Both the position numbers and the translations under genes were made by a program. A DNA stretch of 64,000 nucleotides from Myxococcales bacterium (lineage in GTDB: Bacteria; Myxococcota; Myxococcia; Myxococcales; Anaeromyxobacteraceae), in assembly GCA_021806645.1 (NCBI GenBank), contig JAJZQX010000007.1:124001-188000 (forward strand). Direction: 5' to 3'. This document shows positions 1 to 64,000 of the stretch, piece by piece. The notes below the pieces were generated by a model. That model was not told the DNA's origin. It made no database searches and saw only the letters and a program-made list of their open reading frames with translations. Position 1 is the stretch's first letter. The number at the start of each line of letters is the position of its first letter.

Positions 1-2
1 TC

Positions 3-491
3 CCCTTCGCCGACCTGAACCAGGCGCTGCTGCAGAAGCAGATCGACGCCATGTGCCAGTCGGAGCCGCAGTCGTCGCAGGCCATCAACAAGGGGTTCGG
101 CGCCGAGATGTTCAAGCCCTACGACACGCCGCTGGGCGAGCCGGTGCGCGTGCTGGTGATGACCGAGAAGCTCTACCGCGAGAAGCCGGCCGTGGCGCAG
201 AAGGTGCTCGACTGCTTCGTGGACGCCACCCGCCACTTCATCCAGAACCCCGCGGTGGCCGAGAAGTACGTGGTGGAGCAGATGTTCAAGGGGCAGATCA
301 CGCCCCAGGACTTCCAGGACGCCATCTCCAACTCCCCGTTCTCCTACGACGTGACCGTCGACCACATCCAGGTGACCACCGATCTCATGGTGAAGTACGG
401 CGTGGGCAAGATGACCGCGCCGCCCAGGGCGGCCGACTGGGTGAAGCTCGACCTGCTCCAGCGAGCCAAGGCCACGCTGGGCGTGAAGTAG
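3..491 (+). CDS. ABC transporter substrate-binding protein, C-terminal part
   Basis: The reading frame is open from the window edge to a stop at 491, so only about 162 C-terminal residues are present. The text (for example DTPLGEPVRVLVMTEKLYRE and a helical tail ending in KATLGVK) resembles NMT1/THI5-like or SsuA/TauA periplasmic binding proteins, which catch a small organic or sulfur/nitrogen substrate for import. The permease starts 5 bp downstream and the ATPase follows, which supports the role. The substrate cannot be told from this fragment; sulfonate, nitrate or thiamine-precursor uptake are all possible. Confidence 0.8.
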   Translation, partial: PFADLNQALLQKQIDAMCQSEPQSSQAINKGFGAEMFKPYDTPLGEPVRVLVMTEKLYREKPAVAQKVLDCFVDATRHFIQNPAVAEKYVVEQMFKGQITPQDFQDAISNSPFSYDVTVDHIQVTTDLMVKYGVGKMTAPPRAADWVKLDLLQRAKATLGVK

Positions 492-496
492 CGACC

Positions 497-1315
497 ATGG
501 CGGGGAGCGCGGCCCGGCTGTTCCGATCGCTGGTGGTGCCGGTCGCGCTCCTGCTGGTGTGGGAGGGGATCTCGCTGGCCGGCTGGGTCACGCCGCTCAT
601 CCTGCCCTCGCCGACGGCGGTGGCGGCGCGCTGGTGGGCCTATCTCACGCCCATGGAGCCCTTCGAGGCCACGGCCGGACCGTGGTGGCGCTGGGCCCTC
701 TCCGGCGAGCTTCCCAGCGACGTCTTCACGTCGCTCATGCGCATCGCGGTCGGCTTCGCCATCGGGGCCGGCCTGGCGCTTCCGCTCGGCCTGCTCATGG
801 GGGCCCGCCCGCTGGTCCACGAGCTCTTCAACCCGTTGCTGCAGGTGCTGCGCCCCATCCCGCCCATCGCCTACATCCCGCTCGCCATCCTCTGGTTCGG
901 GCTGGGCAATCCCCCCGCCTTCTTCCTCATCTCGCTGGGCGCCTTCTTCCCGGTGCTCATGAACACCATCGCCGGCGTCCGGGCCGTCGACGCCATCTAC
1001 CTGCGCGCCGCGCGCAACCTCGGCGCCGGGGAGTGGACGCTCTTCTGGCGGGTGATGATCCCGGCGGCCATGCCCTACATCCTCACCGGCATCCGGGTGG
1101 GCGTCGGCGTGGCCTTCATCGTGGTGATCGTGGCCGAGATGATCGCGGTGAACACCGGCCTCGGCTACCGCATCCTCGAGGCCCGCGAGTACTTCTGGTC
1201 GGACAAGGTGATCGCCGGGATGATCACCATCGGGCTGTGCGGCCTGGGCATCGACCTGGGGATGAGCCGGCTCACCGGCCGGCTGCTGCGCTGGCACCGC
1301 GGGGTGGAGGGGTGA
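497..1315 (+). CDS. ABC transporter permease (BPD_transp_1, SsuC/TauC-like)
   Basis: This 272-residue inner-membrane permease begins at ATG 497, 5 bp after the binding-protein stop. It has a first membrane helix at about residues 11-30 and further hydrophobic segments, and the EAA-type loop is visible as RAARNLGAGEWTLFWRVMIP, the contact site for the ATPase. Length and motif fit the nitrate/sulfonate/taurine permease group. It overlaps the following ATPase gene by 4 bp (GTGA), which implies translational coupling in one operon. The substrate is not identifiable from sequence alone. Confidence 0.9.
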   Translation: MAGSAARLFRSLVVPVALLLVWEGISLAGWVTPLILPSPTAVAARWWAYLTPMEPFEATAGPWWRWALSGELPSDVFTSLMRIAVGFAIGAGLALPLGLLMGARPLVHELFNPLLQVLRPIPPIAYIPLAILWFGLGNPPAFFLISLGAFFPVLMNTIAGVRAVDAIYLRAARNLGAGEWTLFWRVMIPAAMPYILTGIRVGVGVAFIVVIVAEMIAVNTGLGYRILEAREYFWSDKVIAGMITIGLCGLGIDLGMSRLTGRLLRWHRGVEG

Positions 1316-2115
1316 GCGCCGCGACCGAGCCCGCCATCCGCGCCCGCGGCGTCCGCAAGGTCTTCGCCTCGGGCGGCCGGGAGGTGGTGGCCCTCGACGG
1401 CATCGACCTCGACGTGGCGCCGGGGGAGTTCGTCTGCCTGCTCGGCCCCTCCGGCTGCGGGAAGTCTACCCTGCTCAACGCCATCGCCGGCTTCTCGCTG
1501 CCCAGCTCCGGCCAGCTGACGGCGCTGGGGCGTCCGGTCACCGGCCCCGGCCCGGAGCGGGCCATGGTCTTCCAGGAGTACGCCCTCTTCCCATGGATGA
1601 CGGTGGAGCGGAACGTCGCCTTCGGGCTGGAGATCGCCGGCGCGGCGCCCGAGCGGCGGCGCCAGGTGGTCGAGGCGCTGCTCTTGAAGCTCGGCCTGGC
1701 CGACTTCCGCGATCGCTTCCCGAAGGATCTCTCCGGCGGCATGCGCCAGCGGGTGGCCATCGCCCGGGTGCTGGCCATCGACTCGCCCATGCTGCTCATG
1801 GACGAGCCGTTCGGCGCGCTCGACGCCCTCACCCGCCGCTCGCTGCAGGACGAGCTGCTGCGCATCTGGGCCGAGCTGGAGAAGACCGTCGTCTTCGTCA
1901 CCCATGGCATCGAGGAGTCGATCTACCTGGCCGACCGGGTGGTGGTGATGACCTACCGGCCCGGCACGGTGAAGCGGATCGTGCCGGTGAACCTGCCGCG
2001 CCCGCGCGACCCGGCCAGCCCCGAATTCAACGCGCTCAAGCGCGAGGTCACGGCGCTGGTGATGGAGGAGCAGGCGCGCCACCAGGCCGACGAGGCAAGC
2101 CCCACGGCGGACTGA
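1312..2115 (+). CDS. ABC transporter ATP-binding protein
   Basis: The 267-residue ATPase energises the importer encoded just upstream. The Walker A motif GPSGCGKST lies near residue 46, the signature LSGGMRQRVAIAR near 140, Walker B LLMDEPFGALDA near 161 and the switch histidine in VFVTHGIEE near 196. The start is a GTG that overlaps the permease stop; an upstream start in this frame would lie inside the permease. Family: SsuB/TauB/NrtD. The protein ends about 40 bp before the next small frame. Confidence 0.93.
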   Translation: MSAATEPAIRARGVRKVFASGGREVVALDGIDLDVAPGEFVCLLGPSGCGKSTLLNAIAGFSLPSSGQLTALGRPVTGPGPERAMVFQEYALFPWMTVERNVAFGLEIAGAAPERRRQVVEALLLKLGLADFRDRFPKDLSGGMRQRVAIARVLAIDSPMLLMDEPFGALDALTRRSLQDELLRIWAELEKTVVFVTHGIEESIYLADRVVVMTYRPGTVKRIVPVNLPRPRDPASPEFNALKREVTALVMEEQARHQADEASPTAD

Positions 2116-2152
2116 GGTGGGGGCGGGAGCACGCTCACACGGGAGGTCCCAC

Positions 2153-2260
2153 GTGCCGGTCTCTTCGCGAATGTCGATGGCCCTGCTCCTGGCCGCGCTG
2201 TTCCCCGGACAGCCTTCCGAGGAGGCCAGCGTCGAGGCCAGGTTCGACTGCAGCAAGTGA
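2153..2260 (+). CDS. possible 35-residue small protein
   Basis: A GTG-started frame with a GGGAGGT site 5-6 bp upstream encodes 35 residues with a short hydrophobic core (MSMALLLAALFPG) followed by an acidic and polar tail with one cysteine. It lies between the ABC operon and lrgA, 10 bp before the lrgA start, so it could be a leader peptide or a tiny membrane protein. It matches no family I know. Support is only the good ribosome binding site and spacing, so it may be chance. Confidence 0.35.
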   Translation: MPVSSRMSMALLLAALFPGQPSEEASVEARFDCSK

Positions 2261-2270
2261 GGAGCCCGCC

Positions 2271-2627
2271 ATGCTCCGTGGTCTGGCCGTGCTGCTCGTC
2301 TTCCAACTGGTCGGGGAGGTGCTGACCCGCCTGCTGTCGCTCCCCGTGCCCGGCCCGGTGGTCGGGATGGTGCTGCTGCTCCTGGCGCTGGAGCTCCGCC
2401 TCCCGCAGCGCGACGGGCTGCGGGCCGCGTCGGGCGGGCTGCTGGCCGTGCTGTCGCTCCTCTTCGTGCCGGCCGGGGTGGGCGTGGTGCAGCACCTGCC
2501 GCGGCTGGCCGCCGAGTGGCCCGCCCTGGGCGCGGCGCTGCTGGTCAGCACCGCGGCCACGCTGGCCGTCACCGGCTGGATCGCCGCCCGGCTGCTGCGT
2601 CGGCCCGCCGGCAGGGAGGGCGCATGA
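2271..2627 (+). CDS. lrgA: CidA/LrgA family membrane protein
   Basis: 118 residues with four hydrophobic segments and the family hallmark near the N terminus (LVFQLVGEVLTRLLSLPVPG followed by PVVGMVLL). LrgA/CidA proteins are small holin-like membrane proteins; the pair has also been tied to pyruvate or glycolate movement in some bacteria. It starts at ATG 2271 and overlaps lrgB by 4 bp (ATGA), the usual arrangement. The actual role here, cell lysis control or metabolite transport, is not shown by the sequence. Confidence 0.85.
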   Translation: MLRGLAVLLVFQLVGEVLTRLLSLPVPGPVVGMVLLLLALELRLPQRDGLRAASGGLLAVLSLLFVPAGVGVVQHLPRLAAEWPALGAALLVSTAATLAVTGWIAARLLRRPAGREGA

Positions 2628-3346
2628 CCTCGCGCCTGACCGAGACCTGGGTCTACCTGGCGCAGAGCCCGCTGCTCTGGCTGGCCCTGACGGTGGCCAC
2701 CTACGCCGGCTGCGAGACGCTCTACCGGCGGCTGGGGCGCCACCCACTGCTCCACCCCGTGCTCACCTCGGTGGTGATCCTGGTCTCGCTCCTCCTCGCC
2801 AGCGGCACGCCCTACCCTCGCTTCTTCGAGGGGGCCCAGTTCATCCACTTCCTGCTCGGGCCGGGCATCGTGGCGCTGGCCGTGCCGCTCCACCGCGAGC
2901 TGCACCGGGAGCAGGCGCTCGCCTTTCCGCTCTCGGTGGCGCTGCTGGCCGGATCGGTTACCGCGGTGGTGACGGCCGTGCTCACCGCGCGGCTCTTCGG
3001 CGCCTCGCGCGAGACGCTGCTCTCGCTCGCCCCCAAATCGGCCACCGCGCCGGTGGCCATGGGGATCGCCGAGAAGCTGGGCGGGCTCCCATCGCTGGCG
3101 GCGTCGCTGGTGCTCCTCACCGGCGTGCTCGGCGCCGTCATCGGACCCTCGCTGCTGCGGCGGCTGCGGGTCACCGATCCGGCCGCCACCGGCTTCGCCC
3201 TCGGCGTGGCCGCGCACGGGCTCGGCACCGCGCGCGCCTTCGAGCTGGACGAGACCGCCGGCGCCTTCTCCGGCCTCGGCATGGGGCTCAACGCGCTGGC
3301 CACCTCGCTGCTGGTGCCGGCACTGATGCGGCTGTTGCTGCCGTAG
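2624..3346 (+). CDS. lrgB: LrgB/CidB family membrane protein
   Basis: A 240-residue multi-helix membrane protein. It carries the LrgB core seen as LAPKSATAPVAMGIAEKLGG (residues about 138-157) and AAHGLGTARAFELDE (about 204-218). The two proteins are normally made together, and here translation is coupled by the 4-bp overlap with lrgA. Family size is usually 225-240 residues, so the gene looks intact. After the stop there are 271 bp without a convincing gene. Confidence 0.88.
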   Translation: MTSRLTETWVYLAQSPLLWLALTVATYAGCETLYRRLGRHPLLHPVLTSVVILVSLLLASGTPYPRFFEGAQFIHFLLGPGIVALAVPLHRELHREQALAFPLSVALLAGSVTAVVTAVLTARLFGASRETLLSLAPKSATAPVAMGIAEKLGGLPSLAASLVLLTGVLGAVIGPSLLRRLRVTDPAATGFALGVAAHGLGTARAFELDETAGAFSGLGMGLNALATSLLVPALMRLLLP

Positions 3347-3535
3347 GGGGGGGGCTGGTCGGGCGGCGGCGAGGCGGCTGGGACGGGCGGTGCCGATCGG
3401 CGATCGAGCGGCGTTGCGAGGGGGTGCGCGGTCGAGCGGTGCCGCGGGCGCGGCCGACATCGGGCGTGAGAGCGCCGGCGGCTGAAATGGCGGTGGCGGA
3501 CTTTGTTCTTGGCTGGCGTGATCGCAGGCGCGAGA

Positions 3536-3617
3536 GCTCTCGGAATGGCCGTCCCTTTTGGGTGTCCTGCATGTCCCGCCCTCCGGGAATGTCAGACCCT
3601 CGTGCGACTGTTGGTGA
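3536..3617 (+). other. conserved 5' block upstream of HNH-family gene, copy 1
   Basis: The ~80 bp before the HNH gene are strongly similar to the block before the broken paralogue at 59178-59256. Both read CGGAATGG, CGTCCCT, TTGGGT, then GTCAGACC and GTGCGACTGT, and end GTGAATGATCGCC at the start codon. Such conservation outside the reading frame suggests a promoter, leader or recognition site that travels with the gene. The preceding bases 3347-3535 hold nothing I recognise. Confidence 0.6.
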
Positions 3618-4880
3618 ATGATCGCCACCGCCCATCCGACCACTCCCTCGGCCGCGGCTTCCGCTCACGCTCCGGCCAGCCGTCCTCTCGAACTCCTGGA
3701 AGCACGGCAGCTACGCGATGCGCTCAAGGGTCTCCTGCGGAGGGAACAGGCCGCCATGGCCGACTTCCTCGTCGCGCTGGCCGGCTTCGACCGTCGCCGC
3801 GGCTGGGAGCCGCTCGGCCACGCCAGCTTCTTCGCCTTCCTCCATTTCGAGCTGGGGCTCTCCAACAGCGCCGCCTTCTACCGGATGAGCGCCGCCCGCC
3901 TCCTCCAGCGCATCCCGGAGCTCGTTGGGCTGATCGGGAGCGGCCAGCTCTGCCTGTCGACGACGGCCGAGCTCGCCAAGGTGGTCACCGAGGAGAACTG
4001 GACCGAGCTGGCCCCGCGCTTCTTCGGTCGCTCCGCCCGGGAAGCCCGCGAAGTCGTCGCCGAGCTTCAGCCCAGGGCGGCGCCTCCTCTGCGCGCGATG
4101 GTGACGTCGCTGCCCCCGCCTTTCCCCACGCTCGGGCTGCCGCAGGCCGTGCGGACTGCACGCCCAGCCACATTGCCTGGACAACCGATCTGGTCGCTTC
4201 CCTCGACTCCTGACACGGACTCAGGGTTACTTCTGACGTCAGAAGAAGAAATGACCCACCCCGCGCGGGTCGCTGCACCGCGCGATGAGGTCGAGCCGCT
4301 CACCGCCGAACTCTGCCGGCTCCACATGACGGTCAGCCGCCAGTTCACGAGCAAGCTCGAGGCCGCTCGCAGGGGGCTCGGCCACTCCATCCCGAACGCC
4401 ACGATCGAGCAGGCGCTCGAGGCGGCGCTCGACCTGCTGCTCGAGAAGCAGGCCAGGGCGCGGGGGCTGGTGAAGCGGCCGCGGGCCACGCTCGCTGCAG
4501 CGGCACCTCGCGTGGAGGCGCACAGCGTCAGCTCGACCCCGCAGATGGGTACCCCGACCCAGCCGCCGCAGGAGTGCGCGCCACCGCTCGCACTCGTCCC
4601 GACCGAGCCGCCTTCGCCTCGCCGCACCGGCCCTCGCGAAACGATCCCGGCCGCCGTCCGCCGCGCGGTCAGGGTGCGCGACCAGGGCCGATGCAGCTTG
4701 CCGCTCGACTCGGGCGGCGTGTGCGGCTCGACGTACCGGCTGGAACTCGACCACATCCATCCCTGGGCCCGCGACGGCGAGCCCACGGTCGCCAACCTCC
4801 GCCTCGTCTGCCATGTCCACAACACCCTGGCGGCGCGGCGGGCCTTCGGGGCGCGCTGCGTGGAACGGTACGCTCGATAG
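3618..4880 (+). CDS. HNH endonuclease signature protein
   Basis: 420 residues. The first 150 form a helical DUF222-like region (repeated LLEARQ, FDRRRGWEPLGHASFFAFLHF, and RLLQRIPELVGLI motifs). A variable proline-rich linker follows, then a C-terminal HNH nuclease fold at about residues 345-415 with VRDQGRCSLP, LDHIHPWARDGEPT and NLRLVCHVHN. The ATG at 3618 is chosen because the conserved 5' block ends exactly there. A truncated paralogue lies at 59257. Such families are multi-copy in some Anaeromyxobacter-like and actinobacterial genomes; the biological role is unknown, and a mobile or homing-type nuclease is an inference. Confidence 0.8.
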   Translation: MIATAHPTTPSAAASAHAPASRPLELLEARQLRDALKGLLRREQAAMADFLVALAGFDRRRGWEPLGHASFFAFLHFELGLSNSAAFYRMSAARLLQRIPELVGLIGSGQLCLSTTAELAKVVTEENWTELAPRFFGRSAREAREVVAELQPRAAPPLRAMVTSLPPPFPTLGLPQAVRTARPATLPGQPIWSLPSTPDTDSGLLLTSEEEMTHPARVAAPRDEVEPLTAELCRLHMTVSRQFTSKLEAARRGLGHSIPNATIEQALEAALDLLLEKQARARGLVKRPRATLAAAAPRVEAHSVSSTPQMGTPTQPPQECAPPLALVPTEPPSPRRTGPRETIPAAVRRAVRVRDQGRCSLPLDSGGVCGSTYRLELDHIHPWARDGEPTVANLRLVCHVHNTLAARRAFGARCVERYAR

Positions 4881-4913
4881 GCAGCGATCCCGCCTGGCGC
4901 GCTCCACTTATCG

Positions 4914-6017
4914 TCACTTCTTGAACTTGAGTGCGTCAACGTCAGTCGCGGCGAGTACGCCCGAGACCGCGAACAGTCGCTCGATAGCGGCCGCGTCGTC
5001 GAGCAGGTGCGTACTCAGCTTCAGCTCGACCAGCCCACGTAGAGCCGCCGCCTCGAGTAGAACGAACGCCTTGGCCTTGGTCAGCCTCACCACCTCACGG
5101 GCCTTCCCGATGTCGTTCTCCTCGAACGACCTGCTGATCACGGCGAAGTAGACGGAAGGGATGCCCTCCCGTTCGAGATCGTTCCCGTGCCGCTCAAGGT
5201 AGTCTCTGAACTTGCGGTCCTCAGTCCCCATGACAAACCCGCCGCGGCGCACCTTGGCGTCGAAGACAATTGCCCAGCGCCCAGAGGAGCTTCGGGCGAT
5301 GCCGTCGGCTACCCGCCCAGCCCCCTGACCAAGGTCCTCCACGTCGAGCCCGAGAATCCGAAATGCAATGCCCGTGCGCCGCTCCAACTCGACACTCGGC
5401 TCCAACCCAAGCTCCTCGCATCGGCGTTCGATGCCGGGGTCGGCGGCAGCAAGCGCAGGCAGGCAGTCCACTACTGGTGGGACGAAGCTTTGAGACAACT
5501 GCACGAGGGAGGACGAGCCGTCTCTCTCTGCCTCGCAAGGCATGGGGGTGGTGCGCCGACCAGAAGCCGGACCCGCTCCAGCGCTGAGGAGGAGCGCAAC
5601 ATCGGAGTAGTTCGGGTTCGCAGTTGCCCACTGCCTCAAACCGGCGAGCATCTCGGACAATCGGCGAAAACGCCTTCGGAAGGTCTTCTCAGTGGGGATC
5701 TCTGGGTTCGTCGCGTGGGCGAACCTCAGCTGTGCTGTAGTTGGGAACCTGCCGTGTTTCCGCGTGAGAGCAGCGAGATGCCGCAGAAGGTCGTCGTCCG
5801 AGACCGCCTGCGACATCATGCCAACAGCAAGCCCGGCCTCACCAAGAAAGGCGCCCCAAGACGGCCACAGGGCCCCCTGGAAGACGTGACGGCCAACTCC
5901 CGCCTCCTGCGAGAAGCGACAAATCCCGGGAATGCCGCCGTCACGGTTTGCGCAGGTGCGCACCAACTCGAGCAGGTTCTGCTTGCGGGCTGCTTCATTC
6001 TCGGCCGCGCGCGCCAT
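4914..6017 (-). CDS. homing-endonuclease-associated-repeat protein with PD-(D/E)XK-like C terminus
   Basis: 367 residues. The N-terminal ~135 hold two repeat-like units typical of homing endonuclease associated repeats (RDGGIPGICRFSQEAGVGRH near 29 and KHGRFPTTAQLRFAH near 89), which probably bind DNA. The C-terminal ~180 resemble a restriction-endonuclease fold: a conserved E in RCEELG, then ADGIAR with WAIVFDAKVRRGGF near 255 as the D...D-x-K core. It converges on the HNH gene with only 33 bp between stops and has less extreme GC codon use than its neighbours, which suggests transfer. No methylase partner is adjacent, so a classical restriction system is unlikely. Confidence 0.6.
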   Translation of the reverse strand: MARAAENEAARKQNLLELVRTCANRDGGIPGICRFSQEAGVGRHVFQGALWPSWGAFLGEAGLAVGMMSQAVSDDDLLRHLAALTRKHGRFPTTAQLRFAHATNPEIPTEKTFRRRFRRLSEMLAGLRQWATANPNYSDVALLLSAGAGPASGRRTTPMPCEAERDGSSSLVQLSQSFVPPVVDCLPALAAADPGIERRCEELGLEPSVELERRTGIAFRILGLDVEDLGQGAGRVADGIARSSSGRWAIVFDAKVRRGGFVMGTEDRKFRDYLERHGNDLEREGIPSVYFAVISRSFEENDIGKAREVVRLTKAKAFVLLEAAALRGLVELKLSTHLLDDAAAIERLFAVSGVLAATDVDALKFKK

Positions 6018-6280
6018 GTCGCTTCCCCCTTCTCGGTTCAGTCGCCGGATACTACTTCCAGTTCACTTCGTGGGGCGACACGCCTACAAGTCCACGACCT
6101 TGCCGCGGCGACCCAGGTTGCCGGCGGCGTCGGACCCAACGGCGCATTTCTCGGCACAGCGAGGTACCAGTCTCCGAAGCGTACCGCTTGCAGGTCCAGC
6201 CCCGCCGGTCACCACCCCGAAGCGACCGCTTGCGCCGGCCGGCTACCTGCCCGGCACCGGGCGTGTCTAGACTCCGCTCC

Positions 6281-7027
6281 ATGCCGACGGTCGCGCTCTT
6301 CGTGCCCTGCTACGTCGACCAGTTCTACCCGCAGGTGGCCGAGGCCACGCTCCGCCTCCTCGAGCGCCACGGCTGCACCGTCGAGTTCCCCGAGGCCCAG
6401 ACCTGCTGCGGCCAGCCCATGTCCAACTCGGGCGAGGCGGCCGCCGCGGCGCCGCTCTGCGCCCACTTCCTCGACACCTTCCAGCGGTACCAGTACGTGG
6501 TGGCGCCGAGCGGAAGCTGCGTCGGCATGGTGCGCCACCAGTTCGCCGACCTGGTGCCGGACCACCCGGCGCTCGGGAAGGTGCGCGCCGCCACCTACGA
6601 GCTCTGCGAGTTCCTCCACGACGTCCTCGGCGTGCGCCGCGTCGAGGGGCGCTTCCCCCACGTGGTGGGCCTGCACCGGAGCTGCCATGCCCAGCGCGAG
6701 CTGCGGCTGGCCAGCGGCAGCGAGCGCCAGGTGGCCCCGTTCGACAAGGTGAAGACCCTGCTCGGCTCGCTCGAGGGCATCACCCTGGTGGAGCCGGACC
6801 GCACCGACGAGTGCTGCGGCTTCGGCGGCACCTTCGCGGTGGCCGAGGAGGCGGTCTCCTGCCTGATGGGGCGCGACCGGCTCGACGACCACGCCAAGGC
6901 CGGCGCCGAGGTGATCACCGGCGTGGACATGAGCTGCCTCATGCACCTGGAGGGGCTGGCCCGGCGCGAGGGGCGCCCGGTCCGCATCCTCCACGCCGCC
7001 GAGGTGCTGCTCGGGGAGGCGGCCTGA
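6281..7027 (+). CDS. lutA: L-lactate utilization protein LutA (LldE)
   Basis: 248 residues containing two CCG (cysteine-rich) domains: QTCCGQPMSNSG near residue 42 with CVG and SCHAQ elements, and DECCGFGGTFAV near 175 followed by MSCLMHLEG. LutA carries Fe-S clusters in the LutABC complex that oxidises L-lactate to pyruvate at the inner membrane face. ATG 6281 gives the family length. It is followed 2 bp later by lutB. About 263 bp upstream contain no gene that I can see. Confidence 0.93.
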   Translation: MPTVALFVPCYVDQFYPQVAEATLRLLERHGCTVEFPEAQTCCGQPMSNSGEAAAAAPLCAHFLDTFQRYQYVVAPSGSCVGMVRHQFADLVPDHPALGKVRAATYELCEFLHDVLGVRRVEGRFPHVVGLHRSCHAQRELRLASGSERQVAPFDKVKTLLGSLEGITLVEPDRTDECCGFGGTFAVAEEAVSCLMGRDRLDDHAKAGAEVITGVDMSCLMHLEGLARREGRPVRILHAAEVLLGEAA

Positions 7028-7029
7028 CC

Positions 7030-8415
7030 ATGGGTCACCTCACCACCCTCCGCCACCCCGAGGCCGCCGCCCGCTTCGCCGCCGACGTGCCCCGCACCCA
7101 CTGGCACGACCAGGCGCTCTGGTTCATGCGCCTCAAGCGCGACCGGGCCGCCGCCCAGGTCCCGGAGTGGGAGCGGCTGCGGGAGCTGGCCCAGGCCATC
7201 AAGGCCCACGCTCTGGCCAACCTCCCGGCCCTGCTCGAGCAGTTCGAGCGCAACGCCACCGGCGCCGGCGCCACCGTCCACTGGGCGCGCGACGCCGGGG
7301 AGCACAACCGGATCGTCCACCGGCTGCTGGCCGATCGGGGCGTGAGCCGGCTGGTGAAGTCGAAGTCGATGCTCACCGAGGAGTGCGGCCTCAACCCCTA
7401 CCTCGAGGCGCGCGGCGTCGAGGTGGTGGACACCGACCTGGGCGAGCGGATCGTGCAGTTCCGCGGGGAGCCGCCCAGCCACATCATCCTCCCGGCCATC
7501 CACGTCAAGAAGGAGGAGATCGGCGCGCTCTTCCACGAGAAGCTCGGCACGGCCGCCGGCGCCTCCGACCCGAAGTACCTGACCGAGGCGGCCCGCGGCC
7601 ACCTCCGCCAGAAGTTCCTGGCCGCACAGGCCGGCCTCACCGGCGTCAACTTCGCCGTGGCCGACACCGGCGCCGTGGTGGTCTGCACCAACGAGGGGAA
7701 CGCCGACATGGGGACGGCGCTGCCGCCGCTCCACGTCGCCTGCATGGGGCTGGAGAAGATCGTGCCGCGCGCCGAGGACCTCGGGGTGTTCCTGCGACTG
7801 CTGGCCCGCTCCGGCACCGGCCAGCCCATCACCACCTACTCCACCCACTTCCTCGGCCCCCGGCCCGGCGCCGAGCTGCACATCGTCATCGTGGACAACG
7901 GCCGCAGCGCCCTGCTGGGCCGCGACCCGTACCGGCGCGCCCTCTCCTGCATCCGCTGCGGCGCCTGCATGAACACCTGCCCGGTCTTCCGGCGCTCCGG
8001 CGGCCACAGCTACGGCGTCACCGTCCCCGGCCCCATCGGCTCGGTGCTGGCGCCGGCGGTGAATCCGCTGGCCCACGCCGCGCTCCCCTTCGCCTCGACG
8101 CTCTGCGGCTCCTGCGCCGACGTCTGCCCGGTCGGCATCGACCTCCACCACCAGCTGCTGGCCTGGCGGCGCGAGCTGGCCGCGGCCGGCCACGTGCCGG
8201 TGGTCAAGCGGCTGGCGCTCCGCCTCGCCGCCTGGATCTTCGCCTCGCCCCGCCGCTACGCCCTGGCCGGCCGGCTGGCGCGGCTGGCGCTCAGGGTGCT
8301 GCCGGCCCGGCTCACCACCCGCCTCTCCGGCGCGTGGGGCCGGCAACGCGAGCTGCCGGTGGCCCCGGCCGAGAGCTTCCACGAGCGCTACCGGAGGACG
8401 CATGGCCGCGCGTGA
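7030..8415 (+). CDS. lutB: L-lactate utilization protein LutB (LldF), Fe-S
   Basis: 461 residues. The N-terminal LUD domain holds KSKSMLTEECGLNPYLE; a ferredoxin-like region near residue 305 has CIRCGACMNTCPVFRRSGGH and near 360 CGSCADVCPVGID, two 4Fe-4S sets. A hydrophobic or basic tail follows. LutB is the iron-sulfur subunit that passes lactate electrons onward, probably to quinone. The stop overlaps lutC by 14 bp, showing a tight operon. Confidence 0.95.
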   Translation: MGHLTTLRHPEAAARFAADVPRTHWHDQALWFMRLKRDRAAAQVPEWERLRELAQAIKAHALANLPALLEQFERNATGAGATVHWARDAGEHNRIVHRLLADRGVSRLVKSKSMLTEECGLNPYLEARGVEVVDTDLGERIVQFRGEPPSHIILPAIHVKKEEIGALFHEKLGTAAGASDPKYLTEAARGHLRQKFLAAQAGLTGVNFAVADTGAVVVCTNEGNADMGTALPPLHVACMGLEKIVPRAEDLGVFLRLLARSGTGQPITTYSTHFLGPRPGAELHIVIVDNGRSALLGRDPYRRALSCIRCGACMNTCPVFRRSGGHSYGVTVPGPIGSVLAPAVNPLAHAALPFASTLCGSCADVCPVGIDLHHQLLAWRRELAAAGHVPVVKRLALRLAAWIFASPRRYALAGRLARLALRVLPARLTTRLSGAWGRQRELPVAPAESFHERYRRTHGRA

Positions 8416-8995
8416 GGAGATCCTGGCGGCGCTCCGGCGCCACGCCGGGCCCGGCCTGCCCCGACCGGTGCTCGACGGCGTCGGGGCCCGCTTCCCCGAC
8501 CTCGTGGCCCGCTTCACCGAGGGGGTGGCGGCGGTGGGCGGAGCGGTGGTCCGCGTTCCGGATCGGGCCGCGGCCGACGCCGCGCTCCGGGCGCTCCCCA
8601 TTCACCTGGAGGCGAAGCGGGTCGCCTCGCTGGTGGCCGGGGTCGGCGCGCCGCCCTTCGACGCCGGCACGGTCGAGGACCCGCACGACCTGGAGGGGCT
8701 CGATCTCGCCATCCTCCCCGGCGAGCTGGCGGTGGCCGAGAACGGCGCCATCTGGATCGAGGGGGCGAGCCTCCCACACCACGCGCTGGTGGTCATCCCG
8801 GAGCACCTGGCGGTGGTGGTCGAGGCCGGCGCCATCGTCCCCGATCTCCACGCCGCCTACGCCCGGCTCGACCTGGCGGGCCGGCCGCGCTGGGGGCTCT
8901 TCCTGGCCGGCCCGTCGAAGACCGCCGACATCGAGCAGGCGCTGGTGATCGGCGCCCACGGCGCGCGCAGCCTCACCGTGCTGCTGGTCGGGTGA
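8402..8995 (+). CDS. lutC: L-lactate utilization protein LutC (LldG), LUD domain
   Basis: 197 residues of the LUD (DUF162) fold, with GTVEDPHDLEGLDLAILPGE near 95 and the glycine-rich NGAIWIEG near 120. It is the third subunit of the LutABC lactate oxidation complex and completes the operon. It starts inside the lutB end (overlap 14 bp), and its stop is overlapped by the response-regulator remnant. Length is near the family norm of about 200-240. Confidence 0.9.
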   Translation: MAAREEILAALRRHAGPGLPRPVLDGVGARFPDLVARFTEGVAAVGGAVVRVPDRAAADAALRALPIHLEAKRVASLVAGVGAPPFDAGTVEDPHDLEGLDLAILPGELAVAENGAIWIEGASLPHHALVVIPEHLAVVVEAGAIVPDLHAAYARLDLAGRPRWGLFLAGPSKTADIEQALVIGAHGARSLTVLLVG

Positions 8996-9315
8996 GCAGC
9001 GGCGACGCGGCGCTGCTGCGCGAGCTGCCCGACGTGCTCTTCCTCGACGTGCAGATGCCGGATGCGGTCGACTCCCTCCTCAAGCCGGTCGAGCCGGAGC
9101 GGCTGGCGCGGACGGTGGAGCGGCTGCGGCGCGGCCAGGCCCGGCTGCCGCCTGCGGCGCTCGCCCTCGCCATGCGGCGCATCCCCTGCCAGGGGGCGCG
9201 GAGCATCAAGCTGGTCGACCTGGCCGAGGTCGAGTCGGTCCGGACGCGCTCCGGCCAGACCGTGCCGGTGAGCCGGCGCTTCCTCCCGCTCCTCAAGCAG
9301 CGGCTCGGCGTCTGA
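8992..9315 (+). pseudogene. decayed LytTR-type response regulator
   Basis: A 107-residue frame shows pieces of a LytR/AlgR response regulator in the right order but with large in-frame gaps. PDVLFLDVQMPD is the phosphoacceptor strand of a receiver domain; the next residues already belong to its last strand and helix (LLKPVEPERLARTVERL). RIPCQGARSIKLVDLAEVESV is the start of the LytTR DNA-binding domain, which then jumps to its end (TRSGQTVPVSRRFLPLLKQRL). The N-terminal acidic pocket and most of both domains are missing, so it is probably non-functional. It overlaps the lutC stop by 4 bp. Confidence 0.7.
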
Positions 9316-9525
9316 TTCCGAACGGCGGTCCGAGCGGCGGGCGTTACACCATCGCGACGACCGTCCCTGTCGTGGGGTCAATCGGCGCCCCCAGCGCCGG
9401 ACGAGGCGGCCGGCCCTGGGGTGACCAAATGAGCGGTCTGCCCAACGTGCGTTCGAAACCCGTGGGAGAACACCCATGCGGAGCGTTCGGGGAGCGTGGC
9501 CACCTCGCCCTCAGTCAAAACGTGC

Positions 9526-9590
9526 TTGAACCTGTAGACCCGTGTCACCGCAAGTGACCTGTCGGACTCGCGCGGTGGGTTGGATGCCTT
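9526..9590 (+). repeat. dispersed 65-bp repeat, copy A
   Basis: This block begins TTGAACCTGTAGACCCGTGT and ends GGTGGGTTGGATGCCTT; related copies lie at 14231-14296 (reverse), 21850-21915 and 23377-23440. Copies A and D share about 30 further bases on the left (GCGTGGC...CCCTCAGTC.AAACGTG). It lies in the 286-bp gap between the regulator remnant and the cytochrome 3' end, where nothing else is evident. No gene is encoded by the unit itself. Confidence 0.75.
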
Positions 9591-9601
9591 GACCTCCCGA
9601 C

Positions 9602-12445
9602 CTATCTCTGGTGGACCGCGCCGATGGCCGCGATCCGTCCCGGGCCATGGCAGATCAAGCACTGCTCCTGCGATCCGCCCGCGCCGAGCACGCTGGAGCG
9701 AGGCGCGTAGAACCGCCCCCCGTTGGCCTCCATGTGGTCGATGGCCGTGGTCGAGTCGTGGCACGCCGCGCAGGCGCCGGTGATCGGCGAAAGGACGAGC
9801 GTGCTCCCCGCCGCCTCCGTGGTCACGCCGGTGGAAGCGTTGTACGAGAAGCCGGCGCCGTAGTCCGTGACGTTGTCGGCGATGACGTACGGCGAGATCG
9901 TGTAGTAGGTGGAGTTCACCAGCGGATCGGTGCTGTACGTGCCGGTGGCGACCGTGGTGAGCTGCATGCCGGCGACCGCGGACAGGTTGGTCGAGCTGGT
10001 GAAGTCGAAGGTGTTGGGGACGTGGCAGGTGGTGCAGGTGTTGAGCGTGCCCGGGAACTCGACCTCGTCGTAGCCGGGGCCGGCTGTGATCGCGTGCCAA
10101 GTGTAGTTGACCATGCGCTTCCGACCCGCGTGGATGGCGTGGATGAAGTACTTCGAGCCCGCCGACCAGCCGGAGCTGGTGCGGTTCGGGTTGTGGCAGA
10201 AGGAGCAGGTCGGCCCGTCGTTGCGCTGACCGGCGTGGAAGGTCGGCGTCACGCCCAGGGTGCCGTGGCAATCCTTGCACTTGGCGTTGTCCACGATGGC
10301 GCGGCGCCCCGTGTAGCCGGTCGCCACCTTCCAGACGTTCGGCGCCGGGACGCTCAGGCCGCCCTGGGCCTTCCCGTCGGGGGGAGCGTTCGGGATCCAC
10401 GGGTACGCTGCCAGGTTGGTCTGCACCAGCGGCGGCGCGGACGACAGCGCGTAGGTGTACCCGACGCCGCCGGTGAGCATGGTCGCGGTCGCCGGGACCT
10501 GCACGCCGGTGAGCGTGATCGTGTAGTAGCCGCTCGCGTCCGGCCCGCCGAGCGTGCCGGCGCCCGCCCCGGTCGCGCTGCCATCCCAGATCTTCTTGAT
10601 GTAGCCGCTCGCCGAGGCATTGAAGTCGGACGGCGCGGGGTTGCCGTCCTGGGGGACCGCGAAGGCGAAGTAGACGCTGGGAGAGCCGGCGAAGTCCGGC
10701 ATGAGCTCCGTCACCACGCCCGCCAGGTAGGTCTGGAAGACCACGTCGGCCCCGTCGCTCTTGAGCTTGAAGGTGATCTGCGGACGCTTGACGTTCGGCG
10801 TGACGCCGGTGTCGAGCACGGCGTCGACGCTCTTCACGTCGTAGGTGATGACGCTGGCGCCCGGGGGGACGTAACCGCCCGCTGCGACGAAGGAGGCGTT
10901 GGTGTTGGCGTTGCCGCCGGCGGGGACCAGCCAGGCGTTGTTCGGATCCGGCGGCGCGACCGGCTGGTGGTACTTCGACGTCGCGAAGCTCCCCGACGGG
11001 CCGTGGCAGGTCACGCAGGTGGAATCCGACGACGCGCCGCCCACGTGGTTGCAGGGGACCGGCTTGCCGTCGGCGCCACGGACGAGCGTGCCGCCGACCT
11101 GGCAGGAGGTGGCCGCCGAGGACGTGAAGGAGACGTAGTCGTGGCAACCCTGGCACGCCAGCGTCGACGGGTTGGTGAGCGCCTGGGCACCTTGCGCCGA
11201 GCCGGCGTGGCAGGCGTCACAGTCGCGGATGTCCCGCGGGTAGGTGGCGGCGATCGCGTGGAACAGGTTGGCCGTCGCCACCTGGGCGCCGTCGTGGATG
11301 CGGTGGATGAAGCTCGACGAGTCGGCCTGCGGGTTGGTGGTGCGACCGGGGTTGTGGCAGACGTTGCACATGCCGGCGTCGACCAGGCCGCCGCCATGGA
11401 AGGCCGCCGACGAGGTGGTCTCGGCCTTGAACCTGGCGTGGCAGGCGTCGCACCTCGCCTGCGAGACCAGCTCCCGCGTCAGCGGCGTGCCGTTGCCGCT
11501 CGGGACGTAGTAGGAGGGCTGGTTGGCCGCGCTGAAGGTGTTGGCGTTGAGCGGGAAGACCAGGTCGGTCTGGCGGGACGCCTGGATCCAGACCACGTGC
11601 GTCTCGTCCAGCCTGGTCGGGTCATAGGCGATCGCCACGGGGCCGTTCGGGGTCGACGCCGTCGGGAAGGCGTAGGTGTAGTCGCCGGCGCCGAGGCCAT
11701 TCTCGGCCAGGGTGCCATGTCCGGGGGCGGTCCCCAGCGGGTTGTAGGTGGTCGGTTGCCCGGCCGGCGCGGCCGCGCTGGTCGTCCTGGTGTACACCGT
11801 CAGCGGCGAGGCGACCCCGGTGACGGCGTCCGTGGTGAAGTAGCCGATGGCGAAGCGCGGCTTGATCGGCGTGTTCAGCGAGTAGATCCCGGCCAGGTCG
11901 AGCGGGAAGCCCCGGTCGTCCTTGATCGTGAAGCGAACCGTGATGGGGGCGCCTGCCGACGTGCTCACGCCGTTGGCCTTGATGGCCACGTGGATGCCGG
12001 TGCTCGGGGAGATGGCGCCGCTCGGCCCGAAGCTGCAGACGTAGCTGGTCGCGGCCGGGTCCGCCTCGCCGGGGTCGAGCGTGCCGTTGTTGTTGGCGTC
12101 GAGCCCTGACTCGATCCTGGTTCCGCCGAAGGGACAGTTGGCACCGGCCGGCTCGGCGAGGGTCCTGACCAGGGGGCTCTTGCCGACGCCGTTGCAGACG
12201 TAGGACGTGCCGGACGCGCTCACCTCGGACGGGTCGAGCGTGCCGTTCCGGTTGGCGTCGACCCCGGCCTCGATCCTGGTGCCGCCGTACTGGCAGTTCA
12301 GGCCGGCGGGCTCGGCGGTGACCTTGACGAGCGCGTTCGATCCGCTGCCACCCTGCGGCCCCGTGCTCCCCGCGCAGGCGGTGAGCGTGGCGACCAGGAC
12401 GATACCGAGCAGGCCGACGACGGGCGCATGGTGACGCATTCGCAT
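9602..12445 (-). CDS. decaheme c-type cytochrome lipoprotein, OmcA/MtrC family
   Basis: 947 residues with exactly ten CXXCH heme-binding motifs (CDACH, CNVCH, CDACH, CQGCH, CVTCH in the first half; CKDCH, CSFCH, CTTCH, CAACH, CLICH in the second), the OmcA/MtrC count. A lipoprotein signal (VLVATLTAC, lipobox LTAC) starts the protein, followed by two DUF7151-like segments with calcium-loop-like DANRNGTLDP and DANNNGTLDP. Such proteins sit outside the cell and pass electrons to metal oxides or other acceptors. ATG 12445 is chosen for its GGAG site and the signal peptide. No porin or periplasmic cytochrome partner is beside it. Confidence 0.93.
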   Translation of the reverse strand: MRMRHHAPVVGLLGIVLVATLTACAGSTGPQGGSGSNALVKVTAEPAGLNCQYGGTRIEAGVDANRNGTLDPSEVSASGTSYVCNGVGKSPLVRTLAEPAGANCPFGGTRIESGLDANNNGTLDPGEADPAATSYVCSFGPSGAISPSTGIHVAIKANGVSTSAGAPITVRFTIKDDRGFPLDLAGIYSLNTPIKPRFAIGYFTTDAVTGVASPLTVYTRTTSAAAPAGQPTTYNPLGTAPGHGTLAENGLGAGDYTYAFPTASTPNGPVAIAYDPTRLDETHVVWIQASRQTDLVFPLNANTFSAANQPSYYVPSGNGTPLTRELVSQARCDACHARFKAETTSSAAFHGGGLVDAGMCNVCHNPGRTTNPQADSSSFIHRIHDGAQVATANLFHAIAATYPRDIRDCDACHAGSAQGAQALTNPSTLACQGCHDYVSFTSSAATSCQVGGTLVRGADGKPVPCNHVGGASSDSTCVTCHGPSGSFATSKYHQPVAPPDPNNAWLVPAGGNANTNASFVAAGGYVPPGASVITYDVKSVDAVLDTGVTPNVKRPQITFKLKSDGADVVFQTYLAGVVTELMPDFAGSPSVYFAFAVPQDGNPAPSDFNASASGYIKKIWDGSATGAGAGTLGGPDASGYYTITLTGVQVPATATMLTGGVGYTYALSSAPPLVQTNLAAYPWIPNAPPDGKAQGGLSVPAPNVWKVATGYTGRRAIVDNAKCKDCHGTLGVTPTFHAGQRNDGPTCSFCHNPNRTSSGWSAGSKYFIHAIHAGRKRMVNYTWHAITAGPGYDEVEFPGTLNTCTTCHVPNTFDFTSSTNLSAVAGMQLTTVATGTYSTDPLVNSTYYTISPYVIADNVTDYGAGFSYNASTGVTTEAAGSTLVLSPITGACAACHDSTTAIDHMEANGGRFYAPRSSVLGAGGSQEQCLICHGPGRIAAIGAVHQR

Positions 12446-12809
12446 GGTGTTCTCCGGGTGGTGCGGCCCACCGCGACGACCGCGACACCGCACGTGCTGG
12501 AAGGGACCTGATCGTGGATCGGCGCCCTCTGCGCACCCTAGCAGGAGCCGGCTCACTCCGCCGGCTGATACCGGAGCGACGGCAACGCGCCCCAGACGGC
12601 GAGCACGAACACGGTCTGCCTCGCCTCGTGCACCTCAGTGAACCGGCGGATGGCCGATGCTCGTCCCACCACTGCTCGATGCGACTCGCTTGCCGCTGCG
12701 CCTTCTGAGCGACGCGCAGTTGGGTACTCTGGGTGGGGTCCTTCGGGGCCTCGGGGCCTGCCGCTGCCTTGGCAAGCGAGGCCGGCTATACTCCCACCCG
12801 AGGCCCGCC
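12446..12809. other. intergenic region with degenerate REP-like sequence
   Basis: These 364 bp separate the divergent cytochrome and DUF433 genes and must hold both promoters. Around 12724-12760 the text GGTACTCTGGGTGGGG followed by CGGGGCCTCGGGGCCTG is a decayed form of the end repeat of the transposase elements at 15100 and 19457. A TATACT hexamer at 12787 is a possible -10 box for the downstream pair. No protein-coding frame is convincing here. Confidence 0.5.
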
Positions 12810-13061
12810 ATGGACGAGAAGCTCCTGCTCGACCGGATCACCTACAACCCGAAGATCTTCTGCGGCAAGCCGATCATCCGCGGGCACCGGCTCGCCGTGG
12901 AGCACGTCCTCGGCATGCTCGCGGCCGGCGACACCACCGAGACCATCCTCACCGGCTATGCCTGGCTCGAGCGCGAGGACGTCCTCGCCTGCCTCGCCTA
13001 CGCGAGGCGGGTCGTCGGCCATGAGCGCATCGAGCCCCTCCTCGTTCCGACCGGGACGTGA
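12810..13061 (+). CDS. DUF433 antitoxin
   Basis: 83 residues with the DUF433 signature: DRITYNPKIFCGKPIIRGHR at the N terminus and a winged-helix-like segment through LEREDVLACLAYA. DUF433 proteins are the DNA-binding antitoxin of small toxin-antitoxin modules. It starts at ATG 12810 and overlaps the toxin gene by 4 bp (GTGA). The pairing with a DUF5615 gene is the standard layout. Confidence 0.88.
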   Translation: MDEKLLLDRITYNPKIFCGKPIIRGHRLAVEHVLGMLAAGDTTETILTGYAWLEREDVLACLAYARRVVGHERIEPLLVPTGT

Positions 13062-13417
13062 AGCTCCTCCTCGACTCCTGCGTCTGGGGCGGTGCCGTCG
13101 GCCGGCTGCGTGCCGCCGGCCATGACGTCGTCTGGTCTGGCGACTGGCCGGCCGACCCTGGGGATGAGGAGATCCTGGCCCGAGCCGTCGCCGAGGGACG
13201 CGTCCTGGTCACGCTCGACAAGGACTTCGGCGAGCTGGCCGTCGTCCGCGAGCTGCCCCACTCCGGCATCCTGCGGCTCGTCGCACAATCCGCGCTGCAG
13301 CAGGCCGAGGTGACCTTGCGGGTCATCGAAGCGCACGGCGCCGACCTGGCTGCTGGCGCCATCATCACGGCCGAGGCCGGCAGGCTGCGGGTGAGGCTCC
13401 CGAGGACGCAGGACTGA
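13058..13417 (+). CDS. DUF5615 PIN-like toxin
   Basis: 119 residues with GTG start. The PIN-like fold is shown by KLLLDSCV at the N terminus (first acidic residue), DPGDEEILARAVAEGRVLVT in the middle and LDKDFGELAV with further acidic residues. DUF5615 proteins are presumed RNases neutralised by DUF433 partners. Length is typical. Translation is coupled to the antitoxin. Confidence 0.87.
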   Translation: MKLLLDSCVWGGAVGRLRAAGHDVVWSGDWPADPGDEEILARAVAEGRVLVTLDKDFGELAVVRELPHSGILRLVAQSALQQAEVTLRVIEAHGADLAAGAIITAEAGRLRVRLPRTQD

Positions 13418-13545
13418 CCGGTCGACCGCTTCGTCCGGCCCTCAGCGCTGCCGAGTCAATGCCACGATATCGTCCGTGCTCATGCGGACGTGTTCATACA
13501 CTGTTCGTCGCTTGCACTCCTTGGGGGAGCCCACATGCCAGCACT

Positions 13546-13809
13546 TCAGGTCGTCGAAGAGGTCCCCAAGAGCCCCGAGGTCCAGCGGAGAGGCTGGCCG
13601 TCGCAGAGCGAGAGGTCCGCCCGCCGATAGGCCTCCCGGAAGTCCGGGTCCCGGTCCGCCAGGACGACATGGTCCACGTTCGGCGTGAACACGGCCCCGC
13701 CCCGGCCGTGGTCCACCAGCGCCTCCACCGCGGCGAGCGCCTCGTCGAAGGTGAGCGCATCGACCCATAGGTGACCGAAGCGCACACGCGGCGTGCCCGC
13801 AGCCGCCAC
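13546..13809 (-). pseudogene. truncated WecG/TagA/CpsF glycosyltransferase
   Basis: The 87-residue frame matches the N-terminal third of WecG/TagA enzymes: FGHLWVDALTFDEALAAVEA, VFTPNVDHVVLADRDPDFRE and ADLSLCDGQPLRWTSGLLGT. These enzymes add N-acetylmannosaminuronate or a related sugar to a lipid carrier and are usually about 240 residues. The match stops after LLGT, where the frame changes to unrelated sequence. The bases 13418-13545 may hold another fragment (reverse-strand text KCWHVGSPKECKRRTVYEHV) that I cannot place. Confidence 0.7.
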
Positions 13810-13832
13810 TCGCGCCGCTCCATCTTACCCGC

Positions 13833-14237
13833 TCACGGCGTGGTACCTCGCTGAGCCGCGGTCCCAAGGCGATCGCGATCTGCCCACCGAACCACTCGCG
13901 GCCACGCCCCCGTCTCCACGGCGAGTTGCCCGGCCACCGCTGCCGCCAGACCCCAGAAGACGCGGTACGGGATCAAGTTGGGACCCGTGTAGCCATAGGC
14001 CGCAACCGTGCAACTGATGACGGCCGCGACGCAGGTCAGCGCCGCAACGCGGTGCTCCGGCACCTGCGCGAGCCCATGGGAGCGCACCGCCAGGAATACG
14101 GTCACGGCGTACAGCGCCCACAGCGCGGTGAAGGCGATGACGCCGCTGAAGAGCAGCAACCCGAGCACGCTGTTACGGGGCCAGGCACGGTACTCGGGGT
14201 AGAGGACCGAGAGGTCGTCGTTCGTAGAGTAAGGCAT
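13833..14237 (-). CDS. small hypothetical membrane protein
   Basis: 134 residues from the ATG at 14237, with three hydrophobic stretches (VLGLLLFSGVIAFTALWALY, VAALTCVAAVISCTVAAYGY, and FWGLAAAVAGQLAVE). An alternative start 9 bases earlier falls in the dispersed repeat. It lies just upstream of the WecG remnant on the same strand, so both may be pieces of a former surface-polysaccharide cluster. It matches no family I recognise and could itself be a fragment. Confidence 0.45.
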   Translation of the reverse strand: MPYSTNDDLSVLYPEYRAWPRNSVLGLLLFSGVIAFTALWALYAVTVFLAVRSHGLAQVPEHRVAALTCVAAVISCTVAAYGYTGPNLIPYRVFWGLAAAVAGQLAVETGAWPRVVRWADRDRLGTAAQRGTTP

Positions 14238-14296
14238 CCCACCCACCGTTCGAGTCTGGCAATGGGTCTTACGGTGACACGGGTCTACAGGTTCAG
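14231..14296 (-). repeat. dispersed 65-bp repeat, copy B
   Basis: Read on the minus strand, this is the same unit as copies A, C and D: TGAACCTGTAGACCCGTGT at one end and GGTGGGTGGGATGCCTTA at the other. It overlaps the start of the small membrane-protein gene and directly abuts REP-like end sequences at 14310-14365. The inverted orientation relative to the other three copies makes simple tandem duplication unlikely. Confidence 0.75.
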
Positions 14297-14309
14297 CGCT
14301 GCGCTAGCA

Positions 14310-14365
14310 TTGGGTCGGGGCCTCCTGGGCCTCCGGTACTCTGGGTCGGGGCCTCGGGCCTCCCG
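14310..14365 (+). repeat. REP-like element ends upstream of sodC
   Basis: Two adjacent copies of the transposase-element right-end sequence occur here: TTGGGTCGGGGCCTCCTGGG and then the full 17-base form CTCTGGGTCGGGGCCTC at 14339-14355. The second copy continues GGGCCTCCC as it also does after the element at 20711. No transposase gene is attached, so this is a solo end. Together with the reverse-oriented sites at 15020-15112 it brackets sodC. Confidence 0.75.
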
Positions 14366-14444
14366 CTCTCGGGTCAAGCGACCTCGGGCGTGGCCTCGCC
14401 GCCGCCGGCCGATTAGGTGTTGGGCCTCAACATCGGAGGTCACC

Positions 14445-14957
14445 ATGTGCCGCTTCCCGCTGCTCGCCCTCACGCTCCTCGCCCCCAGCCTCGCCCTCGC
14501 CTCGCCGGCCGCCAAGGCCGACCTGAAGGACGCCGCCGGCAAGCCGGTCGGCACGGCCACCTTCACCAGCGCCGGTGGCGGCGTGGAGGTGAAGGTGCAG
14601 GTCTCCGGGCTGAAGCCCGGCCCGCACGGGTTCCACGTCCACTCCGCCGGGATCTGCGAGGCCCCCGACTTCAAGACCGCCGCCGGTCACTTCAACCCCG
14701 CCGGCAAGCAGCACGGCCTCGACAACCCGATGGGCCACCACGGCGGCGACATGCCCAACCTCGTGGTCGGGGCGGACGGAAAGGGCAAGGCGAGCGCCAC
14801 GCTGCACGGCGTCACGCTCGGCGAGGGCGACGCCTCGCTCTTCCACGCCGGCGGCACGGCGCTAGTGGTCCACGCCGACGCAGACGACGGAAATACCGAC
14901 CCGGCCGGCAACGCCGGCGCCCGGATCGCTTGCGGCGTCGTGCAGCGCGGGAAGTAG
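14445..14957 (+). CDS. sodC: superoxide dismutase [Cu-Zn], exported
   Basis: 170 residues with a cleavable signal (LLALTLLAPSLALASPAA). The metal site is visible: GFHVHSAGIC near residue 66 (copper histidines and a disulfide cysteine), the bridging histidine in AAGHFNPAG, zinc ligands in GHHGGDMPNL, and the last copper histidine in LVVHADADD near 145. The second cysteine is in IACGVVQ. It converts superoxide to peroxide in the periplasm. A GGAGGT site at 14435 fixes the start. REP-like repeats flank it on both sides. Confidence 0.93.
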   Translation: MCRFPLLALTLLAPSLALASPAAKADLKDAAGKPVGTATFTSAGGGVEVKVQVSGLKPGPHGFHVHSAGICEAPDFKTAAGHFNPAGKQHGLDNPMGHHGGDMPNLVVGADGKGKASATLHGVTLGEGDASLFHAGGTALVVHADADDGNTDPAGNAGARIACGVVQRGK

Positions 14958-15019
14958 GCGCCGATCGACCGGAGACTCCCCGGGGGAGGCTCAGTACCGC
15001 CCGCAAGGCGGTATCATGT

Positions 15020-15112
15020 GAGGCCCCGACCCGAGGCCCCGACCCAGAGAAATCCGAGGCCCCGACCCGAGGCCCCGACCCAGAGAAATCCGACATTGCG
15101 AGGCCCCGACCC
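15020..15112 (+). repeat. tandem REP-like half-sites
   Basis: The unit GAGGCCCCGACCC starts at 15020, 15033, 15056, 15069 and 15100; the second, fourth and fifth continue into CAGAGAAATCCG. The last unit is the left end of the transposase element. The others look like stacked remnants of earlier left ends, as in BIME-like REP clusters. They begin about 60 bp after the sodC stop and could act as a transcription or mRNA-stability barrier, but that is inference. Confidence 0.75.
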
Positions 15113-16354
15113 AGAGAAATCCGACATTGGAGACCACTGGGTTCACCGGCCGCTCGTGATCACAGGCATGGGACCCGGCTGCGAAGTGGCCTGCCGGCGG
15201 CGAACGGGGTCCGGAGTGGCCTTGGAGTGGTCTTGAGGGTGGCCGTGACGCGCGGCGATGGCCCGCAGGCGAACGCCTCCAATCCGCACCTCACAGCGCG
15301 GAACGGTCTACCTGGCATCGCTGTCCGTAAAGGCCGGCTACCCAGCCGCCGCGCAGGGCACCCCGAGCAGGACCCGGAGCCGGTAGGTGCCTGGCGGGAA
15401 CACGACGCCGGCGACGCCCTGGCGGAGCTTCGCGAGGGCCTCACGGTAGTCGCGCAGGAAGGCCTTCAGCCGGCCGAGGGCCTCGACTCGCTTCCACTTG
15501 TCCCGCGCCGCGACCCTCGGGTTGAGCTCGCGCCGGGGCTCGCCGGACGCCGGATTATCGGTGTGCCGCTGAGCGAGCACGCGGCGGGCACCCATGAACT
15601 TGCGGCCAGCGGCCACGAGCTCACGGGCAGCCTTCTTATCGATCTCGCCGAGGCGCGAGGTGATCGCCGACCGGTACTCCTCGGCCGTGAAGCCGGGCGG
15701 GGGCGTGAGCCGGAGTGTGCTCCGCTCGGGCATCTGGCCGTTGAGATCGAAGAACTGCCCGGGCCGCTTGAAGCTGCGCCCCGCGCGCCCGACGTCGGCG
15801 GGATCGGACCAGAGCCCGGGCCAGGCCCGGCCGGTGGAGACGAGCCCCGCCGCGACCGGGTTCGCGAGTGTGTAGGCCGCCTTCTCGATGATGTCCTCAT
15901 TCGAAACGAGGGTGACGGCGCTGTAGCTCGCGGGAGCCCAGAAGGCCTCCCAGCGGCCATAGGAGGCATTGAGCGCACGGGCGACGAGGGAGGCGAGGAA
16001 CTGCCCGAAGGCCGGGAGCTGGCCGAGCCTGTCCGTGACGACCAGGTGGTAATGGTTCGACATCACGACGTAGGCATGCACCTCGATGCGGTGGCGAGCG
16101 GCGGCGACGGCGAGGAGGTAGCCGAAGATGGCTGTCGTGAGCTCCGAGGGCTTGAGTAGGAACTGACGCTGCGCGGTCCGCCGCGTGACGAGGTAGGTGG
16201 TGTTCGGGATGACCTGTCGAGGAGCGGTCACCAGCGCCGCCATCGCAGGATGCGTGCCCGCGCCAGGCCGGCGAAATCACGGTGGGTGGCAGTCCTGCGA
16301 TGGTCCGCGGAGCGGACCTACCGGTCGAACCGCGGTACTCTGGGTCGGGGCCTC
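15100..16354. mobile_element. 1255-bp Y1-transposase element with 17-bp terminal inverted repeats, copy 1
   Basis: The element is identical along its whole length to 19457-20711. Its ends are perfect inverted repeats: GAGGCCCCGACCCAGAG at 15100-15116 and CTCTGGGTCGGGGCCTC at 16338-16354. It carries one gene, a Y1-type (REP-associated) transposase on the minus strand, with about 220 non-coding bases on its 3' side and about 110 on its 5' side. No target duplication was seen. HUH transposases normally use hairpins and not long terminal inverted repeats, so the structure is unusual. Confidence 0.8.
15338..16243 (-). CDS. REP-associated tyrosine transposase (Y1_Tnp / IS200-like)
   Basis: 301 residues of the Y1 HUH nuclease family. 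The metal-binding HUH motif is MSNHYHLVV near residue 61, and the nucleophile is probably the tyrosine in AAYTLANPVAAGLV near 122, which corresponds to the Y-x-x-x-NP motif of RAYT proteins. Such enzymes nick single-stranded DNA at REP palindromes and copy them around the genome. The C-terminal 120 residues are a basic extension. The protein is identical to that at 19695. Confidence 0.88.
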   Translation of the reverse strand: MAALVTAPRQVIPNTTYLVTRRTAQRQFLLKPSELTTAIFGYLLAVAAARHRIEVHAYVVMSNHYHLVVTDRLGQLPAFGQFLASLVARALNASYGRWEAFWAPASYSAVTLVSNEDIIEKAAYTLANPVAAGLVSTGRAWPGLWSDPADVGRAGRSFKRPGQFFDLNGQMPERSTLRLTPPPGFTAEEYRSAITSRLGEIDKKAARELVAAGRKFMGARRVLAQRHTDNPASGEPRRELNPRVAARDKWKRVEALGRLKAFLRDYREALAKLRQGVAGVVFPPGTYRLRVLLGVPCAAAG

Positions 16355-16727
16355 AGGACGCCGAGGTGCTGCATCAATGGGCTCCAGGCTCCGACCGCGG
16401 GCTCCCCGAGGCTCCCGACCGGGAGTCATTGGAATCGCCAGTGATCTCGCGGCAGCGAGGGGCGGCCACTCCACATCCGGTGGACGAACGACGGACGACG
16501 GAGGAAAGGTGGGACTCAAGGTCGGGAGGCGGAGGCGGGGAGCCGGGGGGAGCCGGAGAGGGTGGCCCAGTCGCTTTCCGCAAAGCGTGCCTGTACCGTG
16601 TCGAGCCGAAGTCGAACACTGACGAGTTGCATCAGGAGCAGGCGGCTTCCCGGGCGCAGCGGCGGGCCGCAGGCATTCGAGCGAGGCCGTGTCGGTGACG
16701 GCCAGGTTCCATCGGAGGGCCGCGATC
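16355..16727. other. intergenic region, no gene seen
   Basis: These 373 bp lie between the first transposase element and the Ig-like lipoprotein. No frame has family similarity or coding character I can defend; a GGAGGGC ribosome binding site for the next gene is at 16714-16720. The promoter of the lipoprotein gene should lie here. Confidence 0.5.
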
Positions 16728-19436
16728 ATGACCAGGGGCACCAGGCTGACCAGCATCGTGACGCTGTCCTTCGTGGCGGTGCTCGCCGCCTGTAGCGGCG
16801 GAGGAGGGGCGCCGGTTCCAGCCCCCGCGGTCATCACCACCCAACCGGCCGACCAGGCCGTGGTGGAGGGGACCACGGCGACCTTCAGCGTGGTGGCCAC
16901 CAACGCCACGGGCTACCAGTGGCAGCGCAGCATCAATGGCGGCGCCACCTTCACCGACGTCGGCGCCGCCACCGCCGCCAGCTACGTCACGCCGACTACC
17001 ACCATGACCGACCACGGCACGTGGTACCGGGTGACCGTCAGCGGCGCCGGCGGCAGCGTCACCAGCAACGCGGCCCAGCTCACCGTCACCGCCGCCCCGG
17101 TGGCGCCGGCCTTCACCGCCCAACCGGCCAGCGTCACCGTCATGGAGGGGCAGAACGCCACCTTCACGGTCGCCGTCACCGGGACACCCACGCCGACGCT
17201 GCAGTGGCAGCAGAGCAGCGACGGTGGCGCCACCTGGACCGACGTGGCCGGGGCCACCGGCACCACCCTCGACGTGCTGGCCGTGCCGCTCTCCGGCGAC
17301 GGGTGGCAGTACCGCGCCGTGGCCAGCAACGCCGTCGGCACCGTCGCCAGCGGCGCGGCCACCTTGACCGTCCAGGCGGTTCCGGCCTTCACCGCCCAGC
17401 CGGCCAGCGTCACCGCCATGGAGGGGCAGAACGCCACCTTCACGGTCGCCGTGACCGGAGCGCCCACGCCGACGCTGCAGTGGCAGCAGAGCAGCGACGG
17501 TGGCGCCACCTGGACCGACGTGGCCGGGGCCACCGGCACCACCCTCGACGTGCTGGCCGTGCCGCTCTCCAGCGACGGGTGGCAGTACCGCGCCGTGGCC
17601 AGCAACGCCGTCGGCACCGTCGCCAGCGGCGCGGCCACCTTGACCGTCCAGGCGGTTCCGGCCTTCACCACCCAGCCGGCCAGCGTCACCGTCATGGAGG
17701 GGCAGAACGCCACCTTCACGGTCGCCGTGACCGGAGCGCCCACGCCGACGCTGCAATGGCAGCAGAGCACCGACGGTGGCGCCACCTGGACCGACGTGGC
17801 CGGGGCCACCGGCACCACCCTCGAGGTGCTCGCCGTGGCGAAGTCCAGCAACGGGTGGCAGTACCGCGCCGTGGCCAGCAACGCCGCCGGAACGACCACC
17901 AGCGCCGCGGCCATCCTGACCGTCCCCACCGCCCCGGCCTTCGTCTACCAGCCCGTCAGCACCAGGGTCACCGCCGGCCAGAACGCACGGTTCACGGCCA
18001 TCGCCACCGGCACGCCCTCGCCGACCTACCAGTGGCAGCAGAGCAGCGACGGCGGCGCCACCTGGACCGACGTCGCCGGGGCCACCAGCGCCTCCCTCAA
18101 CCTGGCCGCGGTGCCACTGACCAGCGACGGGTGGCAGTACCACGCCGTGGCCAGCAACGTCGCGGGCACGGCCACCAGCAGCGCCGCGGTGCTGACCGTC
18201 CAGGCCAGGAGCTGGACGGTCCCTGTACTCGTGGAGACCAATGACGTCGGCGATGCCAGTGATCCCGACGTCGCCGTCGACGCCAACGGCGACGCGCTGG
18301 CGGTCTGGGTGCAGGACGGCGATGCCACCGCGGCGCAGCGGCTCGACGTCTGGGCCAGCCGCTCCAGCGCGGGCGTGTGGGGCGCGCCCACCCTGATCGA
18401 GACGGACGACACGGGCAACGCCTATGCCCCCCGGATCGCCTTCGACGCCAGCGGCAACGCCCTGGCCGTCTGGCAGCAGAACGTCGGCGGCAACGTCAGC
18501 ATCTGGGCCAACCGCTTCGCCTCCGGCAGCTGGGGAACGGCCTCGCTGATCGGGATCAACGGCGTGTCCTCCCAACCCCCCCGGCTCGCCATCGACTCCC
18601 TCGGCAACGCCCTGGTGGTCTGGCTGCAGGTCGACAGCAGCTATCACATCTGGGCCAACCGCTACACCGCCGGGACCGGCTGGGGCACGCCGGCGGCGAT
18701 CGAGTCGAACGTCGCGTCGGCCGCCAACACCCCCACGGTCGCCTTCGACGCCAGCGGCAACGCCATCGCGGTCTGGTCCCAGACGACCGGCACCGCCGGC
18801 GACGTCTGGGCGAACCGCTACACCGCGGGGACCGGCTGGGGCACGGCCACCCGCATCGAGCCTGCCGCGGGCAACGCCTTTGGCGCCCAGGTCGCCTTCG
18901 GGGCCGGCGGCAGCGCCATGGCGACCTGGGCCCGGACCGATGGAGCGGTCTACAGCGCCTGGGCCAGCCGCTATGCCGCCGGCGTGTGGGAGGCGCCCAC
19001 GCTGCTCGAGGTCAGCGACACCGGTTCAGCCGGCGCGCCCCAGCTCGCCTTCGACTCGAACGGGAACGGGCTGGCGGTCTGGTCCCAGTCGAACGGGGCG
19101 ATCAACAACATCTGGGCCAACCGCTACACCGCCGGCGCCGGCTGGGGGAGCGCGGGGCTGCTCGAGACCGACAACGGCTCCTTCGCCGACGACCCCCAGC
19201 TGGGAATCGACGGCAGCGGGAACGCCCTGGCGATCTGGAAGCAGTACCGCCCCATCGCCTACAACCGCTACGTCTTCGGCGCGGGGTGGGGGGCGCCCGC
19301 GAAGGTCGACGCCAACCTGGACAACCAGGTGACCATCAACCCCAGCCTCGCCGTCGACTCCAGCGGGAACGCCGTCGCGGTCTGGATCCAGTCGGACGGC
19401 ACCCACTACAACGTCGTGGCCAGCTTCTACAAGTAG
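16728..19436 (+). CDS. Ig-like / propeller-like repeat lipoprotein
   Basis: 902 residues. A lipoprotein signal (VTLSFVAVLAACSGGGG) is followed by five immunoglobulin-like domains of about 90 residues with the pattern QPASVTVMEGQNATFTVAV...LQWQQSSDGGATWTDV. About eight repeats of ~50 residues follow, each built on W-G-x-P-x-L-I-E...AFDASGNALAVWxQ...IWANRY, consistent with a beta-propeller. ATG 16728 is chosen for its GGAGGGC site. The protein is probably displayed on the cell surface for adhesion or binding. Its stop codon abuts the next transposase-element end. Confidence 0.82.
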   Translation: MTRGTRLTSIVTLSFVAVLAACSGGGGAPVPAPAVITTQPADQAVVEGTTATFSVVATNATGYQWQRSINGGATFTDVGAATAASYVTPTTTMTDHGTWYRVTVSGAGGSVTSNAAQLTVTAAPVAPAFTAQPASVTVMEGQNATFTVAVTGTPTPTLQWQQSSDGGATWTDVAGATGTTLDVLAVPLSGDGWQYRAVASNAVGTVASGAATLTVQAVPAFTAQPASVTAMEGQNATFTVAVTGAPTPTLQWQQSSDGGATWTDVAGATGTTLDVLAVPLSSDGWQYRAVASNAVGTVASGAATLTVQAVPAFTTQPASVTVMEGQNATFTVAVTGAPTPTLQWQQSTDGGATWTDVAGATGTTLEVLAVAKSSNGWQYRAVASNAAGTTTSAAAILTVPTAPAFVYQPVSTRVTAGQNARFTAIATGTPSPTYQWQQSSDGGATWTDVAGATSASLNLAAVPLTSDGWQYHAVASNVAGTATSSAAVLTVQARSWTVPVLVETNDVGDASDPDVAVDANGDALAVWVQDGDATAAQRLDVWASRSSAGVWGAPTLIETDDTGNAYAPRIAFDASGNALAVWQQNVGGNVSIWANRFASGSWGTASLIGINGVSSQPPRLAIDSLGNALVVWLQVDSSYHIWANRYTAGTGWGTPAAIESNVASAANTPTVAFDASGNAIAVWSQTTGTAGDVWANRYTAGTGWGTATRIEPAAGNAFGAQVAFGAGGSAMATWARTDGAVYSAWASRYAAGVWEAPTLLEVSDTGSAGAPQLAFDSNGNGLAVWSQSNGAINNIWANRYTAGAGWGSAGLLETDNGSFADDPQLGIDGSGNALAIWKQYRPIAYNRYVFGAGWGAPAKVDANLDNQVTINPSLAVDSSGNAVAVWIQSDGTHYNVVASFYK
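17109..17936 (+). repeat. three near-identical 276-bp units inside the Ig-like gene
   Basis: Ig-like domains 2, 3 and 4 are encoded by three consecutive units with an exact 276-bp period (the ATGGAGGGGCAGAACGCC block recurs at 17142, 17418 and 17694). Domains 2 and 3 differ at only a handful of bases. Domains 1 and 5 are clearly more diverged. This marks recent in-frame tandem duplication, and unequal recombination could change the copy number. Confidence 0.85.
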
Positions 19437-19456
19437 GGTCCGACCCAGAGAAATCT

Positions 19457-20711
19457 GAGGCCCCGACCCAGAGAAATCCGACATTGGAGACCACTGGGTT
19501 CACCGGCCGCTCGTGATCACAGGCATGGGACCCGGCTGCGAAGTGGCCTGCCGGCGGCGAACGGGGTCCGGAGTGGCCTTGGAGTGGTCTTGAGGGTGGC
19601 CGTGACGCGCGGCGATGGCCCGCAGGCGAACGCCTCCAATCCGCACCTCACAGCGCGGAACGGTCTACCTGGCATCGCTGTCCGTAAAGGCCGGCTACCC
19701 AGCCGCCGCGCAGGGCACCCCGAGCAGGACCCGGAGCCGGTAGGTGCCTGGCGGGAACACGACGCCGGCGACGCCCTGGCGGAGCTTCGCGAGGGCCTCA
19801 CGGTAGTCGCGCAGGAAGGCCTTCAGCCGGCCGAGGGCCTCGACTCGCTTCCACTTGTCCCGCGCCGCGACCCTCGGGTTGAGCTCGCGCCGGGGCTCGC
19901 CGGACGCCGGATTATCGGTGTGCCGCTGAGCGAGCACGCGGCGGGCACCCATGAACTTGCGGCCAGCGGCCACGAGCTCACGGGCAGCCTTCTTATCGAT
20001 CTCGCCGAGGCGCGAGGTGATCGCCGACCGGTACTCCTCGGCCGTGAAGCCGGGCGGGGGCGTGAGCCGGAGTGTGCTCCGCTCGGGCATCTGGCCGTTG
20101 AGATCGAAGAACTGCCCGGGCCGCTTGAAGCTGCGCCCCGCGCGCCCGACGTCGGCGGGATCGGACCAGAGCCCGGGCCAGGCCCGGCCGGTGGAGACGA
20201 GCCCCGCCGCGACCGGGTTCGCGAGTGTGTAGGCCGCCTTCTCGATGATGTCCTCATTCGAAACGAGGGTGACGGCGCTGTAGCTCGCGGGAGCCCAGAA
20301 GGCCTCCCAGCGGCCATAGGAGGCATTGAGCGCACGGGCGACGAGGGAGGCGAGGAACTGCCCGAAGGCCGGGAGCTGGCCGAGCCTGTCCGTGACGACC
20401 AGGTGGTAATGGTTCGACATCACGACGTAGGCATGCACCTCGATGCGGTGGCGAGCGGCGGCGACGGCGAGGAGGTAGCCGAAGATGGCTGTCGTGAGCT
20501 CCGAGGGCTTGAGTAGGAACTGACGCTGCGCGGTCCGCCGCGTGACGAGGTAGGTGGTGTTCGGGATGACCTGTCGAGGAGCGGTCACCAGCGCCGCCAT
20601 CGCAGGATGCGTGCCCGCGCCAGGCCGGCGAAATCACGGTGGGTGGCAGTCCTGCGATGGTCCGCGGAGCGGACCTACCGGTCGAACCGCGGTACTCTGG
20701 GTCGGGGCCTC
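19457..20711. mobile_element. 1255-bp Y1-transposase element with 17-bp terminal inverted repeats, copy 2
   Basis: Base-for-base the same as 15100-16354, with the same 17-bp perfect terminal inverted repeats. It lies between convergent genes: the Ig-like gene ends 20 bp before its left end, where a further partial left-end (CCGACCCAGAGAAATC) sits, and the lipoprotein gene at 20720 ends 9 bp after its right end. Placement between two stop codons suggests it is tolerated, or even useful, as a bidirectional terminator-like structure. Confidence 0.8.
19695..20600 (-). CDS. REP-associated tyrosine transposase, identical second copy
   Basis: A 301-residue protein identical to that encoded at 15338-16243, including the HUH motif NHYHLVV and the presumed tyrosine nucleophile in AAYTLANP. 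Identity of the two genes shows a very recent duplication or ongoing gene conversion. Both copies read on the minus strand. The product can be expected to act on both sets of element ends and on solo ends nearby. Confidence 0.88.
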   Translation of the reverse strand: MAALVTAPRQVIPNTTYLVTRRTAQRQFLLKPSELTTAIFGYLLAVAAARHRIEVHAYVVMSNHYHLVVTDRLGQLPAFGQFLASLVARALNASYGRWEAFWAPASYSAVTLVSNEDIIEKAAYTLANPVAAGLVSTGRAWPGLWSDPADVGRAGRSFKRPGQFFDLNGQMPERSTLRLTPPPGFTAEEYRSAITSRLGEIDKKAARELVAAGRKFMGARRVLAQRHTDNPASGEPRRELNPRVAARDKWKRVEALGRLKAFLRDYREALAKLRQGVAGVVFPPGTYRLRVLLGVPCAAAG

Positions 20712-20719
20712 GGGCCTCC

Positions 20720-21310
20720 CTACTGTGCTGCCGCAGGCCCCTCGGGCGGCGCCTCTGCCGCGGGGCCTTCGGGCGGTGTCTCTGCCGCAGGCTCCGCGGG
20801 CGGCGTCGCCTGGCAGGACGACGCCATGCACTGCTGCCCGCCACCGCAGTCGGCGTCGCGGACGCAGAGGATCGGCGCCGCCAGGGGCTCTCCCCGCTGG
20901 TGAGCGGGGTCGACCAGCAGGCAGGCCGCCTCGTCCCCGTCCCGGCAGGCGCTGATGGTCGCCTTGAGCTCGGAGCAGGGGTTGCGGTTATAGAAGCCAT
21001 GGACCGCCGACAGGATGAAGACGGCGTCGAGCGCCCCGAACAGGAGCGCCCCGGTGAGGGCCTCCTTGCCCTGGTACTTCGTCACCGAGTTGACGAGGAG
21101 CACCGTCGTCGGCCAGGCGAAGAGCACGTCGACCGCAGGGGGCCCCAGCGAGGTCCCGCACGCCTCCGGTCGCCGGGCCGGATCGTAGGGCCTGGGCGGC
21201 GCTCGAACCATGATCGCCGAGCAGCCGCCGGTGAAGAGCAGGACGGCGATCAGCGGGACGAGGATGAGTCCACGCCGAGCGGGAACGAGTAGAGGCTCCT
21301 TGCGGCTCAT
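20720..21310 (-). CDS. hypothetical lipoprotein with proline/glutamate-rich tail
   Basis: 196 residues from ATG 21310. The N terminus is a lipoprotein signal (ILVPLIAVLLFTGGCSA). The middle has a hydrophobic stretch (LTGALLFGALDAVFILSAVH) and six cysteines that could pair (CSELKATISACRDGDEAACL, CVRDADCGGGQQCM). The C terminus is a repetitive PPEGPAAEAPPEGPAAAQ tail. The start overlaps the preceding lipoprotein gene by 4 bp, so the two are an operon. I do not recognise the family. Confidence 0.65.
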   Translation of the reverse strand: MSRKEPLLVPARRGLILVPLIAVLLFTGGCSAIMVRAPPRPYDPARRPEACGTSLGPPAVDVLFAWPTTVLLVNSVTKYQGKEALTGALLFGALDAVFILSAVHGFYNRNPCSELKATISACRDGDEAACLLVDPAHQRGEPLAAPILCVRDADCGGGQQCMASSCQATPPAEPAAETPPEGPAAEAPPEGPAAAQ

Positions 21311-21777
21311 CGGCGACCCACGTTCGAGTAGAGGGAGGGGAAGAGGACGGCCACGAGCAGGGTGTAGGCAGCGGTCGTCACGCCGGTGTAGATGGCCGCG
21401 GTGATGAGGGTGCCGCGGACCGGGCTGTAGATCTCGACCTGCTCGACCGATCTCAGGTCGAGCCGCCGCAACGTCGGCGGGACGGCCTCGTATCCGGCCT
21501 CGGCCTCCTCGCCCTCTGCCGGCTCGGCGCTCCAGACCGCCTCGGCCCAGGCCAACCCCTCCACGAACGGCAGGTCCACCCGCTCGACGTCGAGGTGCCA
21601 GACCCTCGGGTCGCCAGGCAGGTTGAAGCGCAGCTCCACGCGCTTCACCGCCTCCTCGCCCTCGGTCACCGAGGTGGCCGGGACCGTCCGCCAGAAGCCG
21701 CAGCCGGTCGGCAGCGTGAGGAGGAGCGCCAGCAGGGCGCAGGCGCGGTGTGCCCGGGCGGAGGGACGGGGAGTCAA
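21307..21777 (-). CDS. hypothetical lipoprotein
   Basis: 156 residues with a signal peptide and lipobox (ALLLTLPTGCGF), a soluble middle region, and a C-terminal hydrophobic stretch (LITAAIYTGVTTAAYTLLVA). It is the first gene of a two-gene operon, coupled to the next by an ATGA overlap. The family is not recognised. Shared C-terminal hydrophobic segments suggest that the two proteins act together at the envelope. Confidence 0.65.
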   Translation of the reverse strand: MTPRPSARAHRACALLALLLTLPTGCGFWRTVPATSVTEGEEAVKRVELRFNLPGDPRVWHLDVERVDLPFVEGLAWAEAVWSAEPAEGEEAEAGYEAVPPTLRRLDLRSVEQVEIYSPVRGTLITAAIYTGVTTAAYTLLVAVLFPSLYSNVGRR

Positions 21778-21849
21778 GGAACACCGACTCTACCAGCCTG
21801 GGGGCCCTTGGCGATGAAGAAGGACGCCGGGTCCGGGCATACCAGTCGC

Positions 21850-21915
21850 TTGAACCTGAAGACCCGTGTCACCGTAAGACCCATTATCGGACTCGAACGG
21901 TGGGTTGGATGCCTT
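21850..21915 (+). repeat. dispersed 65-bp repeat, copy C
   Basis: The cleanest copy: TTGAACCTGAAGACCCGTGT, then CACCGTAAGACCCATTATCG, ending GGTGGGTTGGATGCCTT. Its right edge is exactly where the transposase remnant frame ends; the remnant's stop codon is supplied by the repeat. Confidence 0.78.
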
Positions 21916-22075
21916 ACCCCCAGAAGAGCCGGTCGGCGAGGCGAATGGCAGGGCGCCGGCGCGAGACCAGGGTGGCAAGCTGTTGCCGGAGGGCCAGATT
22001 CTCGACCATGAGGTCGCGTGGAGAACGAATGGCCGAGCGGAGCGTCGGCAGGAGGGCCAGGAGGAGGCGGAGCAT
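21914..22075 (-). pseudogene. N-terminal remnant of an integrase-core transposase
   Basis: The 53-residue frame (LRLLLALLPTLRSAIRSPRD, then LMVENLALRQQLATL and RLADRLFWG) matches the conserved N terminus of integrase-core transposases, which run on for about 300 further residues in intact genes. Here the match breaks off at the DRLFW motif, right at the dispersed repeat. No DDE domain is present nearby, so this is a dead fragment. Confidence 0.7.
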
Positions 22076-22222
22076 CGAGCCGGGAAGAATCCTGGCCCTG
22101 GGCCGAATCGTCAATGGATTCGGCGCGGACGCAGATCTGGCGAGCCACGGGCGCACGATCACCCGCACCTGCCGGACGCACACCACCGATATCGCCACTG
22201 ACGCACGGAAAGGTCGCCTTGA

Positions 22223-22254
22223 CATCACGATGCTCTGCCAATAGCATCCTGATG
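22223..22254. promoter_or_regulatory. inverted repeat overlapping vapB start (likely operator)
   Basis: CATCACGATGCT and AGCATCCTGATG form a 12-bp inverted repeat with one mismatch around an 8-bp spacer, and the right arm ends on the first base of the vapB GTG. VapB-type antitoxins bind such palindromes to repress their own operon. Confidence 0.6.
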
Positions 22255-22502
22255 TGAGCATCCGGACGACACTGACCCTGGAAGACGACGTCGCGCAGCG
22301 CCTCGAAGCGGAAGCGCGCCGGACGGGAACGTCGCTGAAGCTTGTCGTGAACGACCTGCTGCGGCGTGCGCTCGCTACCAGCCGACGGCCCGAGAGCCGG
22401 CCGTTCGTCGTGAAGGCGAGAGCGCTCGGGCTGCGCTCCGGTCTCAGTTATGACTCTGTCGGCGATCTCCTTGAATCCGTCGAAGGTCCGGGACATCGGT
22501 GA
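22254..22502 (+). CDS. vapB: VapB-type antitoxin
   Basis: 82 residues. The N terminus MSIRTTLTLEDDVAQRLEAE is a ribbon-helix-helix DNA-binding motif, and the C terminus (ARALGLRSGLSYDSVGDLLE) is a toxin-binding tail. GTG 22254 is chosen because the operator-like palindrome ends there. The stop overlaps vapC by 4 bp. The antitoxin neutralises the adjacent PIN toxin and represses the pair. Confidence 0.85.
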   Translation: MSIRTTLTLEDDVAQRLEAEARRTGTSLKLVVNDLLRRALATSRRPESRPFVVKARALGLRSGLSYDSVGDLLESVEGPGHR

Positions 22503-22930
22503 TCCTCGTCGACGCGAATCTCCTCCTGTACGCATACGATGCGAGTTCGCGCGAGCACGCGCGGGCCAAGGCATGGCTGGAGGACGTCCTCTCCCGCACC
22601 GAACAGGTGGGATTCGCATGGGTGACCATCCTGGCGTTTCTGCGGATCGCGACGAACCCACGGGCATTGGCGAGTCCGCTACCGCCCAACGAAGCGGTAT
22701 CCATCGTGGAGTCCTGGCTGGCGCAGCCCTGTGTGGTGCTCGTGTCGCCCGGGGAGCGCCATTGGTCCATTCTCGGACCCATGCTCGCTCGCGATCAGGT
22801 GCGGGGTCCGCTCGTCATGGACGCGCATCTTGCCGCCCTCGCCCTGGAGCAGGGCGCCGTTCTCGCTACCCACGATCGCGACTTCGCCCGGTTCGACGGC
22901 CTGCGTACCGTGATGCCGCTCGTAGGTTGA
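22499..22930 (+). CDS. vapC: VapC-type PIN domain toxin
   Basis: 143 residues with PIN catalytic acids: ILVDANLLLYAYD (D4), the conserved T/E region around ILAFLRIATNP, DAHLAALALEQ (D108) and THDRDFARF (D126). PIN toxins cut RNA, usually tRNA or rRNA. The GTG start overlaps the antitoxin stop. Length and motifs are intact, so it should be active. Confidence 0.88.
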   Translation: MILVDANLLLYAYDASSREHARAKAWLEDVLSRTEQVGFAWVTILAFLRIATNPRALASPLPPNEAVSIVESWLAQPCVVLVSPGERHWSILGPMLARDQVRGPLVMDAHLAALALEQGAVLATHDRDFARFDGLRTVMPLVG

Positions 22931-23252
22931 GTTTCGAAGGCTGGGCTCTGCAGTCTTCGTGCAGTCACGGCCGGTAGCTTCTGTAGGTTGCGTGCGATCG
23001 ATGCGATGACGGATCGTCACGCGATTGCTTGGAAATCGACAACTTGAGAGTGCATGCGGTGGCTAGCCGCGCGTGCGATCACGGTATGCCTGCTCGACGT
23101 CAACTACGCGTCCCCGGCCCCGGTGGTGATCAACTGCGTCTGGGTGGTGGTTGTGATCGCGGCGGTGGTCTTCGTACTGCCCCGCCTCCTCGTCAGGTCC
23201 GGTGAGTGCCCAAGCCTGCACCCAGCTCCGCTCGTAATCGTCAGGCAGCCGC
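22931..23252. other. intergenic region, no gene seen
   Basis: About 320 bp with lower GC than the surroundings. A 71-residue frame at 23054-23269 has one hydrophobic stretch but no ribosome site or family match, so I do not call it. The region separates VapBC from a cluster of gene remnants. Confidence 0.45.
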
Positions 23253-23360
23253 CTATCTCGGAGCCTTGATGCCGCAGTCGGCGATCTTCTTGGCCACCGT
23301 TGGATAGGAGACCTTGAGAATCCGGGCCGTCTCCGTTCGGATGGCGTGGCAACCTGGCCC
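23253..23360 (-). pseudogene. C-terminal helix-turn-helix remnant (TyrR/PrpR-like)
   Basis: On the minus strand a 35-codon open stretch ending in TAG reads HAIRTETARILKVSYPTVAK then KIADCGIKAPR. This is the C-terminal helix-turn-helix shape of sigma-54-type activators related to TyrR (R-x-x-A-x-x-L-x-V-S-x-x-T-V-x-x-K-I-x-x-x-G). The rest of the gene is absent: a stop codon lies four codons upstream and the dispersed repeat follows within about 15 bp. It is a dead tail fragment. Confidence 0.55.
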
Positions 23361-23376
23361 TCAGTCGAAACGTGTC

Positions 23377-23440
23377 TTGAACCTGTAGACCCGTGTCACC
23401 GCAAGACTCATTATCGGACTCGAATGATGGGTTGAAGGAC
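23377..23440 (+). repeat. dispersed 65-bp repeat, copy D
   Basis: TTGAACCTGTAGACCCGTGT, then GCAAGACTCATTATCGGACT and a more diverged right end (ATGATGGGTTGAAGGA). It shares the extra left flank with copy A. It lies between the helix-turn-helix tail and the SEC-C remnant. Confidence 0.75.
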
Positions 23441-23527
23441 CTGCACCCCCTCGCAACCATTTGCGGCAACACCAGTATCTACTTCGTGATCGAACTCGCG
23501 CCCGACAACCGGGAGGACGTCTCCGAC

Positions 23528-23659
23528 ATGGACCTCGCGCCCCGCCCTCCCGATCCCGTCGTGGCCGGTCCAGGGATCGGCCGCAACGATCCCTGGTCCT
23601 GCGGCAGCGGCAAGAAGTTCAAGAAGTGCTGCGCCGCGGCGCTGCCGTCAGGCACCTGA
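23528..23659 (+). pseudogene. SEC-C motif remnant
   Basis: 43 residues ending in GRNDPWSCGSGKKFKKCC, the zinc-binding SEC-C motif found at the C terminus of SecA and many small proteins. The usual GRNDPCPCGSGKK has lost its first cysteine (W in its place), so the zinc site is probably incomplete. The open frame extends upstream to 23393 through the dispersed repeat, which argues that the original N-terminal part was replaced. It is either a remnant or a tiny protein. Confidence 0.5.
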
Positions 23660-23843
23660 AGGGGCGAAATCCGAGTCTGATGCACCGACGGGTTTGACGG
23701 TGGTGTGTCGCGGCGCGCCGTGGCGGGTCGCGAACCCTCCGGTCAGGGCGCTCGGGAGACCGGTCGCGACCTCCATGTGACCGGTGGCCCCGGTCGTCCC
23801 GCCGCTCCATGATGGTCGTGCTCAACTGCCAAGCGAGCCGACC

Positions 23844-26699
<2,856 letters not shown>

Positions 26700-26741
26700 A
26701 GAACACGCTCCTGTGCGTGGGGTCCGCCGAGGCGACGCGCC

Positions 26742-27845
26742 TCACTCTCGCGGCCGGTACCACCTCGGCTCGGCCCGCACCGACATCCCGCCGGTGATGT
26801 CGCCACGCATGGCCGGCGAGAAGAAGGCGTAGGGGAAGCCGGGCTCCGGCCGGCTGGCCTCCTCGAGCCGCCTGGCCAGCGGCTCGGGCATGGCGAACTC
26901 CAGCGCCTGGAGCGTGTCCTCGAGCTGTCCGGGGCGCGTCGCTCCGAGGATGGTCGAGGCCACGCCCGGCCGGGTGGCGGCCCAGTTGACCGCCACCTGG
27001 GCCGGCGAGCGCCCCAGCTCCCTGGCCACCTGGCGCAGCACCTCGAGGATGCGCCAGTTGCGCTCGGTGAACTTGACGAAGACCGGGTTGCTGGAGCCCT
27101 TGGTCTGCTGCAGCCGCCCGGCGCCGGCCCCGTCCACGCCGCCGGCGCGCGCGTACTTGCCGGTGAGGAAGCCGCCGCCCAGCGGGCTCCAGGGGCAGAT
27201 CCCCATCCCCAGCTCCAGCGCCGCCGCCACGAACTCGCGCTCGATGTTCCGCTCCACCAGCGAGTACTCGAGCTGCAGCGCGCAGATCCGCTCGTGGCCG
27301 CGCCACTCGGCCAGCGTCTGCGCCCGCGCCAGGTACCAGGCCGGCACGTTGGAGAGCCCGACGTGGCGCACCTTGCCGGAGCGGACCAGGGCGTCGAGCG
27401 TGGCCATCACCTCCTCCACCGGCGTCAGCCCGTCCCAGGCGTGGAGCCAGTAGAGGTCGATGGAGTCGGTGCCGAGCCGGCGCAGGCTCCCGTCCAGAGC
27501 CCGCATGATGTGCTTGCGGCCGTTGCCGCCGGCGTTGGGGTCGCCGGGCCGCATGTTGAAGGTGAACTTGGTGGCCACCACCAGCTGGTCGCGGTTGCCG
27601 GCCTCGCGCATCAGGCCGCCGAGGATCTCCTCGGAGCGTCCGCCGGTGTAGAGGTCGGCGGTGTCCACGAAGTTGCCCCCGGCCTCGACGTAGGCGCGGA
27701 ACATGGCTCGGCTGGTGTCGAGGTCGGCGCCCCAGCCCCACTCGGTGCCGAAGGTCATGGTGCCGAGGCAGAGCGGCGAGACCCGCAGGCCGGAGCGGCC
27801 GAGCAGGGAGTAGTCGGTGAGGCTCTTCAGGCGAGGGGTGGTCAT
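26742..27845 (-). CDS. aldo/keto reductase
   Basis: 367 residues of the NADPH-dependent AKR superfamily. The catalytic tetrad is visible: D and Y in DTADLYTGGRSEEIL near 61-66, K in VVATKFTF near 92, H in LYWLHAWDG near 134. Cofactor-site elements include SNPVFVKF and STILGATRPGQLEDTL near 300. It converges on dld, with 42 bp between stops, and diverges from the PLP enzyme at 27903. The natural carbonyl substrate cannot be read from sequence. Confidence 0.9.
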   Translation of the reverse strand: MTTPRLKSLTDYSLLGRSGLRVSPLCLGTMTFGTEWGWGADLDTSRAMFRAYVEAGGNFVDTADLYTGGRSEEILGGLMREAGNRDQLVVATKFTFNMRPGDPNAGGNGRKHIMRALDGSLRRLGTDSIDLYWLHAWDGLTPVEEVMATLDALVRSGKVRHVGLSNVPAWYLARAQTLAEWRGHERICALQLEYSLVERNIEREFVAAALELGMGICPWSPLGGGFLTGKYARAGGVDGAGAGRLQQTKGSSNPVFVKFTERNWRILEVLRQVARELGRSPAQVAVNWAATRPGVASTILGATRPGQLEDTLQALEFAMPEPLARRLEEASRPEPGFPYAFFSPAMRGDITGGMSVRAEPRWYRPRE

Positions 27846-27902
27846 GGGCTGCCTGCGGTCATCGGGGTGGGCCGTCGGGGGCCGGCGTTCGGCCCGGCGT
27901 GC

Positions 27903-28922
27903 ATGCTAGCCTCCCCGGGCGTGACCGGTCCTACCCCGCCCCGCCGCGTCCCGCTGGCGCGCCTCCCCACCCCCCTCGAGCCTTCGCCGCGCCTCGGCGC
28001 CGAGCTCGGCATCGAGCTGCTCTGGAAGCGCGACGACCTCTCCGGGCTGGAGCTCACCGGGAACAAGGCCCGCAAGCTGGAGTTCCTGCTGGCCGACGCC
28101 CTCGATCAGGGCGCCGACACCATCGTCACCGCCGGCGGCGTGCAGTCGAACCACGCGCGCGCCACCGCCTTCGCGGCGGCTCGGCTCGGCCTGCGCTGCG
28201 TCGCCCTGCTGCGGACGCCGGATCCGGCCCACCCGCCCGCGCTGGCCGGCAACTCGCTGCTGGTCCGGCTGGCCGGCGCGGAGATCCGGTGGCTGGGGCC
28301 TTCCGAGTACCGGCAGCGCGACCAGGTCTTGGCGAGCGTGGCGGCGCGGCTCAGCGCCGAGGGGCGGCACCCCTACGTCATCCCCGTTGGCGGCTCCAAC
28401 GCGCTCGGCAGCTGGGGGTACGTGACGGCGGTCGGCGAGCTGTGCCAGCAGCTGCCGCCCGCGTGGCGCGGCCTGCCGGTGACGCTGGTGGTGGCGTGCG
28501 GCTCGGGCGGCACCGCCGCCGGGCTGGCGGTGGGGCTGCGGCTGGCCGGCTGGCGCGAGGCGCGGGTGGTCGCCTTCGCCGTCTGCGACGACACCGCCAC
28601 CTTCCAGCGCGAGATCGCCGCCATCTCGGCCGAGGGGGCGCGGCGCTGGCCCGGGCTGCCGGTGCTGGCCGAGGGGGACGTCGAGGTGGACGACCGGTTC
28701 ATCGGCCCCGGCTACGCCGTCCCGACCGAGGCCGGCCTGGCCATGATCCGCCGCGTGGCGCGCACCGACGGGCTGATCCTCGACCCGGCCTACACCGGCA
28801 AGGCCTTCCTCGGGCTGGCCACGCGGGCCCGCGAGCTGGGGCCGCGCGTGATCTTCATCCACACCGGCGGGGTCTTCGGCCTGCTCCCGCTCGGGCCGGA
28901 ACTGGTTGAAGGTGGGGCGTAG
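27903..28922 (+). CDS. PLP-dependent D-cysteine desulfhydrase / ACC deaminase family enzyme
   Basis: 339 residues of the fold-type II PLP family. The PLP lysine is in LTGNKARKLEFLLADAL near 54, the QSNHARATAFAAARLG block near 81 is the family signature, and GSGGTAAGLAVGL near 195 binds the phosphate. Relatives are D-cysteine desulfhydrase and 1-aminocyclopropane-1-carboxylate deaminase; which one cannot be decided here. ATG 27903 is preferred, but a GTG at 27921 is also possible because neither has a strong ribosome site. Confidence 0.82.
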   Translation: MLASPGVTGPTPPRRVPLARLPTPLEPSPRLGAELGIELLWKRDDLSGLELTGNKARKLEFLLADALDQGADTIVTAGGVQSNHARATAFAAARLGLRCVALLRTPDPAHPPALAGNSLLVRLAGAEIRWLGPSEYRQRDQVLASVAARLSAEGRHPYVIPVGGSNALGSWGYVTAVGELCQQLPPAWRGLPVTLVVACGSGGTAAGLAVGLRLAGWREARVVAFAVCDDTATFQREIAAISAEGARRWPGLPVLAEGDVEVDDRFIGPGYAVPTEAGLAMIRRVARTDGLILDPAYTGKAFLGLATRARELGPRVIFIHTGGVFGLLPLGPELVEGGA

Positions 28923-28985
28923 CCGGCACGGTCCGACACGAGCACCTCGACGGTGAACTGGTCACTTGACCGCGTCGCTCAGTGA

Positions 28986-29003
28986 ATGCATATTCATATG
29001 CAT
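28986..29003. promoter_or_regulatory. perfect palindrome overlapping vapB start (likely operator)
   Basis: ATGCATAT-TC-ATATGCAT is a perfect 8-bp inverted repeat with a 2-bp spacer; its right arm includes the first two bases of the vapB ATG at 29002. It is strikingly AT-rich for this genome and is probably the autoregulatory operator and part of the promoter. Confidence 0.65.
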
Positions 29004-29205
29004 GAGAACGACCCTCATCCTGCGCGACGACCTCGTGCTGAAGGCCTCCGAGTTGACCAGTATCTCGGAGAAGACCGCTCTCGTGCACGCCGGCCTGGAG
29101 GCGCTCATCGCGCGTGAAGCGGCGCGACGACTGGCCGCGCTCGGGGGCTCGGAGCGTCAGCTCGAGCAGTCACGCCGCCGCCGCTCCAAGGGTCACCGAC
29201 CGTGA
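29002..29205 (+). CDS. vapB: VapB-family antitoxin
   Basis: 67 residues: MRTTLILRDDLVLKASELT (ribbon-helix-helix start) and EKTALVHAGLEALIAREAAR, the type II VapB antitoxin pattern, with a basic tail. ATG 29002 is preferred over an in-frame start at 28966 because the family begins at MRTT and the palindrome lies there. The stop overlaps vapC by 4 bp. Confidence 0.87.
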   Translation: MRTTLILRDDLVLKASELTSISEKTALVHAGLEALIAREAARRLAALGGSERQLEQSRRRRSKGHRP

Positions 29206-29558
29206 TTCTTGCTGACACCTCGCTGTGGGTCGATCACCTCCGATCGGGTTCGCGCGAGCTGACAGGCGCGCTGACGTCCGGCGAGGTGCTTGGACATCCG
29301 CACATCACGGGAGAGCTCGCGTGCGGGAACCTGCGCAACCGGGCCGCCATCCTCCAGCTCCTGCGAGATCTGCCACAGGCGGTGCTCGCGACCGAGGAGG
29401 AAGCGCTCCAGTGCATCGAGAAGAACCGGCTGCACGGCCGTGGTCTCGGTTGGACCGACGTTCACCTCCTTGCGTCGGCTCTCCTGACGCCGGCTCGGCT
29501 GTGGACGCTCGACGCGGCGCTGGCGCGCGAGGCGCGGCGCTGCGGCGTTGACCTCTGA
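29202..29558 (+). CDS. vapC: VapC-family PIN domain toxin
   Basis: 118 residues with PIN motifs ILADTSLWVDHLR (D4), the conserved E in ITGELACGNLRNR (E40), WTDVHLLASALL near 83-94 and LDAALAREA near 103. It is a predicted RNase toxin. The GTG start overlaps the antitoxin stop. Its own stop codon (29556-29558) lies inside the degenerate terminal CRISPR repeat, so the array grew or recombined right up to this gene. Confidence 0.88.
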   Translation: MILADTSLWVDHLRSGSRELTGALTSGEVLGHPHITGELACGNLRNRAAILQLLRDLPQAVLATEEEALQCIEKNRLHGRGLGWTDVHLLASALLTPARLWTLDAALAREARRCGVDL

Positions 29559-29582
29559 GTGACCCTGGGGGAGGGGGAGCGC
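29554..29582 (-). repeat. degenerate terminal CRISPR repeat
   Basis: At the place predicted by the 61-bp period, 32 bp before the first intact repeat, the sequence keeps only the GGGGAGCGC end of the repeat. In crRNA direction that means the 5' part is intact and the 3' part decayed, as expected for the leader-distal terminal repeat. It contains the vapC stop codon. Confidence 0.7.
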
Positions 29583-29614
29583 CACGGCTGCTCCTTGCCC
29601 TTCGCGGGCGTGCT

Positions 29615-30070
29615 CGGTTCATCCCCACGTGCGTGGGGAGCGCGTGATGCTGGGCGCGGCGGCCTGGACGGTGGCCGGTTCATCCCCACGTGCGTGGGGA
29701 GCGCGTGCCCGGGGCGGGCTTCCGCGCGTCCAGCTCCGGTTCATCCCCACGTGCGTGGGGAGCGCACCATTGCTGCGCACGTGTGGCACGCCCGCGTCGG
29801 TTCATCCCCACGTGCGTGGGTAGCGCCAGAAGCATCTTGCCACGATGAACGGTAGTGCCGGTTCATCCCCACGTGCGTGGGGAGCGCCGCTATGCCCTCG
29901 GCGAAGCCCCGGGCCTCGACGGTTCATCCCCACGTGCGTGGGGAGCGCCGCATGTTGGGTTGCACGATCTTCCGCAGCGACGGTTCATCCCCACGTGCGT
30001 GGGGAGCGCGAGCCCTCCCGGTGGCGGTCGAGCAGGTCGCACGGTTCATCCCCACGTGCGTGGGGAGCGC
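29615..30070 (-). CRISPR. type I-E CRISPR array, distal segment (8 repeats)
   Basis: Eight 29-bp repeats start at 29615, 29676, 29737, 29798, 29859, 29920, 29981 and 30042, an exact 61-bp period with 32-bp spacers. On the plus strand each begins CGGTTCATCC and ends GGGGAGCGC; read on the minus strand it begins GCGCTCCCC and ends GGGATGAACCG, matching the type I-E consensus. The repeat at 29798 has one change (GGGTAGCGC). This is the oldest part of the array, cut off from the rest by an IS. Confidence 0.97.
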
Positions 30071-30119
30071 CTTCGCCTGCGGAACCTGTCAACAAGAATG
30101 AGACAACCTGCTGCTGAGA

Positions 30120-31124
30120 TTACTGACGCGTCTCCTCTGTTGGTGAAATCTGCTGCGGCTTGTTGATCCAGACCTCGGTGGGCACGACGCCGGCCGATGG
30201 CGCGCCGGCCGGGAACCGCTCGGGCCGGGCGGCGAAGGCGGCCGCCAGGACCGCGCCGCGGGCCTCCAGGCGGGCTCCGGCGAGGCCGTGGTGGACGTCG
30301 TGGGGCGTGAGGCGGCCGAGGCCACCGTGGTGGTGCTCGTTGTTGTACCAGCCGAAGAAGTCGACGCAGTGGGCCCGGCCGTCCTCGATGGCGCCGAATC
30401 GCTCTGGGAAGTCAGGCCGGTACTTCATGGTCTTGAACTGGGACTCGGAGAACGGGTTGTCGTTGGAGACGTGGGGACGCGAATGGCTCTTGGTGACGCC
30501 CAGGTCCGCGAGCATGAGCGCGACCGGCTTGGAGCGCATCGACGTGCCACGGTCGGCGTGGACCGTGAGCTGGTCGCGCTGGATGCCCTGGCGTTCGCAG
30601 GTCTCGCGGATGAGCCGCTCGGCCAGTGCGGCGGTCTCGCGGTGCGCCAGCATCCAGCCGACCACGTACCTGCTGTAGACGTCGAGGATCACGTAAAGGT
30701 GGAAGTAGGTCCACTTGACCGGGCCGAGCAGCTTGGTGATGTCCCAGATCCAGAGCTGGTTCGGCGCGGTGGCCAGCAGCTCGGGCGCCTTGTAGACCGG
30801 GTGGCGCAGCTGGGCGCGGCGCTCGCGAACCTCAGCGTTCTCAGCCAGGACACGGTACATCGTGCGCTCCGAGCAGAGGTAGCGCCCCTCGTCGAGCAGC
30901 ATCGCGTGGACCTCGGCCGGCGCGAGATCGGCGAAGCGCGGCTCGTTCAGCACGTCGAGCACGCCGCGCTTCTCGTCGGCGCCCAGGGCGCGGTGGGAGG
31001 TCCGCTTCGCCCGCGGCGGCGGCGGCTTGAGGCGGCGGTAGTAGGTGGCTTTGGGGAGCCCCACGGCCGCGCAGGCCGCCGCGAAGCCGAGGCGCGGGCC
31101 AAGCTCGGTGACGGTCTGCATCAC
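30120..31124 (-). CDS. IS3-family transposase OrfB (DDE integrase core)
   Basis: 334 residues. An HTH_21-like region (ATYYRRLKPP, LSEERTMYRVL-like SERTMYRVLAENAEVRERR) leads into the rve integrase core: WIWDITKLLGPVKWTYFHLY (first D), VHADRGTSMRSK (second D), and NDNPFSESQFKTMKYRPDFP (E). The GTG at 31124 overlaps the orfA stop by 4 bp, but the working product is probably an OrfAB fusion made by frameshifting. All catalytic acids appear present. Confidence 0.9.
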   Translation of the reverse strand: MMQTVTELGPRLGFAAACAAVGLPKATYYRRLKPPPPRAKRTSHRALGADEKRGVLDVLNEPRFADLAPAEVHAMLLDEGRYLCSERTMYRVLAENAEVRERRAQLRHPVYKAPELLATAPNQLWIWDITKLLGPVKWTYFHLYVILDVYSRYVVGWMLAHRETAALAERLIRETCERQGIQRDQLTVHADRGTSMRSKPVALMLADLGVTKSHSRPHVSNDNPFSESQFKTMKYRPDFPERFGAIEDGRAHCVDFFGWYNNEHHHGGLGRLTPHDVHHGLAGARLEARGAVLAAAFAARPERFPAGAPSAGVVPTEVWINKPQQISPTEETRQ

Positions 31125-31540
31125 CGCTCCTCGTCGGGCGTCGGGAGCTGGATCCCCAGCAGCTCCGACACTTTTTTTTGGAGCTCAACGAGCCCCTCCG
31201 CCCGCTCGGCGCGACGCTGCAGGCGGGCGTTGTCACGCACCAACTCCACGACCTTGCGCTCGAGCGGGTGCGGGACCTTCGCCGCCGGCCCCCGCTTCCT
31301 GGGGGCGAGCCCGGCCAGGGCCCCGCTGTCGCGGGCCCGCCGCCACTCGACCAGGTGGGACGAGTACAAGCCCTCCCGGCGCAGCAGGGCGCCGATCTCG
31401 CCGGCCTTGGTGCAGGCATCGGCCTCGGCCAGCACCTTCCGCTTGAACTCGCCGGTGAACTGCCGCCTCCGGGCCTTCGCGGTCACTTCGGTCTCCTGCC
31501 CAACCAAACCCATCTCTGCCGTGCTCACGTGGAAGTCCAA
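31121..31540 (-). CDS. IS3-family transposase OrfA (helix-turn-helix)
   Basis: 139 residues: RRQFTGEFKRKVLAEADACT is the classical IS3 OrfA HTH start, and the C terminus holds a leucine-zipper-like coiled coil (LERKVVELVRDNARLQRRAE). It binds the IS ends and, fused to OrfB, forms the transposase. Near the 3' end lies an A8 run, a slippery site. Confidence 0.88.
   Translation of the reverse strand: MDFHVSTAEMGLVGQETEVTAKARRRQFTGEFKRKVLAEADACTKAGEIGALLRREGLYSSHLVEWRRARDSGALAGLAPRKRGPAAKVPHPLERKVVELVRDNARLQRRAERAEGLVELQKKVSELLGIQLPTPDEER
31172..31179 (-). other. A8 slippery site for programmed -1 frameshift
   Basis: The minus strand reads CCAAAAAAAAGTG within the orfA codons for Q-K-K-V. Shifting back one base enters the orfB frame, which I read codon by codon from here to the orfB start without a stop. 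This is the standard way IS3 elements make OrfAB. Confidence 0.7.
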
Positions 31541-31582
31541 GCTCGCCCTTCTACACTAAACTCCGTGGGGGTCACTGTCTCA

Positions 31583-31607
31583 CTCACGTTGGCAGAGAGG
31601 GGAGCGC
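31583..31607 (-). repeat. truncated CRISPR repeat at IS border
   Basis: The last nine bases (GGGGAGCGC, 31599-31607) match the repeat and are followed by a normal 32-bp spacer (31608-31639) and the first intact repeat at 31640. The other bases do not match the repeat. Its register fits the 61-bp period. Confidence 0.65.
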
Positions 31608-31639
31608 ACAAACATCGTCATGCACGCGGCGATCTTCTG

Positions 31640-34600
31640 CGGTTCATCCCCACGTGCGTGGGGAGCGCGGAGGTGCGCCCGTGACCGTCTCCCTGCGTAC
31701 CGGTTCATCCCCACGTGCGTGGGGAGCGCACGTACTCGGGCGTCAGGATCTGGATGTTGAGCGGTTCATCCCCACGTGCGTGGGGAGCGCTTCCAAGGGC
31801 CGCGTCCCAATTCCACCCATCACGGTTCATCCCCACGTGCGTGGGGAGCGCCTTTCTAGCTGCTTCTCGCGCTCGCCCGGATCCGGTTCATCCCCACGTG
31901 CGTGGGGAGCGCGTTGCCATCCATGACCACGTCGGCGCTCTTGTACGGTTCATCCCCACGTGCGTGGGGAGCGCGTGGCGCCGATCGTGGCCCCGGTGCG
32001 CGCGAGCGGTTCATCCCCACGTGCGTGGGGAGCGCGAACCGGCGCATCGGTTCTCCTATCGGATTCACGGTTCATCCCCACGTGCGTGGGGAGCGCAGGG
32101 CCGCCGTCGAGGTGACGGTCCGCATCTTCGGTTCATCCCCACGTGCGTGGGGAGCGCAGCTCCTCAGCGAGGACCGAGGCGGTGTGGGTCGGTTCATCCC
32201 CACGTGCGTGGGGAGCGCCCCGCCACTACCGTCTGCGCCAAAAGGGACCGCGGTTCATCCCCACGTGCGTGGGGAGCGCTCCACGTAATGGCCGGCCGGG
32301 AGGCGCACCTCCGGTTCATCCCCACGTGCGTGGGGAGCGCGTCGTCGTCTTCGTTCTCGTCCTGCCGCTCGTCGGTTCATCCCCACGTGCGTGGGGAGCG
32401 CAGGCGAAGGCAGTCAGTTTCGGCCGTTGCCGTCGGTTCATCCCCACGTGCGTGGGGAGCGCTCGTGGCTCGCCGAGTGCCGCAGCACCGCGTTCGGTTC
32501 ATCCCCACGTGCGTGGGGAGCGCCTCATCGGCGCCAGCTTCCGCGGCGTGCCCTTCGGTTCATCCCCACGTGCGTGGGGAGCGCCAGCGCCCGGAGCCAG
32601 TTGGCGAAGTCGGCTTCCGGTTCATCCCCACGTGCGTGGGGAGCGCCTGATCCGGACTCGCCCCACCTGCACCTCGAACGGTTCATCCCCACGTGCGTGG
32701 GGAGCGCTAGGCGATCTCGTGGTTGGGCAGCTCGACCGGCGGTTCATCCCCACGTGCGTGGGGAGCGCGTTACGTGCGACGTCCACCCGGGGATTCACGT
32801 CGGTTCATCCCCACGTGCGTGGGGAGCGCACCTGGGCGCTCAACGCCGCCGACACCGTCACCGGTTCATCCCCACGTGCGTGGGGAGCGCACGTACACCT
32901 CAAGGAAGGCGTGGTCCGTGGGCGGTTCATCCCCACGTGCGTGGGGAGCGCTTCCTGGCGTTGCAGGACTCGGGCATCGGCTCCGGTTCATCCCCACGTG
33001 CGTGGGGAGCGCCACCAGCACGTGGCATCCAGGCGCAGCGCAGACGGTTCATCCCCACGTGCGTGGGGAGCGCGTCCTCGCCCTCGATCATGAACTCGTC
33101 CACGTACGGTTCATCCCCACGTGCGTGGGGAGCGCCTATCCGTCTACGTCGGCGCGGGCGGACACACCGGTTCATCCCCACGTGCGTGGGGAGCGCGCGA
33201 GCAACTTCGTCGCCGCCTCCACCACGGCCGGTTCATCCCCACGTGCGTGGGGAGCGCACCAAGGCGGGCGGGCGGGCGAAAGTGTCAACCGGTTCATCCC
33301 CACGTGCGTGGGGAGCGCTCATCGAGTTTGTGTTTGGCTCCCCCGGTCAGCGGTTCATCCCCACGTGCGTGGGGAGCGCGACGAGGTGGTGGCTATCGAG
33401 CGGGAAGCGGCCGGTTCATCCCCACGTGCGTGGGGAGCGCCCCTTGCAGTGCTCGCAGGGCACGAGGTTGTGCGGTTCATCCCCACGTGCGTGGGGAGCG
33501 CGGCAAGCCCGATGCCGGCCTTGATGAGCGCGTCGGTTCATCCCCACGTGCGTGGGGAGCGCTCCGCAGTCGGGTCGAGGATGTGGCCCGTCTTCGGTTC
33601 ATCCCCACGTGCGTGGGGAGCGCGTGGCCTTCGCGCCGTCGGGGATGTTCTTGTGCGGTTCATCCCCACGTGCGTGGGGAGCGCGGGCGCGGGACCTCGA
33701 GCGAGTCGAGGATCGCCGGTTCATCCCCACGTGCGTGGGGAGCGCCTGAGCACGGTCGTCTTCATGGGGTGAGTCTCCGGTTCATCCCCACGTGCGTGGG
33801 GAGCGCACGGTTCATGGCTTGGTCTCCGGGGTGGCCTTCGGTTCATCCCCACGTGCGTGGGGAGCGCGAAGGGCGTCGCCACGTCGAAGCCCGTCGTGTT
33901 GGTTCATCCCCACGTGCGTGGGGAGCGCTCGGACGCCCAGTAGAGGCAATTTCGGGCGTTCGGTTCATCCCCACGTGCGTGGGGAGCGCCTCTCCGCTGC
34001 GAAGGCGCGGGACCTCGACCCCGGTTCATCCCCACGTGCGTGGGGAGCGCGCGACGGCGAGATCAAGCGATGGTCGGAGAGCGGTTCATCCCCACGTGCG
34101 TGGGGAGCGCCTGGTGGCGCAGACGCCATCACTCTCCGTCTTCGGTTCATCCCCACGTGCGTGGGGAGCGCGCGTGCGTGTCCGATCCCCCCTACGAACT
34201 CGGCGGTTCATCCCCACGTGCGTGGGGAGCGCAGGTCGCCGAGGGGGTACTCCTGGCCGCAGAGCGGTTCATCCCCACGTGCGTGGGGAGCGCGAATCGA
34301 CGGGATGGTGGCGAACCCGAGACCTCGGTTCATCCCCACGTGCGTGGGGAGCGCCCCTGGTCGGTCGCGGGCGGCGGCACCCCGAACGGTTCATCCCCAC
34401 GTGCGTGGGGAGCGCGGGCGCGTCCTCCACAGGTCAGGAGCGATGTCCGGTTCATCCCCACGTGCGTGGGGAGCGCAGAAATTGGGGGGGCGCGTCGGGT
34501 GATTTTCGCGGTTCATCCCCACGTGCGTGGGGAGCGCGTGTGCCACTTGCCCGCCGTGAGGTGCATCGACGGTTCATCCCCACGTGCGTGGGGAGCGCTC

Positions 34601-37600
34601 CGGGGCGCCATCCTCCCGCGCCTCGTCCTCCGGTTCATCCCCACGTGCGTGGGGAGCGCGTCGACCTGGCGCTGGTGGCTCAGACGCTTGGCGGTTCATC
34701 CCCACGTGCGTGGGGAGCGCGCCCGCGCCCTGCAGCACGCCCGCCAGCGTCACGGTTCATCCCCACGTGCGTGGGGAGCGCGACTGGTACGTAACCGGAT
34801 CCCCCCGCTTCATCGGTTCATCCCCACGTGCGTGGGGAGCGCCCCGCCCGGACCTCGGGGAACTCGCGGTAGAGCGGTTCATCCCCACGTGCGTGGGGAG
34901 CGCGCAACCCCGGCAGATGAAGTGCGCCGTCTCCGGCGGTTCATCCCCACGTGCGTGGGGAGCGCGCCATGATGTTGGCCACGTCCTGAGCGATGAGCGG
35001 TTCATCCCCACGTGCGTGGGGAGCGCCCGCCGGGAAGGAAGTCGAGGGGGAACTGCAACGGTTCATCCCCACGTGCGTGGGGAGCGCAGGTCGTCATCGA
35101 CCTTCGTCGCGAACCGGCTCGGTTCATCCCCACGTGCGTGGGGAGCGCCGGATCGATGCGCTGGGCAACGACATCGACTTCGGTTCATCCCCACGTGCGT
35201 GGGGAGCGCACGAGCGCACCGGCGGTGAGCGCGGCGCCCTCCGGTTCATCCCCACGTGCGTGGGGAGCGCCGCGTCATGACGATGACCGAGGCGTGGAAT
35301 GACGGTTCATCCCCACGTGCGTGGGGAGCGCAGAATTCCAACGAGGATTTTCATGACGTGACCCGGTTCATCCCCACGTGCGTGGGGAGCGCGAACCGCT
35401 TGGACAGGAACTCCTGCACCGCGTCGGTTCATCCCCACGTGCGTGGGGAGCGCATCTTCGCGGCCTGCAAAGAGTCCAGGATCGGCGGTTCATCCCCACG
35501 TGCGTGGGGAGCGCCTGAGCTTGCCCAGCTCCCGGTCGAGCCCCCGCGGTTCATCCCCACGTGCGTGGGGAGCGCATCTGGACCACCGGGGCGCCAGTGC
35601 TGCGCGGCGGTTCATCCCCACGTGCGTGGGGAGCGCACTGGGTGCTCCAGAGGATGATCAAGGGGTCTCGGTTCATCCCCACGTGCGTGGGGAGCGCTCC
35701 TTCCACTGGACCTCGACCTTGGTCTCCGTCGGTTCATCCCCACGTGCGTGGGGAGCGCAGCTGCACCGGCCCGGCTTCGTCGAACCCGAGCGGTTCATCC
35801 CCACGTGCGTGGGGAGCGCGAGGAGGAGCGCGGGCGTCACGGGGCGGGCTCCGGTTCATCCCCACGTGCGTGGGGAGCGCCCACTGCCGAGTGCCGTCTT
35901 CGGGAGCAAGTCCGGTTCATCCCCACGTGCGTGGGGAGCGCAGCCGGCCGGGCCGCCGCTACTGGCTGCTCCGCGGTTCATCCCCACGTGCGTGGGGAGC
36001 GCGCGGGCGTGCTGGCGCCGGCCGAGGCCGACCGCGGTTCATCCCCACGTGCGTGGGGAGCGCGGCCCGGGCCCGGATGCGCGAGAGGGCCCACTGGTTC
36101 ATCCCCACGTGCGTGGGGAGCGCTTGAGCGTCGCCATGTCGTTCTGGTGCCATGCCGGTTCATCCCCACGTGCGTGGGGAGCGCTTGCCGTACTCGGGCT
36201 CATCCTGGCCGTCGTACGGTTCATCCCCACGTGCGTGGGGAGCGCGGCATGCTGGTCAACCGGCTCGCCTCCTTCGTGGTTCATCCCCACGTGCGTGGGG
36301 AGCGCTATTTCCCGGACGGGAGGCGACGGCTTATCGGCGGTTCATCCCCACGTGCGTGGGGAGCGCCCGGTGCTCTCTCCCCGAAAGGTCGCTAACTGCG
36401 GTTCATCCCCACGTGCGTGGGGAGCGCTTGAGTGCTCCTTGGTTGGGGACTGCGGGTTACGGTTCATCCCCACGTGCGTGGGGAGCGCCAGTCGGCGCGC
36501 CACGCGACCGGGTGGGCCACCGGTTCATCCCCACGTGCGTGGGGAGCGCGCCAGCACGCGATCCTGTTGGGTCGTAGCCCGCGGTTCATCCCCACGTGCG
36601 TGGGGAGCGCGCGCAGCGGTGACAGCCGAACTCGCCGACCTGCGGTTCATCCCCACGTGCGTGGGGAGCGCGAGTTACGGAGGGACCGGCTTTTACTGAG
36701 CCACGGTTCATCCCCACGTGCGTGGGGAGCGCGTCGTCAAGGGCGACTACCTCGTTGTCCCCAACGGTTCATCCCCACGTGCGTGGGGAGCGCGATGACC
36801 TGCTCGACCTCCAGCCCAGTGATCCGCGGTTCATCCCCACGTGCGTGGGGAGCGCCTCGACGGGAGCCTGCGCCCGATCGCCAACGCCGGTTCATCCCCA
36901 CGTGCGTGGGGAGCGCTCTTCCCGTACCGCAACCAGGACCTGGCCGACCGGTTCATCCCCACGTGCGCGTGGGGAGCGCCGTGGAGGAGCACGGCGCGCT
37001 CACCTGGCCTACGGTTCATCCCCACGTGCGTGGGGAGCGCCCGGTGCGACGGTGAGTGGTGGGGGCGGGTTACGGTTCATCCCCACGTGCGTGGGGAGCG
37101 CGCGGTCGGGGCGGGCTTCCGCGCGTCCAGCTCCGGTTCATCCCCACGTGCGTGGGGAGCGCTCCCACGCTGCACCGCTAGGAGTCGTCATGTCCGGTTC
37201 ATCCCCACGTGCGTGGGGAGCGCTTCGCGATGAACTCCGCGTAATAGCGCGACTTCGGTTCATCCCCACGTGCGTGGGGAGCGCCAGAGGAAGGGGGCGC
37301 CCTGCTTGACGACCTCCGGTTCATCCCCACGTGCGTGGGGAGCGCTCCAGCGGGTGCAGCAGCATGTCGACCTGGGTCGGTTCATCCCCACGTGCGTGGG
37401 GAGCGCTCCGACGCGGCGCGCTTGGCCGGCTTGGTGTGCGGTTCATCCCCACGTGCGTGGGGAGCGCGATGTGGCGCCAGGCCACCCGCCGCCCCGCCGC
37501 GGTTCATCCCCACGTGCGTGGGGAGCGCAAGAGCAGCATGAGGCGTACCTAGCGGGATGCCGGTTCATCCCCACGTGCGTGGGGAGCGCGCCATGACGGA

Positions 37601-38385
37601 GGCCACGTCCTGGGCGATGAGCGGTTCATCCCCACGTGCGTGGGGAGCGCCCGGGAACGGGTCGGGTACCCCCCACCCCCTTGCGGTTCATCCCCACGTG
37701 CGTGGGGAGCGCGGGACCGGAGGGGGCGCCGCCGGGGGCGTGTCCGGTTCATCCCCACGTGCGTGGGGAGCGCATGGGGTCGGACCCGAAGTCGAGGCCC
37801 AGCGCCGGTTCATCCCCACGTGCGTGGGGAGCGCGCCTCGCGCTTGGCCTTGCGGTCGGCCGCCTTCGGTTCATCCCCACGTGCGTGGGGAGCGCGCCAC
37901 GATGCGCCAGGCGCGCGCCGCGGGGAGCGGTTCATCCCCACGTGCGTGGGGAGCGCCAGAACTACCTCGCGGCCGGTGGGAAGCTCCCCGGTTCATCCCC
38001 ACGTGCGTGGGGAGCGCGCCGCCGCCGTACATGAGCACGCGGGGGTGGCTCGGTTCATCCCCACGTGCGTGGGGAGCGCGGCCGTGTCGGTCGTCGCTTC
38101 GTGCGTCGTCACGGTTCATCCCCACGTGCGTGGGGAGCGCGCTGCGGGGACGGGCAGGGCGGCCCATGCCTTCGGTTCATCCCCACGTGCGTGGGGAGCG
38201 CGTAGAGGTCGATGCCGAGCCGGGCCCTGAACTGCGGTTCATCCCCACGTGCGTGGGGAGCGCGCGCGTCCTGGCCGCCGGTCGGTGGACCACTCCGGTT
38301 CATCCCCACGTGCGTGGGGAGCGCGTGGGCTTGGTCATGGGCTACCCCCGCCCCTTCGGTTCATCCCCACGTGCGTGGGGAGCGC
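31640..38385 (-). CRISPR. type I-E CRISPR array, main segment (111 repeats)
   Basis: I followed the repeat start from 31640 to 38357 and count 111 repeats and 110 spacers. The period is 61 bp, with a few spacers of 33 or 31 bp and one 31-bp repeat variant at 36949 with an extra CG. The plus-strand unit runs from CGGTTCATCC to GGGGAGCGC; rare variants begin T (33900, 36095, 36277). Transcription is on the minus strand, the same as the cas genes, so the newest spacers are at the 38 kb end. Many apparent long frames with SSPRAWGA or HPHVRGER units are just translated repeats. Confidence 0.98.
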
Positions 38386-38394
38386 ACTTGGAAA

Positions 38395-38727
38395 TTACAC
38401 GACATTCTCCTCTTCTGGTTCGCCATGTCCTGTGGTGGCGTCCAGCTCCCCCACAAGGCGACGAAGGAGCCAAAGACCATCGCACTCGATCGGTGCGCGC
38501 GTCAGCACACCGTGGGTCTTGATGGTGAACCCCTGTTCGGTCTGCGCCGGGTGAACGAGCATGCAACCCCCTCGGCGCCCCACCTTGGATGTGCATACGT
38601 CCCACAATTCGTCACGCACCAGCGCGGAGACGGTACCGAGAAACACCCCCGGCTTCAACTCCATCATCCAGCGGGAAAGCTCACCGCGAAGGGACGTCGG
38701 CGGCCGCTCAAGGATCAGTAGGACCAT
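38395..38727 (-). CDS. cas2: Cas2, type I-E
   Basis: 110 residues of the I-E Cas2 branch: MVLLILERPPTSLRGELSRW, then LKPGVFLGTVSALVRDELWD, and GFTIKTHGVLTRAPIECDGL. Cas2 bridges two Cas1 dimers to capture and integrate new spacers. It is about 15 residues longer than the E. coli protein, with an acidic tail (GEPEEENVV). The gene overlaps cas1 by 20 bp and its stop is only 9 bp from the first repeat, so the normal leader position is inside this gene. Confidence 0.93.
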   Translation of the reverse strand: MVLLILERPPTSLRGELSRWMMELKPGVFLGTVSALVRDELWDVCTSKVGRRGGCMLVHPAQTEQGFTIKTHGVLTRAPIECDGLWLLRRLVGELDATTGHGEPEEENVV

Positions 38728-39664
38728 GGTTCACCCCGCCCTCGACCTCCTGGCCCTCACCGTCCCACAACCACCCCGGCGGATCGTCGGTTCCGTCGAG
38801 ATGCTCACGAGCGCGCTCGAGGTCGGCCTCGTTCGGCTGCATCAGCTCGTCGATGTCCCGCACTACACGGTCGAGCAGGCGTCCTTGCCGAAAGGACTCT
38901 CTGCACCGGATGCGGACCTCTCGTTCCACGTTCAGGACATCACCGCGCGACTGTAACGCAGCGACCTCGAACGCCACTGGGACGATCAAGTCAACTCGAT
39001 AGAGGTCGGCGACGTCATAGACGAAAGAGAGGAGCTTCCCGGTGTGAACGAAGCCGAGCGCCGGAGAGTAGCCGGCCGACACGACTGCGCAGTGGCAGAC
39101 GCCGTAGAGGCACGCGGCCGCACAGGAGAGGGCACGGTTCACTGGATCGGCGGCGCCCCAGGAACTACGATCGTAGTTCCGCCCCGACCACTCGACGCCA
39201 AAGTCGCGGCTGGCGTGCTGGTATGCCGTTCGGACACGAACGCCTTCGCGCCCCCGAATCTGCTCGATGGTGGTGCCGGCCGGAACGGTCTCGCCGAAGC
39301 GTTTCTCGTACATCCGCAGAACGACGGCTATGTGACCCGCGGTGTCGGCGTGGAGCGCAGCCTGCCGCAGAAGGCGGACCGCGCTGCGAGTCTCACCCAT
39401 TCCCTGAGCGTAGGTCCGCACGCCCTGCTCCCCCGACCAGACAATCGAACAGCCATTCTCGGTCGCCACCTTCACGCCTTCGTGCGTGATGGACGTTCCC
39501 GGTCCAAGGAGGAGAACGCCGAGCGCGGCGATCGGAATGTGCGTCACGCCCTTCTCGTCGTACGAGAGCAGTGCGTTGTCGCCTCGCTCGACGCGCGCGT
39601 GCTCCACGTACAGAAAGGAGAGGCTGTCACGCAACTTCGGTAGCGCTCGCAGGTTCTTCTTCAC
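38708..39664 (-). CDS. cas1: Cas1 integrase, type I-E
   Basis: 318 residues. The catalytic set is recognisable: E in GREGVRVRTAYQHASRDFGV near 140, H in PALGFVHTGKLLSFVYD near 208, D in YDVADLYRVD near 221. It cuts and joins protospacers into the array with Cas2. The acidic C terminus extends past the core. It is placed between cas6e and cas2, overlapping the latter, as in canonical I-E operons. Confidence 0.96.
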   Translation of the reverse strand: MKKNLRALPKLRDSLSFLYVEHARVERGDNALLSYDEKGVTHIPIAALGVLLLGPGTSITHEGVKVATENGCSIVWSGEQGVRTYAQGMGETRSAVRLLRQAALHADTAGHIAVVLRMYEKRFGETVPAGTTIEQIRGREGVRVRTAYQHASRDFGVEWSGRNYDRSSWGAADPVNRALSCAAACLYGVCHCAVVSAGYSPALGFVHTGKLLSFVYDVADLYRVDLIVPVAFEVAALQSRGDVLNVEREVRIRCRESFRQGRLLDRVVRDIDELMQPNEADLERAREHLDGTDDPPGWLWDGEGQEVEGGVNHGPTDP

Positions 39665-39720
39665 TCGGCACCTCCTCCTCGACCGGATATTCGGTTGTCA
39701 AAGAACTTCAGGCCTCGTCC

Positions 39721-40341
39721 TCAGCCGCGAGCGACGCTCAGCAGGCCGAATCCGAAGGCCTTGGCCGATCCGATGCCACCCTGCACCGCGGCAATCGCGC
39801 GATCTGGCATCGCTACGCGGATCGCGCCCTCGTAGAGGACCGAGACGAAGGTCATGCGCCGCTCCTCCTCGGCCCTCCGCCGGGAGCCGTGGCGCATCCC
39901 TTCGTCGTACTGGCGCGCCGCGACGAGCTCGAAGCCAGCCCCTTCCATCTTGCGGCGCAGCCAGGCGACTTGGGCTTCCTCGCCCAACACCGGCAGCCGC
40001 TTCTCCTGCGACCGTCGTGTGGGATTGGCGCGTAGCCGGAACCTCAGCAGTTGGCCGGCCGACAGCGCCAACGAGAGCTCCTTTGGCTGATCGAACCGAG
40101 CCAGGGGCAAGTGCTCCCGCAGCGCTTCGCTCGCCCAGTCGGGCCGGAGCGCGCTTTGCACAAGCACGCGTGCGCGGCCGTCTTCCCGCTCAGGCTCGAC
40201 GCGGAAGAGGACCCGCCCGCCCCCGCCCGGAGCGTCTGGCGGGAACGCGTGAAGGATCGCCTGGTGCAGACGGTAGGGGTCTTCGAGTGCTCGCTGGACC
40301 TTGCGATCGCGCAGGTCGAGCAGGAGTCGGCTCAGGTACAT
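39721..40341 (-). CDS. casE: Cas6e (CasE) crRNA endonuclease
   Basis: 206 residues. The general-base histidine is probably the one in DPYRLHQAILHAFP near residue 24, and the glycine-rich loop is GGIGSAKAFGFGLLSVA at the C terminus, both hallmarks of Cas6e. It cuts each repeat of the long transcript to give crRNAs and stays on the 3' hairpin in Cascade. It overlaps cas5e by 10 bp. Confidence 0.93.
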   Translation of the reverse strand: MYLSRLLLDLRDRKVQRALEDPYRLHQAILHAFPPDAPGGGGRVLFRVEPEREDGRARVLVQSALRPDWASEALREHLPLARFDQPKELSLALSAGQLLRFRLRANPTRRSQEKRLPVLGEEAQVAWLRRKMEGAGFELVAARQYDEGMRHGSRRRAEEERRMTFVSVLYEGAIRVAMPDRAIAAVQGGIGSAKAFGFGLLSVARG

Positions 40342-41060
40342 GGTGTGGACTCCTCTCCAGCGATCTTGTCGGGGCGTGGCACGAAGGTGGTCCGGACACG
40401 GCGAACCGCGAACGAGCGCTTATCGGGCACGAAGCTGAGCGGCACGTCGCTCCGTTCCTCGCCCTCCTCCCCCGGCCGACACTCCAGCGTCACCCGGAGC
40501 CTCGCCGGCTGGTCCCCCTCGGCGCGACGCCGCCGGCGCTCCTCCCCACTGGTCGGTCGCCGAAGGAGCGGATATGCGGCCAGCGCCTGTTCCAGCGGCT
40601 CGCCGCTGCGGAAGCCATCCGGCAGTCGGACGGGCTGCGACGGGACACAGGCCTTCCGGCCGAGGAAGCACGGCCAGCTCGGTTGCCGAAGCGCCGAGTC
40701 CAGCCGGCGCAACAGCCCCTCGTCTTCGCTCTCGATCCCGACCAGGAAGACCGCGTCCGAGAGGTAGTGGCGCGTCGAGGTCTCCGTGTCCGTGCCGGCC
40801 CTCGGATCGGCCCTTCTCACCTCGAGGGCTGTATGGAAGTCTCGCAGAAGCGCGCCTTCCCGGTCTGCGCGCGTGCCGACGCGCAGGGCCACCAGGTCCT
40901 CGACGGGCTCCTCTCGTGATCGGCCGAGCGCCGCACAGAGGAGTCCGATGACGCCGCTCTTGGTCGGCTCTCGCTCGGTGTCGCGGTCCCTGAACCGGCT
41001 TCGGGTGCCCCAGGACTGCAGGGGGCCCTCGAACCGGAGCAGCAGCGTGTGGCAAGTCAC
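40332..41060 (-). CDS. casD: Cas5e (CasD) Cascade subunit
   Basis: 242 residues with the Cas5 N terminus LLLRFEGPLQSWGTRSRFRD and the SGVIGLLCAALGRSRE block near 36-52. Cas5e caps the 5' handle of the crRNA in Cascade. The gene overlaps cas7 by 4 bp and cas6e by 10 bp. Size agrees with the family (about 220-250). Confidence 0.94.
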   Translation of the reverse strand: MTCHTLLLRFEGPLQSWGTRSRFRDRDTEREPTKSGVIGLLCAALGRSREEPVEDLVALRVGTRADREGALLRDFHTALEVRRADPRAGTDTETSTRHYLSDAVFLVGIESEDEGLLRRLDSALRQPSWPCFLGRKACVPSQPVRLPDGFRSGEPLEQALAAYPLLRRPTSGEERRRRRAEGDQPARLRVTLECRPGEEGEERSDVPLSFVPDKRSFAVRRVRTTFVPRPDKIAGEESTPCT

Positions 41061-42205
41061 GGCAGCGTCTTCTCCAGCTCCGCGACGAGTGCCGGCATCG
41101 ACAGCGACTTGTCGTCGTACAGGCTCGCCGTTAGGTCGCTGACGACGCCACCGCCCCCGTACATGCGCCGGAGCGCAGCGAGGTGGCCGTCGAGCGCACC
41201 GACCGAGAGCTGGGCCATATCACCGTCCGGCCCCTTCCCCGGCCTCACCGGCTTGATGAAGGCGTTGGCGAGGTTCCAGGCTTCGCCCCCTTCGCGTACC
41301 AGCACTCGCACGTAGAAGGGCGGGTTGTGGGCCGCCATCGAGTTCTGCTTGCCGGTCGGGACTGCTGCCACAGAGGATTTCACGAGCGCCACCGCGGCGT
41401 CAGCGGTGAGCTTCTTGTCGCCTTGAAGGTTCTTGGCCAGCATTCCGAGGTCCACCTTGGCGTACCGGTAGAAGCAGGAGCTGTTGAACTCGACCATGCC
41501 CATCATGTCTGCACCCTGCGTGTCGCCGGGCCGGAGGTCATCCACCGCCGTGTAGAAGTCCATCTCCATCGCGACCTCGTTGGTCGAGATGGCGTGGGCC
41601 ACCTGACAGGCGGCATCAACGTTCTTCTCCGGCATGTCGGCGAGCATCCGGCCGAAGAGCGCGAGGTCCACCGCCTTTCCCGAGCCGAGCACGTCGACAA
41701 CCGCCTTCTGGAGCTCCGGCGAGAGGCTGTCCTTCGCCTCCTTCTTGGTCTCCTTGGCCGTCTTCTTCTTGCCATCCTCCGCCTTGGCCGACGCCTTGGG
41801 CGCGGCCCCGGTCAGCTCGTCCCAGTGCTTGTCGCAGAGCGCGGCGAGCTTCCCGATCTCGTCCTCGCCCAGATACAGGAGGTACTCGGTCTTCCCTTCC
41901 TTCAAGCCGATCCTGGCGCCGGCGAGGAGCGCGCCCAGCGCTGTCTGGACCTCGTCGGGCTTGCGCCCCTTCTTCTCGAGGCGCTTCGCGACCTCGTCCA
42001 CGATGCGCTTGGTCCTGGTCGCCAGCTGCGCCGGAGCGAAGAGCTTGGCCTCGGCGAAGTGGGAGCGGATGGCCCGCTTCAGGCACTGGCTGGATATGCG
42101 CGCACGTCGATATCCGCCGAAGGTGCAGTCCTTGGGCGCACCGGTGTCGTCGCGGTTGAGGTTGCTCGGAGCGAAGTTCTGCAGGACATGGATCTCGATG
42201 AACAT
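41057..42205 (-). CDS. casC: Cas7e (CasC/Cse4) Cascade backbone
   Basis: 382 residues beginning with the family signature EIHVLQNFAPSNLNRDDTGA and RRARISSQCLKRAIRSHF, and containing STNEVAMEMDFYTAVDDLRP near 205. Six copies normally coat the crRNA. A lysine- and alanine-rich insert at about 140-160 (KASAKAEDGKKKTAKETKKE) is unusual and probably a surface loop. The stop overlaps cas5e. Confidence 0.95.
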   Translation of the reverse strand: MFIEIHVLQNFAPSNLNRDDTGAPKDCTFGGYRRARISSQCLKRAIRSHFAEAKLFAPAQLATRTKRIVDEVAKRLEKKGRKPDEVQTALGALLAGARIGLKEGKTEYLLYLGEDEIGKLAALCDKHWDELTGAAPKASAKAEDGKKKTAKETKKEAKDSLSPELQKAVVDVLGSGKAVDLALFGRMLADMPEKNVDAACQVAHAISTNEVAMEMDFYTAVDDLRPGDTQGADMMGMVEFNSSCFYRYAKVDLGMLAKNLQGDKKLTADAAVALVKSSVAAVPTGKQNSMAAHNPPFYVRVLVREGGEAWNLANAFIKPVRPGKGPDGDMAQLSVGALDGHLAALRRMYGGGGVVSDLTASLYDDKSLSMPALVAELEKTLP

Positions 42206-42208
42206 GGC

Positions 42209-42724
42209 TCAGCTCTCCATGGTGTCGGTGGTGGTGTCGTCGTCGTGTCGCGCGGCGTGGCCCCAGTAGGCCTTGGCCCACTCGAGCTGGACGAAGCGTT
42301 CCGGATGCGTCCAGTAGGTCAGGTCACGAAGCAGCTGCCGGAAATCGATCGGGACGTTCTTGAAGCGCGCCAGGGTGACCGCGTGGCGCAAGTGCTCACC
42401 GAGTTCGTCCTCGTGGCAGTTCAGCAGCGCCACGAAGCGCTTCTGGGCGCTCTCGTGCTCTCCGAGCCCGCGGAACACGTCACCGAAGTTGCCGCGCCCA
42501 CCTGGCTCAGGATGCAGCCCGAAGAGCGCGGCCACGCAGAAGAACGCGTCCGCCTGCCGATCGTCGAACGGCAAGAACGGCACGATCAGCGGCAATGACT
42601 CCACCGCCTCCCCGGGCCTGCGCCCCACGCCACGCCGGAGCTTCGCCAGCGCGCCTCGGTCCTCCCGTCGCTCCAACCCCTCCAGGTGGTCCACGAAGCG
42701 GTCAATCAACTCAGACGATGCCAT
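42209..42724 (-). CDS. casB: Cse2 (CasB) small subunit
   Basis: 171 residues, helical, with PFDDRQADAFFCVAALFGLH and GHEPGGRGNFGDVF-like HPEPGGRGNFGDVFRGLGEH typical of Cse2, and a C-terminal VPIDFRQLLRDLTYWTHPER. Two copies line the belly of Cascade and steady the displaced strand. It overlaps cse1 by 14 bp and is 3 bp from cas7. Confidence 0.93.
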   Translation of the reverse strand: MASSELIDRFVDHLEGLERREDRGALAKLRRGVGRRPGEAVESLPLIVPFLPFDDRQADAFFCVAALFGLHPEPGGRGNFGDVFRGLGEHESAQKRFVALLNCHEDELGEHLRHAVTLARFKNVPIDFRQLLRDLTYWTHPERFVQLEWAKAYWGHAARHDDDTTTDTMES

Positions 42725-44249
42725 CGATGATCTCCCTTCCGGTCCGCGTCACCTGCTTGAGCTTCCATTCCAGAAGGCCCCGGGCGTCGACCCTCGCCTG
42801 CAGTTCACGGGCGCTCCTGCGCTGAACGTTGTCGGTCGCGTCTTCGAGGGCATCGCGACTGCTCGCCACCACCGCCGCGAGCCATGCGTCTATAGCTCGG
42901 CCCGAGGGAGCGGCGATGTCGGCCACCAGCCGGCGAAACGGGGTATCGAGGGCGCCCCAGTAGGCGGCCATGCCCCTGTCGCGGATCTCAGCGAGACCTT
43001 CCTTGAAGTGTTCCTTGAAGTTCGACAGGGCCGCGTAGGTCGCCTTGCCCGCTACTTCCGCTGCGGACAGCGCAGCCAGAAGCCGCGCTGCGACCGCGGA
43101 GTCCTGTACGAGGCAGGCCGGCACGTTCCACGCGTCACGCCGCCAGAAGAGAACCTTCGCCTTGTCGTTGGCAATGCCAAGCGTAAGGAGCCGCAGTGTC
43201 GCGGTCGGCGGGAGCACCTCGCGCTCGACCAGCTGGTTCATGAGTTCGAGCGAGGCCGGCCGCTTGTTCCTTCCGCCGTCAGTCTCCTGAATCACCGTGA
43301 GCAACGCCGAGCTGTCGCGCCACAGGTCGCGTCCCTCACGCAGCCCGACGGGCATGAGCCCCTTCTTCGGATCGGACACGTAGCCCCAGCTCGGGTTGTT
43401 GTCGCGACCGGCCAGCTCCCAACCGGAGGCGAAGTGCATGTTCTCGACGACGAGTGACCCCTCTCGGACCTCAGGCAAGAGCCTGACCATCCGCGCTCGC
43501 CAGGTCAGGAATTCCATCAGCCCGCGCGGCCGCCTCTCCGACGGACCATCGATCCGATCCTGCTCCCATGTTGGCTTGTCGTTGCCCTTCGTGGGGACGG
43601 GCCCTTCCTCGGCATTCACGACCAAGTTGAGCGTGAGGGTCTCGAACAGCGACGTCCCCTGGAGGAGTACGGCAACGCCACCGACCATGGGCGCGTGGGT
43701 GAAGTTCGGGTGCTTCTTGAACCTATTGCTGGTCGCGCCGACGCCACCGCCGAGGGAGTACGACTGGCATGCGACAAGCCACCGAGCGGCGACACCGGGC
43801 GAAACTGCGGTCGGTCGCTCCTCCACTGTGTGGTCAAAGAGGGTCTTGATGTTGCCGGTCGCGAGCTCATGCGTAAGCTTCGTGACTGGCGTCCCCTCCT
43901 TCCCTGTGATCTCGAACCCGCCCACCTGGAAGAACGGGTACTGCTCGTCGAACAGGTCGAAGCGCGAACGCCACTTCTTCAAGTAGCGCTCGACCTTGCC
44001 GGGGTCCCAGCGCCCTGCCTCCCAAAGCGCTTTCCACGCCTTGTGGTCCTTCGGGCCTTCCAGTGATGCGTGGAGAACCGCGAGCAGGAGGCGATGCAGC
44101 GCGACGGTGGTCAGCGGGGACTCGTCCCGCAACTCGGCCAGTTCGTGCGCACGGACCAGCGCTTCGAGGAGCCCCAGCTCGCCTCGACGCCCCTCCTTGT
44201 CAATACAGGGGATCCAGGGTGAGTTGACGAGATCGAAGGTTGCCGTCAT
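42711..44249 (-). CDS. casA: Cse1 (CasA) large subunit
   Basis: 512 residues starting TFDLVNSPWIPCIDKEGRRG, the Cse1 opening, with HRLLLAVLHASLEGPKD near 47-63 and FFQVGGFEITGKEGTPVTKL near 108. Cse1 recognises the PAM and recruits Cas3. The start overlaps the cas3 stop by 4 bp. Length is near the E. coli value of 502. Confidence 0.95.
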   Translation of the reverse strand: MTATFDLVNSPWIPCIDKEGRRGELGLLEALVRAHELAELRDESPLTTVALHRLLLAVLHASLEGPKDHKAWKALWEAGRWDPGKVERYLKKWRSRFDLFDEQYPFFQVGGFEITGKEGTPVTKLTHELATGNIKTLFDHTVEERPTAVSPGVAARWLVACQSYSLGGGVGATSNRFKKHPNFTHAPMVGGVAVLLQGTSLFETLTLNLVVNAEEGPVPTKGNDKPTWEQDRIDGPSERRPRGLMEFLTWRARMVRLLPEVREGSLVVENMHFASGWELAGRDNNPSWGYVSDPKKGLMPVGLREGRDLWRDSSALLTVIQETDGGRNKRPASLELMNQLVEREVLPPTATLRLLTLGIANDKAKVLFWRRDAWNVPACLVQDSAVAARLLAALSAAEVAGKATYAALSNFKEHFKEGLAEIRDRGMAAYWGALDTPFRRLVADIAAPSGRAIDAWLAAVVASSRDALEDATDNVQRRSARELQARVDARGLLEWKLKQVTRTGREIIDGIV

Positions 44250-46984
44250 GGGCTCCTATCCTCCTTGAGCTTGTGGATGACGAGGCCGCGCTCGGGCGAC
44301 AGCTCGAGCTGTGTCTGCAGGCCGTTTGCCCTGAGCCAGCAGTTGTCGAACACGGCGACGCGGCAGGCCCGCAGGGCGCCGCTTCGCTTCCAGCCGGCGG
44401 GGGCGGGCTGCGCGGTCAGGTGCTTGACCCACTCCCATTGCTGCAGCGTAAGTGATGCACCGCGAATGGCGCGGGCGGCTGCTCGGTCCGGTGGCGTGTC
44501 CGGATCGAGTGGCGTTCCGTCGAGGAGTTGCAGTCCGCCCCCGACGCGGCGGGCGCAGACCACGGTGATAGACGGGCGGGTGAGACGCGTCTGCGCCTTG
44601 AGCGATGAGTGAATGGGGGCGGTCTCGTCGTCCTCCCGGACGTGACCCAGCTTGAAGATGGCTTCCGCGCTCCCTGGCTTCACGGTCACGACACCAAGCG
44701 CCTTGAGTTGGTCTTCGTCGCGCCCCTTCTTGAACTCGGCCAGGGCCTCGGCCAGTGCCGCAGCCATACGCGGATCGTCGGACTGGTAATCCACCGAGTA
44801 GACGGCCTCGACCAACAACGGGACGTCGCCGGGAAGGCGCACCTCGGACCGGTTGCCAAGCGCCAGCCAGGACCGCAGGAGCACCAGCCGCTCGTAGACG
44901 TATTCGTGGACCCCAAAGTTCGGGAGGCCGTCGTGCACCGGAGGATCGACCCACAGTAACGTCGGCTTCTTCAGGCCGGGAGGCCGGGTCTCCCGCCGGT
45001 GCCTGTGGAGCCGGCCAGCGCGCTGGAGCATCAGGTCGACCGGCGCGAGGTCGGTAACCATCAAGTCGAAGTCGAGGTCGAGGCTCTGCTCCACGACCTG
45101 AGTGGCCACGAGGACTGCTCTCGCCGGACGCTTCCCGTCCTTTCCGAACCAACTGAGGGCCTTGGCCTCGATCTCCAGTCGCTGGCCCGTCGGGAAGCGC
45201 GCGTGGAAGAGCAGGTGCTTGCAGTCGTCCGGCAGGGCCTGCCGCATCGCCTGGTCGGCGCGCTGGGCGCCGTCCACGGTGTTGCAGATCCATGCAGCGC
45301 AGCCCCCGCCGGCAAGCCGGTCGGCAATGGCTTGTGCGACGGGCGCAGGGTCGCCGCCCTCGCTCGCGGCCAACCGGACCAGCTCCACGTTTGAGGTGGG
45401 CGGCGGCGCGGCCACGGACACCTGCGCAACCTCGCCCGGCTGGACCGAGACGATCTGTGGATAGAACGCCTCCTCCCGGGGGGAAGGCTTGCCACCGTAC
45501 GCCTCGATCAGCGCCAGGCGACGGCGGGCCGGGAGCGTCGCCGACAGGATGATGACCGACGAACCCAGCGCCGCGAGCCAACTGACCAGGTGGTCGAGCA
45601 ACTCCGACATGTAGGTGTCGTAGGCGTGAACCTCGTCCAGGATGACGACCTTGTCGGCCAAGGCCAGCATCCGAACGAACATGTGTCGAACGGCCATGGC
45701 CGCCAGGAGCGCCTGATCGACGGTTCCGACGCCGAACGGCGCAAGGAGCCCGCGCTTCGAGGCGGTGAACCAGGACGAGGCGCGGACGGTCGCCTCGGCA
45801 TCTTGGGAGACTGCGGCAAGACGGAGCTCCTGGTACTCCTTGTTCAGGTCGGAGAGTCCGTGCAGCAAGTGAAGATCGACAGTCAACCCGTCACACCGCT
45901 GCTCCAGGAACTTCGCCAGCCGGCCGAACATCTGGTTGCTCGTGGCCTGCGTGGGCAGCGCGTAGTAGATGCCCCCCTGCCTGTGCCGGCGGAGCAGATC
46001 ATCGGCTGCCGCGAGCGCGGCCTCGGTCTTGCCGAGCCCCATCGGCGCCTCGATGATCAGCAGGCCAGGGGCGGCCATGCGGCCCGCACTCGCGATGGTC
46101 GCTCGCTGCATCTCGTTGGCGGGGAACCCGAACGCCTTCCCGAAGTCCAAAGTCGTTGGCGAGGGGAGCCAGCCCGTCATTCCGACGCGCCGCAGCGCTT
46201 CCCGGGCGCGACCAAGCGAGCGCGCTGCGTAGCCCGGCAGATCGGACGGGCCGGTGGGCTCGTATCCAAAGAACTCCTCGGCTGAGCCGATCCAGTCACA
46301 AACGCTGGTAAGGCCAGCGAGCGACATGAGCCAGGCTGCCGACGGTGCGTCCTCGCCCAACTTCTGGAGCACCTCCCACCGGGGCTGGAAGACCGTTTCC
46401 AGCGCGGTCAGGTGCGCGTCCTGAGCCACCGCCCAGGCGCCGGTCTTGAAGACCTCGTCAGCGAACGCTTTCGCGGTGACGAAGACCCCGTGATGCGCGG
46501 CGACCGCCTTCGCCACAGGCAACGCGACCTCCACGTCACAGCCGCGGCCCTTGAGGAATCGCTTGAGTACGGAGACCGTTACTCGACCATGGTCTGGGTC
46601 TGGATTCTGGTCGGCTTTCAGCCCGTGCTCGGTGAGCCTTCGCCATAGGTCGTCCCGCTTCATCTGGAAGCCGGAGGAGACCTTGCCGATGTCGTGGGCC
46701 GCGGCGAGGAAGGCGATGACCGAGATGGCGTCGGCCTCGCTGCACTGAAGCTCGCGAGCAAGACGGGCGCGGAGCGCCGCAGCGGCCGGTCGCTCAAGGA
46801 AAGCGACGACGACGCGGCCCACGTCGATCAGGTGGCAGATGACCGGGTGCGCCTCGACCGCGTCGCCGGCCTTCGCCCAGAAAATGCCGAAGTCCACCGT
46901 CGTGCTGGGCACGGCGCATCGATGTTGGGAATCGCTCCCGTTCACCTTGGGCCCTTCGTGCGAGATGGATCCGTTCCTGCTCAT
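44246..46984 (-). CDS. cas3: Cas3 nuclease-helicase
   Basis: 912 residues. The HD nuclease has AAHDIGKVSSGFQ near 82 and AAHHGVF near 145; the helicase has EAPMGLGKTEAAL (Walker A), ILDEVHAYDTYM (DEVH box), LSATLPARRR (motif III) and QRAGRLHRH (motif VI). It degrades target DNA after Cascade binding. I choose ATG 46984 and not an in-frame start 21 bp upstream because the bases before it align, through ATGAGC, with those before the DUF1016 start at 47918. Confidence 0.95.
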   Translation of the reverse strand: MSRNGSISHEGPKVNGSDSQHRCAVPSTTVDFGIFWAKAGDAVEAHPVICHLIDVGRVVVAFLERPAAAALRARLARELQCSEADAISVIAFLAAAHDIGKVSSGFQMKRDDLWRRLTEHGLKADQNPDPDHGRVTVSVLKRFLKGRGCDVEVALPVAKAVAAHHGVFVTAKAFADEVFKTGAWAVAQDAHLTALETVFQPRWEVLQKLGEDAPSAAWLMSLAGLTSVCDWIGSAEEFFGYEPTGPSDLPGYAARSLGRAREALRRVGMTGWLPSPTTLDFGKAFGFPANEMQRATIASAGRMAAPGLLIIEAPMGLGKTEAALAAADDLLRRHRQGGIYYALPTQATSNQMFGRLAKFLEQRCDGLTVDLHLLHGLSDLNKEYQELRLAAVSQDAEATVRASSWFTASKRGLLAPFGVGTVDQALLAAMAVRHMFVRMLALADKVVILDEVHAYDTYMSELLDHLVSWLAALGSSVIILSATLPARRRLALIEAYGGKPSPREEAFYPQIVSVQPGEVAQVSVAAPPPTSNVELVRLAASEGGDPAPVAQAIADRLAGGGCAAWICNTVDGAQRADQAMRQALPDDCKHLLFHARFPTGQRLEIEAKALSWFGKDGKRPARAVLVATQVVEQSLDLDFDLMVTDLAPVDLMLQRAGRLHRHRRETRPPGLKKPTLLWVDPPVHDGLPNFGVHEYVYERLVLLRSWLALGNRSEVRLPGDVPLLVEAVYSVDYQSDDPRMAAALAEALAEFKKGRDEDQLKALGVVTVKPGSAEAIFKLGHVREDDETAPIHSSLKAQTRLTRPSITVVCARRVGGGLQLLDGTPLDPDTPPDRAAARAIRGASLTLQQWEWVKHLTAQPAPAGWKRSGALRACRVAVFDNCWLRANGLQTQLELSPERGLVIHKLKEDRSP

Positions 46985-47012
46985 CCCCGCCCCCTTGAGG
47001 CGCAACCTTCGA

Positions 47013-47041
47013 GACGCACCCTACCGCCCACCTGTGTCACG
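47013..47041 (-). promoter_or_regulatory. shared control element upstream of cas3
   Basis: On the minus strand this reads CGTGACACAGGTGG, three variable bases, then GTAGGGTGCGTC. The same element with 25 of 29 bases identical lies at 47948-47976, and the ~28 bases to the start codon are also similar. It is a candidate promoter or regulator site for the cas operon. It overlaps the end of the DUF1016 pseudogene. Confidence 0.6.
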
Positions 47042-47918
47042 TGCGCTGAACGCACGATGCCCCCCGAGCTCCGCCTCGATCTCCTCCACGCTCGGAAGGC
47101 TTCCCTTCAAGTCCTTCGGCAGCGTCTCGAACGCGAAGCCGGTACCCAGCTCCAGCAGGAAGCGCTGGATGTGGTCGATCAGCCCCTGCTCGACCTCGCG
47201 CTCGCGGCGCGGATCGGCCGTCCCGAGGAAGTCGAACAGGTATGGATCGTTGAAGACCTGCCCGGCCATGTCCGAGTCGGCGGGCGGGAGCGTCGCCTTG
47301 AAGTTGTTGATGGTCTTGCCGTGCCGTTCGTACGCGCGGTTGTCGATCTGCAGGCACAAGATCGGCTGGGACCAGCCGTGCCGAACGGTCTGGTCCGCGT
47401 ACCAGAGCCGCGTCTTCACGTCGCCGACGCGTTCGAGGAGGGCGATGTTCTGCCGCCAGGGCAATCGTGCAACGACCCGTTGCACGATCTCGGCGTCGGG
47501 CCACGCTGCCGCGAACGCCCTCATGTACTTGAGGTTCCGCGGCGAGAAACCCCCTCATGTCGGGGTAGGCTTCACGCAGGTCCGCGGCGAGCCGATCGAT
47601 CACCTTCGCGCCCCAGCCCGCTCGCTCTTGCCTCCCCAGGATCATCCGCCCGCTGTCCCAGTACAGTCGGACCATGGCCGAGTTGGCGGCCACGACGACC
47701 CGGAGGCGCTCTTCCTGCACACGACGCTTGATCTCGGTGAGCGTCTCGACGTAGTCGCTCGGCAGCCCCGATCGCGGTGGAGCCGCCGGGAACGACGCCC
47801 CCTCGCTCGCCCTTCCAGGAATGCGACGCGCCAGCTTCTTTTCGGCCAAAGCGATCCGGGCGCTCCTCTTCCGGCTCCCCGCCGGCCCCTTCCTCCCGCT
47901 GGATTCCCTTTCGCTCAT
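47021..47918 (-). pseudogene. broken DUF1016 (YhcG-type PDDEXK) gene
   Basis: Two frames make one damaged gene. From ATG 47918 (GGAGGAG ribosome site) the first codes a DUF1016 N-terminal domain (YVETLTEIKRRVQEERLRVV, RAGWGAKVIDRLAADLREAY, DMRGF). One extra base near 47550 throws it out of frame; the second frame resumes (MRAFAAAWPDAEIVQ, PWRQNIALLERV, PYLFDFLG). After LGTGFAF it jumps to LPKDLKGSLPSVEEIEAELG, the normal C terminus, so the nuclease domain between them has been deleted. Intact members are about 340-380 residues and may act in phage defence. Confidence 0.72.
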
Positions 47919-47947
47919 CTCCTCCCCTTTCACGCGCAGCCCCACTC

Positions 47948-47976
47948 GACGCACCCTACACACCACCTGTGTCATG
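47948..47976 (-). promoter_or_regulatory. shared control element upstream of DUF1016 gene
   Basis: Minus strand: CATGACACAGGTGG, three variable bases, GTAGGGTGCGTC, then a leader ending GGGGAGGAGATGAGC. It is the counterpart of 47013-47041. The WYL regulator gene ends just beyond it at 48001, making that protein the first candidate for a binder. Confidence 0.6.
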
Positions 47977-48000
47977 GGAGGTCACGCTTCCCGCAGACCG

Positions 48001-49011
48001 TCACGGCGGGGAACGAGCCACCTTCTCGCGGGTCTCGAGCTCCGCAAGTGCTTCCCGGTGCTCCCGCAGCACCGCCGCCCGCAGCTCCGCCGGCTCGAGC
48101 TCGCTCACCGAAGCGCCGAGCCCGGTCAGGTACGCGACGAGCGGCGGCCCCAGCGCGACCTCGAGCCGCACCTCCACGCTCCCGTCACTCCGCCGCTGCG
48201 CCACCTGGCTCGGGTGCACCTTGCGCTCCATCAACAGGTCGGCCAGCGCGGGCGCCACGGTGAAGCGCACCTTCCGCGGCCGCCCGCTCCACATTCCGAA
48301 ACTGGACCTGAGCAGGTGCTCCGCGCTGAACCCGTCCGGCGCGGTGAAGCGGTCTTCCGTCGGCCGCACGCTGTCGAAACGGTCGGCCAGGAAGACCTTC
48401 ACCTCCCCGCTCCGATGGCAGCGCGCGAGCAGGTACAGCCCTTCCTCGGCCACCCGCAGGTGGTAGGGATCCAGCTTGCGCTCCTCGCCCCGCCGCCGGC
48501 CCTTCGCCCCTCGCGATCGGTATCGCGCCAGGACGGTCTGCCGAGCGTCGATCGCCTCGACCAGCCGTCGTACGAGCTCGCCACGCGCGCGGTAGTCGCG
48601 GCCCCCCTCGGGCGCGCTCACCAGCCGCTCCGAGGCGCGGAAGCGGTCGGCCAACCCCTTCGGCAGCGTGGCGCGGATCTTCTCCAGCGCGCTGGCCGCC
48701 CCGTCGTGCAGCATCGTCCCTGCGAGGCCCGACACCACCTGCCGGGCGGCCATCAACGCGACCAGCTCGCTCCAGCTCAGCGAGAGCTGCAGCCGGTGCC
48801 GGTAGCCCTCCACCATCCGCCAGCGCGCCCGCCGGCCGTCGCGCGCCGAGGTGAGCGGGAACCCGGCGTCCTCGAGCACCCGGAAGTCGCGGTAGAGGGT
48901 GCGACGCTGCGTTCCCAGCTCCGCGGCGGCCGCTTCGGGCTCTACGCCCTCGCGCCGCACTTCCAGCAGTGCGAGCAGCTTGAGCTGACGGGTGAAGGCT
49001 TCACCACGCAT
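48001..49011 (-). CDS. WYL-domain transcriptional regulator
   Basis: 336 residues from ATG 49011: an N-terminal DeoR-like HTH (FTRQLKLLALLEVRREGVEP, RRTLYRDFRVLEDAGFPLTS), a middle linker (LSWSELVALMAARQVVSGLA), and a WYL domain near 190-245 (RKLDPYHLRVAEEGLYLLAR, VKVFLADRFDSVRPTEDRF) with a C-terminal extension. WYL proteins sense nucleic-acid-type ligands and often repress CRISPR or defence operons. It is on the cas strand, just upstream of the DUF1016 remnant and cas3. A longer frame to 49083 exists, but the family start is MRGE. Confidence 0.88.
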   Translation of the reverse strand: MRGEAFTRQLKLLALLEVRREGVEPEAAAAELGTQRRTLYRDFRVLEDAGFPLTSARDGRRARWRMVEGYRHRLQLSLSWSELVALMAARQVVSGLAGTMLHDGAASALEKIRATLPKGLADRFRASERLVSAPEGGRDYRARGELVRRLVEAIDARQTVLARYRSRGAKGRRRGEERKLDPYHLRVAEEGLYLLARCHRSGEVKVFLADRFDSVRPTEDRFTAPDGFSAEHLLRSSFGMWSGRPRKVRFTVAPALADLLMERKVHPSQVAQRRSDGSVEVRLEVALGPPLVAYLTGLGASVSELEPAELRAAVLREHREALAELETREKVARSPP

Positions 49012-49158
49012 CAGTTCTACCCATACCCCAAGCAACGGGCGTGCGCAGGGTTTCGGCTCGGACGAGCGCCGCCCGGCGACCACGGGATGTTCGACTCGTC
49101 CGCCTGGCGCGGCCCAGCTTGGCGGCGCGACGCCGCGGGGCCAGTACCTTCCAGTTCG

Positions 49159-50067
49159 TCAACTCCCCGGCACCGCGCGCTTCGCCTGCCAGTCGGCGAT
49201 GGCCGCGCGGATGCGCGGGACCGCGGCGCGGGCGGCGTCCATGCCGGCCTGCATGCTCCGCTTCTTCTGCGTGAAGTCGAGCATGGCCACGCCGCCGACG
49301 TCCGGCGTGATGAGCACGTCGGCGCCCTGCTTCGAGCGCTCCGCGTTGACCGCGAACATGATGTTGGCCGACTGGAGCAGCACGTCCACCAGGTTGGTGA
49401 TGTTGGCGTTGCCGACCTGCTCGCTGATGTCTACCGCCACCACCAGGTCGGCGCCCCGCTCCCGGGCCACCGAGATGGGGATGTTGTCCACCAGGCCGCC
49501 GTCCACCAGGATCTTGCCGAGGTGCGCCACCGGCTCGAAGAGGCCCGGGATGGCGCTGGAGGCGTGCACCGCCTTGGAGACGGAGCCGTGGTCGATGACC
49601 ACCCTGGTGCCCCAGTTGAGGTCGGTGGCCACGGCCGCGAACGGCACCTGGAGCGCCTCGATGGTCTTCACCTTCAGCTTCGACTCGACGAACTTCTCGA
49701 GCCGCTCGCCCTTGGCCAGCCCCATCCCCAGGAACGCGTTCATGACGCCGGTGTCGATCAGGTCGTCCCTGGTGAGCGCGAAGGCGGTCCACTCCAGGTC
49801 GAAGACGTCGCGCTTCTGCGCGTAGAGCGCGCCGATGAGGCTCCCCACGCTGCTGCCGACCACCAGGTCGATGGGGATCTTCTCCTGCTCCAGCACCCGG
49901 ATGACGCCGATGTGGGCGAAGCCGCGGGCGGCGCCGCCCCCCAGCACGAGCGCCACCCGGGGCATGGGCGGCGGGGCCGGGGGCGGCCGCACCTCGGGCG
50001 GCGCGATGGGAACGGAGGCGCAGCCGAGGGTGGCGGCGAGCAGCAGGGGCAGGGCGCGGAGCGACAT
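49159..50067 (-). CDS. patatin-like phospholipase lipoprotein (RssA-like)
   Basis: 302 residues. A lipoprotein signal (LPLLLAATLGCAS) precedes a patatin domain: glycine-rich VLVLGGGAARGFAHIGV-type oxyanion loop (VALVLGGGAARGFAHIG), nucleophile serine in VVGSSVGSLIGAL (GxSxG), and catalytic aspartate in LVDGGLVDNIP (DGG). It is a predicted serine acyl hydrolase acting on lipids at the envelope. ATG 50067 has GAGG nine bases upstream; an in-frame ATG at 50076 is less well spaced. Confidence 0.88.
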   Translation of the reverse strand: MSLRALPLLLAATLGCASVPIAPPEVRPPPAPPPMPRVALVLGGGAARGFAHIGVIRVLEQEKIPIDLVVGSSVGSLIGALYAQKRDVFDLEWTAFALTRDDLIDTGVMNAFLGMGLAKGERLEKFVESKLKVKTIEALQVPFAAVATDLNWGTRVVIDHGSVSKAVHASSAIPGLFEPVAHLGKILVDGGLVDNIPISVARERGADLVVAVDISEQVGNANITNLVDVLLQSANIMFAVNAERSKQGADVLITPDVGGVAMLDFTQKKRSMQAGMDAARAAVPRIRAAIADWQAKRAVPGS

Positions 50068-50121
50068 GGGAGCCATCCTCGCGTGGTTGGACCGGGACGG
50101 CCAGCCCCGATCCGGCCCCGG

Positions 50122-50928
50122 CTACGGCGCCGCCAGCACGATCTCGATCCGCCGGTTCTGGCTCCGCCCCTCGGGCGTGTCATTGGGCGCGATGGGCTGG
50201 TACTGGCCGTAGCCGGCTCCGGCCAGGCGGCTCGGGTCCACGCCGTTCTCCTGGAGGTAGCGCACCACCGCCAGGGCGCGGGCCGTGGAGAGCTCCCAGT
50301 TGGTCGGGAAGGTGCCGCCGCCGGTCGGCACGTCGTCGGTGTGCCCCTCGATTCGGATGACGCGCCCCTGTACGCCGCGCAGCGCGTCGGCCACCTTGCC
50401 GAGGGCCACCTGCCCGTCCCGGCCGATGGTGGCGGAGCCGGAGGCGAAGAGGATCTTGTCCTTCATCTTGACCGTGAGCTTGCCCTTCAGCTCGGAGACC
50501 TCGATCCGCCCGGCCTCGATGTCGCCCTGCAGCGACGAGGCCAGCGCCTGGTACTCGGCGCTCTTCTTCTCCAGCTCGGCCTTGGCCTGCTCCAGCTTCC
50601 TCTTCGACTTGGAGAGTTCGTCCACCAGCGCCTGGAGTTCGGCGTTCCGGCCGGCCGACACCTTGAGTTCGGCCTGCCGGGCCGCCAGGTTGGCCTCGTC
50701 GGACTTCACCTTCTCCTGCAGGCCACGGATCTCGGCCTGCACCCCGTCGAACTCGCCGCGCAGCGCGGCGAACTGCTCGCGGACGGCGCGGGCCTTCTCC
50801 AGCTCGGCCTGCCAGTCGGCCTTGTACTGGGCCGCCTCGGCCTCCTTCTTCTGGTAGGTACCGGACGAGACGCAGCCGAGCGGGAGCAGGGCGGCGAGCG
50901 AGAGAGCGACGGCGAGCGGGCGGCGCAT
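50122..50928 (-). CDS. OmpA-family lipoprotein with coiled coil
   Basis: 268 residues. A lipoprotein signal (LSLAALLPLGCVS) is followed by a long coiled coil (about residues 28-145, rich in K, E, L and A) and an OmpA C-terminal peptidoglycan-binding domain with VIRIEGHTDDVPTGG near 195, NWELSTARALAVVRYLQE, and RSQNRRIEIVL at the end. It probably ties the outer membrane to peptidoglycan. The AAGGAGG ribosome site 4 bp before ATG 50928 is ideal. It is 54 bp downstream of the patatin gene on the map but transcribed first. Confidence 0.9.
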   Translation of the reverse strand: MRRPLAVALSLAALLPLGCVSSGTYQKKEAEAAQYKADWQAELEKARAVREQFAALRGEFDGVQAEIRGLQEKVKSDEANLAARQAELKVSAGRNAELQALVDELSKSKRKLEQAKAELEKKSAEYQALASSLQGDIEAGRIEVSELKGKLTVKMKDKILFASGSATIGRDGQVALGKVADALRGVQGRVIRIEGHTDDVPTGGGTFPTNWELSTARALAVVRYLQENGVDPSRLAGAGYGQYQPIAPNDTPEGRSQNRRIEIVLAAP

Positions 50929-51092
50929 GCGACCTCCTTGGGATTCGAGACGGCGGATTCTACCCCTGGTGAGGAAGCACTGGTAGCGGCCACCCCCGAA
51001 CCTGCCGGGAGAAGCCGCGCCCGGACCCTCACGACTGGTGCGAGACCTGCTAGCCTCCGGCCTCGTCCGGTCGGGCCATGGAGGCGTGAAGC

Positions 51093-51710
51093 ATGTGGTT
51101 CCTGTTGCTGGCAGGGGGCGCGGTGGTGGTGCAACTGGTGGGCGTGCCCTCCAGCCGCCGGCTGCCGGTGCCGCCACCGCCCGAGGCGCTCCTGGCCGCC
51201 TGGTTCCTCTTCGCCACGGTGGTGCGGCTGGCGGCGCTGCGGCTCCGGTTGGCCGCCTTCGAGCGCAAGGCCAGGCGGCTGGCGCGCCGCACCGCCGACC
51301 AGCGGGTCTCGCCCATCGGCGAGCTCGGGCTCGGCGTGGGGCGGGGCGCGCTCCAGGCCGTGAGCGGCGACGTGCTCGGCGCGTCGCTCTCCCTGGTGGC
51401 GGCGCTGCTCCGCGGCGCCGCCGGCTCGCTCCGAGCGCCGCCGCCGCCACCGAAGGAGCGGCGGCGGGGGACGTTCCGCGAGCGGCTGGCGGCGGTGATC
51501 TGCGTGGTGGGGGTCGGGCTCACCTGCGCCGGGCTGGCCTGGTGGCCGCTCGTCGGCGCCCGCGCCACCCGGGCCGCCGCCCCGGCCCTGCGGGAACTCG
51601 GCCTGGTCCACGACCCGCCCCGCCCCCCGCCCGCACCCTCGCCTCCCGCCGCGCGGCGTGACAGCATCGGACCGCCGATCAAGGCCCCTGCCACGGGAGA
51701 AGTCCCCTGA
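51093..51710 (+). CDS. hypothetical membrane protein
   Basis: 205 residues: a hydrophobic N terminus (WFLLLAGGAVVVQLVGV), a second hydrophobic segment (LLAAWFLFATVVRLAALRL), a basic cytoplasmic-type region, and a third segment near 133-155 (VICVVGVGLTCAGLAWWPLV) before a proline-rich tail. I do not recognise the family. It is convergent with the gene at 51735 (24 bp between stops). Confidence 0.6.
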   Translation: MWFLLLAGGAVVVQLVGVPSSRRLPVPPPPEALLAAWFLFATVVRLAALRLRLAAFERKARRLARRTADQRVSPIGELGLGVGRGALQAVSGDVLGASLSLVAALLRGAAGSLRAPPPPPKERRRGTFRERLAAVICVVGVGLTCAGLAWWPLVGARATRAAAPALRELGLVHDPPRPPPAPSPPAARRDSIGPPIKAPATGEVP

Positions 51711-51734
51711 GGCGGAGCACCCGCGTGGCCGGTG

Positions 51735-52346
51735 TCAGGCCTTGGCGCGGGCCGGCGGCGCGACCTGGAGCCCCGCCGCGTCCTCCAGCGCCTCGACCGC
51801 CTCCGGGCTCGCCTCGAGCACCGGCCTCGGCAGGTTGCGCAGCGCCAGCTCGCCGAAGTCGCCCAGTCCGTTGGTGCCTTCGGTCACGTAGATTCGCTGG
51901 CCGGTCGCCAGCGTCATGAAGAACCAGTTGTTCATCGGGTTGAAGGTGAGCTTGACCACGTCGCTCCATCGGGCGGTGACCCGCGTGAAGACGCCGACCT
52001 TCTCGATGGTGCTCTCGCTGAACAGCAGGCGCCCGCGCGCCTCGAGGCCGAAGAGGTAGCCGCTCGCGGCCGCCGCGGCCACCCCGAAGAAGACGGCGAG
52101 GACCCAGCGGCCGGTCTCCGCGCCCGGGGCCCATTCGACGGCCAGCGCCAGGCCGGTGATGGCGGCGCCCGGCAGCATCGCCAGGACGCCGAGGATGCTC
52201 CAGTGCCCGCGGGGCATGCGGATCTCGGCCACGCCGTTGACGCGCTCCACCCGTGGCCGGCGGCGGGTTCCGCTCCAGGCCAGCGCGATGGGGATGGCGA
52301 CCATGACCAGGGCGATGCCGAGGAAACCGATGACGATCTTGTTCAT
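51735..52346 (-). CDS. hypothetical membrane protein
   Basis: 203 residues from ATG 52346. Three hydrophobic segments (IVIGFLGIALVMVAIPIALA, ILGVLAMLPGAAITGLALAV, WVLAVFFGVAAAAASGYLFG) precede a soluble region of about 90 residues (GVFTRVTARWSDVVKLTFNP) that resembles a membrane-associated PH-like fold, although I cannot confirm this. An open frame extends upstream into the transpeptidase gene, but the ATG at the membrane segment is the sensible start. Confidence 0.6.
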   Translation of the reverse strand: MNKIVIGFLGIALVMVAIPIALAWSGTRRRPRVERVNGVAEIRMPRGHWSILGVLAMLPGAAITGLALAVEWAPGAETGRWVLAVFFGVAAAAASGYLFGLEARGRLLFSESTIEKVGVFTRVTARWSDVVKLTFNPMNNWFFMTLATGQRIYVTEGTNGLGDFGELALRNLPRPVLEASPEAVEALEDAAGLQVAPPARAKA

Positions 52347-52410
52347 AGGTGGCGCACCTTCGCCCGCTGCGACGTGGCGAGGCAACCCCTGATCGCGGGT
52401 GGGCCGACGA

Positions 52411-53655
52411 TCAGCGCGACACCAGCCGGCCCGGCGCCTCGACGACCCGCACCTCGGCCACGTGGTCGGCGAAGTAGGCGGCCAGCGCCTCGCGCGCCAC
52501 CCAGGGGGCACGGACGCGCCAGAGCAACCCGTTGACCACCACGCTGGCCACCACCACCTGCGGGTGCTCGGCCGGCGCGTAGCCGACGAACCAGGTGTGG
52601 TCGCGGAACGGCCTGCGCTCGTTGAGGGAACCGGTCTTGCCGGCCACGTGGACCCCACGCAGCTCGCGAGGCGGCCGCGAGAAGGCCCGCTGCGCCGTGC
52701 CGCGGGTCACGGTCTCGCGCATCATGGCGCCGAGCGCCTCGGCCACGCGCTCGTCGATGATCCGGAGCGGCTCGAGCAGCGGCGGCGCCTTCTCGGTCCC
52801 CTGCACCAGCTCCACCAGCCACGGTGGCACCAGCACGCCGCGGTTGGCCACCACCGCGCCCAGCATGGCGGCGTGGAGCGCCGAGAGCCGCACGTCGCCG
52901 AAGCCGGCGGCGGTGTTGGCCAGCCCGAACCGGTCCTCGGGGATCTCGGCGCGCGAGGTCTCGACCGGCGACGGGAACGGGATGACGGTGTTGAAGAGGA
53001 AGCGGCCGGCGATGGCGCGCAGCACCTCCGGGGTCAGCCCGCGATCGGCCAGCTTGGCGAAGACCACGTTGGCGCTGTGGCCGAAGGCGGTCGAGAGCGG
53101 CAGGCAGGCGTTGTCGCGGCGCGAGTCGTCCGCCAGCAGGCGCGGGGCGAGCCGGTGGTAGCCGCCGTGGTAGCAGACCGGCTCGTCCGGAGAGACGCCG
53201 TGCTCCAGCAGCGCCGCGGTGGTGACGATCTTGAAGATGGAGGCGGCCGGCGAGATGGCCTTCAGCGAGAGGTTGGTGGCGCGTGGCTCGGCGCGCGAGT
53301 GCTCGGCCATGGCCAGCACGCGCCCGGTGCGAGGGTCGAGCAGCACCGTGGCGCCGTAGGGCACGTCGTAGTCGTCGAGCGTCCGCTCCAGCTTCTTCTG
53401 GAGCCGGGCGTCGAGCGTCAGCACCGCGTCGCCGTCGCCGTAGCTGGCGAGGAAGCGTCCGGTCGAGGCGTCGAGGCGGCGTGGCCCGAGCACGGGCGCG
53501 GGGCGGACCGGGGCCGGACGCTCCGCCCCGACGGTGACGTTGGCGCCGATGGAGGGGCCGGGCTCGGCGGGTGGCTGCAGGGCCGTCGCCGTCGCCGCGG
53601 AGAGCGCGCAGGCTACCGTGATCGCGAGCGAAAGGGAGGTCCGGAGGGGTGCCAT
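52411..53655 (-). CDS. penicillin-binding transpeptidase domain protein
   Basis: 414 residues with a signal or anchor segment (LSLAITVACALSAATATA) and the three active-site motifs of serine DD-transpeptidases: SIFK (S-x-x-K, in ISPAASIFKIVTTAALLEHG), SAN (in GHSANVVFAKLAD) and KTG (in HVAGKTGSLNERRPF). It should crosslink peptidoglycan or act as a carboxypeptidase in the periplasm. No transglycosylase domain is present. The start is uncertain: ATG 53655 lacks a clear ribosome site, and a TTG at 53700 would add 15 basic residues. Confidence 0.85.
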   Translation of the reverse strand: MAPLRTSLSLAITVACALSAATATALQPPAEPGPSIGANVTVGAERPAPVRPAPVLGPRRLDASTGRFLASYGDGDAVLTLDARLQKKLERTLDDYDVPYGATVLLDPRTGRVLAMAEHSRAEPRATNLSLKAISPAASIFKIVTTAALLEHGVSPDEPVCYHGGYHRLAPRLLADDSRRDNACLPLSTAFGHSANVVFAKLADRGLTPEVLRAIAGRFLFNTVIPFPSPVETSRAEIPEDRFGLANTAAGFGDVRLSALHAAMLGAVVANRGVLVPPWLVELVQGTEKAPPLLEPLRIIDERVAEALGAMMRETVTRGTAQRAFSRPPRELRGVHVAGKTGSLNERRPFRDHTWFVGYAPAEHPQVVVASVVVNGLLWRVRAPWVAREALAAYFADHVAEVRVVEAPGRLVSR

Positions 53656-53719
53656 TAGGGTGAACCGAAGCAGTCTGCCCCATCGGCGCGCCCGGATCAA
53701 AGTCGCGGCCCTCGATCTC

Positions 53720-56551
<2,832 letters not shown>

Positions 56552-56705
56552 GACCACCTCGTGCCGCGAGCGTGCTGCGTTCGGGATGCGGTGCATGGAG
56601 GCGCACCTGAAGCGGCAAGGATGCCCGATCGAACGGCGCCCTGCGGGAACCACGAACAGGTCGACCCATTCGTGATGGCGCGGGCTGATCGCCGTCAAGG
56701 CGGCG

Positions 56706-58922
56706 CTACCCCTCCTGAAGCCCGCGGATCACGTCTCCGTTGGCCCGCAGCCGGGCCGCCAGCGCGCGTCCCAGCTCCTCGAAGAAGCGGGCGCCGAGGC
56801 GCGGGTCGGCGGCGATGGCCCGGTCGAGCGCCGCTCGTGTGACCACGAAGGCCTCGGCGTCGGTCACCGCCACGGCGTCGGCGGAGCGGGGCCGCCCGTC
56901 GAGGAAGGCCATGTCGCCGAGGAAGTCGCCGCGGCAGAAGGTGGCGATGTGGACGGTCCCGCCGCGGGCCAGCGAGACGGTGACCCGGATCCGCCCGCGC
57001 CGCACGAAGAAGAGCTCGTGCCCCTCGTCGCCCTGGTGGAAGAGCGGCTGGCCCGCCGTGAAGGCCCGGACTTCGACCGCCCGCTCCAGCGCCGCCAGCC
57101 CGTCCGGCGGCAGGGCCTTCAGCACCTCCATCTCGGCGAGCGCCAGCGCCCGCTCCGGCTTCGGGTCGAGGAGGTGGCGCGCCAGCAGCTGGTCCTCCGC
57201 CCAGGCGAGGGCGCCGTCGAGGTCGTCGAAGGCGTGGACCTTGCGGCCACCGCCCAGCAGCCCCACCTGGCGGAGCATATCGTCGAGCCGCGCGGCGTCC
57301 GGGCTGGCGACCGCCCCGGAGAGGACCAGCTCGCCGCCGTGGGCCGCCAGCCGCGTCTCCACCTGCACCAGCATCCGCGCCGCGGTCAGGTCGATGGAGC
57401 GGACGCGCCGCAGGTCGAGCACCACGATCTCGCGCACCTTGAGGTGCGGCTCCAGCTCGGCCAGCAGCTGGTCGGTGGTGCCGAAGAAGAGGTTCCCCTG
57501 CAGCTCGAAGCAGGCCACCGCCGCGCCGCGCTCGGCCAGCACCGCCGCCTCCCGGGTGCGGCGGTGCGTCTTGGAGCGGCGCCGGTCGCCCAGCGCCTGG
57601 CGCGCCACCACCGAGCTGCGGACCTGGTCGCGCAGGAAGAGGAGGATGGAGAGGCCGACGCCGACGGCGGCCGCCACCATCAGGTTGGTGGCCGCGGCCG
57701 CGGCGATGACGCCCCAGACCACCATGGCGTCGAGGATGGTGGCGGGGTGGAGCCAGAGGCGCAGGCTCTCCCAGTCGAACATCCGGAAGGCCACCACCAC
57801 CAGCACCCCGGCCAGCGCCGCCACCGGCACCCAGGCGATGACCCGGTCTAGGAGCAGCAACGCCACCAGCGCGAAGGCGCCGGCCAGCGCCCCGGTCCGC
57901 CGGGTGGTCCCGCCGGTGGCGAGGTTGACCAGCGTGGCCCCGCTCACGCCCGAGCCGGGCGCGCCGCCGCAGAGCGCCGCCGCGATGTTGCCGAGCCCCT
58001 GGGCCCGCAGCTCGCGGTCGGAGTCGTGGCGCCGCTGCGTCAGCGTGTCGGCCATCACGCAGGTCTTGAGGGTGTCGATGGAGAGCAGGACCGCCAGCGT
58101 CAGCGCCGGCGGGAGCGCCAGCAGCAGGTGGGCCGGCGAGATGGCGACCGCCGCCGAGAAGCGGGCGCCGACTGCGCTGAGCGCCGGGATGGGGCTCGGC
58201 ATGGGCCCGACCACCAGCCCGGCGGCCGTGGCCCGGGCCAGCCCGCCGGCGGAGAAGAGCCCGCCCGCGCCGGCCCCGAGCAGGAGGAAGGCGCCGACGC
58301 CGGCCACCACGCCGATGATGGTCGGCGGCACCGGGCTCTCGAGCCGCTGCGCGATCAGCGTGCCGGCGATGGTGGCGAACCCGACCACGAGCGCGGTGGC
58401 GTTCCAGGCGGCCGGCCCGGCCAGCACCGGTCCGAGGCCGTCGGCGTGGGCGCCGACCAGGAGCGGCAGCTGCTTCAGGAGCACCAGCACGCCGGCGGCG
58501 GAGAGGTAGCCGGCCACCACCGGGTACGGGATGAACTTGATGAGCCGGCCGCCACCCAGGGCGCCGAAGACGACCTGCAGCAGGCCGGCCAGCAGCACCA
58601 CCACGGCCAGCAGGGCCGGGACCTCGGCGGGCGGCACGCCGCCCGGGCCGATCCAGCCCACCACCAGCGCCGCCAGCAGAGCCGCGGCCGGAGCGCAGGG
58701 CGCCGAGACCAGCCCGCGCGTGCCACCCAGCAGGCCGGCCACCAGCCCGAGCGCCACAGCCCCCGAGGCGCCGGCCAGCGCACCTTGCGCCGCCGCGCCA
58801 GGGCCGAGCGGAGCGAAGATGACCAGGCCGTAGGCCACCGCGCCGGGCAGCGCCACCAGCATGCCCGCGAAGCCGCCCCAGACCTCCGATGCGCGCCAGG
58901 CGCGCCGATGATGGGCCCCCAC
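56706..58922 (-). CDS. SulP anion transporter fused to STAS and cyclic-nucleotide-binding domains
   Basis: 738 residues. The first ~430 are a SulP membrane domain (LPGAVAYGLVIFAPLG, LIKFIPYPVVAGYLSAAGVL, SIDTLKTCVMADTLT). A STAS domain follows near 460-560 (VLDLRRVRSIDLTAARMLVQ), then a cNMP-binding domain near 600-720 (LFHQGDEGHELFFVRRGRIR, CRGDFLGDMAFLDGRPRSAD). It probably moves sulfate, bicarbonate or a dicarboxylate and is tuned by a bound ligand. The ion cannot be inferred. The ATG start gives the family-typical N terminus. Confidence 0.92.
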   Translation of the reverse strand: MGAHHRRAWRASEVWGGFAGMLVALPGAVAYGLVIFAPLGPGAAAQGALAGASGAVALGLVAGLLGGTRGLVSAPCAPAAALLAALVVGWIGPGGVPPAEVPALLAVVVLLAGLLQVVFGALGGGRLIKFIPYPVVAGYLSAAGVLVLLKQLPLLVGAHADGLGPVLAGPAAWNATALVVGFATIAGTLIAQRLESPVPPTIIGVVAGVGAFLLLGAGAGGLFSAGGLARATAAGLVVGPMPSPIPALSAVGARFSAAVAISPAHLLLALPPALTLAVLLSIDTLKTCVMADTLTQRRHDSDRELRAQGLGNIAAALCGGAPGSGVSGATLVNLATGGTTRRTGALAGAFALVALLLLDRVIAWVPVAALAGVLVVVAFRMFDWESLRLWLHPATILDAMVVWGVIAAAAATNLMVAAAVGVGLSILLFLRDQVRSSVVARQALGDRRRSKTHRRTREAAVLAERGAAVACFELQGNLFFGTTDQLLAELEPHLKVREIVVLDLRRVRSIDLTAARMLVQVETRLAAHGGELVLSGAVASPDAARLDDMLRQVGLLGGGRKVHAFDDLDGALAWAEDQLLARHLLDPKPERALALAEMEVLKALPPDGLAALERAVEVRAFTAGQPLFHQGDEGHELFFVRRGRIRVTVSLARGGTVHIATFCRGDFLGDMAFLDGRPRSADAVAVTDAEAFVVTRAALDRAIAADPRLGARFFEELGRALAARLRANGDVIRGLQEG

Positions 58923-59256
58923 CAGCGCATGCTGGACCGGTCCAGGGCGGGGGGGAAGGGTTCACCTGGCACGGCGGCGACGCGACATCGGCGGTAGGCA
59001 GGCGGACCGGCGCGCCGAGGATGCCCGGGAGCTGCTGTGGCCGGCGAGACACGAGGCGCTAGTAGCCTGGGGCGTCTGCGCGGAACGGTTGCGCGTCCGG
59101 CGAACGCTTCCCTCGCCGTTGCGAAGGACGCGGCGAGGGACCTCGCCGGTGGGCGCGGCTTCCGGCGGCGGGCGGTGGTCGGAATGGGCGTCCCTCTTGG
59201 GTTTCCTTCGCTTCCGCGACCCCAGGAACGTCAGACCCGCGTGCGACTGTACGTGA
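58923..59256 (+). other. intergenic region with conserved 5' block, copy 2
   Basis: The part from about 59178 to 59256 is the counterpart of 3536-3617, with CGGAATGGGCGTCCCT, TTGGGT, GTCAGACC, GTGCGACTGT and GTGAATGATCGCC in the same order and spacing. The bases 58923-59177 show no gene; the SulP promoter should be here on the other strand. Confidence 0.6.
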
Positions 59257-60093
59257 ATGATCGCCTCCGCAAACCCGATCCCATCCTCGGCCGCGGCCTC
59301 GCACCACGCTGCGACCTCCCCTTCCCTCGAACTCCTCGAAGCGCGCCAGGCGCGCGACGGCCTGGCCACCCTGTTGCGCGCCGAGCGGACGGCCGCGGCC
59401 GAGTTCCTGCTGGCCCTCTCCGACTTCGACCGGCGCCGCGGCTGGGAGCGGCTGGGCTTCGCGAGCCTGTTCGCGTTCCTGCACGTCGAGCTGGGGCTGT
59501 CGAAGGGGGCGGCCTACGTCCGCTTCACGGCCGCCAGGCTGCTCCAGGCCTTCCCCGAGGTGATCGAACCGATCCGCTCCGGCCGGCTCTGCCTCTCCGC
59601 CGTCGGGGAGCTGGCCCGCGTGGCCACGCCCGAGAACTTCGCGGTGTTGCTCCCTCGCTTCTTCGGGTGCTCCTCTCGCGAGGCCCGTGAGGTCGCCGCG
59701 GCCGTCCTGCCCCGGCCGGCACCACCGCTCCGCGATCAGGTCACCCGGCTCCAGCCCGCTGCTGAGCTGGTTTCGCCCGCCCCGTCGGCCCGGCTCGAGC
59801 CACAAGCCTTTTCCGAGCCGGCGGCGCGGCCGACGCCGCTGGAGCTCGAGACGCCGGCCCATGCCGACGCGGTTCGTGCGCACGAACTCGTTCTGACCCA
59901 CCCCGCGAGGGACGCCGCGCGCCGCGAAGACGTCGAACCGCTCACCGCCGACCTGCGCCGGCTCCACATCACGGTGGACGCGCAGTTCCTGAAACTGCTC
60001 GACACCGCCAGGGACGGCCTCTCGCACGGCATCCCGGCGCCAGCATGGAGCAGGTGCTGAAGGCCGCGCTCGCGCTCCTCCTCGAGAAGCAGG
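59257..60093 (+). pseudogene. frameshifted and truncated HNH-family gene
   Basis: The frame from ATG 59257 follows the paralogue at 3618 closely (LLEARQARDGLATLLRAERT, FDRRRGWERLGFASLFAFLH, VEPLTADLRRLHITVDAQFL) to GLSHGIP, then runs out of frame and stops at 60060. The next base-shifted frame reads ASMEQVLKAALALLLEKQA, the expected continuation, so a single-base loss is likely. That continuation ends where the stop codon of the opposite-strand gene lies (60094), and the HNH nuclease domain is absent. Confidence 0.8.
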
Positions 60094-61155
60094 CTAGATC
60101 CGCAGCTGCTCGACCCGCGCCTCGTCCCGCTCCGGCTCGACCTCCAGCACCTCGACGGCGCCGTCGGGGTCGCGCCACTCCACCTCGACCAGGGGCTCGT
60201 CCTTCCCCTTGCCGTAACGGGCCACGATGCGGGCGGCCAGCTGCCGCTCCTCCCAGGTCGGCACCCCCTCGACCAGCGCCACCGGCCCGGCGTGGACCCG
60301 GGCCACCAGCCGCGCGCGCCGGTCGCCGGCGTAGGTCTCCAGGGTGCCGTTCTCCACCTCGGTGCGCCCCACCATCAACTTCACCGTAGGAGACAGGCGG
60401 AAGTGGCGGCCGGTGGTCATCAGCACCACGTCGTCCCGGTCGATGCGGCGCGGCTCGCCGGCCGCCTCGCGCTGCACGAGGATGTCGAAGAACTTCCGCG
60501 CGAAGCTCTCGTCGGTGAGGAAGCAGCAGCCGCCGGCCGGCTGCGGCCACTCGGCCAGCCCCAGCTCCCTGGCCATGGCTATCTGGCGGGTCCGGCCGCG
60601 GCCGTTGAGGTCGCCCAGCTTCGAGCGGTCGAGGATCCCCTCCTGCTCCGGGATCGACGGCGGCAGCAGCTTGGCCGAGAGCGGGCGGACCAGCCGCCCC
60701 TTCAGCCCAGACTCGCGCTCGATGGCCCAGAGCGTGTCGCGCCGCTGGCTCTTGGGGCGCTGCCCCAGCACCTCGCCGGTGAAGACGAAGTCGGCCCCCT
60801 CGCGCTCCATGACCTCCTTGGCCTTCCTCATCATGAAGATGCGGCAGTCCACGCAGGGGTTGGCGTTGGCCCCGTAGCCGTACTTGGGGTGAAGCAGCAT
60901 GTCCAGGTAGGCGTCCCCTGAGATGTCGATGTACTCGATCTCGACCTCCTGCTCGGCGGCGGCGCGCAGCGCCTCGTTCTGCGGCACCGTGCCGTCCTGC
61001 CGCCCGCCCTTGCGCCGCTGCGTCTCGGTGATGCAGAAGCCGGTGTAGAAGTTGATGGCCTTCACCTCGACCCCCTGCGCCCGGATCATGGCGAGCGCCA
61101 GCGTGGAGTCGAGTCCGCCCGAGATCATCGCGATGGCCTTGCCCGGCTTCTTCAT
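60094..61155 (-). CDS. PP-loop tRNA 2-thiolation enzyme (MnmA-like)
   Basis: 353 residues. The ATP pyrophosphatase P-loop is AMISGGLDSTLALAMI near 10-25. A CxxC pair (NPCVDCRIFMMRKAKE) lies near 100 and a further cysteine pair is in PQPAGGCCFLTDESFARKFF near 215. The C-terminal ~110 residues are like the NFACT-R/DUF814-type domain (RTEVENGTLETYAGDRRARL). These enzymes activate a tRNA uridine and insert sulfur. A TusA-like gene sits 10 bp upstream, consistent with direct sulfur hand-over. The exact position modified is uncertain. Confidence 0.82.
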   Translation of the reverse strand: MKKPGKAIAMISGGLDSTLALAMIRAQGVEVKAINFYTGFCITETQRRKGGRQDGTVPQNEALRAAAEQEVEIEYIDISGDAYLDMLLHPKYGYGANANPCVDCRIFMMRKAKEVMEREGADFVFTGEVLGQRPKSQRRDTLWAIERESGLKGRLVRPLSAKLLPPSIPEQEGILDRSKLGDLNGRGRTRQIAMARELGLAEWPQPAGGCCFLTDESFARKFFDILVQREAAGEPRRIDRDDVVLMTTGRHFRLSPTVKLMVGRTEVENGTLETYAGDRRARLVARVHAGPVALVEGVPTWEERQLAARIVARYGKGKDEPLVEVEWRDPDGAVEVLEVEPERDEARVEQLRI

Positions 61156-61165
61156 GTGCCTCCTC

Positions 61166-61438
61166 CTACGGCGCGTGGCGCGGCGCCCGTGGCCGCTTGC
61201 GCAGGTAGCTCTTCCAGCTGGGGCCGTCCTTGAAGGTGGCCAGGTGCTCGTGGCGCATCGCCTTGCACCACATGGGCATGTCGACCGCGATCCCCGGGTC
61301 GGTGGCGATCACCAGCAGCACGTCGCCGTCCGCCAGCCGCTTCACCGCCGCCGCCGTCTTGACGATGGGGATCGGGCAGAGCAGCCCCGAGGTGTCGAGG
61401 ATCTGGACCGGCTCGGGCAGCGCGTCGGGCGGCGGCAT
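61166..61438 (-). CDS. tusA: TusA-family sulfurtransferase
   Basis: 90 residues. The active-site cysteine is in ILDTSGLLCPIPIVKTAAAV near residue 21 (the C-P-x-P motif), followed by LADGDVLLVIATDPGIAVDM and a second cysteine-histidine segment MWCKAMRHEHLATF. TusA proteins carry persulfide sulfur to tRNA-thiolating or other enzymes. ATG 61438 is taken as start. Its gene directly precedes the PP-loop enzyme in one operon. Confidence 0.88.
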   Translation of the reverse strand: MPPPDALPEPVQILDTSGLLCPIPIVKTAAAVKRLADGDVLLVIATDPGIAVDMPMWCKAMRHEHLATFKDGPSWKSYLRKRPRAPRHAP

Positions 61439-61541
61439 CGTGGCCCCCCATAGCGGCTCGCCACAGCCGCGGCAACCCGGCCTGCCGTCTCGCCGCATCG
61501 CCTTGCCCCACCGGCACCCCAAGGGTACTCTCCCGCGCACC

Positions 61542-62066
61542 GTGCGAGGCCTCCCCCTTCTCTTCGTCTGCGCGCTGGCGCTCCCGGCCGGCGCCGCCCG
61601 CGCCCAGCCGGCCGGCCCGCCGCCGGCCGCCGAGGCCGGGTCCCCTTCGGCCCCCACCGGGGTGACCGTCGCCGCGTCGATGGCCGCGGGCGGCGAGACC
61701 GGGATGTCGAGCGGGAAGGCCGGGCTGCTGGAGCTGGAGGTGGCGGCCGGCTGGGAACACCAACCGACCCAGCTCCGCCCCGAGCTGGCCCTGGCCTTCA
61801 GCGTCACCCCGGAGACCAGCGTCGCCATCCGGCCCGGGCTGCGGGCCGGACTCGCCGAGGTGCCCGTCTGGCTCCGCGCCGCGGTCGACTTCTCCACCGC
61901 CCGCGACCGGGGGCTGCATGCCCGCTGGCTCCTCTTGGGCGTCGCCTGGGAGCTCCGGGTCAACACCCTGCTGGCCTTCGACCTCGGGCTCGACTTCGGC
62001 GTGCCCCTGACCGGCACGGCCGGCGTCCCGCTCATGCTGCGTGGCGGCGGCACCTTCCGGCTCTGA
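61542..62066 (+). CDS. exported protein, possible outer-membrane barrel
   Basis: 174 residues from GTG 61542, with a signal peptide (LPLLFVCALALPAGAARAQP) and alternating hydrophobic strands (LLELEVAAGWEHQPTQLRPE, SVAIRPGLRAGLAEVPVWLR, TLLAFDLGLDFGVPLTGTAG) ending in FRL, as in small beta-barrel outer-membrane proteins. No family is recognised. It is divergent from the tusA gene and 34 bp ahead of the next exported protein. Confidence 0.6.
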   Translation: MRGLPLLFVCALALPAGAARAQPAGPPPAAEAGSPSAPTGVTVAASMAAGGETGMSSGKAGLLELEVAAGWEHQPTQLRPELALAFSVTPETSVAIRPGLRAGLAEVPVWLRAAVDFSTARDRGLHARWLLLGVAWELRVNTLLAFDLGLDFGVPLTGTAGVPLMLRGGGTFRL

Positions 62067-62100
62067 GCGCCGTCACCGCCCCACCTAGAGGAACCTCCGC

Positions 62101-63132
62101 ATGAAGACGGTCGTCGCCATCGCCCTCTCGCTTTCGGTCAGCGCCCACGCCGCGGCGCAGGACCTTCCGCCCCCCCCGCCGCCGCCCGCCGACGAGGTCC
62201 CGCTGCCGCCGCCACCCGCGCCGGGCTCGCGAGGGCAGGCCACACCCCCCACGCCAGGAGCGCCGCCCGCCCTGGCCGACAGGCCGCGCCGCCACCAGGA
62301 CCCGCCCGGCGTCATCGGCGAGGGGCCGCTGGCCCCGGGCGGCGCCATGGCCGCGCCCATTCACCCCGACGAGCGTTTCGGCAACTGGTCACTCGCGATC
62401 GCCTCGGGCGTGGCCGGCCGCTGGGGCGGCTACCAGCTCCAGGACGGCAAGCCCAACGCCGCGGTGCTCCTCTACCTTGGCGCCCAGGCCGACGGCCTCT
62501 GGGCCGAGGGGACGGCGCAGGCGGCGCGCCTGCGGCTCCGGATGTTCACCGGCGGTGATGGGATGATCTTCCTCCCCAGCGAAGGGGAGTTCGAGGCCGC
62601 CTACATGCTCGGCCGGCGTGAGTTCCGGTTCGTGCTGGCCCGGGCCGAGGTGGCCCGCTACCCCGGGCTGGCCGTGCAGGTCCTGGCGCAGGCCTCCACC
62701 ATCCCCGGCGTCGAGGGGGTCATCTCCCTCGCCGGAGACAGGGCGCGGCTCTTCTACGGCGTGACGCCGGTGGAGGCGGCCTACGTCTGGTACTACGGCA
62801 AGGCCCACCTCACGACCATCGACGGGTTCACCAACGAGAACCGCGGCGTCGAGGCGGCCACGGCGGTCCGGCTGCGCGCCACCTTCATGGTGCCGCCGTC
62901 GGTGCTGCTCTCGGTGCAGGGCGACTACATGCGGATGTGGGGGCCGGGCGACCAGTTCAGGTCGGTGGAGGGGAGCGCCGGCTACGCCCTGCTCGACAAG
63001 ACGGTCCTGCTCGACGTGCTGCTCCGCTGGGAGAGCTACACCCGGCGCAGCAGCAGCACCACCCTGCCGCCCGGCAGCATGGAGACCGCCGATCAGCTCA
63101 TCGGGATGGCCAGCGCCACCCTCGTCCTCTAG
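62101..63132 (+). CDS. hypothetical exported protein, proline-rich N terminus
   Basis: 343 residues: signal peptide (VVAIALSLSVSAHAAAQ), a proline-rich stretch (DLPPPPPPPADEVPLPPPPA), then about 260 residues of strand-like sequence (WSLAIASGVAGRWGGYQLQD, LLDVLLRWESYT) that could be an outer-membrane barrel. AGAGGAACCTCCGCATG gives a ribosome site. I do not recognise the family. It probably shares a transcript with the gene before it. Confidence 0.6.
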   Translation: MKTVVAIALSLSVSAHAAAQDLPPPPPPPADEVPLPPPPAPGSRGQATPPTPGAPPALADRPRRHQDPPGVIGEGPLAPGGAMAAPIHPDERFGNWSLAIASGVAGRWGGYQLQDGKPNAAVLLYLGAQADGLWAEGTAQAARLRLRMFTGGDGMIFLPSEGEFEAAYMLGRREFRFVLARAEVARYPGLAVQVLAQASTIPGVEGVISLAGDRARLFYGVTPVEAAYVWYYGKAHLTTIDGFTNENRGVEAATAVRLRATFMVPPSVLLSVQGDYMRMWGPGDQFRSVEGSAGYALLDKTVLLDVLLRWESYTRRSSSTTLPPGSMETADQLIGMASATLVL

Positions 63133-63159
63133 TCACTGTTGGTCAACAAGGAGCGGTTC

Positions 63160-64000
63160 ATGAAGCACGTCAGCTGGATCCTCGCCTTCGTGGTCGGGCT
63201 CGCCATCGGGTTGAGCGTCAACGTCGCGCTGTGGGGTGGTGGCCGCCCCGCCGCCCAGCCGGCCACCGCCCAGCCGGCGGCGCGCCCGGTTCGCCCCCAG
63301 GAGGACCCCCGGGCGATCTACCGGGTCCCGCTCGGGGACTCGCCCGCCCGCGGCCCGGCCGACGCGCTGGTGACCATCGTCGAGTCGAGCGACTTCGAGT
63401 GCCCCTTCTGCAAGCAGGTCGGCCCGACGCTAAAGCAGCTCGACGAGGCCTTCCCGGGCAAGCTGCGCTGGGTCTTCAAGCACAACCCGCTCCCGTTCCA
63501 CCAGCGGGCGCTCCCCGCGGCCCTGGCGGCCGAGGCGGCCCGCGAGCAGAAGGGCGACGCCGGCTTCTGGGCCATGCACGATCGGCTCTTCGAGTCGGCG
63601 CCGGCGCTCGACCAGGCCAGCCTCGAGCGGGCGGCCACCGCCATCGGCCTCGACCTCGGTCGCTTCCGCGCCGCGCTCGACGACAGGGCGGCCGAGCCGC
63701 GCATCCGCCGCGACCAGGCCCTGGTCACCTCGGTCGGCGCCACCGGGACGCCCGCCTTCTTCATCAACGGGCGCAAGGTCTCCGGCGCCCAGCCCTTCGA
63801 GAACTTCCGCGTCGTGGTCGAGGAGGAGCTGAAGAAGGCCGCGGCGCTGGTCGCCGCCGGCACGCCGGCCAGCGAGGTGTACGCCAAGGTGATGCAGGGG
63901 GGCGCCAGCGCGCCCGTCATGGTGAACGTGCCGGCCGCCCCGGGGGCGCCATCGGCACCGCCCACGCCGCCGGCCCCGCCCCCGAGCCCGTACAAGAAGG
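63160..64000 (+). CDS. DsbA-like thioredoxin-fold protein, cut by window edge
   Basis: The frame runs from ATG 63160 (AAGGAG site) to the end of the window, at least 280 residues. A signal anchor (WILAFVVGLAIGLSVNVAL) is followed by a DsbA/Thioredoxin_4 domain with the redox motif in SSDFECPFCKQVGPTLKQLD near 80 (C-P-F-C) and the cis-proline region GATGTPAFFINGRKVSG near 195. It probably forms or rearranges disulfides in the periplasm. A second domain may lie beyond the window. Confidence 0.87.
   Translation, partial: MKHVSWILAFVVGLAIGLSVNVALWGGGRPAAQPATAQPAARPVRPQEDPRAIYRVPLGDSPARGPADALVTIVESSDFECPFCKQVGPTLKQLDEAFPGKLRWVFKHNPLPFHQRALPAALAAEAAREQKGDAGFWAMHDRLFESAPALDQASLERAATAIGLDLGRFRAALDDRAAEPRIRRDQALVTSVGATGTPAFFINGRKVSGAQPFENFRVVVEEELKKAAALVAAGTPASEVYAKVMQGGASAPVMVNVPAAPGAPSAPPTPPAPPPSPYKK

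Follow-up and report, generated by a model that had tools for sequence, protein, structure and literature searches.

The window analysed here (the whole stretch of DNA, 64,000 nucleotides long) contains two copies of a 1255-bp element, named A and B, each consisting of one minus-strand transposase gene between perfect terminal inverted repeats (TIRs). They are interspersed with sodC, an Ig-repeat gene and several partial copies of the element ends. The end upstream of the transposase, on the right of the plus strand (16354 in A, 20711 in B), is called LE, and the opposite end RE. The features are as follows.

9009–23705, no strand: genome-specific island of 14.7 kb holding the elements, sodC and the Ig gene; missing at the syntenic place in genomes G001 and G002
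12724–12752, minus: degenerate LE relic
14311–14362, minus: solo LE array without transposase, with units at 14311–14324 (13–14 bp), 14327–14333 (7 bp), 14334–14355 (22 bp) and 14356–14362 (7 bp), tips rightward
14445–14957, plus: sodC (Cu/Zn superoxide dismutase; Pfam Sod_Cu), between outer tips, read as a bystander
15020–15099, plus: array of four tip-anchored truncated RE units, 13 bp (15020–15032), 23 bp (15033–15055), 13 bp (15056–15068) and 31 bp including one extra base (15069–15099)
15100–16354, minus: element A, RE tip 15100, LE tip 16354, matching element B up to both tips
15100–15116, plus: RE 17-bp TIR of element A
15338–16243, minus: transposase A, 301 aa, with HUH residues H64/H66 and Y124-xxx-N128-P129 (open reading frame, profiles, alignment, fold match to 4er8)
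16302–16318, minus: subterminal LE hairpin of A, GGTCCGC-TCC-GCGGACC, with the same hairpin in B at 20659–20675
16338–16354, minus: LE 17-bp TIR of element A
16689–19436, plus: gene of a putative surface protein with Ig repeats (Pfam I-set/Ig_3), between outer tips, read as a bystander
19437–19456, plus: truncated and degenerate RE unit lying outside B, immediately 3' of the Ig-gene stop codon
19457–20711, minus: element B, RE tip 19457, LE tip 20711, matching element A up to both tips
19457–19473, plus: RE 17-bp TIR of element B
19695–20600, minus: transposase B, identical to A (open reading frame)
20695–20711, minus: LE 17-bp TIR of element B
20712–20718, minus: 7-bp truncated LE unit outside B

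Elements A and B are 100% identical over their 1255 bp, and the perfect 17-bp TIR GAGGCCCCGACCCAGAG is present at both ends of each, as a preliminary description of this DNA had stated. Beyond the tips the identity extends 0 bp on either side, and the flanks are unrelated. The moved unit is thus the segment from tip to tip, which was copied approximately 4.36 kb away with its flanks left behind. An identity that ends at both tips between unrelated flanks is the pattern that transposition would produce, whereas conversion or duplication would have had to stop exactly at the tips twice and is not expected. Although local copying could in principle be a product of assembly or recombination, the exact ends at both tips argue against this, and the element has been copied recently and over a short distance. 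No target-site duplication is visible at A or B. A search of the 4.14-Mb genome established that the 17-mer has seven exact copies, all within 14339–20711 and none elsewhere, and that the family core motif described below occurs eight times. At up to three mismatches, the 17-mer has 13 matches compared with 1.15 expected. The same genome contains only these two transposase copies and no third.

The whole 14.7-kb block is a genomic island. In G002, a genome of the same genus, the sequences left of 9009 and right of 23705 are only 69 bp apart (L115), and in G001, of the same genus too, around 1 kb of unrelated sequence stands between them (L116). Neither an element end nor a TIR was seen at the island borders (9009 and 23705). 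The island also holds a cytochrome gene, a VapBC-like pair at 22254–22930 (PIN toxin, TIGR00028) and, at 12811–13417, a DUF5615 gene with a small gene in front of it. Composite transposition of sodC or the Ig gene between element ends had been raised as a possibility. The two genes are indeed not syntenic in relatives, and this is because both lie in the genome-specific island. The interleaved order of ends and genes would suit a composite transposon, as would the relatives of sodC, which lie at unrelated places in five genomes, and the placing of A and B on either side of the Ig gene, which they could enclose (RE of A, Ig gene, LE of B; 15100–20711). However, the interior of the solo LE at 14334–14355 lies to its left, so that sodC faces outer tips and no complete end pair brackets it in transposable orientation; on this ground, and because no TIR was seen at the island borders, a sodC composite transposon is rejected. 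For the Ig gene the arrangement is a possible one, although its movement is unsupported: the closest relatives of its protein are only approximately 45–55% identical over part of their length and are located elsewhere, and the entire block is missing from G001 and G002. That end pairs have moved sodC and/or the Ig gene as cargo is therefore very improbable, and we regard the two genes as neighbours of the elements within an acquired island.

In Pfam, with matches up to an E-value of 10 considered, the transposase matches Y1_Tnp only, and this below threshold (E = 0.021); the NCBIfam model REP_Tyr_transpos matches at 8e-16 and 58 bits, under its 80-bit cut-off. Residues H64, H66, N128 and P129 are invariant across 51 aligned relatives and Y124 is present in 50 of the 51, and the motifs H64-Y-H66 and Y124-TLA-N128-P129 include the Y---NP pattern of the TIRYTs. 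These RAYT-like tyrosine transposases flanked by TIRs were named, together with the TIRtrons, in 2013 (Di Nocera, De Gregorio and Rocco; PMC3733652). An AlphaFold model of the protein (mean pLDDT 83.5) finds as its best Foldseek match the E. coli TnpA-REP in complex with a REP hairpin (4er8; E = 2.9e-6, TM-score 0.71 on the target), followed by ISDra2 and IS608. The C-terminal part of the model is helical, and the C-terminal half of the protein has no match in Pfam, PDB or Foldseek. Because of the conserved residues, the sub-threshold profile matches and the 4er8 fold, the predicted core is assigned to the HUH/Y1 enzymes, on the RAYT side of the family.

Homologues were searched for in 60 related genomes, and the 55 loci taken all come from one bacterial family. 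Most genomes of the element's own taxonomic family have full-length relatives at 51–62% identity, with 1 to 18 transposase matches per genome when fragments are counted; outside that family, the 60 genomes gave weaker, mostly partial matches only. None of the relatives is on a plasmid or viral contig. An inverted end pair flanks the transposase gene in most of the 55 loci, approximately 100–125 bp upstream of the start and 150–270 bp downstream of the stop, and most of these relatives have exact inverted repeats of 9–19 bp that include the core, comparable with the TIRs of TIRYTs. Reading inwards, one finds CCN-GACC[C/G]AGAG-[T/A] as the core that these ends have in common. A core pattern is found in 14 of the 15 searched genomes with a transposase and in none of the five without, and the reversed pattern, run as a control, yields 0 or 1 match on each strand; the single exception, G009, has CCTGACCC, which falls outside the searched pattern. 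On the transposase tree the C/G position of the core requires three changes, compared with a shuffled mean of approximately 15.5 (0 of 500 shuffles as low). In these comparisons the end type follows the transposase phylogeny, and, because it does so, ends and enzyme evolve together. The outer octamers of LE and RE are more alike within one element (4.78 of 8 positions) than between elements (3.99 of 8), at below 1 in 5000 in a permutation test that is uncorrected for relatedness. More distant loci, found by a contig scan at 28–37% identity, bear other TIRs. Repeated ends were recognized in a single case among them, L021 (G043), a 35%-identical relative from another family of the same order, whose TIRs differ (TCTCACACGATTTC) and are partly repeated outside the gene.

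Three genomes, G006, G017 and G019, share three orthologous sites (L045/L051/L087, L049/L086/L093 and L050/L088/L094) at which the transposases are 85–94% identical, the transposase and LE are kept, and neither RE nor arrays were detected. These copies are possibly domesticated. One could extend this to the family as a whole and regard its members as domesticated, immobile RAYT-type loci with regulatory arrays, acting in transcription termination or as a nucleoid-like site; the position of element B between convergent 3' ends, a frequent setting of REPs, would also be in keeping with such a role. Two identical copies with different flanks in the same genome do not fit immobility, nor does the richest relative, G021, which has approximately 18 transposase matches and 77 motif copies, with solo ends and inverted pairs included. 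General domestication is accordingly a rather unlikely account. Besides its solo ends, G021 contains truncated transposases and one inverted LE pair, in which two LEs stand 62 nt apart without a transposase (L140, 5489–5563), resembling a REPIN- or MITE-like miniature element.

The preliminary description had contrasted the TIRs with the hairpin REPs on which Y1 enzymes usually act. The TIRs are true ones, but when the ends were folded, LE also showed a potential subterminal hairpin (16302–16318 in A). Perfect stems of at least 5 bp are present in LE at 33 of 47 loci and in RE at nine of 35, and the mean z of single-sequence folding is −0.91 for LE and −0.14 for RE. RNAalifold gave no consensus structure for the aligned LEs because the stems sit at different offsets. 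Only two of the 47 LEs, that of A and B included, have GT[AG]G at the foot of the hairpin, which rules out a GTAG head as a family feature, and its presence in the element described here is probably due to chance.

Partial end copies lie outside both elements. Within the window, the array units at 15020–15099 and 14311–14362 all begin at the same base, with GAGGCC, and are truncated inward. The solo end reported at 14339, upstream of sodC, is real; the "left ends" reported as stacked are derived from ends but are mostly truncated units (7, 13, 22, 23 and 31 bp) and not whole ends. The end reported at 12724 is a remnant of LE, but a degenerate one with three mismatches in the 17-mer, whose main support is GGTACTCTGGGT, 12 nt shared with the inner left end.

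Such arrays recur across the family, approximately 60% of the loci being without one. The extra end copies stand head to tail outside the element. Nearly all have their start 8 nt outward of the GACC core, and their inner limit varies between 5 nt beyond the beginning of the core and part of the transposase gene. Among 79 exact matches over the core (55 loci), the outer start, measured from GACC, is at −8 in 27, −9 in 13, −10 in seven, −11 in four and −7 in one, where chance extension would give the starts at −9 and further out, and unit counts within one locus are not independent. The inner ends of the same matches range from 0 to +159, with a mode of +3/+4. When all flank matches are taken without restriction, −8 is still the top position (27 of 173). 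The tip at −8 has thus been reached twice independently, from the arrays and from the comparison of A with B. The five outermost bases of the units vary between elements and are carried along within an array. Because these bases are unconserved and yet the start is fixed, it looks as if a measured distance, and not a sequence, determines where the ends are cut. In G020, two loci (L148 and L149) have repeated units of end plus flank, >70 bp long and 230–420 bp apart, without an intact transposase. A restriction of arrays to loci with an RE was considered; the tendency is suggestive and not significant (p = 0.12).

A comparison of two genomes indicates that the arrays change in place. Locus L092 of G006 and locus L048 of G019 hold one element in common (97%) in a shared position, their flanks being 94% identical, and the array unit is 437 bp in the former, from the tip to transposase codon 109, and 48 bp in the latter, both starting at the tip. 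Since element and site are shared and the units differ, the arrays grow where they stand. In G011, a unit of approximately 3.3 kb occurs twice upstream of a full element and starts no more than 2 nt from the tip; it joins LE and transposase codons 1–122 to a fragment of an Rhs gene (L078; G011:C1:2621000-2640000). This is a possible case of element-driven amplification of a gene fragment.

The arrays might instead have formed without any enzyme, by plain tandem-repeat slippage or unequal recombination in the G+C-rich ends, with A and B resulting from normal transposition and passive decay. Short 13-bp units repeat as VNTRs do, the arrays of G021 and G023 look slippage-like, arrays can also expand by slippage, and REP clusters are known to be reiterated together with flanking DNA of variable length (Di Nocera et al., PMC3733652). 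A fixed breakpoint is, however, unexpected under slippage, and the excess of starts at −8 over −7 is seen at both ends and in different genera. The starts of the long units in G006 and G011 likewise fall on the tip or no further than 2 nt away, and no requirement for microhomology was seen before the tips. We therefore consider slippage an unlikely origin of the arrays, though a less unlikely one than domestication.

We favour, as the probable explanation, a TIRtron, that is, one RAYT-like HUH/Y1 transposase plus its two inverted ends in a 1255-bp unit, whose enzyme would cut 8 nt outside the core and attach the tip to 3' ends close by. The transposase would recognise the core and, at the upstream end, the subterminal hairpin as well, nick at the measured 8-nt distance, and hold the 5' tip as a phosphotyrosine. 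Two-ended use would move the element over short distances, and one-ended use would link the tip with some free 3' end in the vicinity, for instance that of a nascent strand having only partly copied the element, giving truncated, tip-anchored tandem copies. The array step is modelled on TnpA-REP chemistry, in which a 5'-phosphotyrosine is resolved by an attacking 3'-OH (PMC8266576), and both priming and strand transfer have been discussed as ways in which REPs spread (PMC8266576). The +4 preference of the inner ends counts against this explanation, as do the loci lacking an array, the absence of a preferred pre-tip base and an RE without a clear hairpin. Whereas E. coli TnpA-REP demands C on the attacking oligonucleotide, no base is preferred before the tips here (C in 21 and G in 21 of 53), which rules out a preference of that kind. 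That one-ended, target-sequence-independent strand transfer to nascent or broken 3' ends of the same locus builds the head-to-tail truncated arrays, at times with neighbouring DNA as in the Rhs unit of G011, is a tentative proposal, somewhat short of an even chance. If it is true, local amplification would be an activity distinct from transposition and would offer REP-like families a way to begin. In vitro, RAYT and TnpA-REP enzymes are able to cut single strands and rejoin them, but their genomic products are hard to read; the arrays record one breakpoint many times, in agreement with the independently defined mobile unit of A and B, and this fixed breakpoint hints at the way in which DNA is cut and joined by enzymes of this kind.

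The combination of a Y1 element with TIRs and solo ends, described initially as unusual, is real but not new, since Y1 enzymes bearing TIRs have already been described, as TIRYT/TIRtrons and in RAYT subclass 2.1 (PMC6006769), which the TIRYT/TIRtrons largely match. TIRtron TIRs are unrelated to GTAG REPs and also occur singly, as dimers or in groups in the genome (PMC3733652). The elements described here resemble TIRtrons in having a RAYT-like transposase flanked by TIRs and TIR copies outside the element, and differ in that their core is CCN-GACC[C/G]AGAG rather than GGGGWSAS, the motif of part of the TIRYTs, and in that no HTH was found in the C-terminal 150 aa. With TnpA-REP subclass 2.1, or RAYT group 1 (Quentin et al. 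2018, PMC6006769), they share Y---NP, a long C-terminal extension, the lack of typical REPs, a low copy number and divergent copies per genome; however, the extension in that subclass resembles HTH_23, HTH_28 or Bac_DnaA_C, none of which Pfam detects here. The REPtrons and REPINs of E. coli, Stenotrophomonas and Pseudomonas are similar in the 4er8 core fold, the inverted ends, the co-evolution of end and cognate enzyme, and solo ends elsewhere. In contrast to these, GT[AG]G at the hairpin foot is rare in our family and RE has no consistent hairpin, and REPs usually exceed 100 per genome, compared with eight end motifs in the present genome and 77 in the richest relative. IS200/IS605 elements (IS608, ISDra2) have the HUH/Y1 fold and probably the same 5'-phosphotyrosine chemistry, but they have hairpins at both ends and no TIR, whereas TIRs are present and RE stems rare here, and tnpB is absent. 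The present family works like the TIRYT/TIRtrons and probably belongs with them. No paper on this transposase family was found in the literature searched, and no tip-anchored, inward-truncated arrays were found reported in the TIRtron paper (PMC3733652). The arrays look to be the new part, the Y1 transposase with TIRs being already known, if little studied.

The island contains a second kind of repeat, approximately 65–100 nt long (GAACCTGTAGACCCGTGTCACCGTAAGACC...), with 13 copies in the genome that are 75–93% alike. Its copies in the window are at 9484–9600, 14229–14295 (inverted), 21848–21924 and 23334–23434; two of them lie near the two island borders, and one adjoins a short open reading frame (21914–22261) that by eye resembles the N-terminus of an IS integrase, with no family match. 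These repeats are probably the ends of a decayed IS.
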